Below the pieces are notes generated by a model. That model was given only the letters and a program-made list of their open reading frames with translations, had not been told where the DNA came from and did no database searches. Positions 1 through 64,000 of a stretch of 64,000 nucleotides of DNA are shown here, piece after piece (position 1 is the stretch's first letter; every line of letters starts with the position of its first letter). This DNA is from Proteus columbae. GTDB lineage: Bacteria > Pseudomonadota > Gammaproteobacteria > Enterobacterales > Enterobacteriaceae. The translations under genes and the position numbers were made by a program. The stretch covers positions 3,906,001 through 3,970,000 of the forward strand of contig NZ_CP043925.1 of the NCBI RefSeq assembly GCF_009914335.1, read 5' to 3'.

Positions 1-2
1 AG

Positions 3-560
3 AAGCCCGCTAACGATAAATCAAAAACCAATAGCGATAACTCGATTAATAGCCTAAATACGCTCTCAACCCAGGTGCAAGATGAAGCACTGAAAAAGCA
101 GTTAGCTGAATTGAAAAATACATTACGCGCAAATGCCCAACTGCGTGATGAGCAACGAGATCAAGCTATCCGCACATCACTGCAATTGGGCGCATTTTTA
201 TGTACCAAATTAAAAGATGATGGCGAGTTCTACGACAGATTAATTGCATTACATGAAAAAAATTGTCCTGCGGGCACAAAAGATGCCACTTGCGAACGAC
301 GCCAAGAGCAAGTTAACGAACATAAGAAAACCCTCGACTTTGTCGTGAGTTATTACGCAGACACATTAGTGGATATGGCAACAACTTATGATGCCTCTTT
401 GGTGAAACCACAAATTGACGTTGTACACCAATTGATGGAAGCCAGAGGAAAATCAAATTTAAATACGTACCTTTCAACGTATATGCAGGGACTCCAAGGA
501 TATTGGGCTAACGGTAAAGTTTCACGGAACGAATGGCTTGAAGCGTGCAAAAAACAATAA
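3..560 (+). CDS. Partial alpha-helical protein of unknown function, 5' end outside the window
   Basis: The frame is open from the first bases of the window, so the true start lies upstream; the GTG at 75 is only the first possible start codon inside it. The visible 185 residues are rich in Lys, Gln, Glu and Ala and look helical. Four cysteines are visible, two of them in a CPAGTKDATC stretch that could form a disulfide. I do not recognise the family. The stop lies 26 bases before the lipoprotein gene at 587, which is followed by a second lipoprotein gene, so the three are probably one transcript ending at the terminator at 1782. An envelope role is inferred from these neighbours only. Confidence 0.7.
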   Translation, partial: KPANDKSKTNSDNSINSLNTLSTQVQDEALKKQLAELKNTLRANAQLRDEQRDQAIRTSLQLGAFLCTKLKDDGEFYDRLIALHEKNCPAGTKDATCERRQEQVNEHKKTLDFVVSYYADTLVDMATTYDASLVKPQIDVVHQLMEARGKSNLNTYLSTYMQGLQGYWANGKVSRNEWLEACKKQ

Positions 561-586
561 CAGAGACTTGGGATAATAGGTGTGGT

Positions 587-1270
587 ATGAACAAACAACT
601 TATGGCAGTACTTGGCATTAGTGCTGTGCTTGCCCTATCAGGATGTCAAAGTAATAGCGGTACTGACCCTCGTTTGAAAAATAACAGTGATATGGAGTTT
701 TTCAGCAAATCAGGCATTACGGCTTGTGCGGGTGGTGCGGCGATTGGTGCATTAGGCTGTTTAGTCTCAAACTCCAGCAATAAAGGCGCATGTATGCTCA
801 TTGCTGCTGTCGCTGGCTGCGGGGTAGGTATTGGTGCAAATGCCTATTTAGACAATAAACGCCAAAACTATGCGACGAAAGAAGAGATGCTCAATTCAAT
901 GATTGCTGATATTCGAAATGAAAATCAGCGTTTACAGAGTGCCTCTAACACAGCGAAAGCGGTTATTGCTGATGATAAAAAAGCCATTGCAAAAATTCAG
1001 CAAGAAATGAAACAACAACGTTTAAATAAAGAAGCTGCAGAGAAACAACTGAAAGGTATTGATGCCAATATTGCAGCACTGCGTTCTCGTTTAGCAGATA
1101 TGAAAAAACGTGAAGGTGAGTGGCGAGATATTGCAGCGCAGAGTCGTCAAGATGGCTTAAAAACAGCGCAACTTGATAAACAAATCGATGGGATGAAGAA
1201 GCAAGTGACCTCTTTACAAGAAGAACTTGATAGCCTTTATACTCAACGGACAGCAATAAAGCTTAGTTAA
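587..1270 (+). CDS. Predicted lipoprotein with glycine-rich membrane segment and coiled coil
   Basis: The ATG at 587 was chosen because it gives a clean lipoprotein signal: MNKQLMAVLG, a hydrophobic stretch, then the lipobox LSGC with Cys at about residue 21. The frame stays open back to 545, but those 14 residues would spoil the signal. Residues about 45-90 are rich in Gly, Ala and Cys (CAGGAAIGALGC, AAVAGCGVGIGA), like the glycine-zipper segments of outer-membrane lipoproteins. The remainder is a long Lys/Gln/Glu/Ala coiled coil ending in LQEELDSLYTQRTAIKLS. The total is 227 residues. No specific family is recognised. It probably sits in the outer membrane with a periplasmic coiled coil, in an operon with the genes on either side. 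Confidence 0.7.
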   Translation: MNKQLMAVLGISAVLALSGCQSNSGTDPRLKNNSDMEFFSKSGITACAGGAAIGALGCLVSNSSNKGACMLIAAVAGCGVGIGANAYLDNKRQNYATKEEMLNSMIADIRNENQRLQSASNTAKAVIADDKKAIAKIQQEMKQQRLNKEAAEKQLKGIDANIAALRSRLADMKKREGEWRDIAAQSRQDGLKTAQLDKQIDGMKKQVTSLQEELDSLYTQRTAIKLS

Positions 1271-1287
1271 CGTTAAAAAGGATGATA

Positions 1288-1776
1288 ATGAAATTTTTAC
1301 CTCTTTCCCTTGTTGGCATGACCTTACTATTAAGCGGTTGTGTCACCAATCCCGCTGATTGTGATCCAACAACGGGTGACGTCAGTATAATTACTAAGTT
1401 TAACTGTAATTATTCAGGGACTTACGACAATCGCGTCGAGCAAAAAAAAGCTATTCTCGCTAATGAGAAAGCATTAAATACAGAGTTTAAAGCCGTTCTT
1501 GCTGCCATTGAGAAAGAAAAGCAACAAACCAATGCCTCTCTCAAAAGTAAGCAAGCTAGCCAACAAGCATTAAACCAATCAATGAATAATCTGTTAAATC
1601 AAATTCGCCAAAAAACGAAAGGGCAAAATGATATTCAAAAACAGATCAATGAAATTGATAAACAAATGAAAGCGGCACAAAACAATCCATCAAAATCAGT
1701 GATGGAAAAACAACTTGAATTAGAGAACTTACAAAATCAAGTCATTAACCTACAAAGTGATTTAGGTCTTAAATAA
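1288..1776 (+). CDS. Predicted small lipoprotein with coiled coil
   Basis: The start at 1288 is preferred over the ATG two codons upstream because AAAAAGGA at 1275-1281 is then well spaced. MKFLPLSLVGMTLLLSGC is a typical lipoprotein signal with the lipobox LSGC. A short Cys-containing segment follows (about residues 25-45), then a heptad-like coiled coil of Lys/Gln/Asn/Leu to the end. The protein has 162 residues. It has the same design as the lipoprotein encoded just upstream (lipid anchor plus coiled coil), so the pair may form one envelope complex; that is inference. It is the last gene before the terminator at 1782. Confidence 0.7.
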   Translation: MKFLPLSLVGMTLLLSGCVTNPADCDPTTGDVSIITKFNCNYSGTYDNRVEQKKAILANEKALNTEFKAVLAAIEKEKQQTNASLKSKQASQQALNQSMNNLLNQIRQKTKGQNDIQKQINEIDKQMKAAQNNPSKSVMEKQLELENLQNQVINLQSDLGLK

Positions 1777-1781
1777 GCCTA

Positions 1782-1816
1782 AAAAGGCTCTCTATTATTA
1801 TTTAGAGAGCCTTTTT
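1782..1816 (+). terminator. Rho-independent terminator of the lipoprotein operon
   Basis: AAAAGGCTCTCTA is followed by an AT loop and TAGAGAGCCTTTTT, a strong stem with a U tract, six bases after the stop at 1776. Confidence 0.9.
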
Positions 1817-2031
1817 ATTTAATTCCATTCTTATTTTTTATTTATTTTCATCGTGATTTATATTATCAAAATATTATTTATATAATATTAATAACAACTA
1901 ACAGACCTCTTTAATAAAACAACCTTATTTAAGCTAACGTGTTATTTTTTATTCCATTAAAAATGGACTCATCATTATAATTCCATCGCTTAATAATGCA
2001 TTCTTATTATTTAAATTATGGGATATAACTA

Positions 2032-2583
2032 ATGAAAACAAAATTACTATCAACTTTATTTATTACTGGTTTATTGGCGACGTCTTCTGTCTATGCACAA
2101 AACGATTTTAAATTAGATAAAACCACACTTTCAGCAGGTTATGCTCAAGTCAAAATGGCAGGTCAAAACCCAATTCATGGTGGTGTTTTCTCTATTCGTC
2201 AAGAAATTAATTCACAATTTGGTATTTTAGCAACAACGACTTACGCCCAAAATGAATATGATTTAAACAAATCTGTTAATACTTTCTTTAAAGATGTTCA
2301 TGCACGTTATTACTCTGTTATGGCTGGCCCGACAATCCGTTTAAATGATTTTATTAGTGTTTATGGCACCGCAGGTATGAGCCAAATTCAATTTAAATCT
2401 GAAAATTCAGAATTAAAAAAATTAAAGAAAAATGCATTTAGTTGGGGCGCAGGTTTAATCATTAATCCAGCAGAAATGATTTCTATTTCTCTTGGTTATG
2501 AAAATAGCCGTTTTAAATTTAAAGATACCGATAATCGCATTGTTTTAGATGGCTTCGTGGCCAATATTGGTTATCGTTTTTAA
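2032..2583 (+). CDS. OmpX/Ail-type outer membrane beta-barrel protein
   Basis: The protein has 183 residues with a signal peptide (MKTKLLSTLFITGLLATSSVYA, cleavage before QNDF). The mature part shows alternating hydrophobic strands and ends in GYRF, the C-terminal aromatic signature recognised by the BAM machinery. The length and the pattern (VMAGPTIRLND, VYGTAGMS, WGAGLIINPAEMISISLGYE) fit the eight-stranded OmpX/Ail/Lom group, whose members serve in adhesion and serum resistance. It is a single-gene unit between the terminator at 1782 and the hairpin at 2592. The fold is fairly certain; the role is not. Confidence 0.75.
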   Translation: MKTKLLSTLFITGLLATSSVYAQNDFKLDKTTLSAGYAQVKMAGQNPIHGGVFSIRQEINSQFGILATTTYAQNEYDLNKSVNTFFKDVHARYYSVMAGPTIRLNDFISVYGTAGMSQIQFKSENSELKKLKKNAFSWGAGLIINPAEMISISLGYENSRFKFKDTDNRIVLDGFVANIGYRF

Positions 2584-2591
2584 TTAAATTG

Positions 2592-2620
2592 AAGCACATA
2601 TTATTTTATAGTATGTGCTT
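2592..2620 (+). terminator. Hairpin terminator after the OmpX-like gene
   Basis: AAGCACATA at 2592-2600 pairs perfectly with TATGTGCTT at 2612-2620, eight bases after the stop. The U tract is weak (GCTTTAT). Confidence 0.6.
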
Positions 2621-2667
2621 GCTTTATCATTATATTAGAAAAAATAAGTACTTTTAATCTCCAATTT

Positions 2668-3126
2668 CTATCTTAAATTAAAAAACAATTCTGTACTTTC
2701 TGGTCTATACATTCCTTTAATTGACGCAGTACAAACAAAACCTTTTGATTTTAAAATAGGTGCTAATTCTATCAACTTTTCTTGTGCAACCGTAATAAGT
2801 ACATCTGGTGAATCAAAGTATTGCAATGATAAATCGACCAATTGGCTACCTATCCCTTGCCCTTGATGAAATGGTGAAGTGTAAAGGGTGCAAATTTTAT
2901 TCTCATAGGTACTTTTTTTCAGTAAAGCGATACCTAAGAGCGCAGTGCCATTATGGGCAATAATAATTTTTCGCTGATTTTCATAAGATGGCTGATAAAA
3001 TTTATATTGGAGCCAGTAATTAAAATTAGGATATAACGCAGATATGTCACTTAAAAAGTGGCTTATCTGTAACAGAGAGGCTTGGTGATCATACGAAAAT
3101 AGAGAAGCATAATTGATACTTCGCAC
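2668..3126 (-). CDS. GNAT-family N-acetyltransferase, start codon rebuilt by Tn10
   Basis: This 152-residue protein has the acetyl-CoA-binding core of GNAT enzymes: a strand LLGIALLKKS, then LYTSPFHQGQGIGSQLVDLSLQYF with the Q/R-x-x-G-x-G/A-type pyrophosphate loop (QGQGIG). Its substrate is unknown. Tn10 was inserted between the A and TG of the original ATG: the outer flank at 12282 still carries GGAGAGTTAT plus the A. At the present junction the last G of IS10 makes an in-frame GTG (3126-3124), and AGGGG from the IS10 end lies eight bases upstream of it. The coding frame is intact, but its native promoter and leader are about 9 kb away. Before the insertion it was the next gene after the tail-anchored gene at 12355-13352. 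Confidence 0.8.
   Translation of the reverse strand: MRSINYASLFSYDHQASLLQISHFLSDISALYPNFNYWLQYKFYQPSYENQRKIIIAHNGTALLGIALLKKSTYENKICTLYTSPFHQGQGIGSQLVDLSLQYFDSPDVLITVAQEKLIELAPILKSKGFVCTASIKGMYRPESTELFFNLR
3117..3125. repeat. Tn10 target-site duplication, left copy
   Basis: TACTTCGCA directly abuts the outer end of IS10-Left and is repeated exactly at 12273-12281 beyond IS10-Right. Nine bases is the known IS10/Tn10 duplication length. The exact match shows a simple single-event transposition without later rearrangement. Confidence 0.97.
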
Positions 3127-3171
3127 TGATGAATCCCCTAATGATTTTTATCAAAATCATTAAGTTAAGGT

Positions 3172-3240
3172 AGATACACATCTTGTCATATGATCAAATG
3201 GTTTCGCCAAAAATCAATAATCAGACAACAAAATGTGCGA
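3172..3240 (-). ncRNA. RNA-OUT antisense RNA of IS10-Left
   Basis: Placed from the known map of IS10 (RNA-OUT covers element bases 115 to 47). The sequence shows the long stem formed by CACATTTTGT and ACAAGATGTG. One pair is a G-U wobble and the loop carries CC where the right copy has CG. The RNA pairs with the start region of the transposase mRNA and blocks its translation. The promoter fires outward, toward the GNAT gene. Confidence 0.6.
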
Positions 3241-4441
3241 ACTCGATATTTTACACGACTCTCTTTACCAATTCTGCCCCGAATTACACTTAAAACGACT
3301 CAACAGCTTAACGTTGGCTTGCCACGCCTTACTTGACTGTAAAACTCTCACTCTTACCGAACTTGGCCGTAACCTGCCAACCAAAGCGAGAACAAAACAT
3401 AACATCAAACGAATCGACCGATTGTTAGGTAATCGTCACCTCCACAAAGAGCGACTCGCTGTATACCGTTGGCATGCTAGCTTTATCTGTTCGGGCAATA
3501 CGATGCCCATTGTACTTGTTGACTGGTCTGATATCCGTGAGCAAAAACGGCTTATGGTATTGCGAGCTTCAGTCGCACTACACGGTCGTTCTGTTACTCT
3601 TTATGAGAAAGCGTTCCCGCTTTCAGAGCAATGTTCAAAGAAAGCTCATGACCAATTTCTAGCCGACCTTGCGAGCATTCTACCGAGTAACACCACACCG
3701 CTCATTGTCAGTGATGCTGGCTTTAAAGTGCCATGGTATAAATCCGTTGAGAAGCTGGGTTGGTACTGGTTAAGTCGAGTAAGAGGAAAAGTACAATATG
3801 CAGACCTAGGAGCGGAAAACTGGAAACCTATCAGCAACTTACATGATATGTCATCTAGTCACTCAAAGACTTTAGGCTATAAGAGGCTGACTAAAAGCAA
3901 TCCAATCTCATGCCAAATTCTATTGTATAAATCTCGCTCTAAAGGCCGAAAAAATCAGCGCTCGACACGGACTCATTGTCACCACCCGTCACCTAAAATC
4001 TACTCAGCGTCGGCAAAGGAGCCATGGGTTCTAGCAACTAACTTACCTGTTGAAATTCGAACACCCAAACAACTTGTTAATATCTATTCGAAGCGAATGC
4101 AGATTGAAGAAACCTTCCGAGACTTGAAAAGTCCTGCCTACGGACTAGGCCTACGCCATAGCCGAACGAGCAGCTCAGAGCGTTTTGATATCATGCTGCT
4201 AATCGCCCTGATGCTTCAACTAACATGTTGGCTTGCGGGCGTTCATGCTCAGAAACAAGGTTGGGACAAGCACTTCCAGGCTAACACAGTCAGAAATCGA
4301 AACGTACTCTCAACAGTTCGCTTAGGCATGGAAGTTTTGCGGCATTCTGGCTACACAATAACAAGGGAAGACTCACTCGTGGCTGCAACCCTGCTTACTC
4401 AAAATCTATTCACACATGGTTACGTTTTGGGGAAATTATGA
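3233..4441 (+). CDS. IS10-Left transposase (IS4 family, DDE)
   Basis: The 402-residue transposase performs cut-and-paste transposition through hairpin intermediates. The catalytic residues are visible: Asp97 (LVDWSD), Asp161 (IVSDAGF) and Glu292 within the Y-(2)-R-(3)-E motif (YSKRMQIEETFRDLK). The frame is intact. It differs from the right-hand copy at three residues near the C-terminus (Ser/Leu in TREDS, Thr/Ala in LLTQ, Val/Ala in GYVLG). From established Tn10 work the left transposase has low activity; the substitutions here agree with that but do not prove it. Expression is limited by pIN, Dam methylation and RNA-OUT. Confidence 0.93.
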   Translation: MCELDILHDSLYQFCPELHLKRLNSLTLACHALLDCKTLTLTELGRNLPTKARTKHNIKRIDRLLGNRHLHKERLAVYRWHASFICSGNTMPIVLVDWSDIREQKRLMVLRASVALHGRSVTLYEKAFPLSEQCSKKAHDQFLADLASILPSNTTPLIVSDAGFKVPWYKSVEKLGWYWLSRVRGKVQYADLGAENWKPISNLHDMSSSHSKTLGYKRLTKSNPISCQILLYKSRSKGRKNQRSTRTHCHHPSPKIYSASAKEPWVLATNLPVEIRTPKQLVNIYSKRMQIEETFRDLKSPAYGLGLRHSRTSSSERFDIMLLIALMLQLTCWLAGVHAQKQGWDKHFQANTVRNRNVLSTVRLGMEVLRHSGYTITREDSLVAATLLTQNLFTHGYVLGKL

Positions 4442-4450
4442 GGGGATCTC

Positions 4451-4576
4451 TCAGTGCTCAGCATGTTTGAGTGCTTTACTCGCCGCGGGTTGAGAAATAT
4501 GTAAAACTTCAGCCGCACGCGTTAAGGAACCACAAGTCATTACAGCATAAAAGATATCGAGATGTCTTAATTTCAT
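4451..4576 (-). pseudogene. Truncated LysR-type regulator, N-terminal HTH only
   Basis: From an ATG at 4576 the minus strand encodes 41 residues that are plainly the start of a LysR helix-turn-helix: MKLRHLDIFYAV, then GSLTRAAEVLHISQPAASKAL. The frame runs straight into the inner end of IS10-Left, whose CTGA supplies the stop codon (TGA at 4453-4451). The effector domain is missing, so this is the leftover of a gene cut when IS10 joined the ancestral DNA. It lies beside gltS, read in the same direction, and may once have regulated it. Confidence 0.85.
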
Positions 4577-4746
4577 TCCATGTAGCCTACTGATTATTTA
4601 TTTCTACGGACTATTCTAACGAATAAAGTATAAATAATCAGATATACTCGTCATAATTCAAATTTTGGTTTAGTTGTCACGAGAATTAATTCGTAAACGT
4701 GCAAGCTAAATAGATTGACTAGGGGAATATACGGGGTAAGAAAGCG

Positions 4747-4794
4747 GCTCGGCATACTGCCCTATAATAAATTGTTAGGAGAAGTACGCCGAGT
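4747..4794 (-). terminator. Imperfect hairpin downstream of gltS
   Basis: GCTCGGCATACT (4747-4758) and AGTACGCCGAGT (4783-4794) pair at 10 of 12 positions about 13 bases past the gltS stop. On the minus strand it is followed by CGCTTTCTT, not a strong U tract, so the terminator call is tentative. Confidence 0.4.
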
Positions 4795-4806
4795 AGTGTG
4801 TAGCTA

Positions 4807-6012
4807 TTAGGTAAAGTATGTACCAATTTCAATAAATATTTTAATTAAGATACTGTTTGAAATATCAACAATAAAGGCACCGACCATAGGAACGACAAGG
4901 AAAGCTTTATGTGATGGTCCAAATGCTTTTGTGACTGTTTGCATATTCGCAATTGCTGTTGGTGTTGCTCCCATACCAAAGCCACAGTGACCCGCGCTGA
5001 TCACGACAGCATCATAATCTTTGCCCATCATTTTGAAGGTGACAAAGCAGGCAAATAGCACCATGACAACAGTTTGTACAGCAATGATAATTAATACTGG
5101 CCCTGCCATGCTTGCCAATTGACCAAATTTTAATGACATTAACGCCATTGCCAAGAAAAGCGATAAAGCAACGCTACCTAATACATCGACGGTCGGCTCA
5201 AACACTTCGTGTTTAAATACATGAGTCAGTGTATTACGGATAATAATACCGACAAATAAACACCAGACAAAAGTAGGCAGTTGCAGAAAAGTATCTTTAA
5301 ACAATGCACTGATATAGCCACCAACAACAATACAGATAATCAGCATTGAAATGGTTTCAATAACGTTATTTGCATTGATTTTTCTTTTGACGCTTGGTTG
5401 CTCAAAAGCTTCAACGATAGTGTCGCGCTCTTGCTCGGTTGTTTTAGGAATAGAGACCTTTTTCAAAAGATGACGGGCAACAGGGCCGCCAACTAAACCA
5501 CCCAACACTAATCCAAGTGTTGCACAAGCCATCGCTAATTCAACGGCGCCTGTTACACCATATTTATCAGCGAGAATAGGGCCCCATGCTCCGGCATTAC
5601 CATGACCACCTGTTAGAGTAATTGAACCTGCAATTAAGCCAATAAATGGACTTTCATTCATCATGACAGCCATACTCATGCCGACAGTATTTTGAATGGC
5701 GATTAGGATCGTTACTGCAATAGTTAATAGAACTAACGGCTTTCCTCCTTTAATCAGTCGAGAAAAGTCAGAACTTAGCCCGATAGAGGAAAAGAATGTG
5801 AGCATTAATAAACTTTGCAATGAAGCATCAAAAGTAAACGAATAACCTGATGTTTTATCAATAATTAACAGAACAATTGCAACAATAAAGCCACCAACGA
5901 CGGCTTCTGGTATGTGGTTTTTTTGTAGGAACGGGGTAAATTTTACGACAAACATTCCTATGAGTAGCGCGATACATGCGACTAATAATGTATAACTGGC
6001 ATCTAGGATCAT
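4807..6012 (-). CDS. gltS: Sodium/glutamate symporter GltS carried by Tn10
   Basis: This 401-residue polytopic inner-membrane protein equals E. coli GltS in length. About ten hydrophobic segments are visible in two halves, with the conserved Gly-rich re-entrant loops (GLIAGSITLTGGHGNAGAWGP and HCGFGMGATPTAIANMQ) that mark the ESS family of Na+/glutamate symporters. The start at 6012 follows GAGGTAAAAAA. It is one of the non-resistance cargo genes of Tn10 (labelled jemA in some annotations). It is transcribed away from the ABM-ACT-ArsR genes across a 443-bp gap. Its benefit to the transposon is unknown. Confidence 0.9.
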   Translation of the reverse strand: MILDASYTLLVACIALLIGMFVVKFTPFLQKNHIPEAVVGGFIVAIVLLIIDKTSGYSFTFDASLQSLLMLTFFSSIGLSSDFSRLIKGGKPLVLLTIAVTILIAIQNTVGMSMAVMMNESPFIGLIAGSITLTGGHGNAGAWGPILADKYGVTGAVELAMACATLGLVLGGLVGGPVARHLLKKVSIPKTTEQERDTIVEAFEQPSVKRKINANNVIETISMLIICIVVGGYISALFKDTFLQLPTFVWCLFVGIIIRNTLTHVFKHEVFEPTVDVLGSVALSLFLAMALMSLKFGQLASMAGPVLIIIAVQTVVMVLFACFVTFKMMGKDYDAVVISAGHCGFGMGATPTAIANMQTVTKAFGPSHKAFLVVPMVGAFIVDISNSILIKIFIEIGTYFT

Positions 6013-6455
6013 TTTTTTACCTCTATTAGTTTACCAGAATTTTCACTATAACAATTTAACAATAGTGAAAAATGAAGTTACTTTGGTTAACTAATCTTTA
6101 ACAATGAGTTTTATTAGGGTATCCATAACTTTTAGTTAATAGGGTCATAATTTTAGTGTGATCTTAATCATGAAATATTAAAAAGATTAAAATAACAACA
6201 ATGGTATTTAATGATGGGTAAACCTAAATACCATGCGGGATCCGCACTATTTTCGGTGATAGCAAAAAATAAAAAAGTATAAATAATAAACAAAATTATA
6301 AGAGAAGGAGAACATGATAAGCGCAGGCCGAGCAATTTAAAGAAGTGTGATATACAACATAAAACAGCAGCATGACCTTTCTATATTTCGTTGCTTATCG
6401 AAGTGTTAATTTTCGGGTGGATTACTCTGTTTGTTGATTAATAACGGAGAAAAAT
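6013..6455. other. Divergent intergenic region of Tn10 with a 9-codon mini-ORF
   Basis: This stretch separates gltS from the ABM gene and must hold both promoters. At 6314-6340 a tiny ORF (M-I-S-A-G-R-A-I, stop) follows AGAAGGAGAAC, a better SD than many real genes have. It could be a leader peptide or chance. I see no tRNA, clear operator or terminator in the remainder. Confidence 0.35.
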
Positions 6456-7155
<700 letters not shown>

Positions 7156-7162
7156 ACTTGCG

Positions 7163-8459
<1,297 letters not shown>

Positions 8460-8474
8460 CTAATTTTTGTTGAC

Positions 8475-8493
8475 ACTCTATCATTGATAGAGT
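8475..8493. promoter_or_regulatory. tet operator O1
   Basis: ACTCTATCATTGATAGAGT is a 19-bp near-perfect palindrome 24 bases before the tetR start and overlaps the tetR/tetA promoters. It is the classical TetR site. Confidence 0.95.
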
Positions 8494-8504
8494 TATTTTA
8501 CCAC

Positions 8505-8523
8505 TCCCTATCAGTGATAGAGA
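8505..8523. promoter_or_regulatory. tet operator O2
   Basis: TCCCTATCAGTGATAGAGA is the second TetR palindrome, eight bases before the tetA start; occupancy blocks tetA. Confidence 0.95.
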
Positions 8524-8531
8524 AAAGTGAA

Positions 8532-9737
8532 ATGAATAGTTCGACAAAGATCGCATTGGTAATTACGTTACTCGATGCCATGGGGATTGGCCTTATCATG
8601 CCAGTCTTGCCAACGTTATTACGTGAATTTATTGCTTCGGAAGATATCGCTAACCACTTTGGCGTATTGCTTGCACTTTATGCGTTAATGCAGGTTATCT
8701 TTGCTCCTTGGCTTGGAAAAATGTCTGACCGATTTGGTCGGCGCCCAGTGCTGTTGTTGTCATTAATAGGCGCATCGCTGGATTACTTATTGCTGGCTTT
8801 TTCAAGTGCGCTTTGGATGCTGTATTTAGGCCGTTTGCTTTCAGGGATCACAGGAGCTACTGGGGCTGTCGCGGCATCGGTCATTGCCGATACCACCTCA
8901 GCTTCTCAACGCGTGAAGTGGTTCGGTTGGTTAGGGGCAAGTTTTGGGCTTGGTTTAATAGCGGGGCCTATTATTGGTGGTTTTGCAGGAGAGATTTCAC
9001 CGCATAGTCCCTTTTTTATCGCTGCGTTGCTAAATATTGTCGCTTTCCTTGTGGTTATGTTTTGGTTCCGTGAAACCAAAAATACACGTGATAATACAGA
9101 TACCGAAGTAGGGGTTGAGACGCAATCGAATTCGGTATACATCACTTTATTTAAAACGATGCCCATTTTGTTGATTATTTATTTTTCAGCGCAATTGATA
9201 GGCCAAATTCCCGCAACGGTGTGGGTGCTATTTACCGAAAATCGTTTTGGATGGAATAGCATGATGGTTGGCTTTTCATTAGCGGGTCTTGGTCTTTTAC
9301 ACTCAGTATTCCAAGCCTTTGTGGCAGGAAGAATAGCCACTAAATGGGGCGAAAAAACGGCAGTACTGCTCGGATTTATTGCAGATAGTAGTGCATTTGC
9401 CTTTTTAGCGTTTATATCTGAAGGTTGGTTAGTTTTCCCTGTTTTAATTTTATTGGCTGGTGGTGGGATCGCTTTACCTGCATTACAGGGAGTGATGTCT
9501 ATCCAAACAAAGAGTCATCAGCAAGGTGCTTTACAGGGATTATTGGTGAGCCTTACCAATGCAACCGGTGTTATTGGCCCATTACTGTTTGCTGTTATTT
9601 ATAATCATTCACTACCAATTTGGGATGGCTGGATTTGGATTATTGGTTTAGCGTTTTACTGTATTATTATCCTGCTATCGATGACCTTCATGTTAACCCC
9701 TCAAGCTCAGGGGAGTAAACAGGAGACAAGTGCTTAG
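8532..9737 (+). CDS. tetA: Tetracycline/H+ antiporter TetA, class B
   Basis: This 401-residue, 12-TM MFS antiporter exports the tetracycline-Mg2+ complex in exchange for a proton. The MFS motif A is present in the 2-3 loop (GKMSDRFGRRPVLL), as are the GLIAGPIIGG antiporter motif in TM5 and membrane Asp15 (LLDAMG). A hydrophilic interdomain loop (TKNTRDNTDTEVGVETQSN) separates the halves. The start at 8532 gives the known N-terminus MNSSTKIALV. It is divergent from tetR, shares its two operators and is followed by a terminator at 9780. The class B assignment rests on recognition of the whole sequence. Confidence 0.97.
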   Translation: MNSSTKIALVITLLDAMGIGLIMPVLPTLLREFIASEDIANHFGVLLALYALMQVIFAPWLGKMSDRFGRRPVLLLSLIGASLDYLLLAFSSALWMLYLGRLLSGITGATGAVAASVIADTTSASQRVKWFGWLGASFGLGLIAGPIIGGFAGEISPHSPFFIAALLNIVAFLVVMFWFRETKNTRDNTDTEVGVETQSNSVYITLFKTMPILLIIYFSAQLIGQIPATVWVLFTENRFGWNSMMVGFSLAGLGLLHSVFQAFVAGRIATKWGEKTAVLLGFIADSSAFAFLAFISEGWLVFPVLILLAGGGIALPALQGVMSIQTKSHQQGALQGLLVSLTNATGVIGPLLFAVIYNHSLPIWDGWIWIIGLAFYCIIILLSMTFMLTPQAQGSKQETSA

Positions 9738-9779
9738 TTATTTCGTCACCAAATGATGTTATTCCGCGAAATATAATGA

Positions 9780-9809
9780 CCCTCTTGATAACCCAAGAGG
9801 GCATTTTTT
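9780..9809 (+). terminator. tetA terminator
   Basis: CCCTCTTG (9780-9787) pairs with CAAGAGGG (9794-9801), followed by CATTTTTT. It lies between tetA and convergent tetC. Confidence 0.9.
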
Positions 9810-9849
9810 ACGATAAAGAAGATTTAGCTTCAAATAAAACCTATCTATT

Positions 9850-10443
9850 TTATTTATCTTTCAAGCTCAATAAAAAGCCGCGGTAAATAGCAATAAATTG
9901 GCCTTTTTTATCGGCAAGCTCTTTTAGGTTTTTCGCATGTATTGCGATATGCATAAACCAGCCATTGAGTAAGTTTTTAAGCACATCATCATCATAAGCT
10001 TTAAGTTGGTTCTCTTGGATCAATTTGCTGACAATGGCGTTTACCTTACCAGTAATGTATTCAAGGCTAATTTTTTCAAGTTCATTCCAACCAATGATAG
10101 GCATCACTTCTTGGATAGGGATAAGGTTTTTATTATTATCAATAATATAATCAAGATAATGTTCAAATATACTTTCTAAGGCAGACCAACCATTTGTTAA
10201 ATCAGTTTTTGTTGTGATGTAGGCATCAATCATAATTAATTGCTGCTTATAACAGGCACTGAGTAATTGTTTTTTATTTTTAAAGTGATGATAAAAGGCA
10301 CCTTTGGTCACCAACGCTTTTCCCGAGATCTCATCTATTGAAACAGCTTGATAGCCTTTTTCAACAAACAATATTCGTGCTGAGTTAACCAGTGATTGAT
10401 AGGTACTCTTAAAATTTTCTTGTTGATGATTTTTATTTTCCAT
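9850..10443 (-). CDS. tetC: TetR/AcrR-family regulator TetC of Tn10
   Basis: With the start at MENKNHQQENF (10443) it has 197 residues, the Tn10 TetC length; the frame is open 25 codons further, into the divergent promoter. The N-terminal HTH is AVSIDEISGKALVTKGAFYHHFKNKKQLL, the typical TetR recognition helix region. The C-terminal part is all-helical with no recognised ligand site. It is divergent from tetD with a perfect inverted repeat between them, so it probably represses both. It is not the tetracycline repressor. Confidence 0.93.
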   Translation of the reverse strand: MENKNHQQENFKSTYQSLVNSARILFVEKGYQAVSIDEISGKALVTKGAFYHHFKNKKQLLSACYKQQLIMIDAYITTKTDLTNGWSALESIFEHYLDYIIDNNKNLIPIQEVMPIIGWNELEKISLEYITGKVNAIVSKLIQENQLKAYDDDVLKNLLNGWFMHIAIHAKNLKELADKKGQFIAIYRGFLLSLKDK

Positions 10444-10457
10444 GATAGATTTAAAAT

Positions 10458-10476
10458 AACATACCGTCAGTATGTT
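10458..10476. promoter_or_regulatory. Probable TetC operator between tetC and tetD
   Basis: AACATAC-CGTCA-GTATGTT is a perfect 7-bp inverted repeat 15 bases upstream of tetC and 55 bases upstream of tetD, placed as expected for a TetR-type operator. Confidence 0.7.
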
Positions 10477-10530
10477 TATGGTATCATGATGATGTGGTCG
10501 TGACAATCTTAAGAACATTTAGGTTATTTT

Positions 10531-10947
10531 ATGTATATTGAACAGCATTCTCGCTATCAAAATAAAGCTAATAACATCCAATTAAGATATGATGATAAGC
10601 AGTTTCATACAACGGTTATCAAAGATGTTCTATTATGGATTGAACATAATTTAGATCAGTCTTTACTGCTTGATGATGTGGCGAATAAAGCGGGTTATAC
10701 CAAGTGGTATTTTCAGCGGCTGTTCAAAAAAGTAACAGGGGTCACACTGGCTAGCTATATTCGTGCTCGTCGTTTGACGAAAGCGGCTGTTGAGTTGAGG
10801 TTGACGAAAAAAACTATCCTTGAGATCGCATTAAAATATCAATTTGATTCCCAACAATCTTTTACACGTCGATTTAAGTACATTTTTAAGGTTACACCAA
10901 GTTATTATCGGCGTAATAAATTATGGGAATTGGAGGCAATGCACTGA
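10531..10947 (+). CDS. tetD: AraC-family regulator TetD of Tn10 (MarA/SoxS/Rob type)
   Basis: The 138-residue protein consists almost only of the two AraC helix-turn-helices: LLLDDVANKAGYTKWYFQRLFKKVTG and TILEIALKYQFDSQQSFTRRFKYIF, then the P-S-Y-Y-R-R end. This is the MarA/SoxS/Rob layout; TetD is known to activate part of that regulon. The stop codon TGA (10945-10947) lies inside the IS10-Right inner end, so the last bases of the gene belong to the insertion sequence. It is divergent from tetC. Confidence 0.93.
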   Translation: MYIEQHSRYQNKANNIQLRYDDKQFHTTVIKDVLLWIEHNLDQSLLLDDVANKAGYTKWYFQRLFKKVTGVTLASYIRARRLTKAAVELRLTKKTILEIALKYQFDSQQSFTRRFKYIFKVTPSYYRRNKLWELEAMH

Positions 10948-10956
10948 GAGATCCCC

Positions 10957-12165
10957 TCATAATTTCCCCAAAGCGTAACCATGTGTGAATAAATTTTGAG
11001 CTAGTAGGGTTGCAGCCACGAGTAAGTCTTCCCTTGTTATTGTGTAGCCAGAATGCCGCAAAACTTCCATGCCTAAGCGAACTGTTGAGAGTACGTTTCG
11101 ATTTCTGACTGTGTTAGCCTGGAAGTGCTTGTCCCAACCTTGTTTCTGAGCATGAACGCCCGCAAGCCAACATGTTAGTTGAAGCATCAGGGCGATTAGC
11201 AGCATGATATCAAAACGCTCTGAGCTGCTCGTTCGGCTATGGCGTAGGCCTAGTCCGTAGGCAGGACTTTTCAAGTCTCGGAAGGTTTCTTCAATCTGCA
11301 TTCGCTTCGAATAGATATTAACAAGTTGTTTGGGTGTTCGAATTTCAACAGGTAAGTTAGTTGCTAGAACCCATGGCTCCTTTGCCGACGCTGAGTAGAT
11401 TTTAGGTGACGGGTGGTGACAATGAGTCCGTGTCGAGCGCTGATTTTTTCGGCCTTTAGAGCGAGATTTATACAATAGAATTTGGCATGAGATTGGATTG
11501 CTTTTAGTCAGCCTCTTATAGCCTAAAGTCTTTGAGTGACTAGATGACATATCATGTAAGTTGCTGATAGGTTTCCAGTTTTCCGCTCCTAGGTCTGCAT
11601 ATTGTACTTTTCCTCTTACTCGACTTAACCAGTACCAACCCAGCTTCTCAACGGATTTATACCATGGCACTTTAAAGCCAGCATCACTGACAATGAGCGG
11701 TGTGGTGTTACTCGGTAGAATGCTCGCAAGGTCGGCTAGAAATTGGTCATGAGCTTTCTTTGAACATTGCTCTGAAAGCGGGAACGCTTTCTCATAAAGA
11801 GTAACAGAACGACCGTGTAGTGCGACTGAAGCTCGCAATACCATAAGTCGTTTTTGCTCACGAATATCAGACCAGTCAACAAGTACAATGGGCATCGTAT
11901 TGCCCGAACAGATAAAGCTAGCATGCCAACGGTATACAGCGAGTCGCTCTTTGTGGAGGTGACGATTACCTAACAATCGGTCGATTCGTTTGATGTTATG
12001 TTTTGTTCTCGCTTTGGTTGGCAGGTTACGGCCAAGTTCGGTAAGAGTGAGAGTTTTACAGTCAAGTAATGCGTGGCAAGCCAACGTTAAGCTGTTGAGT
12101 CGTTTTAAGTGTAATTCGGGGCAGAATTGGTAAAGAGAGTCGTGTAAAATATCGAGTTCGCACAT
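10957..12165 (-). CDS. IS10-Right transposase (IS4 family, DDE)
   Basis: The 402 residues have Asp97, Asp161 and Glu292 in the same places as in the left copy. The C-terminus reads TREDLLVAATLLAQNLFTHGYALGKL; the Leu and the two Ala residues differ from the left copy. In Tn10 this is the active enzyme that mobilises the whole transposon. The start ATG lies 108 bases from the outer end, within the region that pairs with RNA-OUT, and the pIN promoter overlaps a Dam site (GATC), which restricts expression to just after replication. Confidence 0.95.
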   Translation of the reverse strand: MCELDILHDSLYQFCPELHLKRLNSLTLACHALLDCKTLTLTELGRNLPTKARTKHNIKRIDRLLGNRHLHKERLAVYRWHASFICSGNTMPIVLVDWSDIREQKRLMVLRASVALHGRSVTLYEKAFPLSEQCSKKAHDQFLADLASILPSNTTPLIVSDAGFKVPWYKSVEKLGWYWLSRVRGKVQYADLGAENWKPISNLHDMSSSHSKTLGYKRLTKSNPISCQILLYKSRSKGRKNQRSTRTHCHHPSPKIYSASAKEPWVLATNLPVEIRTPKQLVNIYSKRMQIEETFRDLKSPAYGLGLRHSRTSSSERFDIMLLIALMLQLTCWLAGVHAQKQGWDKHFQANTVRNRNVLSTVRLGMEVLRHSGYTITREDLLVAATLLAQNLFTHGYALGKL

Positions 12166-12226
12166 CTTGTTGTCTGATTATTGATTTTTCGCGAAACCAT
12201 TTGATCATATGACAAGATGTGTATCC
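12158..12226 (+). ncRNA. RNA-OUT antisense RNA of IS10-Right
   Basis: Starting at TCGCACATC, the outward transcript can fold into a long hairpin: CACATCTTGT (12161-12170) pairs exactly with ACAAGATGTG upstream of the 3' end. Placement follows the known IS10 map (element bases 115 to 47). It pairs with 35 bases of the transposase mRNA start and inhibits translation. Confidence 0.75.
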
Positions 12227-12272
12227 ACCTTAACTTAATGATTTTTACCAAAATCATTAGGGGATTCATCAG

Positions 12273-12281
12273 TACTTCGCA
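12273..12281. repeat. Tn10 target-site duplication, right copy
   Basis: TACTTCGCA is identical to 3117-3125. It is followed by TATAACTCTCC, the original ribosome-binding region of the GNAT gene on the minus strand. Confidence 0.97.
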
Positions 12282-12354
12282 TATAACTCTCCTTCTTCAT
12301 ATAAAAACCTATTATTAATGGATTAATTTTAATTATATATTAACTTACAAAAAA

Positions 12355-13352
12355 TCAAGTAATAATATTCGTTAATACTGTTGCAAGTAAACTAGAAATA
12401 GTACCTAGAACTAGAATACATAATATAACAAACATAACTTCTTTTAATCCCACTTTTCGAGTCATAAACCTAGCAAAAGCTGAAAAATACTCTATGTTTT
12501 TCTCTGATTTTGTCTTCCAATGATAGATCAACATTTTTGTTTTGACCTGTGTATCTTTATTATAACAAAGATATGAATCCCACAGTTTATCTTCTAATAT
12601 TCGACAGCGATCATAGGTTGTATGTCCTATTTTAAATTCTGAGGATTCATTTCTAATGAGGAAAAAATGAACTTTATTAATCTCTCTGCATGTCGCGACT
12701 TTTTCTCTAATTGTTTTCGGTAAATTACGAGATTCATTAACTCTAAAATCTACAACTTCGCTTTTTTCAAAATAATACGTTATTAATGAATCTTTTGATT
12801 TATACTCTCTTGAAATATTATCAATATCTTCTTTTTCTAGAATATACCTAAATCTTAAATACCAATTTTTTCTTTATACTCTTCTGAACAATTGAATATT
12901 TTATTGGAGAATTTAATAATTGTTCCAACTTCGTCATCTTCACTATACTCTTCAATTAACACTCTACCTTCTGATGTTCCATGTGATAAATTAGTAAAAA
13001 ATACAATACCTTCGCTATCTTTTTGTTCTGAAAAAACAATGTATTTAGCACTACATTCTCTTATTGGTTTTATATTACTTACATCATTATTAAAAACAGC
13101 CGAGATTAATTTTTCACTTTCAACAACTTTATCCCCTAAAGTCGGAATATAGCTTTTTATATTATACTTAAAAGGTAAGTAAACATTGATTGAATCGAAA
13201 CATTTATTTTTCCCACTAATTAATACACCTATATCTAAATAATTTATTTTATCATCAGGAAGGTGCCAATAATTAAAATGTAGCTCTAAACCCAGAGTGT
13301 TAAACGCATTTTCACTTGAGTTTTCAACCCAAAAAGCTAAACTTTGTGTCAT
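12355..13352 (-). pseudogene. Tail-anchored protein of unknown function, disrupted by a -1 frameshift
   Basis: From ATG at 13352 the first frame gives 165 residues ending SEEYKEKIGI at 12855. The -1 frame is open from 12873 to a TGA at 12355 with no credible start. Joined at the A6 run (12866-12871) the reading continues SEEYKEK-NWYLRFRYILEKED, giving about 332 residues. The C-terminus is a single hydrophobic helix (VMFVILCILVLGTISSLLATVL), so the whole protein would be a tail-anchored cytosolic protein. I recognise no domain in the mixed alpha/beta front part. It may be a one-base deletion, a sequencing error in the homopolymer, or ribosomal slippage. It starts 21 bases from the divergent ASCH gene and once preceded the GNAT gene in the same direction. 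Confidence 0.7.
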
Positions 13353-13373
13353 TTATAATCATTCCTGATCAAG

Positions 13374-13790
13374 ATGAAAAAAATTATTATCAGTATCAAA
13401 CCTAAGTATGTTCAAAAAATCTATGATGGCAATAAAGTTATAGAACTTCGTAAATCTATTGGATTAAGTTTTAAACAAAACAATAAAATGTATATTTATA
13501 GCTCTTCTCCTAAAAAAGCGATCACAGGCCATGCTTATATCGATAAAATAGAACAAGTTAGTAAGGATGAGATAAAACAATATTATTTAGATAAAATTGC
13601 TATATCAAACGAAGAATTAGAAAACTACCTTATTGATGGCAAAAAAGGAATGATGATTTGGTTAAAAAATATAGTTGAGTACAAAAAACCGATCACGCTC
13701 GCAAAATTAAAAGAAACGGGTTTCACAGCACCACAATCTTATTGTTATGTTTCAGATGCACTTAATTTATTACTTGATGAAAATACTTAA
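13374..13790 (+). CDS. ASCH-domain protein
   Basis: The protein has 138 residues. The start MKKIIISIKPKYVQKIYDGNKVIELRKSIG has the ASCH pattern: a strand, then K-P-x-Y-x-x-I-x-x-G-x-K-x-x-E-x-R-K. KMYIYSSSPKKAITGHAYIDKIEQVS is the second strand pair of the PUA-like fold. ASCH proteins bind RNA or modified nucleosides; one member, YqfB, hydrolyses N4-acetylcytidine. No SD is evident before 13374. The start is only 21 bases from the divergent frameshifted gene, so its promoter must lie within that gene. Next to a GNAT acetyltransferase this could be part of a small accessory module; that is inference. Confidence 0.75.
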   Translation: MKKIIISIKPKYVQKIYDGNKVIELRKSIGLSFKQNNKMYIYSSSPKKAITGHAYIDKIEQVSKDEIKQYYLDKIAISNEELENYLIDGKKGMMIWLKNIVEYKKPITLAKLKETGFTAPQSYCYVSDALNLLLDENT

Positions 13791-13799
13791 AAACAAAAA

Positions 13800-13824
13800 G
13801 CCTCTGCTTTATAAAAACAGAGGC
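13800..13824. terminator. Bidirectional terminator between the ASCH gene and chbG
   Basis: GCCTCTG (13800-13806) pairs with CAGAGGC (13818-13824). On the minus strand it is followed by TTTTTGTTTTT, so it is strongest for the chb operon. Confidence 0.85.
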
Positions 13825-13877
13825 AAATTAACTCAAAGACCCACACTAGGGAATAACACAGACACCGATTGTCTAAA

Positions 13878-14642
13878 TCATTTTATTAAATCTTGGTAAG
13901 TGCCTAGCTGATAACCTCGTTCCACAATTGCTTGTTTTAACGTGATATCTGTTAATACTTCAAGCTCCGTTAAGCGCTGAAAGCAATAACCACTTGCACG
14001 TAACGAATTGTCAATAAAAGCAGGATGTGTCATCACTTCAAGAGAGTGCTCACGACGTGCTTTTGATTCATCAAGCACCTTTAAAAATAAAGCCTGTGTG
14101 ATTTCATCACCATAAAACTGGCTATCGAAACCCTCACTACTGATCACACCTTGAGTATCAATGCCTTCTTTTTGCGCTAAAGGTCTATCAACTCGCATCG
14201 GTAACGATTTTTCTTTGGCAAATTCCGCCACAATAGGAAAAATTTGCTTGAACATATGCACATGATGATGGCTATCAATATGGTCTGGTTCACAACCAAA
14301 GATCTCAATAAAACGCTGATATTGCGCTCTAAGCTCAACACGTATTTCATCAAGTGGCAAATTGCCCTCTTCTGCCATTTGCCAGACCCATTTCCCTAGC
14401 ACACCTTCACGCGTTAAAGAAGATAAAGGAGACAGCGGTTTACCCATCGTCAACGTAAAATGAAGCCCAACACCTAATCCAGGCAACTCATGACGCAATT
14501 GTGCTGCATGTTTAATTCCTTCAGCATTGACAAGTGCCGTTGTTGAGCTAACCACGCCATGACGAAAACACTCTGCAATACCGTAGTTTTGACCTTTACT
14601 TAGCCCGAAATCATCCGCATTCACAATTAATAAACCAGCCAT
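13878..14642 (-). CDS. chbG: Chito-oligosaccharide deacetylase ChbG (YdjC family)
   Basis: This 254-residue protein, last in the chb operon, removes one acetyl group from chitobiose-6-phosphate and chitotriose-6-phosphate so they can act as inducer and be cleaved by ChbF. The N-terminal metal motif [12 protein letters not shown], the second motif [11 protein letters not shown] (about residues 123-133) and MTHPAF near the C-terminus are the expected metal and catalytic segments of the YdjC carbohydrate deacetylases. The length fits E. coli ChbG (249). It begins 36 bases after chbF and is followed by the terminator at 13800. Confidence 0.93.
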
Positions 14643-14678
14643 TCTGTCTCCTTATTACTTATTTTTATCTACTGACAA

Positions 14679-16034
14679 TTAATGAGAGGCTTTTTCTAAC
14701 TCAGCAATTGCTTTGGCAAAATTAGGTAGATGTGCTTTATGTGCTAATAACATTTCACGCGTAAGTACTTCTGCATCTTTATCTGAAAGTACTAACGGTG
14801 TTAAGTTCATCGCTAATAAAGCATCATTTAATTCGCCACTAATAGCCGCTTTGCTGGCCGCGATTTCAAAGGCTTTGATGGTATGAATTAATCCCATCAC
14901 TTTTTCATCAAAATATGTTAAACGAGGATGAGGTTTAGCGCCATCACGCCCTAAAATAGCAGTCACTTCAATTGACCAATCTGCTGGAATATTATCGATA
15001 TGACCATGATGTGGAATATTCACATAATGCTCAGCTTGTTTATCATTATAAATAGCATTAATCACTTCACAGGCTGCATCAGAATAATAAGCACCACCAC
15101 GTAATTCCAACTCTTTCGGTTTGATATTTAAATCAGGATCTTTATACAATTCAAACAATTGTTTTTCGACTTTTTGTACTACTTTAGCGCGAGCACCGCC
15201 TTTATAGTATTCACCCATTTCAATAGCTAACATCTCTTTTTGCTTGAAGTAATACAGCAAATAAGAGCACGGCAGCATATTAAGAGAGCGGATCAAGCCT
15301 TCACTAAATGGTAGGTCAAAAATATTTTTCACAGAGCCCGCGGTTAATGTTCCTGAAGCCACGCCATCTAATAATTCAGGGAAGCGAGACTGACCATTTA
15401 CAATAACGTCTTTAATAAACACCATATGATTTAAGCCAAATAAATCAATGGAGAGTTCATCTTTATCCGTCAGGTTAAGAACATCTGTAATAAACATCTT
15501 CATACCGATTGGAATATTACAAACCCCAATAAACTTCTTAAAATTGGTATGGCGATAAACGGCTTCTGTCACCATACCAGCTGGATTCGTAAAGTTGATG
15601 ATCCACGCATTAGGGCAAATCTCTTCAACATCCTTAATAATATCGAAAATAACAGGGATAGTGCGTAAACCTTTAAATAGCCCACCAGCACCATTGGTTT
15701 CTTGCCCTAAATAACCATGACTTAAAGGAATTGATTCATCAAGCTCTCTTGCTTTCAATTGACCAACACGCAATTGTGTCGTGACAAAATCAGCGTCTTT
15801 TAATGCTTCACGGCGATTAAGTGTTTTATAAATGGTTAAAGGAATATCCGCCTTTTTTACCATGCGTTGGCAAAGCTCAAAAATAATATCAAGCTTCTCT
15901 TGCCCTTCTTCAACATCCACTAACCATAATTCAGTGATTGGTAGTTCATGATAACGCTTAATAAAACCTTCTAATAATTCAGGCGTATAACTGCTTCCAC
16001 CACCAATGGTAACTACTTTTAATTTATGACTCAT
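14679..16034 (-). CDS. chbF: 6-phospho-beta-glucosidase ChbF, GH4
   Basis: This 451-residue GH4 hydrolase cleaves phosphorylated (mono-deacetylated) chitobiose in the cytosol using NAD+ and a divalent metal through a redox-type mechanism. It shows the N-terminal nucleotide-binding loop VVTIGGGSSYTPELLEGF, the NFTNPAGMVTEAV motif, the metal Cys in GVCNIPIGM and the GLNHM motif. The length matches E. coli ChbF (450). The start at 16034 follows GGGAGTATTTT. It lies between chbR and chbG in the same order as in E. coli. Confidence 0.94.
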   Translation of the reverse strand: MSHKLKVVTIGGGSSYTPELLEGFIKRYHELPITELWLVDVEEGQEKLDIIFELCQRMVKKADIPLTIYKTLNRREALKDADFVTTQLRVGQLKARELDESIPLSHGYLGQETNGAGGLFKGLRTIPVIFDIIKDVEEICPNAWIINFTNPAGMVTEAVYRHTNFKKFIGVCNIPIGMKMFITDVLNLTDKDELSIDLFGLNHMVFIKDVIVNGQSRFPELLDGVASGTLTAGSVKNIFDLPFSEGLIRSLNMLPCSYLLYYFKQKEMLAIEMGEYYKGGARAKVVQKVEKQLFELYKDPDLNIKPKELELRGGAYYSDAACEVINAIYNDKQAEHYVNIPHHGHIDNIPADWSIEVTAILGRDGAKPHPRLTYFDEKVMGLIHTIKAFEIAASKAAISGELNDALLAMNLTPLVLSDKDAEVLTREMLLAHKAHLPNFAKAIAELEKASH

Positions 16035-16106
16035 AAAATACTCCCATACAGCGTAATAGTGCTGTTATTTGTGTATTAATGGCGAAATTAAGGCGTAAAG
16101 AGCCAT

Positions 16107-16130
16107 GAAGAAAATAAGCTTATTTTCTTC
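16107..16130. repeat. Perfect 24-bp palindrome between chbR and chbF
   Basis: GAAGAAAATAAG (16107-16118) is followed at once by its exact reverse complement (16119-16130). It has no U tract on either side, so it is more likely an mRNA processing or stabilising hairpin, or a protein site, than a terminator. Confidence 0.55.
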
Positions 16131-16194
16131 TTTCTCTCTATTTTCGATAAAATTAATCTTTATTGTTGATTAATTTCTTACGCTTAATAATGAA

Positions 16195-17052
16195 TTAGTT
16201 TGTTTCTTTAATGCTGTATAAATTTTTTCGATAACTATTTGGAGTCAGCGAAGTTATTTTCTTAAATGTCTTAATAAATAAACTTGGGCTGCTGTAACCT
16301 GCATCAAAAGCAATATCTGTTATCGAATAGTTTGTAATTTCCAATTGTTTTTTCGCAAAATTAATTCGAATATCATGAATAATTTGCATGGGTGTTTTAT
16401 CGTAATAACGCCGAGTTGCTCGGGTTAAATATTCTTGTGATTTCCCTGATAACATCACCATATTCACCAATGCATTTTCACCAAATTTTTGTTTGTCATG
16501 CATCTCGCTTACAGTGTCTTTTAGCCATAAGGGAATATCGCCTTGTGTTCTATTTTCTCGATGGTGTCGTAATCTATTCACCACATTAAAGGTGATAATT
16601 TCAATAAACTCATTAAATTCGGTATGGCGGAAATTCAGTGAGCCAACAACCGATTCAATATAGGAAAGAAACTCATTTTTTAATTCATAAACTTGTGAGG
16701 CAACAAAATAAGAAGGCAGTAACGAGAGATAATGTTTATCAAAAAAGGCTTTGCTAATACCCACATTGAGAATACGAGTTACACCAAATTCATAAAAACT
16801 TTGATGATGAGAACCAATGGGAATAAAAACAAAATCACCACGTTCGAGTAAAATCTTTTTACCATTTATCTCTTGATAATAGCGCCCTGTTAATACAATG
16901 GTGAATTCATAATAGTCATGCTGATGCAATCCACTAACACTTTCTGTTTTATTATAAATAAAGACATGAAAGTTTTTGCCATTAAATAGCTGATCTTCAT
17001 AGACCATGCGTATTTCGCTTTGCGCTCTCAATGACTCCACCACGGTATTCAT
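16195..17052 (-). CDS. chbR: AraC-family regulator ChbR of the chitobiose operon
   Basis: The 285 residues comprise an N-terminal cupin domain ([33 protein letters not shown], with HQHDYYE) and a C-terminal double HTH ([24 protein letters not shown] segment, then [34 protein letters not shown]). Close similarity to E. coli ChbR is visible along the whole length ([38 protein letters not shown]). In E. coli ChbR represses without and activates with the mono-deacetylated disaccharide phosphate, together with NagC and CRP. It starts directly after chbA and is unusual only in lying inside its own operon, as in E. coli. Confidence 0.95.
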
Positions 17053-17053
17053 C

Positions 17054-17404
17054 TTATTTTATCTTCTCATGTAACTCGATTAATTCTGTCACCAACTCTC
17101 TGGCTAACATTGATGTCATTAAATGATCTTGCGCGTGAACTAATACCAAGCTGACTTTCGTTTTTCCTACACCTTGGTCATCACCAATTAAACGAGTCTG
17201 TATTTTATGTGCTTCATTTAATGCTTCGCGAGATTGTTCCATTAATTTTCTAGCGCCATCAAAATCACCTTCTTTGGCTTTTTTTAACGCGCCATAAGCC
17301 ACACTACGAGCTTGGCCTGAGTTAATAATAAGCCCCATAATGATCTCTTCAAATTCATCATCGGTTGCACTGCTATCAACAGCATTTTCAATATCTAACA
17401 TCAT
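17054..17404 (-). CDS. chbA: PTS chitobiose-specific IIA component ChbA
   Basis: The start was set at the ATG at 17404 (after AGAGGAAAT), giving 116 residues as in E. coli; the longer frame to 17461 would read through the intercistronic hairpin. The lactose/cellobiose-class IIA has its phosphorylated His at about residue 90 in [17 protein letters not shown]. The helical N-terminal part [23 protein letters not shown] is nearly the family consensus. It passes phosphate from HPr to ChbB. It lies between chbC and chbR. Confidence 0.94.
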
Positions 17405-17422
17405 ATTTCCTCTTTGACACTG

Positions 17423-17448
17423 CAAGTGCAGAGAAGCCTCTGCACTTG
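17423..17448. repeat. Intercistronic hairpin between chbC and chbA
   Basis: CAAGTGCAGAG (17423-17433), loop AAGC, CTCTGCACTTG (17438-17448): a perfect 11-bp stem with no U tract in the chb direction. It probably protects the chbBC mRNA or sets different expression of IIC and IIA. Confidence 0.6.
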
Positions 17449-17461
17449 TGTTTTCTATCAC

Positions 17462-18820
17462 TTAAAATTTCAACGCATTGGCAATATCTTCTTCACTTTC
17501 TTCTTTTTCAATTTCAGTTTGCGCTTTATTTGAAATAATCACGAAAGGAAGATAAATCAGTGTGGCAACACCCAAGTTAAACAGTGCTAATAACAGTGCC
17601 GCAATACTACCGTTGGTATTAAAGAAAGCACCTAGTCCGGTTGGCATTGTCCACGGCGCAATATTTGTCACTGGTGGGATTATCCCTAAGTAATAAGCCG
17701 TCACCGTAATCGCAGCAAGAATAGGCTGAATAAGAATAAATGGAATAAACATCACTGGGTTCATAATCACAGGCAAACCAAAAATAATCGGTTCGTTAAT
17801 TTGGAATAAACCTGCTGGTAATGCCAGTTTTGCCACTTGGCGATGATCGGCACGACGAGATGCGATAAAGATAGCCAGAATAAGTCCCAGTGTTGCCCCT
17901 GTACCGCCTAAGAAGATAAAGGAGTCTAACATTGGTTTTGCCCAGAGGTGGAACGTCTTACCCGCTGCCAGTGCCGCTTCCACTGAACCGTATTCGGTGT
18001 AAATTGACACGTTCTCTAACGCCCAAGGCGTCATAATGCCACTATCAAGTGCAGCAAGAGCGAGTGATCCATGAATACCAAAGAACCACAGTAGAGAAGT
18101 AAAGATAACGTAAGCCCAACCAACCACAGAGCCCATTGATGCTAATGGTGTGGAGATAGAATCTAAAATAATTTGATGGAAGTTCGTTTCATACGTCGCT
18201 AATCCCCACGAAACAATCCCCATGACTGATAAAATAATAAAGCCTGGAATTAATGCGGAGAATGAACGTGAAACAGACGCGGGTACGCTATCTGGTAAAC
18301 GGATTACCCAGTTACGACGCACAATAAAGGTAAACATTTCAGCCACAACAAGACCAATAATGATACCTGAAATAATATTTGCCCCACCTAACCAATTAGC
18401 GCCGACTGCATAAGCACCACCTGCGTTATAAGGTGTTACTGTCATAAAGGCTGCAATGGAAAGTAAACCTGCTGCAATCGGGTCAACTTTACGCTCTTCT
18501 GCTAATGCCATTCCGATAAAGAACGGTGCCATCAACGACATTATACCCAATGTACCATTATAGACATTCCCACCTATGGCTTTAAAACCATTGAGTGTTT
18601 CTATTGTTGATGCATCAAGGCGGATACCTAAAGAATAAAAGAAGGAGCCATCACCAAAACTAAGAAAAACGTTATTGATAAGTACAAACATTGCCCCTGC
18701 AAGGGTTAATGGCATTAAACGAATAAAGCCATTTTTAATCGCATTAACGTGAGGTTGCTTTCCAATTTTAACCGCAAAAGGAAGGAGTACCTTTTCAAGT
18801 GAACCAATAAACTTACTCAT
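17462..18820 (-). CDS. chbC: PTS chitobiose-specific IIC permease ChbC
   Basis: This 452-residue integral membrane permease has the same length as E. coli ChbC. It translocates and phosphorylates N,N'-diacetylchitobiose. It shows ten or so hydrophobic segments and the lactose/cellobiose-class motif region [22 protein letters not shown], where Glu of NEP takes part in sugar binding. The start is preceded by AAGGGTATTTTTCT. It follows chbB in the operon after a 94-bp gap with no obvious terminator. The acidic C-terminal tail [17 protein letters not shown] is cytosolic. Confidence 0.95.
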
Positions 18821-18914
18821 AGAAAAATACCCTTAAAATGCCGCTAATTGCTCGGCTTGCTGAAAAATTCGCTCTTTGACTGGAATAGAAATAATAAAAA
18901 AATAAAAAATAGAA

Positions 18915-19241
18915 TTAATTTGTTGTTGCAGATGCTTTTTTAATAGAGGCGACAGCGGCTTTTAACACACCTAAGCCATCTACTTTTCCGTATAACAAAG
19001 AATCGATCACTTCGACCGGTTTATTAGGGAGTAATTTTTGGATATCAGGCAGCATCCAGCTAATTTGTGGACCAAGTAAAATCAGATCCGCATCCTGTCC
19101 TTTTTGTGCTGCTAAGGTTTCAGGAAATGCTTCAATGACCACAGGCACCTCATATTTTTCTGCTTGTGCTCGCATTTTGGTCACGAGAAGAGATGTTGAC
19201 ATGCCAGCAGAACAAAATAAGTAAATATATTTCTTTTGCAT
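18915..19241 (-). CDS. chbB: PTS chitobiose-specific IIB component ChbB
   Basis: The start was placed at 19241 ([10 protein letters not shown]), with GAGGG five bases upstream; the frame extends seven codons further without an SD. The 108 residues form the flavodoxin-like IIB fold with the phosphorylated Cys10 in the loop [14 protein letters not shown]. It hands phosphate from ChbA to the sugar at ChbC. It is the first gene of chbBCARFG, so the operon promoter lies in the 19242-19560 gap. Confidence 0.94.
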
Positions 19242-19694
19242 AAAACCCTCTTGAGTTGGCAACGATTTACCCTAGAGATAACAAGGCTTTCTCTTGTGCA
19301 TTCATTACTGTGTCAGTACAGAAACCGAAGTAAGATTAAAATAAGGATTGTTTCTGCTTGAATGAAGTATACGCAATGATACTGGATAACGATATTTCTT
19401 ATAGGTTCAGAATTGTCTCTCCTTGACCTACTCTTTTGACACTCTTCACAAATTGAGCAAATAATCTTAAGAGTTCTTTCACGTCACGAAATTTGTCTTT
19501 CTGATTAACACCTATGACTACCCGTAAAATTTCGCCATTTTAGTCAAGTTAATTCTTTATTATTATGAGAATGTGAATTAGTATCATTACTCTTTATATT
19601 TTTGATGGTATTATCGTCTTCTTTGTGGATCAATATTTAGGCCACTGCTGTAAAGATCCGTGTTATTTCGTGTTGCAACAATATGGGAAAGAGA
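19242..19694. other. Divergent promoter region between chbB and the siderophore importer
   Basis: This 453-bp gap must hold the chb promoter (leftward) and the iron-uptake promoter (rightward, with the Fur box at 19567). I see a loose palindrome around AAAATTTCGCCATTTTA near 19525 that could be NagC-related, but I cannot call it. No small gene or RNA gene is supported. Confidence 0.4.
19567..19585. promoter_or_regulatory. Fur box before the ABC importer operon
   Basis: GAGAATGTGAATTAGTATC matches the 19-bp Fur consensus (GATAATGATAATCATTATC) at 14 positions. It lies 110 bases upstream of the lipoprotein start, where a promoter is expected. Confidence 0.7.
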
Positions 19695-20654
19695 ATGTTT
19701 AAAAAGTCATTAAGCCCACTGTTCTTACTGCTTTCTTCACTTGTTATCGCAGGTTGTGATAACGCTCAAGACACATCAACAACACAATCAGCAGAGAAAC
19801 AAACTCTCACGATTGAACATTTCCAAGGGACAACTGAAATCCCTGCACACCCACAAAAAGTGGTTGTGATGAATATGGAAACCCTCGATATTATTGATGC
19901 ATTAGGTGTTTCTATTGTTGGTCTTCCACAAACGAATGTTCATTTACCAAAATTCTTAGAGAAGTACACCAATCCGAACGATTACATCAATGAAGGTGCC
20001 TTATTTGAGCCAAACTATGAAAAGCTCAGCACAACAGCGCCTGATTTGATTTTAAGTGGTAGCCGTGCGCGTGATGCATATCCTAAATTAAGTGAAATTG
20101 CACCTGCGATTTCAATGGATATCGATCCTAAGCGTTTCGTTGAAAGCCTTGCTGAACGCACAACCACATTAGGCCAGATTTTTGGTAAAGAAGAGCAAGC
20201 TAAAAAATTATTGGCTGATTTCAATAGCAAAATTGCTACCGTAAAATCAAAAACCCCAGATGCGGGTAAAGCAATGGTGGTTTTAGTCAGTGGCGGTAAA
20301 ATTTCAGCTTATGGGCCAGGCTCTCGCTTTGGCTTTATCTATGATGTATTAGGTTTTGAACCCGCTTATGTTTTTGATAGCCCAGGCTCACACGGCAACA
20401 TCGTTAACTCTGAATTACTGTTAAAACTTAACCCAGATTGGCTGTTTGTCATTGACCGTGATGCAGCAATTGGTCGTGAAGATTCACAACCCGCTCAACA
20501 AGTTCTCGATAACGCACTGGTAAGAAAAGTAAATGCTTGGAACAAAGACCAAGTTATCTATCTTGATTCAAGCTCTATTTACATTTCAGGCGGGATCCAA
20601 ACTTACTCTCGCTTAATGGATACCATTAATCAGGCGTTGGATCAGAAAAAATAA
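19695..20654 (+). CDS. Siderophore-binding lipoprotein of an iron ABC importer
   Basis: The start at 19695 is preferred because GGAAAGAGA precedes it; the ATG at 19683 has no SD. The signal ends in a lipobox (VIAGCDNAQ). The remaining 300 residues follow the FhuD/BtuF-like binding fold of ferric-siderophore receptors: IPAHPQKVVVMNMETLDIIDALG, APDLILSGSRARDAYPKLSEIAP, then the long backbone helix and VLVSGGKISAYGPGSRFGFIYDVLG. This resembles the YclQ/VctP/CeuE group (catecholate siderophores), so the ligand is probably an iron-catecholate complex. It is the first gene of a four-gene operon controlled by Fur. Confidence 0.85.
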   Translation: MFKKSLSPLFLLLSSLVIAGCDNAQDTSTTQSAEKQTLTIEHFQGTTEIPAHPQKVVVMNMETLDIIDALGVSIVGLPQTNVHLPKFLEKYTNPNDYINEGALFEPNYEKLSTTAPDLILSGSRARDAYPKLSEIAPAISMDIDPKRFVESLAERTTTLGQIFGKEEQAKKLLADFNSKIATVKSKTPDAGKAMVVLVSGGKISAYGPGSRFGFIYDVLGFEPAYVFDSPGSHGNIVNSELLLKLNPDWLFVIDRDAAIGREDSQPAQQVLDNALVRKVNAWNKDQVIYLDSSSIYISGGIQTYSRLMDTINQALDQKK

Positions 20655-20663
20655 AATAATCGA

Positions 20664-21626
20664 ATGAAAACGTTCCATTTATCATTGGGGATAGGGATTG
20701 TTGCTATCCTCTCAATGATCAGTCTATTTATCGGCGCAGGAGATATTACTCCTGCTTCGCTTTTTTCTGATCCCGATATGCGCGATATCTTCTTTATCAG
20801 CCGTGTACCAAGAACCCTATCATTATTACTCGCCGGTGGTGCCATTAGTGTTGCAGGTTTAATCATGCAACTACTCACTCAAAACCGCTTTGTTGAACCT
20901 TCTCTCGCAGGAACAACACAATCTGCAAGTCTTGGCTTATTAGTTGTCATGTTGCTCTTTCCAGCCGCTGGCATCTTTACCAAAATGATGGTTGCAACTG
21001 TTTTTGCCCTTCTTGGTACTTTGTTATTTATGTTGCTTTTGCAAAGGATCACCTTAAAAACAACACTAATAGTACCTTTAGTGGGCATTATGCTCAGTGC
21101 AGTTATTGGCGCACTCACTATCTTCTTAGCGGTATATTTCGATTTACTGCAATCATTAGATGCATGGACAAGTGGCGATTTCTCAAGTGTGTTACAAGGC
21201 CGTTATGAGCTGTTATGGCTTGTCGGTGCGCTAGCAATCATGGCGTGTTGGGTGGCTGATAGCTTTACTGTTGCCGGAATGGGGCGTGAATTTTCCATTA
21301 ACGTGGGACTCAATTACCGCAAAGTGATGATCATTGGGTTATCCATTATTGCACTGATTAGTGGTGTTGTGGTTTCCGTTGTCGGCGCATTACCTTTCCT
21401 CGGCTTAATTGTGCCCAATCTGGTAAGCTTAGTAATGGGCGATAACATCCGCAAAACCATTCCTTGGGTTTGCTTGAGTGGTGGTGCAATTGTTTTACTG
21501 TGTGATGTGATTGGTCGCCTTATTCGCTACCCATTTGAAATTCCTGCCAGCGTTATTTTAGGCGCAGTGGGTGCCATTATTTTCCTTTTCTTAATATTAA
21601 AGCAGCAACGTTATGCAAAAAGTTAA
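20664..21626 (+). CDS. Iron-siderophore ABC permease (FecCD family), first subunit
   Basis: The 320-residue FecCD-type permease has eight to ten hydrophobic helices. It shows RVPRTLSLLLAGGAISVAGLIMQLLTQNRFVEPSLAGTTQSA, the characteristic start of the fold, and the cytosolic GALPFLGLIVPNLVSLVMGDN loop that contacts the ATPase. The start lies 9 bases after the binding protein gene, with GAATAAAATAATCGA before it. It overlaps the second permease by 14 bases. The transporter would be a heterodimer of the two permeases. Confidence 0.88.
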   Translation: MKTFHLSLGIGIVAILSMISLFIGAGDITPASLFSDPDMRDIFFISRVPRTLSLLLAGGAISVAGLIMQLLTQNRFVEPSLAGTTQSASLGLLVVMLLFPAAGIFTKMMVATVFALLGTLLFMLLLQRITLKTTLIVPLVGIMLSAVIGALTIFLAVYFDLLQSLDAWTSGDFSSVLQGRYELLWLVGALAIMACWVADSFTVAGMGREFSINVGLNYRKVMIIGLSIIALISGVVVSVVGALPFLGLIVPNLVSLVMGDNIRKTIPWVCLSGGAIVLLCDVIGRLIRYPFEIPASVILGAVGAIIFLFLILKQQRYAKS

Positions 21627-22620
21627 TTCATCCATAATTAGCAAATGTACTGGCGCTGTCGAACATAAGAAAACGCGCCTCTCACCTATGTCTCGTATTT
21701 GGTTATTATTAGGGGCATCGTTATTATCCATTGTGTTATTTATGACGATAAACCTAAACGGCAATATCTCTTATATTCTGACTCACCGTGCTTATATTGT
21801 ACTTACAATGATTGTGGTAGCGTTTGCCGCTGGTGTTTCCACGATATTGTTTCAAACCATCGCGAATAACCGTATTTTGACACCCTCACTTATGGGGTTA
21901 GAAGCTCTGTTTGTATTACTACAAACTGTGTTTATTTTCTTTGAAGGGGATATGCCTGCCTCGTGGATGTTGAACCTATCAAAGTTCTTCTTAGAATCGA
22001 CATTGCTGGTGCTATTTTCTGTTGTGCTCTATCGTTGGTTGTTTAGTTCGGTACGCTTTAACATTAACTTAGTCCTGATGATCGGGATTATTTTAGGCAC
22101 TTTATTTCGTAGTTCAGCTACGCTATTACAACGTTTGATGGATCCCAATGAATTTTCCGTCTTACAAAGTCGTATGTTTGCCACTTTCACCCGTGCAACG
22201 CCTGATCTTATCTTTTGTGCTTTAGCCATGATTGTGGTTGTCGGTGTTTTACTTTGGCGTATGCGTTATAGCTTTGATGTCATGGCATTAGGACAAGCCA
22301 ATGCCATTAACCTCGGTATTAATTACCGCAAACAAACCACTTATATTCTGTTACTGATTTCTGTTCTAGTGGCCGTATCAACGGCGTTAGTGGGTCCGTT
22401 AACCTTCTTAGGGTTAATTGTCGCTAACCTCGCTTATCATATCAGTGGCAGTAGCCAGCACCGTTTCTTGATGCCCGTAGCCTTCCTACTGGGTACTATT
22501 GCCTTAATCGGTGGGCAACTGGTTTTAGAATATGGCTTAAAAATGACAGGAACACTTTCTGTTGTGATTGAGTTTGTTGGTGGGATGTTCTTTATCTATT
22601 TGGTGTTAAGAAGACTTTAA
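21613..22620 (+). CDS. Iron-siderophore ABC permease (FecCD family), second subunit
   Basis: The 335-residue permease has an N-terminal extension of about 30 hydrophilic residues before the first membrane helix (SRIWLLLGASLLSIVLFM). It contains the FecCD features FQTIANNRILTPSLMGLEALFVLLQ and GPLTFLGLIVANLAYHISG, the coupling loop. It starts inside the end of the first permease gene (14-base overlap) and ends one base before the ATPase gene, so the three are coupled. It is the less conserved partner of the YclN/YclO-type pair. Confidence 0.87.
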   Translation: MQKVNSSIISKCTGAVEHKKTRLSPMSRIWLLLGASLLSIVLFMTINLNGNISYILTHRAYIVLTMIVVAFAAGVSTILFQTIANNRILTPSLMGLEALFVLLQTVFIFFEGDMPASWMLNLSKFFLESTLLVLFSVVLYRWLFSSVRFNINLVLMIGIILGTLFRSSATLLQRLMDPNEFSVLQSRMFATFTRATPDLIFCALAMIVVVGVLLWRMRYSFDVMALGQANAINLGINYRKQTTYILLLISVLVAVSTALVGPLTFLGLIVANLAYHISGSSQHRFLMPVAFLLGTIALIGGQLVLEYGLKMTGTLSVVIEFVGGMFFIYLVLRRL

Positions 22621-22621
22621 T

Positions 22622-23377
22622 ATGATTGAAATCAGCAAAATATCAAAACGTTATCAAGACACAACCGTTCTCGATAATATTACAACAACAATTCAACGTG
22701 GCGGTATTACTTCGATCATAGGCCCTAATGGCGCAGGTAAATCCACACTACTTTCTGTTATTGGACGTCTATTACTTCCTGAAAGTGGCATGGTGAGCGT
22801 TAATGGTATGGATGTTGCTGCAACTGATAGTGATGTTCTTGCTAGAAATCTTTCAATACTGCGCCAAGAAAACCAGTTTGTTAGCCGTTTAACCGTAGAA
22901 GAATTAGTTGGCTTTGGTCGCTATCCTTACAGCAAAGGTCGTTTAACGCTCGATGATAAAAAAGTCATTGATGAGTCATTAGACTTTTTAAATTTGACTG
23001 AATTTCGTCACCGTTATCTAGATGAATTATCGGGTGGGCAACGTCAACGTACCTATGTTGCGATGGTGCTATGCCAAGACACAGAATATGTCATGCTTGA
23101 TGAACCACTGAATAATCTTGATATGAAGCATGCGGTAATCATGATGAAACTTCTGCGAAAAGCAGCAGATGAGTTAGGAAAAACCATTATTATCGTTATT
23201 CATGATATCAATTTTGCTTCTGTTTATTCTGACTATATTTTAGCCATGCGTAACGGACAACTGTATTATCACGGCTCACCAAAAGAGATCATGAAAGCAG
23301 AGATTATCGAAGATATTTTCGATACACCCGTTAACGTTAAAGAGCTAGATAATAAGCTAATTGCTATGTATTACTAA
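22622..23377 (+). CDS. Iron-siderophore ABC transporter ATPase
   Basis: The 251-residue ATPase carries Walker A GPNGAGKST (about residues 34-42), the Q-loop RQENQF, the signature LSGGQRQRTYVAM, Walker B YVMLDEPLNNLD and the switch His in IIIVIHDINFA. It belongs to the FepC/FhuC/YclP class. It energises the uptake of the ferric siderophore by the two permeases. It begins two bases after the second permease stop and is followed by a strong bidirectional terminator at 23404. Confidence 0.93.
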   Translation: MIEISKISKRYQDTTVLDNITTTIQRGGITSIIGPNGAGKSTLLSVIGRLLLPESGMVSVNGMDVAATDSDVLARNLSILRQENQFVSRLTVEELVGFGRYPYSKGRLTLDDKKVIDESLDFLNLTEFRHRYLDELSGGQRQRTYVAMVLCQDTEYVMLDEPLNNLDMKHAVIMMKLLRKAADELGKTIIIVIHDINFASVYSDYILAMRNGQLYYHGSPKEIMKAEIIEDIFDTPVNVKELDNKLIAMYY

Positions 23378-23403
23378 TTCCATTTAGCCCTATTATCTTC
23401 AAT

Positions 23404-23443
23404 AAAAAGCATGTTGTTCTTCTTATTAACAACATGCTTTTTT
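23404..23443. terminator. Bidirectional terminator between the iron importer and smvR
   Basis: AAAAAGCATGTTGTT pairs with AACAACATGCTTTTTT around a 9-base loop; runs of A and T on both sides serve both converging genes. The smvR stop codon (23442-23444) overlaps its edge. Confidence 0.93.
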
Positions 23444-23996
23444 ATTGCCTTTTCCCTTGCTGAAGTAACTCTGAATCAATATCTTCAAAGATAGATTGCC
23501 ATTCGTTATCATCAATATCCATTAATCCAAAATAGCGCAGTAAAAAAGCGCCTTCTGTCGCTAAAAATGCCAATCTTGCCCGTTTTCCAGCTTCTGTTGT
23601 CATATCTACACCTGCTAATCGTTGCTGATACCACTCTTTTGTACTTTGTAGATATTCAGGCGTTTGCAGCAATGCTGCCATCAAACTCGCTCCTTTAGCA
23701 AAAGAGACTTTGTCATGATTATGAGTGGCATGAATATGTGCAGTGACTCGATTTTCAGGTGAGTTATCGTTTTCAACGATCTCTTTAAATTTAGTTTCGT
23801 AGCTTCCTTCCCAATGCTCAAACATCGCATCAATCATTGCTTCTTTGCTGCTAAAACAGTATTGAACGCCCCCTTTTGAGATCCCCATTTTTTTGGCAAC
23901 AGTATCAATCGTTAATGCTGCCGCTCCTTGCTCCATGACAATGTCGAAGATAGCTTCTAACAGTTTTTCTCTATCAATGGTTCTTTGACGTCCCAT
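23442..23996 (-). CDS. smvR: TetR-family repressor SmvR
   Basis: The start was set at MGRQRTIDREKLLEAIFD (23996) because AGAGG lies six bases upstream; the frame is open 22 codons further into the divergent promoter. The 184 residues have a TetR HTH (ALTIDTVAKKMGISKGGVQYCFSSKEAMIDAMFEHW) and a helical ligand domain. It is divergent from an SmvA-type efflux gene 84 bases away, the arrangement known for smvRA in Klebsiella, Salmonella and Proteus. Loss of SmvR there raises tolerance to chlorhexidine and other cationic biocides. A short palindrome (ATAC-GGTT-GTAT at 24013-24024) may be its operator. Confidence 0.8.
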   Translation of the reverse strand: MGRQRTIDREKLLEAIFDIVMEQGAAALTIDTVAKKMGISKGGVQYCFSSKEAMIDAMFEHWEGSYETKFKEIVENDNSPENRVTAHIHATHNHDKVSFAKGASLMAALLQTPEYLQSTKEWYQQRLAGVDMTTEAGKRARLAFLATEGAFLLRYFGLMDIDDNEWQSIFEDIDSELLQQGKRQ

Positions 23997-24080
23997 AAAA
24001 AACCTCTTTTCAATACGGTTGTATGGATTTATATTATAGCCGCTAGTAAAAATAATACTCATAAAATAACCGAGATTTAT

Positions 24081-25571
24081 ATGCTCAAAGATTATAAACG
24101 TTGGATAGTATTACTTTTGGTATCTAGCATGCTGTTTCTCATTGTTGTTGATGTAACGGTGCTTTATACCGCATTACCGCGTTTAACTTATGATTTAAAC
24201 GCGAGTGCTTCAGAAAAACTTTGGATAATGAATGCTTATCCATTAATTGTTGCTGGATTATTACCCGCAGCAGGTATGCTAACCGATAGAATTGGTCATA
24301 AGACGCTGTTTATCTGTGGTCTTCCTCTTTTTGCGATTGCCTCTCTATGTGCTGCTTTCTCACCGACAGCAACCACTTTAATTGCTTCTCGAGGTTTTTT
24401 AGCCGTGGGTGCCGCAATGAGTATGCCTGCAACACTATCAATCGTACGCCAAGTTTTTAGCGATCCACAAGAGCGAGCTATTGCGATTGGCATTTGGTCT
24501 GCAGTTGCTTCTGGCGGAGCTGCTTTAGGGCCTTTAATTGGTGGCATGTTACTTGAACATTTTTGGTGGGGTTCTGTCTTTTTAATTAACGTCCCTATTG
24601 TGCTTATTGTCTTGCCGTTCTCTATGTGGCTTATTCCTAAGTTTTCGGGATATGGTGATCATAAAATTGATTATTTAAGTTCAGTACTCATTTTAGTGGG
24701 GTTGATCAGTGCTATTTATGCCTTAAAAGAGATAGGAAAACCTTATACACAGTGGAATGAAGCGACGATTGTCGCCATTATTGCCGTAGTTTTCCTCACT
24801 CTATTTACTCTACGCCAACGTAAACAGATTCACCCGATGATTGACTTTAGGTTATTTAAAAACCGCTTTTTTAGTATCGGTATTTTAATGGCCGTACTTT
24901 CTATGGTGATCATTGTAGGCATTGAATTATTGCTTAGCCAGCGTTTACAGCTTGTTGCGGGGTTTACTCCACTGAATGCAGCGCTAGTCATTTTACCTAT
25001 TCCTATTGGCTCTGTACTTGCTTCTCCCTTGGCAGGTTATTTCTTGGTTCGTTTAGGTGAAGTTCGCTTAATTATTGCCGGATTTATGCTTACTTTGGTG
25101 GGAAATCTGTGGTTAATTGCTGTTTATCAAACAACATCTCCAATGGTGTTAATCGGTAGCTTATTCTTAATCGGCTTTGGTTTAGGCATTATCTTTACCA
25201 CGGCATCTACGTCAATTATGTTGAGTGTTGCAGATAGGCAAGCGGGAATGGCGGCATCAATTGAAGATGTAGCTTATGAGCTCGGTAGTGTAATTGGTGT
25301 GACATTTATGGGCAGTTTGATGAGTACAGTGTACACCTTAAAACTGATATTACCTGACTCATTAACAATTGATAATGCGGTATATGACAGTTTAGATGAA
25401 GCTCTTATTGTGGCAGAAAAATTGCCAAATGACATGGCTTCTCTCGTGATATCTCAAGCAAATACCGCCTTTGAAAATGCCTTTTTTGTCGTGCTAACCG
25501 CGACCGCAATTATTACGGCACTTAGCTTAGTGGTTCTACCTTATTGTTTACGGAATGAGGTGCGAAAGTAA
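24081..25571 (+). CDS. smvA: 14-TM MFS efflux pump SmvA
   Basis: Start at MLKDYKRWIVLLLV (24081); the longer frame would overlap smvR. The 496 residues fit the DHA2 (14-helix) drug:H+ antiporters. It shows the TM1 Asp motif VDVTVLYTALP, the TDRIGHKTLF loop motif A, SGGAALGPLIGGMLLEHFWWGSVFLINVPIVL (motif C and the strongly conserved SmvA stretch) and AYELGSVIGV in the second half. SmvA exports methyl viologen, acriflavine, chlorhexidine and quaternary ammonium compounds. It is regulated by the adjacent SmvR and ends before a perfect-palindrome terminator at 25622. Confidence 0.85.
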   Translation: MLKDYKRWIVLLLVSSMLFLIVVDVTVLYTALPRLTYDLNASASEKLWIMNAYPLIVAGLLPAAGMLTDRIGHKTLFICGLPLFAIASLCAAFSPTATTLIASRGFLAVGAAMSMPATLSIVRQVFSDPQERAIAIGIWSAVASGGAALGPLIGGMLLEHFWWGSVFLINVPIVLIVLPFSMWLIPKFSGYGDHKIDYLSSVLILVGLISAIYALKEIGKPYTQWNEATIVAIIAVVFLTLFTLRQRKQIHPMIDFRLFKNRFFSIGILMAVLSMVIIVGIELLLSQRLQLVAGFTPLNAALVILPIPIGSVLASPLAGYFLVRLGEVRLIIAGFMLTLVGNLWLIAVYQTTSPMVLIGSLFLIGFGLGIIFTTASTSIMLSVADRQAGMAASIEDVAYELGSVIGVTFMGSLMSTVYTLKLILPDSLTIDNAVYDSLDEALIVAEKLPNDMASLVISQANTAFENAFFVVLTATAIITALSLVVLPYCLRNEVRK

Positions 25572-25621
25572 AATTGTTTTGATAATAGCTATTTGCACAT
25601 TTTTGTAGAAATTAAAAAAAC

Positions 25622-25647
25622 AAAAGGAGAGCTTAAGCTCTCCTTTT
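25622..25647 (+). terminator. smvA terminator
   Basis: AAAAGGAGAGCTT is followed directly by its reverse complement AAGCTCTCCTTTT. It is a perfect palindrome with a U tract 50 bases after the stop. Confidence 0.9.
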
Positions 25648-25838
25648 TGGTATTTATCTACGACAACAATATGTTGAAGGATTAGCCACTGCCTAATCGA
25701 CTGATATTTGCTCTTTACAAGCTGACCTCAGCCAGGTGCTTACGCGGATCCCATCTGGATTTTAAGAGCGAGAAGACTTAAGCACACTCTGTAACATTTT
25801 TATATCTTTTTATCTTGATATTATCAAGACTTTTGATT

Positions 25839-26600
25839 TTATCGTCTCATTGAGCTAAATAGGCAAATAGCATGTATGACTGCATTAGGATATTGTAGTG
25901 CCATAATCTTTCTTGCTGTAGTTAATGTTGTTCCTGTAGCCATAAGATCATCAACAAGTAGTATTCTTATTCGCTCAGGGGATGATGATACTTGCTCATT
26001 TAAAATAAATGGTGGAAATATATCTCGAAATTTAGTCGGAATTCCTTTTAGTGAAAAATCACCATTAATTCCAACTTCTCTTGCTTGTATTTTAATTTTA
26101 AAATCAAGACTCTTAGTTTCTTTAACACTAATATTCGCGTTATCAAGAAGTTGGAAAGCATTATTAACTGTTATTTTTCTTAGAATATTAGATAAATGTA
26201 ACGCATTAAATTTTTTTGCCGACCGTTTTGCTATGATATAACTAATATTATGAGCTGATGGCATTGATATTATTAATTGATACCCTTGAGATTCGAGCTC
26301 CATAAATTTTGCGCAAATAATTTTAAAACTATTATTAAGTTTTTTTATACTCGAAATATTTGTATATAAGCCATTTTTTCTTTTTAATGCATAAATTAAA
26401 GGACAGTTATCTCCTAGGTGACGTTATTTTCTGTCACGACTTTGTTTACCTGAAAGAAATTGTCGTTTAAAAATTGCATAAATTTTTAAACCATTCGAAT
26501 ATTCAATAGTTGGATTTCCTTTAGATTGAGTTGTTAACCAATCAGAGCAATCATGATCCACAATAACACATTGTTCTTTAAGAATTAATCCCACTAACAT
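25839..26600 (-). pseudogene. Phosphoribosyltransferase-like gene with an in-frame stop at codon 59
   Basis: From ATG at 26600 the frame runs MLVGLILKEQCVIVDHDCSDW to SRDRK, then TAA (26426-26424), then continues in the same frame, RHLGDNCPLIYALKRKNGLY, to a stop at 25839. The full frame is 254 codons including the final stop. The 3' part has the PRPP-binding motif IRILLVDDLMATGTTLTTA (about 30 residues from the end) and the upstream LIISMPSAHNISYIIAKR strand-loop, as in ComF-like phosphoribosyltransferases. Only an ATG at 26303 could restart the 3' part, and it would miss the first 99 codons. A single CAA or AAA to TAA change would explain it. It has no obvious partner gene. Confidence 0.72.
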
Positions 26601-26806
26601 ATCTCTATACCAAAAGAGAGCAAAGTATAACAGAGATAAAATAATAGGACTATCTTCTAAAGAAGATATTTATTAAGAAGACTATCTCTACTTATTTAAA
26701 TAAAATTAACATCTAACTTAAAATAAGAGTATATCTATTTTTAAACTCAAAAATTATCTAAATTATCCATATTTAATTTAATTAGAGAATTATTTTATTA
26801 TTCATA

Positions 26807-27604
26807 TTAAAACCGATCAATATCCAGTGCATCCATACTAAAATGCGAAGGTGATTGTCCCATCTGCTTTTTAAACATGGTTGAGAATGAACCAGCACTG
26901 TTATAGCCCAAATCAAAGGCAATTTCAGTAATTCCCCGTCCTGATAAGATTTGTGTTAATGAATTTAATAAGCAGACTTGTTGTCGCCATTGTGAAAATG
27001 ACATTCCTGTTTGCTGACGAAAAAATCGGCTAAAAGAGCGCTCACTTTTATGTAATTTATCTGCCCACTGTTGCGGTAAAGAATCTATTTTAGGATTACG
27101 GATAAAATCACGGCATAATTTAGCTAATTTACTGTTTTGTGGAATAGGCGCAAAAAACGGTAATGGTTTTGCTTTCGCTAATTCACATAGGATTAACTGC
27201 ATTAAAAGACCATCTCGCCCTTTTTTGTCATATTCCGCAGGTACATCAACAGCTTCAAGTAACAACTGACGAAAGAGAGGAGAAACACTTAACACTTCAC
27301 ACTGTTTACTGTGACGAGGAGCAGCTGAAGGCTCGATATACAAGCTTCGTGTACTCACATCTAACATACGAGTTTCATGCCCTGTTTCTGGCGGTATCCA
27401 TACGCCACAAGACGGTGGAATAACCCACTCACCATCATCGGTACTCACTTCAATTAAGCCTGTGGCAGGATATAAAAATTGAGCTCGACGATGTTGATGC
27501 GTTTCTAACAACGTATTAGGCAGATAGTCTGTACCTAGCGCAATAACATCTCGGTCAAGTGAATCAACGCTTTTTAAAGGTACATTTCTCACAATTTGAA
27601 CCAC
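26807..27604 (-). CDS. AraC-family regulator with cupin sensor (NimR-like)
   Basis: The 265-residue protein has an N-terminal cupin (LLETHQHRRAQFLYPATGLIEVSTDDGEWVIPPSCGVWIPPETGHE, with H-x-H and the paired His) and a C-terminal AraC double HTH (QWADKLHKSERSFSRFFRQQTGMSFSQWRQQ, GITEIAFDLGYNSAGSFSTMFKKQMGQSPSHF). This layout is that of E. coli NimR (YeaM), which controls a drug exporter. Here it stands divergent from dmsA across 434 bp, with no exporter beside it, so the target is unknown. Confidence 0.8.
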   Translation of the reverse strand: MVQIVRNVPLKSVDSLDRDVIALGTDYLPNTLLETHQHRRAQFLYPATGLIEVSTDDGEWVIPPSCGVWIPPETGHETRMLDVSTRSLYIEPSAAPRHSKQCEVLSVSPLFRQLLLEAVDVPAEYDKKGRDGLLMQLILCELAKAKPLPFFAPIPQNSKLAKLCRDFIRNPKIDSLPQQWADKLHKSERSFSRFFRQQTGMSFSQWRQQVCLLNSLTQILSGRGITEIAFDLGYNSAGSFSTMFKKQMGQSPSHFSMDALDIDRF

Positions 27605-28038
27605 TCTCTTTTTATTTTCGTCCTTTTAATATAGCAGTTATCCCACACTCTACACACTGGCAAATAATAACCTATATAATTAAAAACGTTATATATTTAA
27701 ATATATAACTAAAATACCTTATGCGAAATTTCAACCTTCTTGATATCTATTTAACAAACCCTATTAACAATCAAAAAACGAGCTTTTAACACCTCTCGTA
27801 AATAGGCTGAAATTCAAATGTCATTGTCTGGTTTTAGAATGTTGGCAAAAGATTAATCAACTACTATCCCTCTCGCAGAGGTTGTTTCGAGCATTCTGCA
27901 ATTATCTATGCATTCAATAATAATGCAGCGGATACCAGACATTCCCTTTATTCATAGCCTAGAAAAATCACGCACATTCTTTATATCAAGTATCGGGTAT
28001 ATCGGGATCCGCCTATTATGTTTAAGGTAGAGTTCATT
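27605..28038. other. Long leader and promoter region upstream of dmsA
   Basis: This divergent region is AT-rich near the AraC gene. TTGAT-atct-ATTTA at 27740-27753 is a half-conserved FNR-type site. Between 27865 and 27930 the leader contains CCTCT-CGC-AGAGG and TGCATT-N7-AATGCA, two small stems that could fold in the mRNA. No ORF with an SD is visible before the dmsA start. Confidence 0.35.
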
Positions 28039-30459
28039 ATGAGCAATCAGTCCGATCACGATAGTGATACAAAGAGCATTCTCAACGATGTTAGCCGCCG
28101 TCACTTTATTCAAGCGAGCTCAGCATTAGTCACCCTTCCTTTTCTCGCATCAAACTCTTTTGCTGCGACAACAGATAACGCTATCCCAGTAAAATCAATA
28201 ACAACCGAAGATGGAGAGCGTGTTGTTTCAACCTGTAGTAGCTTTGACTGTGGAGGTAAATGTGACATTCGTGCTCATGTAAAAGATGGTAAAGTCACCC
28301 GTATTAGCACACGCCCAGATGCTGATTTAGATGAAGAGATGCCCATTATGCGCGCCTGTGTGCGAGGTCGTGGTTATCGTAAATTTGTCTATCACCCAGA
28401 CCGTTTAAAATACCCAATGAAACGCGTTGGAAAACGTGGCGAAGGCAAATTTGAGCGCATCAGTTGGGAAGAAGCCACCACGCTTATCGCACAAAATATG
28501 CAACGCATTAACCAGCAATATGGTCCAGCGTCTCGCTTTGTGAGTTTAAGTACAGGCGTTACTGGCGGTATTTTCTCAGGTGCGAATATGTTACGTCGCC
28601 TGTTTAATATCACTGGCGGTTTTCTGGAAAACTATCACTCTGTCAGTAACGGTAATACCCTTGCGGTCACGCCTTATACATACGGTACCGCAGCCAGTGG
28701 CAGTACATTAGATACGTTAGAAAATACCCCTCTCGTGATTTTATGGGGTCATAATCCTAACGAAACTATTTTTGGTCATTCAAACCATTTTTTCCAAAAA
28801 ATGAAGAAAAACGGCACTAAATTTATTGTCGTTGACCCTCGTTATTCTGATACCGCCTCTTCTTTAGCTGATCAGTGGATCCCTTTATTACCCACGACAG
28901 ATAACGCGATGATGGATGCGATGATGTATGTCATCGTCAGCGAAAACCTGCATGACCAAGCCTTTATTGATAAATACACAATCGGCTTTGATGAGCACCA
29001 AATGCCAGAAGGTGTGGGTGAAAATGAGTCTTTAGTTGCCTATTTAATGGGTAAAAAAGATGGCATTAAGAAAACCCCTGAATGGGCTGAAACCATCACT
29101 AAAGTACCTGCCGATACTATTAAACAATTAGCTCGTGAATACGCATCGACAAAACCGGCTGCATTAATGCAAGGCTGGGGTCCTCAACGTCATATTTGTG
29201 GTGAACGGACGGCGCGTGGCGCTACTTTACTCGCTACTATCACGGGGAATGTGGGAGTGCGAGGTGGTTGGGCTGCGGGTTATGGCATGGCATTAAATTC
29301 TGAACTGCGTAAAACCATCGCAGGACCAAGCCTATTAACCAACCCAGTAAAAGCGAAAATCAATATCACCAACTGGGTGCAAGCGTGTGAAGATAAAAGT
29401 TTAGTCACACCACAAAATGGGTTACTGAATGCAGAGAAACTTGATACTGAAATCAAGATGATTTTCTCAATGGCCGGTAACTACATGACAAATCAAAATA
29501 CCGATATTCTTCATGCTGCGAAAGTACTTGAAGATGAATCGAAAGTCGAGTTTATCGTCTGTAGTGATCTCTATCTTACGCCAAGTGCAAAATACGCCGA
29601 TATTTTACTACCAGAAACCAGCTTCCTAGAACGTTGGAACATCGGTGGTACATGGAGTTATGGCGACTACATTATTCTTTCTGAAAAAGTGATTGAACCT
29701 GAGTTTGAGCGTCGTACTGACTACGATTGGTTACGTGAAGTTGCCGATAAATTGGGCGTGGGCGAACAATTTAGCGAAGGTAAAGAGACCGATCGCGATT
29801 GGATTGAATATTTAGTCAATGATGCAAGTGCTAAACGTCCTGAAGACGGTATTCCAACCTTTAAAGAGCTATTGGTTAAACGTCGTCATCTATTAAAACA
29901 TCGTCCTCATACTCAAAATGTGGCGTTTGAGAAAAATATCCAAGATATCGAGAATAATCCATTCCCAACGCCATCAGGCAAAATTGAGATTTTCTCTAAG
30001 CGTTTATATGACATGAATAATGTCGATATTCCTGCACTCTCTCATTATGTACCCGCAATTGAAGGTCCCGAAGATACGCTAACGGATAAATTCCCTCTGC
30101 AACTTATCACATGGAAAGGGCGTAACCGCGCAAACTCAACGCAATTTGCCAATCCTTGGTTGCAAGAAGTCCAACGCCAAGAACTGTGGATTAATCCGTT
30201 AGATGCCCAAGATAGAAACATCAAAGAGGGCGAGAAAGTCAAAGTGTATAACGATCGTGGGGTAACGATGATTCCCGTCAAGTTAACACAACGAATTATG
30301 CCTGGTGTTGTCGCCTTGCAAGCAGGTGCTTGGTGGCAACCTGATGCAAAAGGCATAGATCAAGGTGGATGTGCCAACGTATTAACATCATCTCGTAGCA
30401 CCGCAATGGCACACGGCAATGCTCACCAAACATTATTGGTCGAGGTAGCAAAAGCATGA
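28039..30459 (+). CDS. dmsA: DMSO reductase-type molybdoenzyme, catalytic subunit (DmsA/YnfE type)
   Basis: The start at 28039 (after AAGGTAGAGTTCATT) gives 806 residues. A Tat signal is present: the twin arginine at residues 20-21 (VSRRHFIQASSALVTLPF). The [4Fe-4S] ligands Cys66, Cys71, Cys75 and Cys107 follow the DmsA spacing (CSSFDCGGKC ... MRAC). The KYPMKRVGKRGEGKFERISWEEA stretch is nearly identical to the family. The molybdenum ligand is probably the Ser in HSVSNGNT. It reduces S- or N-oxides in anaerobic respiration, outside the inner membrane. ATGA overlap with dmsB shows coupling. True DMSO reductase versus the YnfE-type selenate/other reductase cannot be separated here. Confidence 0.9.
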   Translation: MSNQSDHDSDTKSILNDVSRRHFIQASSALVTLPFLASNSFAATTDNAIPVKSITTEDGERVVSTCSSFDCGGKCDIRAHVKDGKVTRISTRPDADLDEEMPIMRACVRGRGYRKFVYHPDRLKYPMKRVGKRGEGKFERISWEEATTLIAQNMQRINQQYGPASRFVSLSTGVTGGIFSGANMLRRLFNITGGFLENYHSVSNGNTLAVTPYTYGTAASGSTLDTLENTPLVILWGHNPNETIFGHSNHFFQKMKKNGTKFIVVDPRYSDTASSLADQWIPLLPTTDNAMMDAMMYVIVSENLHDQAFIDKYTIGFDEHQMPEGVGENESLVAYLMGKKDGIKKTPEWAETITKVPADTIKQLAREYASTKPAALMQGWGPQRHICGERTARGATLLATITGNVGVRGGWAAGYGMALNSELRKTIAGPSLLTNPVKAKINITNWVQACEDKSLVTPQNGLLNAEKLDTEIKMIFSMAGNYMTNQNTDILHAAKVLEDESKVEFIVCSDLYLTPSAKYADILLPETSFLERWNIGGTWSYGDYIILSEKVIEPEFERRTDYDWLREVADKLGVGEQFSEGKETDRDWIEYLVNDASAKRPEDGIPTFKELLVKRRHLLKHRPHTQNVAFEKNIQDIENNPFPTPSGKIEIFSKRLYDMNNVDIPALSHYVPAIEGPEDTLTDKFPLQLITWKGRNRANSTQFANPWLQEVQRQELWINPLDAQDRNIKEGEKVKVYNDRGVTMIPVKLTQRIMPGVVALQAGAWWQPDAKGIDQGGCANVLTSSRSTAMAHGNAHQTLLVEVAKA

Positions 30460-31097
30460 GTAAATTTATCGTTTATCCCGCAGTGAGTAGTAAACAGTTA
30501 GGATTTTATATCGACAGCGCTCGCTGTTCAGGTTGTAAAGCGTGTCAGGTTGCGTGCAAAGATAAAAATAACCTCGATGTCGGACGCAAATTTCGTCGTG
30601 TCTATGAAATTACGGGTGGCGGGTATACCCGAAATCCTAAAGGCGCACTGATTAATAATGTCTTTGCTTACACCTTATCTATCTCTTGTAACCATTGTGA
30701 CGATCCTATTTGTGTTAAAAATTGCCCAACCACAGCAATGCATAAGCGTGAAGGTGATGGCATTGTGATGGTAGATACAGACAAATGTGTCGGTTGTGGT
30801 GCTTGTGCGTGGTCTTGCCCTTATGGCGCACCACAAATGAACCCAGAAACCAAACAGATGTCAAAATGCGATTTTTGCATCGATTTACAGCAAAAAGGTG
30901 AACAACCAGTTTGTGTCGCTACTTGTCCGTTAGGTGCAATCCAATTTGGCCCTATTGATGAACTACGTGAACGCTATGGCGATTTAGATTATGTCACGGG
31001 TTTACCTTCCCCTGAAATAACGCATCCAAACCTTGTTATTAACCCACATCAGGGTGCCAATAATGACGGAATTAATAATAAGGGAGAAAGAAAATGA
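30456..31097 (+). CDS. dmsB: DMSO reductase-type iron-sulfur subunit DmsB
   Basis: The 213-residue ferredoxin-like subunit carries four 4Fe-4S cysteine groups: [44 protein letters not shown] and CDFCIDLQQKGEQPVCVATCP. They relay electrons from the membrane anchor to DmsA. It has no signal peptide; it is carried through the Tat system on DmsA. The ATG overlaps the dmsA stop (ATGA), and the TGA overlaps the dmsC start. The length is slightly above E. coli DmsB (205) because of a C-terminal tail rich in Asn and Gly. Confidence 0.92.
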   Translation: MSKFIVYPAVSSKQLGFYIDSARCSGCKACQVACKDKNNLDVGRKFRRVYEITGGGYTRNPKGALINNVFAYTLSISCNHCDDPICVKNCPTTAMHKREGDGIVMVDTDKCVGCGACAWSCPYGAPQMNPETKQMSKCDFCIDLQQKGEQPVCVATCPLGAIQFGPIDELRERYGDLDYVTGLPSPEITHPNLVINPHQGANNDGINNKGERK

Positions 31098-31993
31098 ATG
31101 AATGGTCATTATTAATCTTCACATTTATGATGAATGCGGCCATTGGTCTTGCGCTAATAACAGGGCTTTTTACTCGCCGCCTTTCTCATTATCTCAATGC
31201 AGAAAGCTACTATCGCTTTATGCTATTGGCCTTATTTGTTATTTGTGGACTAGCAGGTTTAGGCTCTATTGCCTCAATCACTCACTTAGGTGTGCTATTA
31301 AATGCCCCAAATGCGATTAGAAATGTTTTTTCCGCTTGGCTAAGTCGTGAAGTTGCTATCACAGCTATTTTTGTCGGTTGTCTAGGCTTAACCTTTTTAT
31401 GGCTCTGGCGCACTCGCAAACTCTCAATGCTGTTATTAAGTACCAGTATTCTGATTGGGTTATTTGATATTTATTGCATGGCATCAATTTATCGCCACAC
31501 CTCCATTTTGACATGGATGGATAACAATACGTATGTGATGTTCTTCGGGGCAATGTTAACGCTAGGTGCTGCAATTTTCTTTTTATTGTTCAAAATAGTG
31601 CAACGTGTCGGAAATAAGCTAGGTATTGAAATACCACAAACCTCTTTCCCAATGCGTTGGAAATGGCAACTATGGGGAATAATGGCAGTTAGCTTAATGG
31701 GTCGATTATTGTATCAACCTTTTTATGAGCAATATTTAACTAGCACTCTATATAGCCAAAAATCGGTGACATTCCCGTTATCACCTATTCAAGTCTATTA
31801 CTCCATTGGTTCGTTACGGACTACATGCTGGATCTTAGCAACCTTTGCAGTATTGGCTTGTGGTTATAGTTTAGTGAAATTCCTAACCCCTAAAAATCAA
31901 GAGAAATCCACTGAGTCTATTTTTGCACTTGGCTGTGTTATCGCAATTATCGCTGACTTTATGTTGCGCTATGTTTTCTACTCAATTCACTAA
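31094..31993 (+). CDS. dmsC: DMSO reductase-type membrane anchor DmsC
   Basis: The 299-residue protein has eight hydrophobic helices, starting MNEWSLLIFTFMMNAAIGLALITGLF. DmsC anchors the DmsAB dimer and oxidises menaquinol; it has no haem. The helix pattern and length (E. coli 287) agree, though sequence conservation in this family is low. Its start overlaps dmsB by four bases. The 79 bases to the dmsD gene hold a strong hairpin. Confidence 0.87.
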   Translation: MNEWSLLIFTFMMNAAIGLALITGLFTRRLSHYLNAESYYRFMLLALFVICGLAGLGSIASITHLGVLLNAPNAIRNVFSAWLSREVAITAIFVGCLGLTFLWLWRTRKLSMLLLSTSILIGLFDIYCMASIYRHTSILTWMDNNTYVMFFGAMLTLGAAIFFLLFKIVQRVGNKLGIEIPQTSFPMRWKWQLWGIMAVSLMGRLLYQPFYEQYLTSTLYSQKSVTFPLSPIQVYYSIGSLRTTCWILATFAVLACGYSLVKFLTPKNQEKSTESIFALGCVIAIIADFMLRYVFYSIH

Positions 31994-32026
31994 TTGCCAT
32001 TGAGTATGTCGTTTAAATAATAAAAA

Positions 32027-32055
32027 AAACAAACCTCATTAATCGGGGTTTGTTT
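32027..32055 (+). terminator. Hairpin between dmsC and the chaperone gene
   Basis: AAACAAACC (32027-32035) pairs exactly with GGTTTGTTT (32047-32055). There is only a short U run inside the stem, so it probably attenuates rather than ends transcription. It would lower chaperone expression relative to the enzyme. Confidence 0.5.
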
Positions 32056-32072
32056 AAGGAAATATCAAAATT

Positions 32073-32642
32073 ATGAGCAGACTCTCTTATTATGCGGCTG
32101 CATTTAATTTATTGGGAATTTGTTATTTGTTCCCACCTGATGATGACACCAATAAAACTGCACTCAACTTTTTTAAAACTGGGGATTTTGTAGCACAGTG
32201 GCCTTGTAAAATTGAAAACCGCCTGTGTGAACGTTTAATTGATTCTGTGTCTATCGATACAGAGCAATTAAAAAACCAATGGCAAAATCTTTTTGTTGGC
32301 CCTAATGCGTTGCCTGCACCCCCTTGGGGTTCGGTCTATTTAGATCCTGAAGGCTTATTACAAGGGGATTCTACCCTTGCGCTGAGTGAATTTTTAAAAC
32401 GGGAACGCTTAAAAGTAAACACGCCTTTTCCAGAGCCTGTTGATCATATCGGTTTGATGTTATTTCAAGCGGCAGTATTGGCATCAGAAAAAAGAGAAGA
32501 CGCGGTTAATGAATTATTTTCCCTTCATTTAACGACATGGCTACCTCACTATTTAAATAAATTAAAAATGAGTGGGTATAGCCAATTTTATAGCACATTA
32601 ACAGAACTGGTAACCATCACGGTGAACGCATTCAGAAAATAG
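32073..32642 (+). CDS. dmsD: TorD/DmsD-family chaperone for the DMSO reductase
   Basis: This 189-residue all-helical protein has the family features: an N-terminal aromatic helix (SYYAAAFNLLGICYLFPPDD), the central NLFVGPNALPAPPWGSVYLDPEG motif (E/G-P-N-x-L-P-A-P-P-W-G-S-V-Y) and the C-terminal HLTTWLPHYL region. These chaperones bind the Tat signal of DmsA and hold it until the cofactor is inserted. It lies just downstream of dmsABC, with AAGGAAATATCAAAATT before the start, and ends before a terminator. Confidence 0.87.
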   Translation: MSRLSYYAAAFNLLGICYLFPPDDDTNKTALNFFKTGDFVAQWPCKIENRLCERLIDSVSIDTEQLKNQWQNLFVGPNALPAPPWGSVYLDPEGLLQGDSTLALSEFLKRERLKVNTPFPEPVDHIGLMLFQAAVLASEKREDAVNELFSLHLTTWLPHYLNKLKMSGYSQFYSTLTELVTITVNAFRK

Positions 32643-32680
32643 AAATTTATTAACAATTTATCATCCTAACATAATTATTT

Positions 32681-32716
32681 AAGGTAATTTGGACCACGCA
32701 CCCAAATTACCTTTTT
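32681..32716 (+). terminator. Terminator of the dms operon
   Basis: AAGGTAATTTGG (32681-32692) pairs with CCAAATTACCTT (32702-32713), followed by TTTT. On the minus strand it also serves norR. Confidence 0.93.
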
Positions 32717-32740
32717 TCATTTAGAACATCCCTTTTAAAA

Positions 32741-34258
32741 TTATGATAATTTTAATCCCAAGCGTTTTGTTAAACGACGTAGGTTAGCTGGATCAAGTGA
32801 TAATTCTCGCGCGGTTGCCGCCCAATTTTGGTTATTACGTAGCAATGCTTGTTTGATTAAGTCTCGCTGAAATTCGTCCGTTGCTTCTTTTAGATTTTTT
32901 TCTTCTGAAGGTAACGTTTGAGAACCAGAGTGAACTGGATTTTCAGCCCCTAAAGCAAAATGGCTCACTTGTAAAATAAGGCTATCAGTTTTATTTCCCG
33001 CTCTGGCTAAAACAATCGCTCGATGAATGGTGTGTTCTAATTCTCGCACATTACCTGGCCAAGAATAGTGTAATAAATAAAGGCGTAATTCTGGGCTAAT
33101 AATCACTTGAGTAAGATTAAAACGTTGACGATATTGTTCACAAAAATAACCTACTAATAGCAGAATATCTTCGTCTCTTTCTCGTAATGGAGGCACATGC
33201 AGAGGGAAAATACTTAAACGATGAAATAAATCAGCACGGAAATTCCCCGCTAATACTTCTTCCCATAAATCACGATTTGTTGCTGCTAATACACGCACAT
33301 TAACGCGTAAATTACGATCATCACCAATACGTTGAATATCACCATATTGTAAGACACGCAGTAATTTGGCTTGCAGTGATAATGATAACTCCCCTATTTC
33401 ATCAAGAAATAACGTTCCGTTATCTGCCATTTCAAATTTACCACTACGATGACTAATTGCTCCTGTAAAAGCCCCTTTCACATGACCAAATAATTCACTT
33501 TCCGCCACGCTCTCAGGCAGTGCGGCGCAATTTAAATAGACTAACGGATTATCTGCACGATTAGACATTTCATGAATGGCTTTTACCACCAGCTCTTTAC
33601 CCGTTCCCGTTTCGCCACTCACTAAAATATTCATATCTGCGGGTGCAACAATTTCTATCTCTTTTTTCAGTTGCATCATTGAAGGCGATAAACCAATAAT
33701 TTCTGTTTTTACTGTGGGCTTAAACGTATTGGTTGGCGTAAATAACATATTTTGATTTTCAAGTTGCTCAATCAATAATGCATTATTTAATGCCCCTGCG
33801 GTTAATGCAGCAATTAAACGTAATTCTTCATCACTAAAGGTATCAAACTGATGAGGATCCATTCCATCAAGCGTTAACGTACCAATTAAGTCTTGTCCCG
33901 CAAATAACGGCAATCCCACACAAGCATGCACTTTTAAATGCTCTCTATCCGGAATAAGCCCATCATAAGGATCGGGTAAATCACTATCCGCAGGAAAACG
34001 AACAACATCCCCAGCACGCGCAATAGTTTCAAGGCGTGGATGCCCTTCAAGTAAAAAGCGCCGCCCTAATACATCAGGCACAAGACCATCTATCGCCAAT
34101 GGAATAAACTGATGAGGCTCATAACGAAGCAGAGCGGCCGCATCGCAATTTAGCACTTGCCGAAGCGTGGTCACAAGGCGTTGAAACCTATCTTGATGAC
34201 CCACATCTTTTTGTAATTCAATGGCAATTTTAGCCAGCACATCAACAGAAAAGCCCAT
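32741..34258 (-). CDS. norR: NO-sensing sigma-54 activator NorR
   Basis: This 505-residue protein matches E. coli NorR (504). It has an N-terminal GAF domain with a mononuclear iron site; all five residues proposed in E. coli are present at the same numbers (Arg75, Arg81, Asp99, Cys113, Asp131). The AAA+ domain has Walker A GETGTGKE at 215-222 and the sigma-54-contacting GAFTGA at 262-267. The C-terminal Fis-type HTH is [25 protein letters not shown]. It senses NO and activates the divergent norVW through three enhancer sites at 34273-34327. Confidence 0.97.
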
Positions 34259-34272
34259 AAAAACACCTCATA

Positions 34273-34327
34273 GTCATTATGACTGTTATTATGGTCATTT
34301 TGACATGATAAAGATAGTCATATTGAC
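34273..34327. promoter_or_regulatory. Three NorR enhancer sites
   Basis: GTCATTATGAC (34273-34283), GTCATTTTGAC (34294-34304) and GTCATATTGAC (34317-34327) share the NorR core GTCA-N3-TGAC, at spacings of 21 and 23 bp. Three sites is the E. coli number, needed to build a hexamer. They lie 55-110 bases before the sigma-54 promoter. Confidence 0.93.
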
Positions 34328-34381
34328 AATATATAAATAGCCAATAAAACAAAAGACGTTATAAAACAACAAATTAAAAAC

Positions 34382-34397
34382 TGGCACGCTTCTTGAT
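34382..34397 (+). promoter_or_regulatory. Sigma-54 promoter of norVW
   Basis: TGGCAC-GCTTC-TTGAT matches the -24/-12 consensus TGGCAC-N5-TTGCT, except for A in place of C at the -12 dinucleotide. It is 52 bases before the norV start. Confidence 0.85.
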
Positions 34398-34448
34398 TAT
34401 ATCAATACATATCCCTATGAAAAGATTAATGAGAAGGAACAATACAAA

Positions 34449-35897
34449 ATGGCTATTCATGTTAAAAATAATGTTAATTGGGTTGGACAACGTGACTGGG
34501 AAGTTCGTGATTTTCATGGCACTGAATACAAAACATTATTAGGCAGTAGCTACAACAGTTACCTAATACGTGAAGAAAAGAATGTGCTTATTGATACGGT
34601 CGATCATAAATTTAGCCGTGAATTTGTGCAAAATTTACGCACGCAAATTGATCTGGAAGAGATTGATTACATTATTATTAATCATGCAGAAGAAGATCAC
34701 GCAGGCGCACTCACTGAGCTGATGTCTTTTATACCTAATACCCCGATTTATTGCACAGCAAATGCGATTGATTCAATCAATGGTCATCACCATCACCCTG
34801 AGTGGAATTTTAATATCGTTAAAACAGGCGACAGCTTAAATATTGGTAATGGCAAACAACTGATTTTTGTTGAGACACCCATGCTTCATTGGCCTGACAG
34901 CATGATGACCTATTTAACGGGAGATGCGATTTTATTTAGTAATGATGCCTTTGGTCAGCACTATTGTGATGAACGGTTATTTAACGATGAAGTTGACCAA
35001 ACTGAATTATTTGAACAATGCCAACGCTATTATGCCAATATTCTGACGCCGTTTAGTCGCCTTGTAACACCCAAAATTAATGAAATTTTAGGCTTTAATT
35101 TACCTGTCGATATGATTGCAACCTCTCACGGTGTGGTATGGCGTGATAATCCAACACAAATCGTTGAATTATATCTAAAATGGGCAGCAGACTATCAAGA
35201 AGATCGCATCACTATTTTCTATGACACCATGTCAAACAATACACGAATGATGGCAGATGCGATTGCACAAGGTATTAACGAAATTGACCCTAACGTGTTT
35301 GTAAAAAGCTATAACGTCGCCAAAAGTGATAAAAATGACATCATCACTAGTGCTTTTCGTTCTAAGGGTGTGCTAGTCGGTTCATCGACAATGAACAATG
35401 TCATGATGCCAAAAATTGCCGCCATGCTGGAAGAGATGACTGGCTTACGTTTTCGTAATAAAAAAGCCGCTGCTTTTGGCAGTTATGGTTGGAATGGCGG
35501 TGCCGTAGATCGCATTCAAACCCGTTTAATGGATGCCGGATTTGAAACCGCATTAGCGCTAAAAACCAAATGGCGCCCAGATATGCAAGCACAAGAAATT
35601 TGTCGTGAATATGGTCGTGAAATTGCACGCCAATGGGCTTTAGCGCCACTTCCTGCAACCCAATCTTGTTGTACAGTCTCATCACAACCTGAAGTTGCCA
35701 CAAATATTGAAGCTGTCGATTTAGGTCCTTGTATGCAATGCAGTGTGTGTCAATGGATTTACGATCCTGCAATTGGTGAACCGATACAAAATGTTCAACC
35801 TAATACGCCGTGGAGTGAAGTACCTGATAATTTCTTATGCCCTGAATGTTCATTAGGAAAAGATGTCTTTGATGCACTTGCCAAGGAGGCAAAATGA
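34449..35897 (+). CDS. norV: Anaerobic nitric oxide reductase flavorubredoxin NorV
   Basis: The 482 residues comprise three domains: an N-terminal beta-lactamase-like di-iron domain ([10 protein letters not shown] with the iron His, then the [13 protein letters not shown] region), a flavodoxin domain binding FMN ([44 protein letters not shown]) and a C-terminal rubredoxin with two Cys pairs (CMQCSVC and CPEC). It reduces NO to N2O with electrons from NorW. The start follows GAGAAGGAACAATACAAA. Its stop overlaps norW (ATGA). Confidence 0.97.
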
Positions 35898-37048
35898 GTA
35901 AAGACCTTCTCAGTAATGGGATTGTCATTATTGGCGCTGGCTTTGCTGCGCGCCAATTAGTGAAAAATATTCGCAAATTTAATGCAGATATTCCTATTAC
36001 CCTAATTGCATCAGACAGTATTGATGAATATAACAAACCCGATTTAAGCCATGTAATCAGTCAGGCACAAAGTGCCGATGATTTAACGAAACAAACAGCT
36101 CAAGACTTTGCACTACAATATCAATTAGCAATTCATCCTTATACGCAAATTACGGATATTAATACGGATGAAAAACGTATTCAGAGCATGCAAGGCGAAC
36201 AATGGTATTACGATAAATTAATATTAGCCACTGGTGCCAAAACCTATTGTCCGCCAATTTCAGGGCATGAGTTAATGTTGACGCTCAATAGCCAACAAGA
36301 GTACCGAGCTTATGAAACGCAAATTCATCACGCTAAACGTATATTAATTTTAGGTGCTGGGTTAATTGGTACTGAATTAGCGATGGATTTTAGTCGCGCA
36401 GGTAAAGAAGTGATCCTTGCTGATATTTCTGGCCAATTATTATCGTCGCTGATCCCAGCTGATCTCAGTGGTCGTTTACAATCAAGCCTAACAGAAATTG
36501 GTGTGCGTTTAATGCTCAAATCACCGTTACAGTCATTAACACAAACCGATAACGGAATTTTAGCGACATTTAATCAACATCATCAATTAACCGTTGATTG
36601 TGTTATTGCCGCGACTGGGCTTACACCAAATATAGAGCTTGCTCATCTTGCAGGTTTACATACTGACCGTGGGATTATTGTGAATGAATATCTGCAAAGT
36701 AGTGATAAAGATATTTATGCCTTAGGTGACTGTGCACAAATCAACGGTAGCTTATTGCCTTTTTTACAGCCAATACAATTGAGTGCAATGCATTTAGCAA
36801 AATCACTTGTAGGTGAAAATAATGCACCACTTAATCTACCGCCAATGATTATTCGGGTAAAAACACCTTTAATGCCACTGCACCTTGCCGGTGAAACCGC
36901 ACGTAAAGATTTAACGTGGAATATTAGTACAACACAATCGGGCATTATCGCTAAGGGCTTTGATGAAAATGATGAATTACGTGCCTTTGTGGTAACAGAA
37001 GAGCAGGTAAAAGAAGCGTTTGCTTTGCTAAGAACACTGTCCGCTTAA
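35894..37048 (+). CDS. norW: NADH:flavorubredoxin reductase NorW
   Basis: The 384-residue FAD/NAD-dependent reductase has the N-terminal FAD loop [18 protein letters not shown], the NADH loop [24 protein letters not shown] and the FAD-binding [12 protein letters not shown] near residue 275. It transfers electrons from NADH to the rubredoxin domain of NorV. Slightly longer than E. coli NorW (377). Translationally coupled to norV, with a terminator at 37106. Confidence 0.96.
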
Positions 37049-37105
37049 TTTAAATAAATAGACTCTAAAAAGTATCTCTTCCCTAAGTTTGGCCTCTTAA
37101 ATGAC

Positions 37106-37131
37106 AAAAAGCACCTCAAGAGGTGCTTTTT
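37106..37131 (+). terminator. norVW terminator
   Basis: AAAAAGCACCT, loop CAAG, AGGTGCTTTTT; 58 bases after the norW stop. Confidence 0.93.
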
Positions 37132-37361
37132 GATCCTTACGATCTGACCATATATCAGGGTGCAGCGCAGGCGACGTTCGATAATTTATAGAGCAGGGCC
37201 GCTCATACCAGCTCTAGCGCAAATAATATACTGATAATAATGAGCATGATCAACAGTAACTAAATTATTATATATATCAATAACAAATCCCACAAAAACT
37301 CCCTAAAAGAAAACACCTTTTTAATCTCGTACCTTTGTTATCTCTATTAATAAAAACTGAT
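37132..37361. other. Non-coding stretch between the norVW terminator and the LacI-type gene
   Basis: Together with the terminator this 313-bp gap holds no supported ORF. The part at 37140-37210 (CAGGGTGCAGCGCAGGCGACG) is GC-richer than its surroundings and may be remnant sequence or a small RNA; I see no promoter or terminator pair to support the latter. Confidence 0.3.
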
Positions 37362-39569
37362 TCACCGCTCACCTTGAGTATCTATCAACAAACGCTGATT
37401 TATATAATCGATAGTCTCATCTATCGTCATAATATTATTAACGACATTCGTAATACCTTGTCCGATAATAATTTCGGCTTGGCGTAAATTAAATAACTTG
37501 CCATTAGGTACCGAAGATTCTCGTATTCCCTTATTAATTTCTTGATAAGCCAATGTCATCCATGGGTAACGATGGCTAATTTCTTGGTTATGGCTGAAAT
37601 TTTGATGATTACTGTTTCCACCTAATAAAATAAGGTGATCCATCACCATTGGGGAATAAAGCCAACGATAAAATTGCTCTGCATATTGTGATTTTTGGCT
37701 ATAACGTGAAACGCCTAATACGCCACCGCCTAATTGTGGAATACTTCCGGGCACAGGTGCAAAACCTGTTTTAGGTAAAATATTGCTATGAGCGACATCG
37801 TTAAATAAATTCATATAAGCGATAAGCATAGCAAGATGACCTTGCTCAAATTGTCTAACTGATTCACTCCACCATTTATTATCAATATTTTCGGTGATCG
37901 ACAATTGCTGTAGATATTCTTCTAATATTTCACCCGCTAACGGCATTGCTAATCTAGGAATATTATTACGTCCTATTAAACGCCCACCTTTTGCGTAGTA
38001 ACGTAATAAATATTCTGTTGCAATGAGCCCTGCACTCCCTAATGTTGTTGAAGCGCCCATTGGACGATTTAATTGCCCTTCTTCATGCTGTTCAGTAAAA
38101 AACTGCGTTACATTATCGTATTCTTCGAACGTCGCAGGCACCGTTAATTCATTACCGGTTTTTTCGTAATACATTCTTTTTAGAATAGGATCTTCAAACA
38201 AGTCTTTTCGATAAAACAGAAGTTGCGCACTGGCATCAAAAGGCATGGCATAAGCAACATTATTGACTAAACTAAATTTCTGTTGAGTGGGCAATGAGAA
38301 ATTATTTAATAAATCCGTTAGTCCATTACCGATCTTATCTAATGGCTGCAATATTCTTTCCGCAAACCAAGGAAAACACGCCATATCAATACGCAGCAAA
38401 TCATAATATGGATGTAAATGTAGCTGACTCAATATTTGATAAACTTCATCATAAGGGTGTATCGCCAAATTAACTTTAATTCCTGTCTGGCGATAAAAAT
38501 GGGGCAATAGTTTTTTTAATGCACTGGTTGAAGGACTAGGCAGAATAAGCAAATTAAGATTTATATCTGCTTTATCCTCACATATAACCGTAGCGGTTTG
38601 CGTATAAAGATGATCACTTTGATTACGCACATAAATGGCATTATTTGCTGTTATCTCTCCCTCATCGGCATCTTGCATTAGCGCATCAATTACTTCTAAC
38701 CCAAGTTGGGCATAGTTCATTGGAAAGTAATACAACCCTTTTAATACAGGTGGAATATTATCGCTCAATGCAAAAATAGGCGGGCAATCATTATGGCTAC
38801 CGAAATAACTGGCTTGTGTTAAATAACGTGCTTTTTCTATATCTTGAGCAATAAATATGTCTGGAATTTGCTCCATAGAAAAGAAATCAAACGCAATTTT
38901 ATAGCTCTCTTCATCTGACGCACAAAGTACCACATTTTTTTTATTTGGTGCGTACTTCAAAAGTCGATTTTGTAATTCATTAACAAAAATCTGATTATTT
39001 AAATAATCACTGTTGCCAATAAAAATGCCGACCAATTTACCGACAGTTTTTGCTACCTGTTGGCAAATAGCCTCTGCCGCTTGAGCAAAATCGAGTGTAA
39101 AAAAACGTTGTGTATTGAGTGGTTGGCGATAAATAAATGCAATTTGAGAAGGGGATAATTTTAACGTGTCAAAATAGATATTCGCATCATTAAGGCAACT
39201 CACAGTGATCACTTGCTTATAACCACCTGCTGCAATTTTCTGTAATAGCTCTAACTCTGTGGTTTCAAGGTCATCCGTTAAAAAAAGATCGTAAGTAACC
39301 TCAGGAAAATGAGCGATAGATTGTCTTAAAGAATTAAAGAAAACAGCATATTTTTCAGAAACTAATTGAGGTAAAAGTATCGCAATTTTATGGCTTTTAT
39401 TGGTTCTTAACAATTGAGCCTGTGTATTTAATTGATAACCCATTTGTTTGGCGGCTTGATACACAGCTTCAATTTTCTCAACGCTTACATTTCCACGCTT
39501 GTTCAATACGTTAGAAACCGTACCATGAGAAACACCTGCTAATTTTGCAATATCTTTTATCGTTGCCAT
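37362..39569 (-). CDS. LacI-type regulator fused to a MalE-like solute-binding domain
   Basis: The protein has 735 residues, about twice the usual LacI length. Residues 1-60 are a clear LacI HTH and hinge (MATIKDIAKLAGVSHGTVSNVLNKRGNVSVEKI, QTQ-like LLRTNKSHKIAILLPQ). Residues 60-320 resemble the type-1 periplasmic-binding fold of LacI regulators. Residues about 340-735 resemble a family 1 extracellular solute-binding protein (LLILPSPSTSALKKLLPHFYRQTGIKVNLAIHPYDEV, then VNNVAYAMPFDASAQLLFYRKDLFED). No signal peptide is present, so the binding domain would sense ligand in the cytosol. It is divergent from the MBL-MFS-MgtC operon, with two matching operators between. Confidence 0.85.
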   Translation of the reverse strand: MATIKDIAKLAGVSHGTVSNVLNKRGNVSVEKIEAVYQAAKQMGYQLNTQAQLLRTNKSHKIAILLPQLVSEKYAVFFNSLRQSIAHFPEVTYDLFLTDDLETTELELLQKIAAGGYKQVITVSCLNDANIYFDTLKLSPSQIAFIYRQPLNTQRFFTLDFAQAAEAICQQVAKTVGKLVGIFIGNSDYLNNQIFVNELQNRLLKYAPNKKNVVLCASDEESYKIAFDFFSMEQIPDIFIAQDIEKARYLTQASYFGSHNDCPPIFALSDNIPPVLKGLYYFPMNYAQLGLEVIDALMQDADEGEITANNAIYVRNQSDHLYTQTATVICEDKADINLNLLILPSPSTSALKKLLPHFYRQTGIKVNLAIHPYDEVYQILSQLHLHPYYDLLRIDMACFPWFAERILQPLDKIGNGLTDLLNNFSLPTQQKFSLVNNVAYAMPFDASAQLLFYRKDLFEDPILKRMYYEKTGNELTVPATFEEYDNVTQFFTEQHEEGQLNRPMGASTTLGSAGLIATEYLLRYYAKGGRLIGRNNIPRLAMPLAGEILEEYLQQLSITENIDNKWWSESVRQFEQGHLAMLIAYMNLFNDVAHSNILPKTGFAPVPGSIPQLGGGVLGVSRYSQKSQYAEQFYRWLYSPMVMDHLILLGGNSNHQNFSHNQEISHRYPWMTLAYQEINKGIRESSVPNGKLFNLRQAEIIIGQGITNVVNNIMTIDETIDYINQRLLIDTQGER

Positions 39570-39641
39570 AGACCTTTTTCCATCTCAATTTCCGCTTTCA
39601 CTAGCATACCTGAATTATTTATCTCGACTACCGATAATTAA

Positions 39642-39654
39642 TTTGAACGTTCCA
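39642..39654. promoter_or_regulatory. LacI-type operator, copy 1
   Basis: TTTGAACGTTCCA is centred on the palindrome GAACGTTC, 73 bases before the start of the fusion regulator. The copy at 39825 is its exact reverse complement. Confidence 0.75.
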
Positions 39655-39824
39655 TTTAATAATTGTTTATAAAACAATCTTTTATTACTTGTCTCAAATA
39701 AATAATTATCAATATCAATTAAAAAGTCATATTCATATTAATCAATAAGATAATAAAATTAATTTGAATAAGATCACTGATCTGATCTTCATTTATTGGC
39801 AAAGACTCTTCATCATTTTATTAT

Positions 39825-39837
39825 TGGAACGTTCAAA
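39825..39837. promoter_or_regulatory. LacI-type operator, copy 2
   Basis: TGGAACGTTCAAA lies 79 bases before the MBL gene; centres of the two copies are 182 bp apart, close to a whole number of helical turns at 10.5 bp (17.3 turns), so looping is possible but not required. Confidence 0.75.
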
Positions 39838-39915
39838 TTTATCTATGTCTTATAGATAGCCAACACCAGATAATTAATAAAATCATAATAAAACAATAGG
39901 ATAAGGGGATTTCTT

Positions 39916-40737
39916 ATGAAACTTCATTTTTTAGGGACGGCTGCCTCAGAAGGCATACCCAATCCCTTCTGCCGTTGTGAACACTGTCTAAAAGCAAGAG
40001 AACTTGGTGGGAAAGATATCCGAACTCACTCGTCTGCCATTGTCGATGACATTATGTTAATCGACGTATCACCTACATTTAGCTACCAGTTAATGCGTGA
40101 TGGAATGGATGCTACCCATTTTGAAAGTCTTCTATTCACTCACACGCATCCTGATCATTTCAATGTTGGCGATCTGTTTAGCCGAATGGAAGGTTATGGT
40201 TTTGAAATTAACCATCCCCTTCATATTTTTGGCAATGATCGCGCCATTAATGGTTGTATCGAAGTTTTACCTGGTTACAGCAAAGAGCGTTTCGCTTTTC
40301 ACTGCTTAATTCCTTTTGTTACTGTCGAAAGAAACGGTTATAAAATTACGCCATTACTTGCTAATCATGCGAAATGGGAACTTTGCTATGTTTATCATAT
40401 TGAGAAGGATGGCAAGGTGATTTTCTATGGTCATGATTCTGGTTGGTTCCCTGAATTAACGTGGAAATGGTTAGAAAACAAACCACTTGATATCATTGTT
40501 TTTGAATGTACTTATGGACTCAATGGTAAAGATCGTACTGATAATCATATGAGCTTAGAAACCGTATTTGCAGCAAAAGAAAAACTGCAACAACAAGGTT
40601 GTTTACATCAAGATACACAAATTGCCGTTTCGCATATTTCACATAGCGGTAAATTGCTTCACCACGAATTAGAAGCTGTTTGTGCTCCTCATAATATCCG
40701 CGTTGCCTACGACGGATTAACGTTAGAAACAAATTAA
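39916..40737 (+). CDS. Metallo-beta-lactamase fold phosphodiesterase, PhnP-like
   Basis: The 273-residue protein has the MBL metal motif HTHPDH (His76, His78, Asp80, His81) and the extra zinc-binding cysteines of PhnP near the N-terminus (CRCEHC, Cys19, 21, 24). The C-terminal AVSHISHSGK supplies another metal His. PhnP opens cyclic ribose 1,2-phosphates; relatives act on other cyclic nucleotides or esters. The start follows AAGGGGATTTCTT. It is first in an operon with a nucleoside-type MFS transporter, so the substrate is probably a ribosyl or nucleoside phosphate. No phn genes are near. Confidence 0.78.
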   Translation: MKLHFLGTAASEGIPNPFCRCEHCLKARELGGKDIRTHSSAIVDDIMLIDVSPTFSYQLMRDGMDATHFESLLFTHTHPDHFNVGDLFSRMEGYGFEINHPLHIFGNDRAINGCIEVLPGYSKERFAFHCLIPFVTVERNGYKITPLLANHAKWELCYVYHIEKDGKVIFYGHDSGWFPELTWKWLENKPLDIIVFECTYGLNGKDRTDNHMSLETVFAAKEKLQQQGCLHQDTQIAVSHISHSGKLLHHELEAVCAPHNIRVAYDGLTLETN

Positions 40738-40747
40738 GAGGAGAACG

Positions 40748-41998
40748 ATGATGGATATGAAAATAACCTCTCGCTTACTAATTATGATGTTTGTGCAATA
40801 TTTCATGCAAGGTGCGTGGAATATGACTATGGGGCTAGTATTAAGTACCTACGGTATGGCAAGCATTATTGGTAATGCCTATGCTTTATTAGGTGTAGCA
40901 ACAATTATCTCCCCATTATTTATTGGTATGGTGGCTGACCGTTTCTTTGCTTCACAAAAAGTGATGGGCATCCTTCATTTAATTAATGCCGCAGTCATTA
41001 TTTGCGTTCCTCAATTTATTGAAGCACAAAACAGTGGTATGACTTTATTCTTAATTTTCATTATTGGATTATTGTTTTATCCAACCACTGCGCTTTCAAA
41101 TAGTATTAGTTTCTCCCACATTAATGGTGTGAAATATTTCCCTATTATTCGTGTATTCGGTACGTTCGGTTTTATGGCTATCGGATTTATATTAGGAGAA
41201 ATGGGCTTCTCTGGTAGCACAATGACTTGGTATATTGCTTCTGCTGTGGGCGTATTACTGGGTTTCTATTGCTTTACATTGCCTAATACACCACCGAAAG
41301 CGAAAGGCAAACCGTTCTCTGCTCGTGATATTTTATGTTTGGATGCACTGTCATTATTTAAAGATCGCTATTTCGCTATCTTAATGTTTAGTATCTTTAT
41401 TTTAATGATCCCTAAAACAGCTTACTCAGCTTATATTCCCGTATTTATTAAAGCATTAGGTTTTAATAATGCAGCGTCTATTATGCAAATAGGGATCGCC
41501 TGTGAAGTGCTATTTATGTTTGTCTTGTCATTCTTCTTAATGAAATTTGGCTTCAAAATTACACTTCTTTTAGGTGCTGTTAGCTGGATTATTCGCTCAA
41601 TATTCTTCTCTTATGCTGCGGTAAATACAGAATTCTATTTTATCGTCATCGGATTAATGTTGCAGGGATTATGTTGGGACTTCTTCTTTACTGCTGGTGA
41701 TATCTATGTTGACCGCAAAGCAAAACCTGAAATCCGCGCTCAAGCACAAGGTTTACGTTTTATTGTCTCTAATGGTTTCGGCTTATTATTTGCTTCCACT
41801 ATTTGTGGTCAAATCTTTAATTCAACCGTAACAGAAACAGGTGATGCAGCCTTACCACAATGGTCTACATTCTGGATATATCCAGCGATTGTTGCCGCCG
41901 TTGTGACGATGTTCTTTATCTTCTTCTTTAAAGATGATATGAGCAAAAAGAAAAATAACGAAGATAAAAAAGCACAAGAAAGTATTGCAACACCGTAG
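40748..41998 (+). CDS. MFS transporter of the nucleoside:H+ symporter family (NupG/XapB-like)
   Basis: This 416-residue, 12-helix transporter has LLIMMFVQYFMQGAWNMTMGLVLSTYGMASIIGNAYALLGVATIISPLFIGMVADRFF, the NHS family start (Q-Y-F-x-x-G-A-W, G-x-x-A-D-R-F-F). The second half has IGLMLQGLCWDFFFTAGDIYVDRKA, also typical of NupG. It imports a nucleoside-like solute with protons. The start follows GAGGAGAACG; a second Met at 40751 is possible. The Lys-rich tail is cytosolic. It is coupled to the MBL gene (10 bases apart). Confidence 0.83.
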   Translation: MMDMKITSRLLIMMFVQYFMQGAWNMTMGLVLSTYGMASIIGNAYALLGVATIISPLFIGMVADRFFASQKVMGILHLINAAVIICVPQFIEAQNSGMTLFLIFIIGLLFYPTTALSNSISFSHINGVKYFPIIRVFGTFGFMAIGFILGEMGFSGSTMTWYIASAVGVLLGFYCFTLPNTPPKAKGKPFSARDILCLDALSLFKDRYFAILMFSIFILMIPKTAYSAYIPVFIKALGFNNAASIMQIGIACEVLFMFVLSFFLMKFGFKITLLLGAVSWIIRSIFFSYAAVNTEFYFIVIGLMLQGLCWDFFFTAGDIYVDRKAKPEIRAQAQGLRFIVSNGFGLLFASTICGQIFNSTVTETGDAALPQWSTFWIYPAIVAAVVTMFFIFFFKDDMSKKKNNEDKKAQESIATP

Positions 41999-42037
41999 TT
42001 TTAAAATAAAGGAATAAGCCAACGTTAGGAGCAAACC

Positions 42038-42751
42038 ATGGACGCATTAATACAGTTTGTTGACAGCATTGGCCCTTTATCACTTTCAAGTATCGCTAAA
42101 TTACTGGCCGCCTTTATTTTAGGCGGCCTTATTGGCTTAGAGCGTGAATCAAAGGGAAAGCCTGTCGGTTTTAAAACCTGTGTCATTATTGCTGTTGCCA
42201 GTTGTTTATTAACCATTGTCTCTATTCAATCCGCAGAATATTACGCCAATATCTCTGATAATATTCGTAGTGATCCCATGAGATTAGCAGCACAAATTAT
42301 CAGTGGTGTCGGTTTTTTGGGTGCAGGAGTCATATTACATCGGCGTGATGACGCAATTTCAGGTTTGACAACCGCGGCGATAGTATGGGCTTCAGCGGGT
42401 GTGGGGATTGCTTGTGGTTCAGGGTTTTATTGGCATGCAATGATTGTGACTGTTCTCTTTTTTATGGCTATTCAACTTAGCCCACAAGTGGTGCTATTTC
42501 AGATGAAAAACCAACGTCTAGGTAAGATAAAAGTGCGTATGCTATTTACTCATGAAAGCGGTGTTCCTCTTTTAATTGAGTATTTAAAAAACCATAAAGA
42601 CGTGATTGAAAATCTGACTATTCGCGATATTAAAAAAGAACGCGTTGAAGTGAATTTGAAACTGTTAGTACGGCAAAAAATTACCTTACCTGAATTTTAT
42701 TGCTCATTAAAACAGCTTGAACATGTTCATTCTGTTTCTTTGGATCATTAA
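42038..42751 (+). CDS. MgtC/SapB-family membrane protein
   Basis: The 237 residues comprise four or five helices in the first 155 residues, with the MgtC signatures ILGGLIGLERESKGKPVGFKTC and ISGVGFLGAGVILHRRDDAISGLTTAAIVWASAGVGIACGSG, then a soluble ACT-like C-terminal domain. MgtC proteins help growth at low Mg2+ and in macrophages and inhibit the F-ATPase in Salmonella. It starts 39 bases after the transporter with TAGGAGCAAACC and precedes the terminator, so it is probably the third gene of this operon. The link to nucleoside uptake is not obvious. Confidence 0.88.
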   Translation: MDALIQFVDSIGPLSLSSIAKLLAAFILGGLIGLERESKGKPVGFKTCVIIAVASCLLTIVSIQSAEYYANISDNIRSDPMRLAAQIISGVGFLGAGVILHRRDDAISGLTTAAIVWASAGVGIACGSGFYWHAMIVTVLFFMAIQLSPQVVLFQMKNQRLGKIKVRMLFTHESGVPLLIEYLKNHKDVIENLTIRDIKKERVEVNLKLLVRQKITLPEFYCSLKQLEHVHSVSLDH

Positions 42752-42765
42752 TATATTTAAAAATA

Positions 42766-42801
42766 AAAAGTGCGCTTTATCTTAGATAACCGCGCACTTT
42801 T
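42766..42801. terminator. Bidirectional terminator after the mgtC-like gene
   Basis: AAAAGTGCGC (42766-42775) pairs with GCGCACTTTT (42792-42801); it serves both this operon and the converging acyltransferase gene. Confidence 0.9.
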
Positions 42802-42832
42802 CTATTATTTTGATGACCGATTGATGGTCATA

Positions 42833-44815
42833 TTAAGGATTTTCTATAACTAACGGATTACCAAAACGTTCTAGATACATCATGCCAAATATTGTTGAAG
42901 CATAATCTGTAATATGCCCTACATCACGATAAACTGGTACACCATCTATATCGGTTAAGCAGACATTTTTATCACACTGTACATCTTTAGGGTCGATGAT
43001 AATTAAAGTTGGATAGTCCTTTTTTAATTTAATAAATAACTGATCCATCCATGTATTCCCCTCACCTTTATAGTTTTTGGGATTACAGTTATTATCTGCA
43101 AAGTCTTTTCTTAATTTTGCATTTTCATAAAAACAGGTCATAAAACCACTTGGCATAGAATTAACTGTTTTAATAAAAACAGGTTTAGCGCCTGTGGTAA
43201 TAATAAGATCAAGCGCTTCACGCATCGCTTTTTCAACGCGTTTACGAGACTCTTCGACGGTTCTAACATCACCTAGCTTATTAATGACATGATTTGATGC
43301 ATAGTTATTCCAAACTTGCCCAAATATCACATAATCAAAGTGATTGTTCTTGATGAGTTGGTAATATTTCGCTGTTTGATCGTAACAACGCTGATAAACC
43401 GCATTTTTATGATTAGACCAATCATAAAGGTAAATATTAGGAAGAGTAATGCATGATGATGTTGCTTGTGCATACACATCAAGCTTCGCATCTTTACCTA
43501 AAATATCCATAAAGCCCCAATAATGATTTGCATGAGAATCGCCAAATAAAAACGCTTTTCTCTGGCTTCCCACTTCACCAATATGGCACATTTTATCTGG
43601 ATCAGAGGCTTCAAAATTCATACATTTAGTTCGATTAGGATAATCAAACTGATTCAACTTAGCTTCTAAATTAACGTAATTTTGCCCAAGCCTTGCGCCA
43701 ACACCTTGATATTTTTCATTTAGTGCATTTAGCCCTAAAGTGCATAAGATAGGAATAATTAACAAAAGTGTGATGGAATATTTAAAGGCTAAACGCTTTC
43801 TTCTAAGCGGTTTTTCAATAAACAAATAAGAGGTTATTGAGAGCAATAAGGTTAATGCTAACAGTGATCCTTTTTGTAGTTCTGTATTAAACACACCAAT
43901 ATAACGTGCAACTGCAAATAATGGCCAATGCCATAAATAGAGAGAGTAAGATAATAATCCAACGATCACAATTGGCTTTAATGAAAGTATTTTTTTAATA
44001 ATACTTCCATGCTGTCCAGTATAAATAATGAGTGCGGCACCAAGACAAACATATAACGTATTAATATTCGGATAACCTGCAATAATATCATTTTGAAATG
44101 CAACCCAAACAATAACACCTAGCGCAATTAAGCTAATAACATCATTTATTCTTCGATTGAGTTTCATTTTCGTGGGCAAATAAGCCACACAAGCACCTAA
44201 CATAAACTCAAATATACGCGAGCTAAAATAATAATAGTTCTTAGGCTGATCTTTCTGATAAAAAAACACAAAAGAAAAAGACACTATTGCAATAAATACA
44301 ATAGGATAGAAATGACTTATTTTTTCTTTATGATTAATTTTATGTAGAAAATAAAGTGCAAAAGGTAAGAAAAGATACCATTGCCACTCTATCGCTAAAG
44401 ACCATGTATGCAATAACGGTAAAAAAAGTGCATCTTGCGCTGCATAGCTAGTTGTTGCCCTTGCAAAATATTTATTAGAGAGAAAGGCTGAGGCGTATTT
44501 TTCGCTATTTGTAATATCTAAGTAATCGCTAGGAAGGTAAAAAAGCCCTGAAATCACTAAAACAGCGATTAATACAACTAAATAAAGTGGCTGTAATCGC
44601 CATAATCGACGATTATAAAAATCACAAAATGAAAAATTACCGGGTGATAATGAGGTTTTAATTATCAATGAGATCAAAAAACCAGAGATCACAAAGAAGA
44701 TATCGACACCAATAAACCCTGAAGGGATTAAGCGATTATCCAAATGGAAAAGAATAACCAGAATAACAGCAATAGCTCTTAAACCATCAATATCAGCGCG
44801 ATATTTTACATTCAT
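42833..44815 (-). CDS. O-antigen/peptidoglycan-type acyltransferase with SGNH domain (OafB-like)
   Basis: The 660 residues comprise an N-terminal Acyltransferase_3 domain with about eleven helices (YRADIDGLRAIAVILVILFHLD at the start, IFFVISGFLISLII, and SYSLYLWHWPLF with the active-site region) and a C-terminal SGNH domain (GDSHANHYWGF block about residue 425, closing DVGHITDYASTIFG with the catalytic Asp-x-x-His). The family O-acetylates surface polysaccharide, moving acetyl across the membrane. It is a lone gene, convergent with the mgtC-like gene. The specific acceptor is unknown. Confidence 0.9.
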   Translation of the reverse strand: MNVKYRADIDGLRAIAVILVILFHLDNRLIPSGFIGVDIFFVISGFLISLIIKTSLSPGNFSFCDFYNRRLWRLQPLYLVVLIAVLVISGLFYLPSDYLDITNSEKYASAFLSNKYFARATTSYAAQDALFLPLLHTWSLAIEWQWYLFLPFALYFLHKINHKEKISHFYPIVFIAIVSFSFVFFYQKDQPKNYYYFSSRIFEFMLGACVAYLPTKMKLNRRINDVISLIALGVIVWVAFQNDIIAGYPNINTLYVCLGAALIIYTGQHGSIIKKILSLKPIVIVGLLSYSLYLWHWPLFAVARYIGVFNTELQKGSLLALTLLLSITSYLFIEKPLRRKRLAFKYSITLLLIIPILCTLGLNALNEKYQGVGARLGQNYVNLEAKLNQFDYPNRTKCMNFEASDPDKMCHIGEVGSQRKAFLFGDSHANHYWGFMDILGKDAKLDVYAQATSSCITLPNIYLYDWSNHKNAVYQRCYDQTAKYYQLIKNNHFDYVIFGQVWNNYASNHVINKLGDVRTVEESRKRVEKAMREALDLIITTGAKPVFIKTVNSMPSGFMTCFYENAKLRKDFADNNCNPKNYKGEGNTWMDQLFIKLKKDYPTLIIIDPKDVQCDKNVCLTDIDGVPVYRDVGHITDYASTIFGMMYLERFGNPLVIENP

Positions 44816-45102
44816 AATTCAAGTACATTATCCAGATAAAAAGAATTGCCGGATTATATACCAATTAACCATATCGCTTTAGTCACAAAGGGAATGATTT
44901 GTTATTTTATGCCCGAATACACTGAAAATATTATTTTTTATCAGTTGTACTCGTTAATTAATATTGACCTTCACAAACTCACGATGAGCATACTGAACAG
45001 CTTCCAACACAACTCAATCTGAAATTTCAATTACTTTATTTATTTTAAAAAGATAATACTGTCCCTAGCCCAGGGACAAGGGACGCATTAATAGGAGGAA
45101 AG

Positions 45103-45609
45103 ATGAAAAGCCGAGATATTTTATTATTGCTAAAACTAATATCACTGCAACACCATGAAAATCAATTAAATGGAATTAAAAACTTAAGCTCACAGCCTGA
45201 GTTATGGCAAAGTAGGAACATGCCAGAAGGAGAAGTATTGAAGCAACAAGGGAGCATTACTATTAAACGATGTACTGATATTGGTCTAGCCAAGAAAGAT
45301 CGTAAATATGGTGTGCCAAAAACGAATAAGAAATCCTTACTTGAATTTATTATATACGGAATAAAATATGTATTCCCCGCCAGAATGGGCGAATTAACAC
45401 GAGGAATTGCCACCTCATTCTCAGCTCCTATGCTAAATGACAAGCTATTTAGTTCGGGGGAATTAATCCCTGTCTGGCCTGATGAAAGAGCAAAAAGTAA
45501 AGGATTAAATCGCGATGATGTTAGCATACTTAAAATTATGCCAAGTAATTCTGACCTCAGTTTCACTGTCAATTCTGATTGTGACAATATTTTTTTCATT
45601 GCTCAATAA
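45103..45609 (+). CDS. Conserved protein of unknown function, possible winged-helix N-terminus
   Basis: The 168-residue product has an excellent SD (TAGGAGGAAAG). The opening MKSRDILLLLKLISLQ and the later LEFIIYGIKYVFPARMGELTRGIATSFSAPMLNDKL and PVWPDERAKSKG stretch resemble a family of small proteins usually annotated as hypothetical or HTH-like. In those the middle is a clear helix-turn-helix; here it is poorly preserved (EGEVLKQQGSITIKRCTDIGLA). I do not assign a function. It stands alone and converges on the 2H phosphoesterase gene. Confidence 0.55.
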   Translation: MKSRDILLLLKLISLQHHENQLNGIKNLSSQPELWQSRNMPEGEVLKQQGSITIKRCTDIGLAKKDRKYGVPKTNKKSLLEFIIYGIKYVFPARMGELTRGIATSFSAPMLNDKLFSSGELIPVWPDERAKSKGLNRDDVSILKIMPSNSDLSFTVNSDCDNIFFIAQ

Positions 45610-45642
45610 ACACACATAAACAATTGAAATTATTAAGTATAG

Positions 45643-46338
45643 TTACTGATTAAATTCTGAAGTAGTTCCCATCATCACTTCAGATGAAAGAGAACCTTTA
45701 CTCACCACAAATTTTGGATGTCGAATAACGATAGAGGTATTAATATCATAGAACATTAATGATGATCGGCTCAGTTCTAACTCATCATAAAGCGTCTTCA
45801 TTTCTGCTGATGACGTATTTTCACATAATCGCCCAAGCGTGATATGAATAATATTTTTATGAAGAGTGTTATCAATGGGGATCTGCTGATAAACCTTTTG
45901 TCTAAATTGTTCTAATTCCTTTGAAACGCCCGTTAATATCACACTACCATTAGACGTTAGTACAACGTTATTAAATGAAATTTCAATTCGTTTTGTTTGA
46001 TTAAAGATTTGGGCAATCTCATGGCACCACGCCAATAATACGGGTCGTTGCAGTTTAAACTGTTCATTTTGTTGATTAAAAATCGTTAATAATGTGGAAT
46101 GAAATTCTTGTGGCTGAACAAATTCAATAAATGGAAACTTAAGTGCAAGCGGTTCACAATAAGCCATTAGCTTCTGGCTAAAGGAAATAAAGCTTTCCTC
46201 AATTTCAGGCTGACAAATCATTAATTGCCCCGCATTTAAGCTGACATCAAAAATACTTTCATCATTGATTTGTCGTTGCCAAATTTCACCTGTTGACAAT
46301 TTTTTGAGTGTTGCTTGTGTCAGGAATTCGCATGCCAT
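45643..46338 (-). CDS. 2H phosphoesterase-superfamily protein
   Basis: The 231 residues carry two H-x-T motifs, HST at 80-82 (QEFHSTLLT) and HIT at 165-167 (NIIHITLGRL), which form the catalytic site of 2H (LigT-like) phosphoesterases. These enzymes cut 2',3'-cyclic phosphates or 2',5'-linked nucleotides. The spacing (85 residues) is within the family range. The start at 46338 lacks an ideal SD. It is next to the unknown gene at 45103, convergent, and has no evident operon partner. Confidence 0.72.
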   Translation of the reverse strand: MACEFLTQATLKKLSTGEIWQRQINDESIFDVSLNAGQLMICQPEIEESFISFSQKLMAYCEPLALKFPFIEFVQPQEFHSTLLTIFNQQNEQFKLQRPVLLAWCHEIAQIFNQTKRIEISFNNVVLTSNGSVILTGVSKELEQFRQKVYQQIPIDNTLHKNIIHITLGRLCENTSSAEMKTLYDELELSRSSLMFYDINTSIVIRHPKFVVSKGSLSSEVMMGTTSEFNQ

Positions 46339-46424
46339 AAATGCACCTAAGTAAAAAATATAATTATTGCTATTACTTTGGTTGGAGTGAAATTTAAAAT
46401 CAAGTTGCAGAGTGAATAATAAAA

Positions 46425-46448
46425 AGTGGCTTTCATCTAAAAGCCACT
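46425..46448 (-). terminator. Terminator of nanA
   Basis: AGTGGCTTT (46425-46433) pairs with AAAGCCACT (46440-46448). Read leftward it is followed by TTTTTATTATT. Confidence 0.88.
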
Positions 46449-46513
46449 GTCACATCAATGGGGGAGATGTTAAAAATGGGCTATCTATAAATACTCAATC
46501 AAAATCAAATCAA

Positions 46514-47404
46514 TTACAGAAAATTAGCAGCTTTAAACTTCGCGAGAGCATCTGCTGTTTGCTCTGCGGTCATTGGACGTAATGGTCGACGAGGAGAGCC
46601 CACATCAATACCATGCAGTTGCATTGCCACTTTTCCTGCCGCAACGCCGCCGTATTCGACTAACACACGAATAATCGCAATCACTTTATCCATGCAAGCG
46701 GTCACACCTTCATGATCACCCGCTTTGAATTTTTCAATAATTTCAAGGTATAAGGGAGCTGCATAGTTATAAGTACTGCCGACTGCACTTAATGCACCGC
46801 AGGCTAATCCAGCAGGAATAAATTCATCAACCCCAAATGGGATGTCATATTTTCCACCATCTACACGTAAGCAACGCTGGAATTCATACATATCAGGAGA
46901 GTTAAATTTCATACCTGATAGATTTGGGATAGCTTTACCCGCAGCTTGTAAGAATTTTTCCATATCAATGCTTAAGCCTGACATCGTGGAATGATAATAA
47001 TAAAAACCTTTTGATGGCGCACTGGCGGCGGCTAAACGGCAATATTCAACCAAATCATCAACATTGCCTGGCTTAAAGAAACAAGGACCAATCACTGATG
47101 TTGCTTTGATATCTAATGTCTCAGCATGGCGAGCAAGTTCTAGTGTATCCGCAATGCTTAATGCACCCGTGTGAATAATAAGGTCTAGTTTACCCTGACT
47201 GGCATCAACCCAGCGTTCAGCTACCTTCTTACGTTCTTCAACAGAGCAATGAATACCTTCACCCGTTGTTCCTAATACATAAGCACCCGTCACACCGCTT
47301 GCTATAAGATGTTTTGCTATCTCATCAATGACAGGATAATTAACGCTACCGTCAGTCGCAAATGGGGTATGAGGCGCGGCAATCAGTCCAGAGAGTTTGT
47401 TCAT
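46514..47404 (-). CDS. nanA: N-acetylneuraminate lyase NanA
   Basis: The start was placed at the ATG at 47404 (AAGGAAGTGATC upstream) giving 296 residues. It is a class I aldolase that splits sialic acid into N-acetylmannosamine and pyruvate in the cytosol. The pyruvate-binding loop GTTGEG (48-53), the catalytic Tyr in FYYYHSTMSG and the Schiff-base Lys in SGMKFNSPD are present. It is related to the Haemophilus-type NanA. It is transcribed leftward after a site resembling the operator elements at nanE and nanM. Confidence 0.95.
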   Translation of the reverse strand: MNKLSGLIAAPHTPFATDGSVNYPVIDEIAKHLIASGVTGAYVLGTTGEGIHCSVEERKKVAERWVDASQGKLDLIIHTGALSIADTLELARHAETLDIKATSVIGPCFFKPGNVDDLVEYCRLAAASAPSKGFYYYHSTMSGLSIDMEKFLQAAGKAIPNLSGMKFNSPDMYEFQRCLRVDGGKYDIPFGVDEFIPAGLACGALSAVGSTYNYAAPLYLEIIEKFKAGDHEGVTACMDKVIAIIRVLVEYGGVAAGKVAMQLHGIDVGSPRRPLRPMTAEQTADALAKFKAANFL

Positions 47405-47425
47405 GATCACTTCCTTTGGAGGTTA

Positions 47426-47452
47426 ATTTCTTTATTGTTTAATTTATGGAGT
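47426..47452 (-). promoter_or_regulatory. Degenerate nan operator before nanA (ATTTC-N17-GGAGT)
   Basis: The right half GGAGTTTGACTC matches the nanE and nanM elements, and the spacing of 17 is kept, but the left half reads ATTTC instead of ACTCC. It lies 22 bases before the nanA start. Confidence 0.55.
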
Positions 47453-47576
47453 TTGACTCTATATTAGAGAGCTACACTTCAGAACGCAATAACGAAATGA
47501 GCGTTAAAGGAAGAGAAAAATGAAAGTGTGATCTTTCGCCAATTTTCGCAAAAAATCACACAATGCAGAAATGAGC

Positions 47577-48464
47577 TTACGCGGAATGAGTCTGTTTTAA
47601 CGCATTCAGTGTTCGTAGTTTTTGCTCCTTGACCATTTCTGGTTGAGCTTGAACTAACAAGGTATAGAGGAGATCCAACACAAAGAGTTGTGCTGTTTTT
47701 GTGCCAATAGAGTCGCCTTGCAATTTCCCTTGTCGATTACCATTAATCAAATGGTAGTCCGCATGTTCCATAATCTGTGAACCCAAATTATGAGTCAGTG
47801 CAATGGTATGGGCTCCCGCTTCTTTTGCCAATTTAAGGGAATGAACCGTTTCTGGTGAATTACCTGAGTGGCTAATACCAATAGCAACATCACCCGGTTT
47901 TAATAACGAGGCTTGCATATACATAAAATGGTTATTTGTCACCGCATCAACACGATAACCAATTCGCATTAATTTATTTTTTAGATCTTCCGCCGTTATA
48001 CCTGAAGAACCAACACCACAGATAAAAATATAATTTGCTGACAATAAAGCATCTACAGCGCCTTGAACTTGCTTCATATCGAGCAGATTCAATGTCTCTG
48101 ATAGTACGTTATTAATCGTTGCTTGAAGTTTTAAACCAATGGTATGGATATCGTCTTGATGAGTGACTTCTGCATCAAGAATAGGTGACTCTTCATTATC
48201 AGAGGTCGCCATTTCAATCGCCAAATCCATTTTAAAATCTTGAAACCCTTTATAACCCAAAGTACGACAAAAACGCACAACCGTCGCTTCACCCGCTTTT
48301 GTCGCTTGTGAAAGTTGAGCAATAGAGAGCTGAGTAACTTCTGTAGGATGGAACAGGATATAGTCTGCAATACGCTGTGATACTCGCGTTAGACTATTTT
48401 TCATTGCGCCTAGCGTATCAAGTATTTTACCCGGCTTTAATCGGGTCGTTGCCTGTTCTGTCAT
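47577..48464 (-). CDS. RpiR-family regulator of sialic acid genes (SiaR-like)
   Basis: The start was set at MTEQATTRLKPGK (48464) with AAGGATAATCTCC before it; 295 residues. The N-terminal HTH_6 domain (MKNSLTRVSQRIADYILFHPTEVTQLSIAQLSQATKAGEATVVRFCRTLGYKGFQDFK) is followed by a SIS sugar-phosphate domain (FICGVGSSGITAEDLKNKLMRIG, GISHSGNSPETV). The Haemophilus regulator SiaR has this architecture and responds to glucosamine-6-phosphate; I infer the same role here from location. The likely sites are the ACTCC-N17-GGAGT elements. It is not the FadR-type NanR of E. coli. Confidence 0.83.
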   Translation of the reverse strand: MTEQATTRLKPGKILDTLGAMKNSLTRVSQRIADYILFHPTEVTQLSIAQLSQATKAGEATVVRFCRTLGYKGFQDFKMDLAIEMATSDNEESPILDAEVTHQDDIHTIGLKLQATINNVLSETLNLLDMKQVQGAVDALLSANYIFICGVGSSGITAEDLKNKLMRIGYRVDAVTNNHFMYMQASLLKPGDVAIGISHSGNSPETVHSLKLAKEAGAHTIALTHNLGSQIMEHADYHLINGNRQGKLQGDSIGTKTAQLFVLDLLYTLLVQAQPEMVKEQKLRTLNALKQTHSA

Positions 48465-48575
48465 GGAGATTATCCTTGGTTGCAGAAGATACACGGAAAA
48501 AATTCTGCTAACAAGAGTACCAATTCCAACAGGTTAAAAAAAGCCTTGCTCATACAATAATATGATAATAAAAAA

Positions 48576-48631
48576 CGCTTTATTCCTTATGTCATCAGAA
48601 TACAACTTACTGATACATCAGAAATAAAGCG
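48576..48631 (-). terminator. Terminator of the nanEK-siaT-nanQ operon
   Basis: CGCTTTATT (48576-48584) pairs with AATAAAGCG (48623-48631), with an inner CATCAG/CTGATG stem; leftward it runs into TTTTTTATTA. Confidence 0.75.
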
Positions 48632-48651
48632 CTTAATAAAAACAGTAATTT

Positions 48652-49128
<477 letters not shown>

Positions 49129-49138
49129 TTATCCCCTA

Positions 49139-50629
49139 TTAATTCCCTGATGTTTCATTGTCATCTAATGAAATTTGTTTTGCTGAGGCGAAAAGAGGCG
49201 CTGTGATTGTTCCTGCTATTACCACAGACATTGCACCAATCACTCCGTAGAAAAAGAAGTTAAGATCACTGCCATAACGAGCTGCTAATACCGCAATAAT
49301 ACTGACGATAATACCCACTACGGCACTGCCTGCATTGGCACGTTTAACAAAAATACCCAGCATAAACAGACCTGTCATTGGGCCACCCATTAAACCAATC
49401 AGGCTGTTAAAAGCATCCCAAATTTCAGACTCATCAGATAAAACTAACCAAATGGCTGCAAGGCTGCTGAATACACCCGCTACGATAATCACTAATCTCG
49501 CGACTTTCATTTTTTGTTCAGCACGGCGTTCAGATTTACTTAAACGTGTGTAAATATCAGAGTTAAAACAGCTTGAGATACTGTTTAAGCTACTCGAAAT
49601 ACTCGATTGAGCCGCAGCAAAAATAGCCGCAATAATTAATCCAGCAATACCGACTGGCATTTCGGTCACAATAAATAGAGGGAGAATACCACCTGTATTA
49701 AAGCCTTCAGGTAAGAAGCTAGGATTCTGTTTGTAATACACAAACAAGGCCGAGCCGATAGCGAAGAAGAAAATAGGAATAATGGCAACTAATTTAGCGT
49801 TTGTTATCAATGTACGCTTAGTTTCTTCAATGGAATCCGTCACAATATAACGCTGTACGACATCCTGACTTGCGGTAAATTGCTGAATGTTCGCGAATAA
49901 AAATCCGATCATCAAAACAGGAATGGTGCTATCAGTCCAACTCCAACGTAATTGTGTCGCAGGGAAGAATTTATCTGCCTGTGATGTTGCTGTGAAAATT
50001 TCACTAATTCCGCCATCAACTTTAAAGCAGATCATAATAAAGATAAGCACTGCGCCACCTGATAGTAATAACCCTTGAATAACGTCAGTCCAAATAACGC
50101 CTTCAATGCCACCCATCCAAGTATAAACAATACATAGCAAGCTAATCAGCACAATTAATACTACGGGATCGATACCCATAAAAGGACGCAAAGCAAGTAC
50201 AGTTAAATAAGTAATAATTGCCACTCGACCAATATGGAATAACATAAATGAAAGGCTGGCAAATAAACGGCTGCGTATATCAAAACGCGCTTCTAAATAT
50301 TCATAAGCCGAGGTGATTTTTAATTTTCTAAAAAACGGAATATAGAAATAAAAGACTAATGGCAAAATAGCGATAGCTAAATATTGCCCAATAATGAAAG
50401 TCCAGTCTGAGGTATAAGCCTTTGCAGGAATAGACATAAACGTAATCGAGCTTAATGTGGTTGCAAAGACGGAAACACCCGCAGCCCAACCTGGAACGCG
50501 ACCTCCGCCACGGAAATAATCATCCGCGGTTTTTTGACGTTTAGAGAAATAAACACCAACGAGTAGCATTGCTGCTAAATAACCAAACAGCACTGCATAA
50601 TTAATGAAACCAAAATCATGTAATTGCAT
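49139..50629 (-). CDS. siaT: Sodium:sialic acid symporter SiaT (SSS family)
   Basis: The 496-residue transporter with 13-14 helices is close to the structurally solved Proteus mirabilis SiaT (sequence from memory, with several substitutions such as AxSQADKFFPATQLRW in the loop). It shows the conserved start MQLHDFGFINYAVLFGYLAAMLLVGVYFSKRQK and the Na+ site region ASVFATTLSSITFMSIP. It moves Neu5Ac with two Na+ ions across the inner membrane. It replaces the NanT or TRAP transporter found in other species. The start is preceded by AGGACTAAAAA. Confidence 0.95.
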   Translation of the reverse strand: MQLHDFGFINYAVLFGYLAAMLLVGVYFSKRQKTADDYFRGGGRVPGWAAGVSVFATTLSSITFMSIPAKAYTSDWTFIIGQYLAIAILPLVFYFYIPFFRKLKITSAYEYLEARFDIRSRLFASLSFMLFHIGRVAIITYLTVLALRPFMGIDPVVLIVLISLLCIVYTWMGGIEGVIWTDVIQGLLLSGGAVLIFIMICFKVDGGISEIFTATSQADKFFPATQLRWSWTDSTIPVLMIGFLFANIQQFTASQDVVQRYIVTDSIEETKRTLITNAKLVAIIPIFFFAIGSALFVYYKQNPSFLPEGFNTGGILPLFIVTEMPVGIAGLIIAAIFAAAQSSISSSLNSISSCFNSDIYTRLSKSERRAEQKMKVARLVIIVAGVFSSLAAIWLVLSDESEIWDAFNSLIGLMGGPMTGLFMLGIFVKRANAGSAVVGIIVSIIAVLAARYGSDLNFFFYGVIGAMSVVIAGTITAPLFASAKQISLDDNETSGN

Positions 50630-50679
50630 TTTTTAGTCCTGCCATATGTAGGGTAAAAGGTAAGTTTTACGACAGTTTT

Positions 50680-51549
50680 TTATTGCTCTCTAGCCCACAG
50701 GACAGCGCCCCAGAGCCCGGCATCATGATGGTAGTGAGCCGATAATATCGGCACTTGTAATGCTAATGGCTGTTGTGTCATGGCTGCTTGAACGAGTTCT
50801 ATATACCCTTTCGCTAGCCCAACACTACCGCCAAGAACGACACAATCGGCATCGGTTGTTGCTTTGATATCTGTCACCAAATTTGCAATTGTGTTTGCTG
50901 AGTGCTCAATAATTGATTTTGCTTGTGAATTTCCCTGATGAAAGGCAGCAAAAATCGCTTTAGCATCTTTTCCTGCAAGCTCTCCAGTTGCCTGTGCGGC
51001 AATCGCACGACCTGAAGCGATAGCTTCAACGCAACCATAGCGACCACAGCCACAACGTGGGCCATGAGGATCTGCTAAGGTGTGACCTAAATGGCCTGCA
51101 ATACCTCGTTTCCCTGTAAAAAGTTGTCCTTGTTGAATAACGCCACCGCCAACACCTGTCGATACAGTGATAAACGCCATATCAGAAATAGTTTCTCGAC
51201 GATAATCATATTCAGCCCATGTTGCAGCTTGAGCATCATTCAGTAACCAACATGGCAACCCCGTGATCGCAGATAACGTTTCTTTTAAAGGAAAATCCTT
51301 TAATCCGCCTAAATTATCTGGATTCAGAGCCGTTAAAATGCCATTACAAATAATGCCTGTTGATGCAACGGCAACACTATCAGCATGGTTTTTTAGTGGT
51401 GTCGTAATAGCAACGAGTGCTTCATAAAGTTGTGTTGGTGATGCACTTGCGGGTGTGGTGATCTGCGTATGTTGTGTCAATTGGTTATCTCGGCTAATTA
51501 ATGCTGCCGAAATTTTTGTTCCTCCAATATCAATGGCTAATGTATTCAT
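50680..51549 (-). CDS. nanK: N-acetylmannosamine kinase NanK (ROK)
   Basis: The 289-residue ROK kinase phosphorylates ManNAc to ManNAc-6-phosphate with ATP. It carries the ATP motif [15 protein letters not shown] at the start, [27 protein letters not shown] with the catalytic loop, and the zinc motif [15 protein letters not shown]. The start overlaps the nanE stop by four bases (ATGA), so the two are coupled. Good match in length to E. coli NanK (291). Confidence 0.94.
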
Positions 51550-52244
51550 TTATCTAACTCCTGCTGCCACTTTAATGCTTGAGTGAACCAATCACAGACA
51601 TGCTCAAGACGTGTTAATGCAGAGCCTACAGTGACAGCCCAAGCACCCGCGTGCATACCTCTTGCTGCCATCATCGGTGTGTTATAACGCCCTTCAGCAA
51701 TCACTCGGCATCCTTTTTCAGCCAATGCAGTGACCAGCTGTAAATCAGGCAGCTTTGGTATTTCGCCACCGGTATAGCCCGACATCGTTGAACCAATAAA
51801 TTCAGTGCCCAACTCTTGGCAATACATGCCTTCGTCAAAGGTGGCGCAATCCGCCATCGCCAATTTTCCTAAACGATGAATATGAGCTAATAACGTTTTC
51901 ACGGGTACAGGACGCACACGATCAGTACCATCAAAAGCAATAATATCTGCACCTGCGGTGGCTAATTCTTCAATATCACTGAGCCACGGTGTGATCCTTA
52001 CAGGACTATCAGGCAAATCACGCTTCACAATGCCAATAATCGGCACATCAATAAGAGGACGCGTTGCTTTTAAATTATCAATTCCCTCAATACGTACTGC
52101 GATTGCACCTGCATTTACTGCGGCTTGAGCCATAGCAGCGACAATTTCGGGCTTATCCATTGGACTATTATCAACGGGCTGGCAAGACACGATTAATCCG
52201 CCCTTTTGCTGAATATCCTTAGTCATTTTTTCAATTAGCGCCAT
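51546..52244 (-). CDS. nanE: N-acetylmannosamine-6-phosphate 2-epimerase NanE
   Basis: The 232-residue TIM barrel converts ManNAc-6-phosphate to GlcNAc-6-phosphate. Family motifs are [51 protein letters not shown] and the phosphate-binding [10 protein letters not shown] and [11 protein letters not shown]. First gene of the operon nanE-nanK-siaT-nanQ; the operator element at 52278 and a CRP-like site at 52334 precede it. Confidence 0.95.
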
Positions 52245-52277
52245 TTTGAACTCACTGTTCTCTTCTTTTGAAATACA

Positions 52278-52304
52278 ACTCCAAATTATAATATTTTACG
52301 GAGT
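52278..52304 (-). promoter_or_regulatory. nan operator before nanE (ACTCC-N17-GGAGT)
   Basis: ACTCC at 52278-52282 and GGAGT at 52300-52304 form an inverted repeat around 17 AT-rich bases. The same arrangement with the same spacing occurs before nanM. It begins 34 bases upstream of the nanE start, over the expected promoter. Confidence 0.7.
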
Positions 52305-52333
52305 TTAATTTCTCAATCAAAAAAATAACAATT

Positions 52334-52349
52334 TGTGAAGAAGATCAAA
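52334..52349 (-). promoter_or_regulatory. CRP-like site before nanE
   Basis: TGTGA-AGAAGA-TCAAA matches the CRP consensus TGTGA-N6-TCACA at nine of ten positions. A near-identical site with the same order relative to the operator lies before nanM. Confidence 0.6.
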
Positions 52350-52396
52350 CAATAACCACAGCCATATAACCAACTGATAAATAAACAAAATAAAAA

Positions 52397-52424
52397 GGAA
52401 GAATGATGTCTCCACCACTCTTCC
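52397..52424 (-). terminator. Terminator of nanMC
   Basis: GGAAGA (52397-52402) pairs with TCTTCC (52419-52424); runs of T on both strands follow. It separates the nanC end from the nanE promoter. Confidence 0.75.
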
Positions 52425-52455
52425 TGTTTTTTTACTTTGTTTTCATTAAGTAAAA

Positions 52456-53151
52456 TCAGAAATGGAACTGCAACCCAACACGATAACGCGTCTGACGAGC
52501 ATCACTAAGTGGGCTTACTGCCATGTTGCCAATTTCAATATAAGGCGTGAATGTACTGTTGATTTGATAAGAGAAAGCGACGTTATGCTCATAATTACGT
52601 TTTTTATTATCGTATTTTATGGCATCGCTATACATTTGCGTGTAGTCATATTCCACTTTAAATTTGTTATATTTATAACCAATAAAACCATCAAAACGAT
52701 TTGTCTTTTCGTCATCAACACCTTGTTTTGTTTTACGGGCATAATCAAAACGATAACGCCCTGCAATATATAAACCACTATCAAAATTATATTGTGCTTT
52801 TAAATAAGGTTTATATATAGAAGTATCGGTAACTGTTTCGAAAATAAGACCGGGCTGTAATGTGACATTATTATTTAATTTATGATTGTAGCTTAATCCC
52901 ATTTCAATGGCATTATTAACAACATCACTAAATAATTTATCTTTTTCACCATCAACACCACCTGATTTGACACTCGCATCAATATAAAAACCAATGCCAT
53001 TTGAAAAAGAATGAATAAATGCAATTCTATCTTTATTAATTCGTGTCGAATCTGCATATTCATGACGGAAGTCTAATGTAGTCGCATATAATTGAGATGA
53101 CATTAATAAAGTACAGCATGCCAATAAAAGTTTTTTCTTTTTATTTGCCAT
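52456..53151 (-). CDS. nanC: Sialic-acid-inducible outer membrane porin NanC (KdgM family)
   Basis: The 231 residues include a signal peptide (KKKLLLACCTLLMSSQLYA, cleaved before TTLDFRHEY) and a 12-stranded barrel pattern. TLDFRHEYADSTRINKDRIAFIHSF at the start and RYRVGLQFHF at the end match the KdgM/NanC porins (E. coli NanC is 238 residues). It lets sialic acid cross the outer membrane. It follows nanM in the same operon after an 80-base gap with a hairpin (CCCTGA/TCAGGG at 53177-53193). Confidence 0.88.
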   Translation of the reverse strand: MANKKKKLLLACCTLLMSSQLYATTLDFRHEYADSTRINKDRIAFIHSFSNGIGFYIDASVKSGGVDGEKDKLFSDVVNNAIEMGLSYNHKLNNNVTLQPGLIFETVTDTSIYKPYLKAQYNFDSGLYIAGRYRFDYARKTKQGVDDEKTNRFDGFIGYKYNKFKVEYDYTQMYSDAIKYDNKKRNYEHNVAFSYQINSTFTPYIEIGNMAVSPLSDARQTRYRVGLQFHF

Positions 53152-53231
53152 AATATTTACCTAAATAGGTAAGACTCCCTGAATAAATCAGGGGCCTTAA
53201 TGGGTTATTTTAATTTATATGTAGGGAGAGA

Positions 53232-54389
53232 TTATTCAATAATTAATTGTTTATCTTTCATCGTTAAAGTAATAACTGAATTAACAGCTTCACCTTTATT
53301 TGTTTCACCTCCAATTAAATAAAGTGAATTATCATGTGAGATAGTGACACCATAGCCAAGAGGAAGAGGTAATTCGCCAATGACTTTCCATTGATTATTA
53401 ATAAAGCCATAAATTTCTTTATGCCACGTTTTTTCTAGTCCTTGATGCGCAAAATAATGTTGCTGTGCATAGTTTGCCTGAGAACCCGGAAAATTTGCCC
53501 CTCCAGCAACCAGCAAGGTGTGCATGCTGTAACCCGCAAATGCACCTGCTAAGCCGTCTTGTTGCTGATCAGGTGTAGGATTTGGTAGCTTTTGTGCTAC
53601 CGTGTTCCATTGTAATTGATTGTTTTTAAATATCGCTATTTGCACTTCACTGGTTCGTAATCCCGGTTTTATTTCACCATTTATTAAGGTGATTTTATTA
53701 CCATCATAAGCTAATGCCGAACCCGCCGTTCCATTAAATGGCATAACACCTAATAATCGCCATTGATTACTTTCAGCGTTATATTCCATTATATTTCGAT
53801 TAAAGAAGTAACCTTCCGCAGGTTTATTAAAATAATCACTGATGACTTTTTTATTTTCAGATCCATTCTCTTTGGTACGGTTTAAATCAACAAAGTAACC
53901 ATCAAAAATTTGTTGATTAACACCACCAAGAATAATAGCTTCATGGTTGTTAATATTAATACCAGCATGCCCAACTAATCCGTAAGGCGCCCGCGTATTC
54001 ACTTTTTCCCATTTATTTTCTTTAGGTAAATAACGATAAACTTCTGTGAGTGCACTAATAGTTTCACTCTCTTTATTTTCTTTTCCCGCACCACCAAATA
54101 CATAAATATCGTTATTTAATGCTAGTGCAATGGCCTGATCTCTTTGTGTACCAGGAAAGTCTGCTATTTTTTCCCATTGTTTTGTTTGATTATTAAGATC
54201 AAGCTTATACCAAGATTTTCCTGCTGTGCCTAAACCAATATAAATAACATTTTTGTTGATTGTTCCTGCCCCACTTTTAAATGTGACAGGTAAGTTAGGA
54301 AGTTTTTCTGCAAAGCTAGTAGAGGTGAATATTGCTGACACTAGCATTACAGAGAGACAGGCGTAAGATATTTTCTTTATTCTGTTCAT
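53232..54389 (-). CDS. nanM: N-acetylneuraminate epimerase NanM
   Basis: The 385-residue periplasmic protein has a signal peptide (ISYACLSVMLVSAIFTSTSFA) and a six-bladed Kelch propeller: repeats with GG doublets are visible (IYVFGGAGKENKE, EAIILGGVNQQIF, TLLVAGGANFPGS, LYLIGGETNKGE). It mutarotates alpha- to beta-Neu5Ac so that uptake is fast. First in the transcript with nanC; operator at 54446 and CRP-like site at 54500 lie upstream. It is somewhat longer than E. coli NanM (368). Confidence 0.92.
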   Translation of the reverse strand: MNRIKKISYACLSVMLVSAIFTSTSFAEKLPNLPVTFKSGAGTINKNVIYIGLGTAGKSWYKLDLNNQTKQWEKIADFPGTQRDQAIALALNNDIYVFGGAGKENKESETISALTEVYRYLPKENKWEKVNTRAPYGLVGHAGININNHEAIILGGVNQQIFDGYFVDLNRTKENGSENKKVISDYFNKPAEGYFFNRNIMEYNAESNQWRLLGVMPFNGTAGSALAYDGNKITLINGEIKPGLRTSEVQIAIFKNNQLQWNTVAQKLPNPTPDQQQDGLAGAFAGYSMHTLLVAGGANFPGSQANYAQQHYFAHQGLEKTWHKEIYGFINNQWKVIGELPLPLGYGVTISHDNSLYLIGGETNKGEAVNSVITLTMKDKQLIIE

Positions 54390-54445
54390 ACTTATTAGCT
54401 CTTATTATTGTCATCAAGTAGGGTGTTTTTTGTATATTGAAGATC

Positions 54446-54472
54446 ACTCCAATATATAATTATTTTCGGAGT
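54446..54472 (-). promoter_or_regulatory. nan operator before nanM (ACTCC-N17-GGAGT)
   Basis: ACTCC (54446-54450) and GGAGT (54468-54472) around 17 AT-rich bases. Sequence and spacing equal the nanE element; it begins 57 bases from the nanM start. Confidence 0.7.
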
Positions 54473-54499
54473 TAAACTTCAAATCGATCTTTTCTGAAT

Positions 54500-54515
54500 T
54501 GTGAAGACGATCAAA
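54500..54515 (-). promoter_or_regulatory. CRP-like site before nanM
   Basis: TGTGA-AGACGA-TCAAA, nine of ten positions as CRP. It sits 28 bases beyond the operator, like the nanE pair (30 bases). Confidence 0.6.
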
Positions 54516-55008
54516 ATGTCTATTTTTTAGCCTTATATTTTTATAACTTTCCTTAAATCAAATTTAAGAATAAAAATCTGATATTGGAATAAAAGATAGT
54601 CACAATAATTTATTGTTGAGATTTTATGCAGAATATAATGTTACTTCTTTTACAGTAAAATTTTTTATAAAAGAGATAAAAATGGAGTTTTATTTCAAGA
54701 GCCTTTTTAATCGATTTAATACCCATTTTCACCTTGTGGGCTAATTGAAAAATTAGTTATTTAACATGATGGAAATTAAACTAAATTGTTATTTTTTAAT
54801 ATAATTTGTATCCGCATTGTTAGTATGGATTTATTTTTTTTCCTCGTTATAATCACCAACGTCATTTTAAGTAGTAGTTCATCACATTGAGTTCACAAAA
54901 CGATACTCAGGTCTGTCTTGAATGATTGAAAAATGAAATCGTATCTTTACTGGACGTTTTTTAAACGCCCGGTACGGGTGTTATTTATCAATTAACAAGG
55001 AGACTCTG
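54516..55008. other. AT-rich gap between nanM and fdoG
   Basis: About 490 bases with no supported gene. It is very AT-rich from 54530 to 54850. I find no perfect FNR or NarL pair, though ATCAA halves occur. The stretch GTACGGGTGTT (54970-54982) pairs partly with the sequence around GGACGTTTTTTAAACGCCCGG, a short hairpin (CGTTTTTTAAACG) near 54955 that could be a terminator or leader element. The fdoG SD AAGGAGACTCTG lies at the end. Confidence 0.4.
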
Positions 55009-58000
55009 ATGCAAATCAGTCGGAGGTCGTTCTTTAAGATCTGTGCTGGCGGTATGGCTGGCACTTCTGCTGCATTACTTGGTTTTTCGCCAGAAGTTGC
55101 GGCAAGCTCTCGCCAATATAAACTGTTACGTTCCGTTGAAACCCGTAATAACTGTACTTATTGCTCTGTGGGTTGCGGTATTTTGATGTATAGCCTTGGG
55201 GATGGCGCGAAAAATGTGGATAAAAGTATTTATCACATTGAAGGTGACCCTGATCATCCTGTTAGCCGTGGCTCTTTATGTCCGAAAGGAGCAGGTCTTG
55301 TTGATTATATCCATAGTGAAAATCGCCTGAAATATCCTGAATATCGTAGACCTGGCTCTGATAAGTGGGAACGCATCTCATGGAATGAAGCGATTGATAA
55401 AATTGCCCGTTTAATGAAAAAAGACCGTGATGAAAACTTTGTCACCCATAATGAAAAAGGGCAAGAAGTTAACCGTTGGCTAACAACCGGTATGCTTTGT
55501 TCATCTGCCGCCAGTAATGAAACAGGTATTTTAGATAATAAATTTTCTCGCTCATTAGGCATGATTGCTATCGATTGTCAGGCAAGACTTTGCCATGCGC
55601 CAACAGTCGCCGCATTAGCACCAACCTTTGGTCGTGGTGCAATGACCAATAACTGGGTTGATATTAAAAATGCTAACGTTGTGCTGATCATGGGCGGTAA
55701 CCCTGCTGAAGCACATCCTGTGGGTTTTAAATGGGTTATCGAAGCTAAAATTAAGAATAATGCGAAGGTTATCGTTGTCGATCCCCGTTTTAACCGTAGT
55801 GCTGCGGTTGCCGATCTCTATTCCCCTATTCGTGCTGGCTCTGATACCGCCTTTTTATTAGGTGTAATTAATTACCTAATTAAACACAATAAAATTCAGC
55901 ATGAATATGTCAAAGCCTATACGAATGCACCTCTCATTGTACGTGAAGATTACAGCTTTGATGACGGTCTTTTCAGTGGCTTTGATAAAGAAAACCAAAG
56001 CTATGATAAAACCTCATGGCATTATGAACTCGATGAAAATGGCTTGGCATTAAGAGATGATTCGCTGCAACATCCTCGTTGTGTGTGGGATCTTTTAAAA
56101 CAGCACGTCTCACGTTATACCCCTGAAATTGTCACCACGCTTTGTGGTACACCATTAGAAGACTTTGTTTATATCTGTGAAGCACTTGCGTCTACCAGCG
56201 TAAAAGACAGAACCTCTACCATTCTTTATGCCCTAGGTTGGACTCACCATACTGGCGGTGCACAAACTATTCGTGCAGCAGGTATGATCCAGTTATTACT
56301 CGGTAACGTGGGTATGCCGGGTGGTGGCGTCAATGCGTTACGTGGGCACTCTAATATCCAAGGCTATAGCGATCTGGGTTTATTATCATTAAACCTACCA
56401 GGTTATATGCCTCTGCCTAATGAAAAGCAGACTTCATTAGAGACTTACTTATCCCAAGTAACACCAAAAACGGTTGTTGCAGACCAAGTTAATTACTGGA
56501 AAAGAACCCCTGATTTCTTTATTAGTTTACTAAAAAGCTTCTGGGGAGATAGCGCGACAGAAAGTAATGAGTGGGGTTATCACTGGTTACCAAAATGGGA
56601 TAAAAGCTACGATATCATGGCTCAAACCCAGTTGATGATCGATGGCAAAATGAATGGTTATATCGTTCAAGGTTTTAATCCATTAGCTGCATTTGCGGAT
56701 AAAAATAAATGCAGTGCCGCATTAGCTAAGCTGAAATATATGGTTGTCATTGATCCGTTAGTGACTGAATCCTCTAATTTTTGGCAAAACCACGGCGAGA
56801 TGAATGAAGTCTCACCAAAAGATATTCAAACTGAAATTTTCCGTTTACCTTCATCGTGTTTTGCGGAAGAAAATGGCTCGATTGCAAACTCAGGTCGCTG
56901 GTTACAATGGCACTGGTCTGGCGCTAAACCACCTGCACAAGCATGGCATGATGGCAAAATTTTAGGGCATTTGTTAATGCGTCTGCGCGAGCTTTATCGT
57001 GAAGAAGGCGGTGTTTTCCCAGAGCCTGTAATGAACCTGTCTTGGAATTACGTTGACCCTTACGATCCACAGCCTGAAGAAGTGGCGAAAGAAGCGAATG
57101 GTCAAGCAATGCGTGATATTTACGATGATGCAGGCAAATTGTTGTTTAAAAAAGGACAACAACTTGACGGTTTCCACCAGCTTAAATCCGACGGTTCAAC
57201 CGCCAGTTTCTGTTGGGTCTATTCTGGTTGCTGGACTGAAAAAGGCAACCAAATGGCGAACCGCGATAATGCCGATCCTTCAGGCTTAGGCTGTACACCA
57301 GGTTGGGCATTTGCATGGCCGCAAAACCGTCGTGTGTTATATAACCGCGCATCTGTTGATCCACAAGGTCAACCGTGGGATGAAAAACGCCAATTGATCA
57401 AATGGAATGGCAATCAATGGGTTGGTCCTGACGTACCAGACTATAACAATGCAGCACCAAATAGCGGTGTAGGTCCATTCATTATGCAACCCGAAGGTAT
57501 GGGACGCTTATTTGCTGTTGATAAAATGGCAGATGGCCCATTCCCTGAATTCTACGAGCCGTTTGAATCACCAACAGAAGAGAATATTCTGCACCCGAAC
57601 GTCTCTCGTAACCCTGTCGCGCGTTTATACAGTTATGATGCAGAACATTTAGGTAAAGCTGATGAATTCCCTTATGTCGCTACAACCTATTCGATTACTG
57701 AATTATTCCGTCATTGGACAAAACATTCATTAATCAATGCCATTGCACAGCCTGATCAGTTTATCGAAATTGGCGAGCATCTTGCTTCTCGTAAAGGCAT
57801 TGTGGCAGGTGATGAAGTTAAAGTCAGTGCTAAACGAGGCTATATCAAAGCCAAAGCCGTTGTTACTAAGCGTATTAGACCGCTGACGATTAATGGCAAA
57901 GTTGTCGATACTATCGGTATTCCTTGTCACTGGGGCTTTGAGGGCGCGACTCGCAAAGGTTTCCTTGCCAATACATTAACGCCATCTGTGGGTGATGCAA

Positions 58001-58053
58001 ACTCATTCACACCTGAATATAAAGCGTTTTTAGTTAATATCGAAAAGGCATAA
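55009..58053 (+). CDS. fdoG: Formate dehydrogenase-O/N catalytic subunit, cysteine form
   Basis: This 1014-residue molybdoenzyme oxidises formate in the periplasm. A Tat signal ([12 protein letters not shown]) is at the start. [4Fe-4S] ligands are Cys49, Cys52, Cys56 and Cys91. In E. coli FdnG and FdoG residue 196 is selenocysteine (VUHGPTVASLAP). Here the aligned residue is Cys195, encoded by TGC at 55591-55593 ([17 protein letters not shown]), followed by the catalytic His196. No TGA occurs in the frame. The sequence looks closer to FdoG than to FdnG along its length. The start follows AAGGAGACTCTG; it heads fdoGHI. Confidence 0.95.
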
Positions 58054-58063
58054 GGGGAAACTG

Positions 58064-58993
58064 ATGTCATTACAATCTCAAGATATTATTCGTCGTTCTG
58101 CAACCAATTCCCTGACGCCAGCACCTCAGGTACGTGACTTTAAGGAAGAGGTGGCAAAACTTATCGATGTGACAACGTGTATTGGCTGTAAAGCCTGTCA
58201 GGTTGCCTGTTCTGAATGGAACGACATTCGCGATAAAGTTGGTCTTAACGTTGGTGTTTACGATAACCCAATGGATTTAACGGCTAAGTCGTGGACAGTG
58301 ATGCGTTTTTCTGAAGTAGAAGAAAATGGCAAGCTGGAATGGTTAATTCGTAAAGATGGCTGTATGCACTGTGCTGATCCGGGCTGTTTAAAAGCATGCC
58401 CATCGGAAGGAGCTATTGTGCAATACGCTAACGGTATTGTCGATTTCCAATCAGAACACTGTATTGGTTGTGGCTACTGTATTGCGGGTTGCCCTTTCGA
58501 TGTCCCTCGTATTAATGAAGAAGATAATCGCGCTTACAAATGCACACTTTGTGTTGATCGTGTTGAAGTCGGTCAAGAGCCTGCTTGTGTAAAAACCTGT
58601 CCTACTGGTGCCATTCATTTTGGCTCTAAAGAGGCAATGACGCATCTTGCAAATGAACGTGTTGCTGAACTCAATACACGAGGTTATGACAAAGCGGGTT
58701 TATACGATCCTCAAGGTGTTGGCGGTACGCACGTCATGTATGTCCTTCATCATGCGGATAGACCTAACTTGTATCATGGCTTACCAGAAAACCCAGAAAT
58801 TAGCTCAACAGTGAAATTCTGGAAAGGCATTTGGAAGCCATTAGCCGCGGTGGGTTTTGCTGCCACCTTTGCGGGGGCAATATTCCATTATTTAGGTATT
58901 GGTCCTAACCACACTACCGAAGAAGATGAAGAAGAGGCACAAAAAGAGATGGAAGCATCACAAAATTCAGTGAACAAAGAGGAGCAGAAATAA
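58064..58993 (+). CDS. fdoH: Formate dehydrogenase iron-sulfur subunit FdoH
   Basis: The 309-residue subunit carries four 4Fe-4S clusters ([46 protein letters not shown] and [21 protein letters not shown]) and one C-terminal membrane helix ([26 protein letters not shown]). It carries electrons from FdoG to the cytochrome b subunit. It ends in an acidic tail. The start is 10 bases after fdoG; its stop overlaps the fdoI start (TAATG). Confidence 0.95.
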
Positions 58994-59649
58994 TGAAGAA
59001 GAAGAGTGATAAAATCCTTCGTCATACGGCCTCAGAGCGAATCAATCACTGGGTTGTGGCGATTTTCTTTGTCTTTACCGCCTTTAGTGGGCTGGGCTTT
59101 TTCTTCCCATCTCTAAATTGGTTTATGAATATTTTAGGTACACCGCAACTTTCGCGTTTACTGCATCCATTTACGGGTGTTGCGATGGTGTTTTTCTTTA
59201 TCTTTATGTTTTTTAGATACTTCAAGTATAACGCTGTTGATAAAGATGATTTAGTGTGGGCAAAAAATATCCATAAAGTGCTGCAAAATGAAGAAGCCGG
59301 CGATATTGGGCATTACAACTTAGGTCAAAAAGGAATTTATTGGACTTTAAGTCTCAGCCTTATTGTTTTGACCATTAGTGGGATAATTATTTGGCGACCT
59401 TATTTTGCCGATTATTTCTCTATTCCTGTTATTCGCATTGCTTTGCTGGCTCACTCACTGTCCGCCATCTTACTGATCATTACGGTGATTGTTCATGCTT
59501 ACGCCGCGTTTTGGGTAAAAGGTTCAATTCGTAGCATGATTGAAGGCTGGGTAACGCGTGGTTGGGCGAAAAAACATCACCCGCGTTGGTATCGTGAGAT
59601 TTTAGAAGAAGAAAAAAAAGAAGCTGAAAGCCAATTAAACCAAAAATAA
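58993..59649 (+). CDS. fdoI: Formate dehydrogenase cytochrome b556 subunit FdoI
   Basis: The 218-residue four-helix cytochrome has the expected haem-ligand histidines: ERINHWVVAIFFVFTAFSGLGF (helix 1), LHPFTGVAMVFFFIFMFFRYF, and LLAHSLSAILLIITVIVHAYAAFWVKGSIRSM (helix 4 with the motif HAYAAFWVKGSIR). It reduces menaquinone. It overlaps fdoH by one base, with a terminator at 59688. Length fits FdoI/FdnI (211/217). Confidence 0.95.
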   Translation: MKKKSDKILRHTASERINHWVVAIFFVFTAFSGLGFFFPSLNWFMNILGTPQLSRLLHPFTGVAMVFFFIFMFFRYFKYNAVDKDDLVWAKNIHKVLQNEEAGDIGHYNLGQKGIYWTLSLSLIVLTISGIIIWRPYFADYFSIPVIRIALLAHSLSAILLIITVIVHAYAAFWVKGSIRSMIEGWVTRGWAKKHHPRWYREILEEEKKEAESQLNQK

Positions 59650-59687
59650 TAAACTGCTTTTATTTCTATAACATAAATGTGAGAAAA

Positions 59688-59713
59688 AAATGGAGGCTTA
59701 ATGGCCTCCATTT
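59688..59713. terminator. Bidirectional terminator between fdoI and fdhF
   Basis: AAATGGAGGC (59688-59697) pairs with GCCTCCATTT (59704-59713); both ends of the converging genes lie within 40 bases. Confidence 0.85.
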
Positions 59714-59738
59714 CTATTGTTAATATACGTTCAACTTA

Positions 59739-61907
59739 TTAATGCGTCACTGTCTTTGCTTGCTCTACTAAGTTAATTAAACGGCTTCTCATGGTGTGAT
59801 AATGTTGAGAAACTTGGCTTTCTGCCCATTTTTGATCATCAATTTTAATCACTTTAGCCGCACAATATTTGGTTTCAGGGGTTTTTGAAACAGGATCAAG
59901 ATTATCTTGAGTCAGTTCATTACATGCCCCTATCCACCATTGATAAGTCATATAAATCGCTTGCTTGTTGATTGTCTCATTCACATTACAGCGAGACATC
60001 ACTTTACCGCGGCGAGATTCAACCCAGACAATTTCCTGATCACGGATCCCAGCCTCTTTAGCAATTTCTGGGTGAACTTGAACATAACCCGGTTCATCGG
60101 CTAATGATGCCAATGCTTTACAGTTACCTGTCATGGAGCGACATGAGTAATGCCCAACTTCACGCACGGTTGATAGGATCATCGGATAATCCGCATCAGG
60201 TAATTCAGCTGGTGCGCGCCACGGTGTCGCAAATAACTTACCTTTACCTGATGGTGTGGTGAAGTGGTTACCAGAATACAAATAAGGCGTTCCCTTATCT
60301 TCAATATCGGTACAAGGCCATTGAATATGCGCTAAGCCTGCCAATTTTTCATAAGTGACACCAAAAAACAGTGGGCATAATGCTCTAACTTCATTCCAGA
60401 TCTCTTCGTTATTTTCATAAGACATCGGATAGCCCATTTCAGTGGCGAGTAAACTGATGATCTCCCAATCTCGTTTTACATTGCCCTTAGGTTCAATGGC
60501 TTTTTCAAAACGTTGGAAGCCTCTATCGGCACACGTAAAGATCCCCGCATGTTCACCCCAGCTAGTTGATGGTAAAATCACATCCGCTTGCTCTGCTGTT
60601 TTGGTCATAAAGATATCTTGAACTACCACAAAATCGAGCGCTTCAAAGCCCTTTCTCACTAAGCCTAAATCTGCCTCTGTTTGGAGTGGATCTTCACCCA
60701 TGATGTAATAGGCTTTCACCTTACCTTCAATGGCTAAATGAGGGACTTCGGTAATGCGATATCCCACATCTGGATCGAGTTGTTCAACAGGAATATTCCA
60801 TGCTTGTGCAAATTTTTTACGGGTTTCTTCGTCAGTGACATACTGGTATCCCGGAAACATATTCGGTAAAACGCCCATATCACAGGCACCTTGAACATTA
60901 TTTTGCCCACGAACGGGTGCAACACCCACATGCGGTTTACCTAAATTTCCTGTTAATAAAGCAAGACCTGATAACCCTTTTACCACATCAACCGCTTGGC
61001 CAAACTGTGTGACGCCCATTCCCCACATAATAGTGGCCGTTTTAGCGCCCGCATAAGTGCGCATTGCTTTACGAATTTCAATAGCAGGAATGCCTACAAT
61101 ATCTTGCACAGCTTCAGGGCTATAGTCTGCGAGTTGTTTTTTATATTCTTCAAAGCCTTCTGTGTATTGGCTCACATAGTCTTTATCATAAAGATCTTCA
61201 TCAATTAGCGTGTATGCGAAGGCATTGACTAACGCCATATTAGTACCATTTTTTAATGGTAAATATTGGTTAGCAATTTTAGCGGTTTCGATTTTACGAG
61301 GATCACAAACGATAATTTTGGCACCCTTTTGTTTCGCTTTAACCACACGACGCGCCACAATAGGATGAGAATCTGCACAGTTATAGCCAAACACTAATAA
61401 GCAATCTGAGTCTTCAATATCCGCAATAGAGTTGCTCATGGCACCATTACCTAATGTTTCTTGCAAACCGGCAACAGAAGGTCCATGGCAAACACGCGCA
61501 CAACAATCGACATTATTATTACCTAATACTGCACGCACAAATTTCTGCATCACAAAGTTGGTTTCATTCCCTGTACCACGAGAAGATCCCGTACACATGA
61601 TGGATTTCGCACCGTATTTTTCTTTTATTTCCAGTAATTTTTTTGCCGTAAATTGAATAGCTTCATTCCAACTCACAATTTCAAAACCAGCCCCTTTTTG
61701 TCGGCGGATCATCGGCTCATGAATTCTGGCTGTCAGCAATTTGTTGTCATTAAGGAAATCCCAACCATATAGCCCTTTTAAGCAAAGTTCGCCTTGATTG
61801 GTGACACCATTAGCACCTTCGGCTTTGATTATGCGACCATTTTCGACACAGAGATTGATTTTGCAGCCAGCGCCACAATAAGGACAGACGGAGTTGATTT
61901 TGTTCAT
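59739..61907 (-). CDS. fdhF: Formate dehydrogenase H-type enzyme, cysteine form
   Basis: The 722-residue cytosolic molybdoenzyme is similar to E. coli FdhF (715). The [4Fe-4S] ligands are Cys8, Cys11, Cys15 and Cys42 (VCPYCGAGCK, GELCLKG). The aligned position to Sec140 is Cys140 in CCARVCHGPSVAGLQETLGNGAMSNSI, codon TGC (61490-61488 on the minus strand). No signal peptide. In E. coli it forms part of the formate-hydrogen lyase complex; the hyc genes are not in this window. A sigma-54 promoter lies upstream, and the gene converges on fdoI. Confidence 0.93.
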   Translation of the reverse strand: MNKINSVCPYCGAGCKINLCVENGRIIKAEGANGVTNQGELCLKGLYGWDFLNDNKLLTARIHEPMIRRQKGAGFEIVSWNEAIQFTAKKLLEIKEKYGAKSIMCTGSSRGTGNETNFVMQKFVRAVLGNNNVDCCARVCHGPSVAGLQETLGNGAMSNSIADIEDSDCLLVFGYNCADSHPIVARRVVKAKQKGAKIIVCDPRKIETAKIANQYLPLKNGTNMALVNAFAYTLIDEDLYDKDYVSQYTEGFEEYKKQLADYSPEAVQDIVGIPAIEIRKAMRTYAGAKTATIMWGMGVTQFGQAVDVVKGLSGLALLTGNLGKPHVGVAPVRGQNNVQGACDMGVLPNMFPGYQYVTDEETRKKFAQAWNIPVEQLDPDVGYRITEVPHLAIEGKVKAYYIMGEDPLQTEADLGLVRKGFEALDFVVVQDIFMTKTAEQADVILPSTSWGEHAGIFTCADRGFQRFEKAIEPKGNVKRDWEIISLLATEMGYPMSYENNEEIWNEVRALCPLFFGVTYEKLAGLAHIQWPCTDIEDKGTPYLYSGNHFTTPSGKGKLFATPWRAPAELPDADYPMILSTVREVGHYSCRSMTGNCKALASLADEPGYVQVHPEIAKEAGIRDQEIVWVESRRGKVMSRCNVNETINKQAIYMTYQWWIGACNELTQDNLDPVSKTPETKYCAAKVIKIDDQKWAESQVSQHYHTMRSRLINLVEQAKTVTH

Positions 61908-61962
61908 TTGATATCCTTTCCCCTAACTAGGGAGTAAAAGAGTCATAAAGAACTTTCAACTA

Positions 61963-61978
61963 AGCAGGAATTATGCCA
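61963..61978 (-). promoter_or_regulatory. Sigma-54 promoter of fdhF
   Basis: On the minus strand TGGCAT-AATTC-CTGCT has GG and GC exactly 12 bases apart, as in the -24/-12 consensus. It is 56 bases from the start. E. coli fdhF is also sigma-54 dependent, through FhlA. Confidence 0.8.
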
Positions 61979-62269
61979 ATTAATTTTTTAAATATAATCA
62001 ATAAGATATAAAAAAACAAAATAATGTTTAATAACCGTTTCGACATTTTTGCCGATGTTCACCTTACACAAAGAAGGTTAATTCCATAACTTATTACGAT
62101 ATTTAGCCATTGGCATCAGAAAAACATTTAAAAATAAAAATTAACACTGAATTCTAATAAATTTTATTTATTTAGTTTGAATTTATGATATAAATAACAA
62201 ATACGCATTTTGAAAAACAATATTTCATATTGCATTGCGATGATATCCATTTCAATAAAGAGCAAAAAG

Positions 62270-62326
62270 ATGAACATGAACACTAATAACCGACTTTTAG
62301 GCCTAAACCTACTACTACTTCGTTAG
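62270..62326 (+). CDS. Leucine-rich leader peptide (leuL-like)
   Basis: This 18-residue ORF, MNMNTNNRLLGLNLLLLR, has seven leucines, four of them consecutive (CTA CTA CTA CTT), and one CTA before them. The SD AAGAG is at 62257-62261. Clusters of CTA codons are the mark of leucine attenuators such as leuL and of other amino-acid leader peptides, which stall ribosomes when leucyl-tRNA is scarce. It is followed within 30 bases by mutually exclusive hairpins. A second in-frame ATG at 62276 is possible. No known gene product corresponds, so the assignment as a leader is by design, not homology. Confidence 0.75.
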   Translation: MNMNTNNRLLGLNLLLLR

Positions 62327-62397
62327 GTGGCCGCGCTTATTCATCTTTTGCAAAAGCCACCAGTAAGGTGGTTTTTTTGTTTGTAACCTACTGGTGG
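62326..62397 (+). promoter_or_regulatory. Leucine-responsive attenuator of the NSS transporter
   Basis: Terminator: GCCACC (62356-62361), loop AGTAA, GGTGG (62367-62371), seven T. Antiterminator option: GGTGGC (62326-62331), overlapping the leader stop, pairs perfectly with GCCACC. A third option: CCACCAGTA (62357-62365) pairs over nine bases with TACTGGTGG (62389-62397). Segment 62308-62312 (CCTAC) inside the Leu codons can pair with GTAGG-like TTAGG at the stop, as a protector stem. A ribosome stalled on the Leu codons would free the antiterminator. Confidence 0.7.
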
Positions 62398-62422
62398 AAC
62401 TGATTTTTTTTAGGGGAGTTCT

Positions 62423-62530
62423 ATGATGTTTAGTTTCACCACAAAGGTTATGAATTACAACGTCTTATCTGCAATTCGTTGTTTGCCAGCTACCTCCATC
62501 ACTAAAATAATTAAATCGGAGGCAAAATGA
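62423..62530 (+). CDS. 35-residue ORF, translationally coupled to the NSS transporter
   Basis: From ATG at 62423 (SD AGGGGAG, 62413-62418) the frame reads MMFSFTTKVM, then NYNVLSAIRCL and ends SEAK, with the TGA at 62528-62530. The transporter ATG at 62527 overlaps it (ATGA). Its SD lies inside the last codons of this ORF (GGAGG). The frame is too short for ordinary gene calls. Its role may be translational control of the transporter or a small partner protein. I know no homologue, and it may also start at the second ATG (62426). Confidence 0.55.
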   Translation: MMFSFTTKVMNYNVLSAIRCLPATSITKIIKSEAK

Positions 62531-63843
62531 GCCAGCAATGGACATCACGAGTCGGCCATATCTTAGCAGCCGCAGGCTCTGCAATCGGTATTGGCGCAAT
62601 CTGGAAGTTTTCTTATGTCGCTGCCAATAATGGTGGTGGTGCATTCTTAATCGTCTTCTTATTATTTAGTTTTATTATCGGGCTTGCGGTATTACTGGCT
62701 GAAAATATATTAGGCAGTAGCACACACGCCGAAGCAGTTAATGCATTTAAGAAAATGATGGGGCGCAATTGGGTCATCATTGGCGTTATTGGTGTATTCA
62801 GTTCATGGTGTATTTATAGCTTCTATAGTGTTGTCGGTGGTTGGACAATTGGCTATACCGTTATGGCGGCAACAGGTCAGTTGAATATTACAGATAGCGC
62901 TGAATTAACGGGTATTTTTACCCGCTTTATTAGTGATCCTTTATGGCCTATTTTGGCTCACCTTACTTTTGCTGGATTAACCTGTTTTGTGGTTTTAGCA
63001 GGTGTACAACGCGGATTAGAAAAAGCCGTTAAAATCATGATGCCAATGTTATTTATCATTATGATTTTATTGATTATTGTTGGTATTAGCTTACCTGGTT
63101 CGTCTGAAGGTTTAAAATTATTTTTATACCCTGATTTCAGCAAATTAACCCCTCAAGGCGTATTAGATGCGTTAGGGTTAGCCTTCTTCTCACTGTCTAT
63201 CGGTTTAGGTATTCACATCACTTACAGTGCTTATTTAGCGGATAATAAAGGTATTGCTAACTCAAGTATGTGGGTGGTTATTCTGTCTTGTATGGTGTGT
63301 GTACTTGCCGGATTAATGATTTTCCCTGCATTATCTGCCGCAGGCTTAGAACCTAATGCGGGTCCTGGCTTAACCTTTATGACCATGCCAGTTTATTTTG
63401 CCAACTTACCCGGTGGCAATATTTTAGCCGTGACGTTCTTTGTCTTGTTATTAATGGCAGCGTTAACTTCTGCAATTTCATTACTGGAACATATCGTCGC
63501 TTATGTACAGATGCGTTTTCAGTGGACACGCCGTCGTGCAGGGTTAGTCGTAACCGCATCGATTATGTTGATGGGTATTCCTGTGTCATTATCTTTTGGA
63601 CCGATGAGTGATGTGACGCTGGGGGGCAAAACAGTCTTCGATTTATTGGATTACCTGACTTCTAATATTTTGATGCCACTGTTTGGTATTGCAATGTGTT
63701 TAATCTTTGGTTGGTCACGTAGAGCGAATGCTTTTATTCCTGAAAATATCACAGGATTAAAACGTCAAAGCTTATTATTAGTATGGCGTTATATTGGGCC
63801 AATTTGTATCGGGATTATTTTAGTGCATGGTTTGATTGGTTAG
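62527..63843 (+). CDS. Sodium-dependent amino acid transporter (NSS/SNF family)
   Basis: The 438-residue, 11-helix symporter has TM1 with GHILAAAGSAIGIGAIWKFSYVAANNGGGAFLIVFLLF, the LeuT-fold signature (W-K-F, N-G-G-G-A-F), and TM6/TM8 with the Na+ site region LGLAFFSLSIGLGIHITYSAYLADN. No extracellular loop typical of animal carriers is seen. The substrate is an amino acid; the leucine attenuator suggests leucine or another branched-chain residue. The start overlaps the small ORF at 62423. Terminates before the hairpin at 63856. Confidence 0.88.
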   Translation: MSQQWTSRVGHILAAAGSAIGIGAIWKFSYVAANNGGGAFLIVFLLFSFIIGLAVLLAENILGSSTHAEAVNAFKKMMGRNWVIIGVIGVFSSWCIYSFYSVVGGWTIGYTVMAATGQLNITDSAELTGIFTRFISDPLWPILAHLTFAGLTCFVVLAGVQRGLEKAVKIMMPMLFIIMILLIIVGISLPGSSEGLKLFLYPDFSKLTPQGVLDALGLAFFSLSIGLGIHITYSAYLADNKGIANSSMWVVILSCMVCVLAGLMIFPALSAAGLEPNAGPGLTFMTMPVYFANLPGGNILAVTFFVLLLMAALTSAISLLEHIVAYVQMRFQWTRRRAGLVVTASIMLMGIPVSLSFGPMSDVTLGGKTVFDLLDYLTSNILMPLFGIAMCLIFGWSRRANAFIPENITGLKRQSLLLVWRYIGPICIGIILVHGLIG

Positions 63844-63855
63844 TCATCAGCAAAA

Positions 63856-63880
63856 AGAGCCACTCAAAATGAGTGGCTCT
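63856..63880. terminator. Bidirectional hairpin after the transporter
   Basis: AGAGCCACTC (63856-63865) pairs exactly with GAGTGGCTCT (63871-63880). On the minus strand TTTTTGC follows, so it is the terminator of the partial gene on the right. Confidence 0.8.
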
Positions 63881-63930
63881 CGACTTAACTGATAATGATT
63901 TATTGATGGATACTTGATAGCTTTTACTGC

Positions 63931-64000
63931 TTATTTATAGCTTTGCTTAATTTCTTGAGAAATCGCTAACCCACGTTTTGCTTCTTTTTCAGCAAGTTCA
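63931..64000 (-). CDS. Partial gene, 3' end only
   Basis: The minus strand ends ELAEKEAKRGLAISQEIKQSYK with the stop TAA at 63933-63931; the remainder lies beyond the window. It is helical and charged; no family can be named. It ends before the bidirectional terminator at 63856, which supports a real gene. Confidence 0.55.
   Translation of the reverse strand, partial: ELAEKEAKRGLAISQEIKQSYK

Follow-up and report, generated by a model that had tools for sequence, protein, structure and literature searches.

Textbook accounts of amino-acid synthesis have it controlled by leader-peptide attenuation. Three published systems resemble the locus described here. Histidine-leader attenuators have been predicted in Gram-positive bacteria on the his operon and/or the transporter genes hisZYX (PMC9413887), the mgtCBR operon of Salmonella carries the proline-codon attenuator mgtP, which responds to low prolyl-tRNA (PMC3641672), and ilvD of Staphylococcus aureus is preceded by a leucine-rich attenuator peptide (PMC5794164). 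With the first two in print, starvation-type attenuation of a transporter gene is in itself no novelty.

The window, the whole stretch of 64,000 nucleotides of Proteus columbae DNA that was analysed, contains a gene for a sodium symporter of the NSS/SLC6 family. The sequence and conservation of its 5′ leader make it highly likely that this leader is a ribosome-mediated transcription attenuator that senses charged leucyl-tRNA and controls an importer. The importer would very probably be made only at leucine shortage. The features of the region are listed below in window coordinates; cells are those of the alignment described further on.

62257-62262, + strand: Shine-Dalgarno-like AAAGAG for the leader ORF, from sequence (AAAGAG or GAAGAG in Proteus and Morganella rows)
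62262-62274, + strand: arm 0, the leader initiation region, predicted to pair with the spacer 62340-62351 (fold model, shuffled-spacer comparison)
62270-62326, + strand: leader peptide ORF, MNMNTNNRLLGLNLLLLR and stop; 18 sense codons, 7 Leu, 4 CTA
62300-62311, + strand: arm 1 (GGCC at 62300-62303 and ACCTA at 62307-62311), pairing with 62324-62332 (91.3% of cells)
62326-62331, + strand: arm 2, the antiterminator 5′ arm GGTGGC (pairs with arm 3 in 99.5% of cells)
62340-62351, + strand: spacer between arms 2 and 3, whose sequence complements the leader start (shuffled-spacer comparison)
62352-62361, + strand: arm 3, AAAAGCCACC, common to antiterminator and terminator, with GCCACC at 62356-62361 (covariation)
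62367-62378, + strand: 3′ part of the intrinsic terminator, arm 4 (GGTGG) with its run of seven T (100% of cells paired)
62386-62397, + strand: arm 5, a further potential partner of arm 3, at 62357-62369 (87.1% of cells paired)
62396-62422, + strand: possible hairpin GGAACT/AGTTCT just 5′ of ORF2, at its Shine-Dalgarno sequence (62413-62418), predicted from pair counts
62423-62530, + strand: ORF2, 35 codons, stop overlapping the NSS start in ATGA (sequence, comparison)
62527-63843, + strand: NSS/SLC6 family sodium symporter, 438 aa (PF00209, 185.6 bits, cut-off 27; closest solved relative 4us3)

The leader is a predicted short ORF with a start site and a run of codons for one amino acid. It begins with ATG at 62270 and ends with TAG at 62324-62326. 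Its Leu codons, CTT TTA CTA CTA CTA CTA CTT, are codons 9, 10, 12 and 14-17, and the row CTA CTA CTA CTT occupies 62309-62320, as the initial annotation had described for its ORF of 18 codons with seven Leu. The Leu content (7/17) has a binomial probability of 2.7e-4 at the 8.4% Leu found in the codons of five window genes, and of 2.3e-3 if 12% Leu is assumed. Leu columns and codon positions were counted in 16 of the 20 distinct Proteus leaders, with L005, L007, L029 and L131 excluded for length or register. In the pattern search across orthologues, a later leader start was chosen by eye for L012, L034, L120 and L123 over the upstream start given by the script. Six of the seven Leu columns were Leu in 16/16 leaders, four of these six with synonymous changes, and variable sites numbered 9, 4 and 12 at codon positions 1, 2 and 3, a pattern suggesting only a mild coding signal.

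The Leu codons stay Leu across genera, and the non-Leu residues of the leader differ from genus to genus. A leader that sensed slow translation in general, or the decoding of rare CTA by one tRNA, instead of leucine supply would account for the enrichment of CTA, which makes up 57/112 Leu codons in the 16 Proteus leaders vs 9/227 in the five window genes. We regard such a sensor as quite improbable, as the amino acid is conserved and the codon is not: the Leu codons are CTC/CTT in genus g223 and a mix of CTA, CTT, CTC and CTG in Edwardsiella. Most Leu codons of the Proteus leaders are the rare CTA, and the leuL leader of the same genome, a leucine attenuator proper, likewise has a run of CTA CTA CTA CTC.

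An intrinsic terminator is located between the leader ORF and the structural gene at 62352-62378 (AAAAGCCACC-AGTAA-GGTGGTTTTT), with its seven T at 62372-62378, and the NSS gene starts approximately 150 nt 3′ of it. The competing GGTGGC at 62326-62331 has one base in common with the leader stop codon; it forms the 5′ arm of a mutually exclusive antiterminator and, in the fold model, lies under a ribosome at the leader stop. Both elements were thus recovered as initially annotated. In the naked RNA, arms 1 and 2 are predicted to pair (P 0.86; 91.3% of cells), which would leave arm 3 free in the absence of leader translation. The pairing of the leader start with the spacer, the third competitor arm and the overlapping ORF2 are additions to the earlier description. 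In L003 and L029, an inverted repeat GCAGTGA..TCACTGC is found approximately 35-60 nt 5′ of the leader ORF, near the expected promoter; it is not present in that form in the window.

The gene 5′ of the attenuator (59739-61907) lies on the opposite strand, which places the terminator within the 5′ region of the NSS gene. Its product is a molybdopterin oxidoreductase by Pfam and appears FdhF-like by reading. This protein has the motif ARVCHGPS with Cys140 (window 61435-61495, - strand) at a position that we take to be the selenocysteine site in FdhF, and sub-threshold matches to SECIS_2 (27.1 bits, cut-off 70) and SECIS_3 (26.4 bits, cut-off 63) lie over the Cys140 codon; Cys140 looks like a former selenocysteine site.

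At E<=1e-120, the NSS protein was matched in 23/392 genomes of the family (7/154 genera) and in 20/20 genomes of the genus. Named genomes were scanned as well, yielding 78 loci from the best 80 of 158, with no Providencia among the named loci. Orthologues of at least 60% identity provided 51 distinct upstream stretches (74 in all), and the attenuator was present in 34 of these, 33 by pattern and Xenorhabdus locus L027 by eye. The 34 carriers belong to Proteus (20), Morganella (6), Xenorhabdus (2; L027 and L028), Edwardsiella (4) and genus g223 (2); for part of them the genus was assigned through upstream sequences identical to those of named genomes and carrying the same genus number. All 20 of the 20 Proteus genomes (L079, L109-L112, L129-L143) have the attenuator. 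It was absent from 17/51 distinct upstream stretches of the orthologues. In 11 of these 17 (L014, L016-L018, L020-L022, L024-L026 and L033), the start of a brnQ-like ORF overlaps the NSS start by pattern, and L022:2301-2504 was identified by Pfam, in L022 only, as a fragment of Branch_AA_trans (PF05525, E 5.8e-12). A brnQ-like start precedes the NSS gene in the majority of named Xenorhabdus, as if NSS had taken the place of brnQ.

An RNA model built on the 34 aligned sequences was run on the 392 family genomes with stricter filters, under which weak matches are lost. It matched 18/392 genomes once each, 17 directly 5′ of an NSS gene and one (G513, genus g234) before a broken NSS gene. The 17 intact matches are in the model or identical to sequences in it, so that the G513 match alone is independent. 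In that locus (L205), the NSS gene is broken by a stop and an internal loss, and the Leu-leader attenuator is still recognisable. Six of the 23 NSS-bearing family genomes had no RNA-model match (four of g11, one of g134 and one of g240). Use of the same attenuator before other genes was considered and set aside, as under these strict filters the model matched NSS loci only (18/392 genomes).

The attenuator was found in at least four different gene neighbourhoods. The neighbour is an FdhF-like gene in Proteus (window, L006, L010), a pyridoxal-dependent decarboxylase gene together with one autotransporter gene in Morganella (one locus, L009), uspB together with the gene of a PHO4-family transporter in Edwardsiella (one locus, L031), and uspB with, by eye, the same PHO4-family transporter gene after it in g223 (one locus, L120); in Xenorhabdus L027 (one locus), a PurF-like gene comes after the NSS gene. 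The attenuator stays with its gene across several genomic neighbourhoods.

Conservation of the helices was assessed in an alignment of the 34 sequences, in which 33 rows are distinct. In the terminator 3:4, 100% of cells pair and two pairs differ on both sides; its covariation score was reached by 0/500 shuffles. The antiterminator 2:3 is paired in 99.5% (one pair changed on both sides; covariation 1/500), 1:2 in 91.3% (one pair; 0/500) and 3:5 in 87.1% (four pairs; 0/500). For 3:4, 2:3, 1:2 and 3:5, respectively, 286, 287, 490 and 88 of 500 shuffles had at least as many doubly changed pairs, and 500, 287, 500 and 322 at least as many further pair types; by these two counts 3:4 and 2:3 did not stand out from the shuffles. 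Sliding the 2:3 register by +3 columns raised its covariation (0.114 vs 0.088), yet only 67% of cells were then paired. RNAalifold on this alignment proposed 3:4 alone. Predicted energies are of the same order for the two exclusive helices (2:3, -10.7 to -17.0 kcal/mol; 3:4, -10.7 to -20.9 kcal/mol).

The four Edwardsiella rows show a concerted change of one base in each of arms 2, 3 and 4 (T,A,T to C,G,C) that keeps both exclusive helices; on the aligned sequences, this is the strongest single fact for the switch structure. In g223 the bases at these three positions are T,G,C, and a G-U pair preserves 2:3. The base changes represent few independent events because the alignment rows are related. 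Loss of the Leu codons or of the competing stems in relatives had been named as grounds for abandoning the proposal; both are kept, with compensatory changes, in the five genera where the attenuator is present, and 17/51 stretches are without it. The leuL-type design that had been proposed is thereby supported.

Chance occurrence was assessed in the window. A detector requiring a terminator, a complement acting as antiterminator and a short ORF with a Shine-Dalgarno sequence found one case, the Proteus leader, among 24 terminators on both window strands, and 0 cases in ten Markov-randomised sequences of 64 kb (640 kb, one strand each). A simple terminator scan of 900 bases gave 2 terminator-like sites, that of the attenuator included, vs 0.8 expected. 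The minimum-energy fold of 62260-62425 had a z of -1.36, with 20/200 shuffles equally good; this single-sequence fold is only mildly better than shuffles, so that folding alone is no proof and the comparison of sequences supplies it. A plain constitutive terminator next to a chance ORF, with expression by read-through or from another promoter, would leave just such an unremarkable fold, and terminator-like sites occur at 24 places in the window. The conservation of leader and arms with coordinated changes, and the lack of any case in randomised sequence, make that account extremely unlikely.

The same strict detector, applied to 40 hand-picked NSS upstream stretches (one or a few per genus, among the matches listed), found none. 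Its sensitivity is limited, because it also missed L027, L031, L032, L120-L123, L125 and the Aeromonas cases described below. The idea that NSS genes in general have such leaders was not retained on this count (0/40, at that limited sensitivity).

In the proposed mechanism of leucine attenuation, a ribosome would translate the leader ORF right behind RNA polymerase. With ample charged tRNA-Leu it would reach the stop and cover arm 2, 3:4 would pair and transcription would terminate at 62372-62378. When leucyl-tRNA is scarce, the ribosome would stall at Leu codons 9-14 with arm 1 covered, 2:3 would pair, the terminator would come too late to form and the importer would be transcribed. Without leader translation, arms 1 and 2 would pair and the terminator would form. 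We infer that leucine acts as the cellular signal and is one of the substrates taken up, and that read-through changes.

These states were examined in a two-state fold model that kept the RNA under each ribosome footprint unpaired. At the stage when arm 4 is still to be made, and with a second ribosome on the leader start, P(2:3) was 1.00 for a ribosome stalled at codons 9, 10, 12 or 14, 0.82 at codon 15 and 0.00 at codons 16, 17 and the stop; stalls at Leu 16 and 17 are predicted to cover arm 2. Without the second ribosome, the start/spacer pairing kept P(2:3) at 0.02-0.07 at codons 9-14 and 0.00 beyond. In the model, two-state behaviour was obtained for stalls at codons 9-14 with a following ribosome and failed without it. 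Once arm 4 is made, equilibrium favoured 3:4 in every state (P(3:4) 0.61-1.00), and the terminator's advantage at that stage means that kinetic control is needed. Taken together, the initial annotation is correct in its anatomy and very probably in its mechanism.

Complementarity between leader start and spacer is seen in Proteus, Morganella and Xenorhabdus, and less so in g223. At most 10/500 shuffled spacers paired as well in L079, L001, L009, L028 and L120; in Edwardsiella L031 and L034, 282 and 493 of 500 did. In a cross-clade comparison, the cognate spacer was not always the best partner of the leader start. In the model, this pairing could close the leader to further ribosomes, and a similar self-limitation is known for trpL of Escherichia coli.

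Downstream of the terminator, ORF2 is 31-36 codons long in Proteus and Morganella (26 stretches) and 13 codons long in g223, with an ATGA overlap with the NSS start; the overlap is GTGA in the two Xenorhabdus stretches. Edwardsiella has just a two-codon ATG TTA TGA, which overlaps the start of a longer NSS protein. The ORF2 frame survives length changes of 3 and 12 nt (L131, L010), and its start is like MM...T.R/K in Proteus and Morganella. ORF2 is presumably translated and coupled with NSS, whose translation would be aided by the overlap of the ORF2 stop with the NSS start; by its sequence, ORF2 may be more than a coupling device. Arm 5 could, in the model, pair with arm 3 after read-through.

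An arrest peptide like TnaC, responding to a ligand in free form, or a switch acting mainly on ORF2/NSS translation through arms 3, 5 and 6, would give a reason for the conservation of arm 5 and for the ORF2 overlap, which was seen in 20 stretches of Proteus, 6 of Morganella and, in the form GTGA, 2 of Xenorhabdus. Such a reading is very unlikely, given that leader residues besides Leu differ between genera and that constrained folding left the ORF2 Shine-Dalgarno sequence closed whichever helix was formed. Opening of that sequence by 3:5 pairing was likewise rejected, its open probability being <=0.06 in 33/33 sequences with 2:3, 3:4 or a free arm 3 imposed. Attenuation by leucyl-tRNA is thus retained as the preferred reading.

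The controlled gene had been named as an NSS transporter, and PF00209 confirms it, well above its cut-off. Among solved structures, the protein is closest in sequence to 4us3 (318 bits), followed by LeuT entries (127-130 bits). We take 4us3, with the entry title sodium-dependent transporter, to be MhsT. The substrates of MhsT are a range of hydrophobic amino acids. MhsT-like import of hydrophobic amino acids, leucine included, by the NSS protein is putative, and the attenuator predicts leucine as a physiological substrate of the transporter. The leader also suggests a ready-made reporter of leucine starvation.

A second NSS paralogue in Aeromonas has its own attenuator-like leader and terminator (MS..LFGRFF..QER and stop). 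In 19 of 21 distinct stretches (from L036-L038, L040, L041, L043 and L082-L101), a terminator was found together with a leader that encodes a GRF core and contains between two and six Phe codons, and the 2:3 duplex in those 19 is strong, with a predicted energy of -14.0 to -22.5 kcal/mol. ORF2 has 8 codons in the four of these stretches examined. The Aeromonas leader appears independently built and attenuator-like, a candidate Phe-containing sensor. We hold tentatively, and somewhat short of even confidence, that tRNA-charging attenuators on NSS importers are recurrent in gammaproteobacteria, with a Leu type in five genera and an independent Phe-containing type in Aeromonas, and that the Leu type combines a self-closing start with a third partner of arm 3 located 3′ of the terminator. 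This third partner is possibly a second checkpoint that uses the same 5′ arm.

Among described attenuators, that of leuABCD in the same genome offers the most direct comparison. It served as a positive control, being recognised 5′ of leuA by RF00512 Leu_leader (G000:C1:2893533-2893670, 52.1 bits). The two leaders are alike in having a Leu-rich ORF with a CTA run, a terminator and an antiterminator, and in folding, in the model, into 2:3 in stalled states and 3:4 at equilibrium. For leuL, P(2:3) was 0.97-0.98 for stalls at codons 6-12, and P(3:4) 0.87-0.99 afterwards. The second ribosome required for 2:3 in the NSS leader model is unnecessary for leuL. Arm 2 lies at the leader stop in the NSS leader and within the coding part in leuL, so that P(2:3) for leuL was still 0.81 at the stop; as the leuL model fails to separate stall from stop, and the NSS leader model separates them, leuL is only a rough yardstick. 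Unlike leuL, the NSS leader has the start/spacer pairing, arm 5 and ORF2.

By family membership, the NSS leader neither scores as RF00512 nor precedes leuABCD. Against a gathering cut-off of 50 bits, RF00512 gave no match at the NSS leader in window 60000-64000 up to E=1 and, up to E=5, none at the attenuators of L009, L031, L120, L028 and L010; the weak scores for Leu_leader within L031 fall 3′ of the NSS gene, away from the attenuator. No Rfam family matched the window leader up to E=1, and T-box families were not among the three Rfam matches in window 60000-64000 up to E=1. Derivation of the NSS leader from leuL by copying was not retained, as the longest DNA match between them, 12 nt within the Leu run, does not establish a shared origin.

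The His-leader systems (PMC9413887) resemble the NSS leader as starvation-type attenuators predicted for amino-acid transporter genes and differ in using histidine, an ABC transporter and Gram-positive hosts. The mgtP system (PMC3641672) shares an attenuator with a codon-rich ORF on a transporter-containing operon; it differs in that the operon concerns a Mg2+ transporter, has two tandem attenuators with different signals and does not import proline as its substrate. The ilvD leader of S. aureus (PMC5794164) shares a Leu-codon leader and Leu-dependent attenuation, on a biosynthesis operon of a Gram-positive bacterium. MhsT is the nearest solved relative of the NSS gene product, a relation of sequence only. 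Among the matches listed from the open-access literature, none described an attenuator before an NSS gene or a leucine-starvation attenuator on a transporter; within that scope, a known kind of sensor has a new sort of target here, with added conserved parts. Where leuL acts on leuABCD, the NSS leader stands before a PF00209 transporter, and the kind of sensor used in amino-acid synthesis appears here to be connected to uptake, by way of a bacterial protein related to the neurotransmitter transporters.
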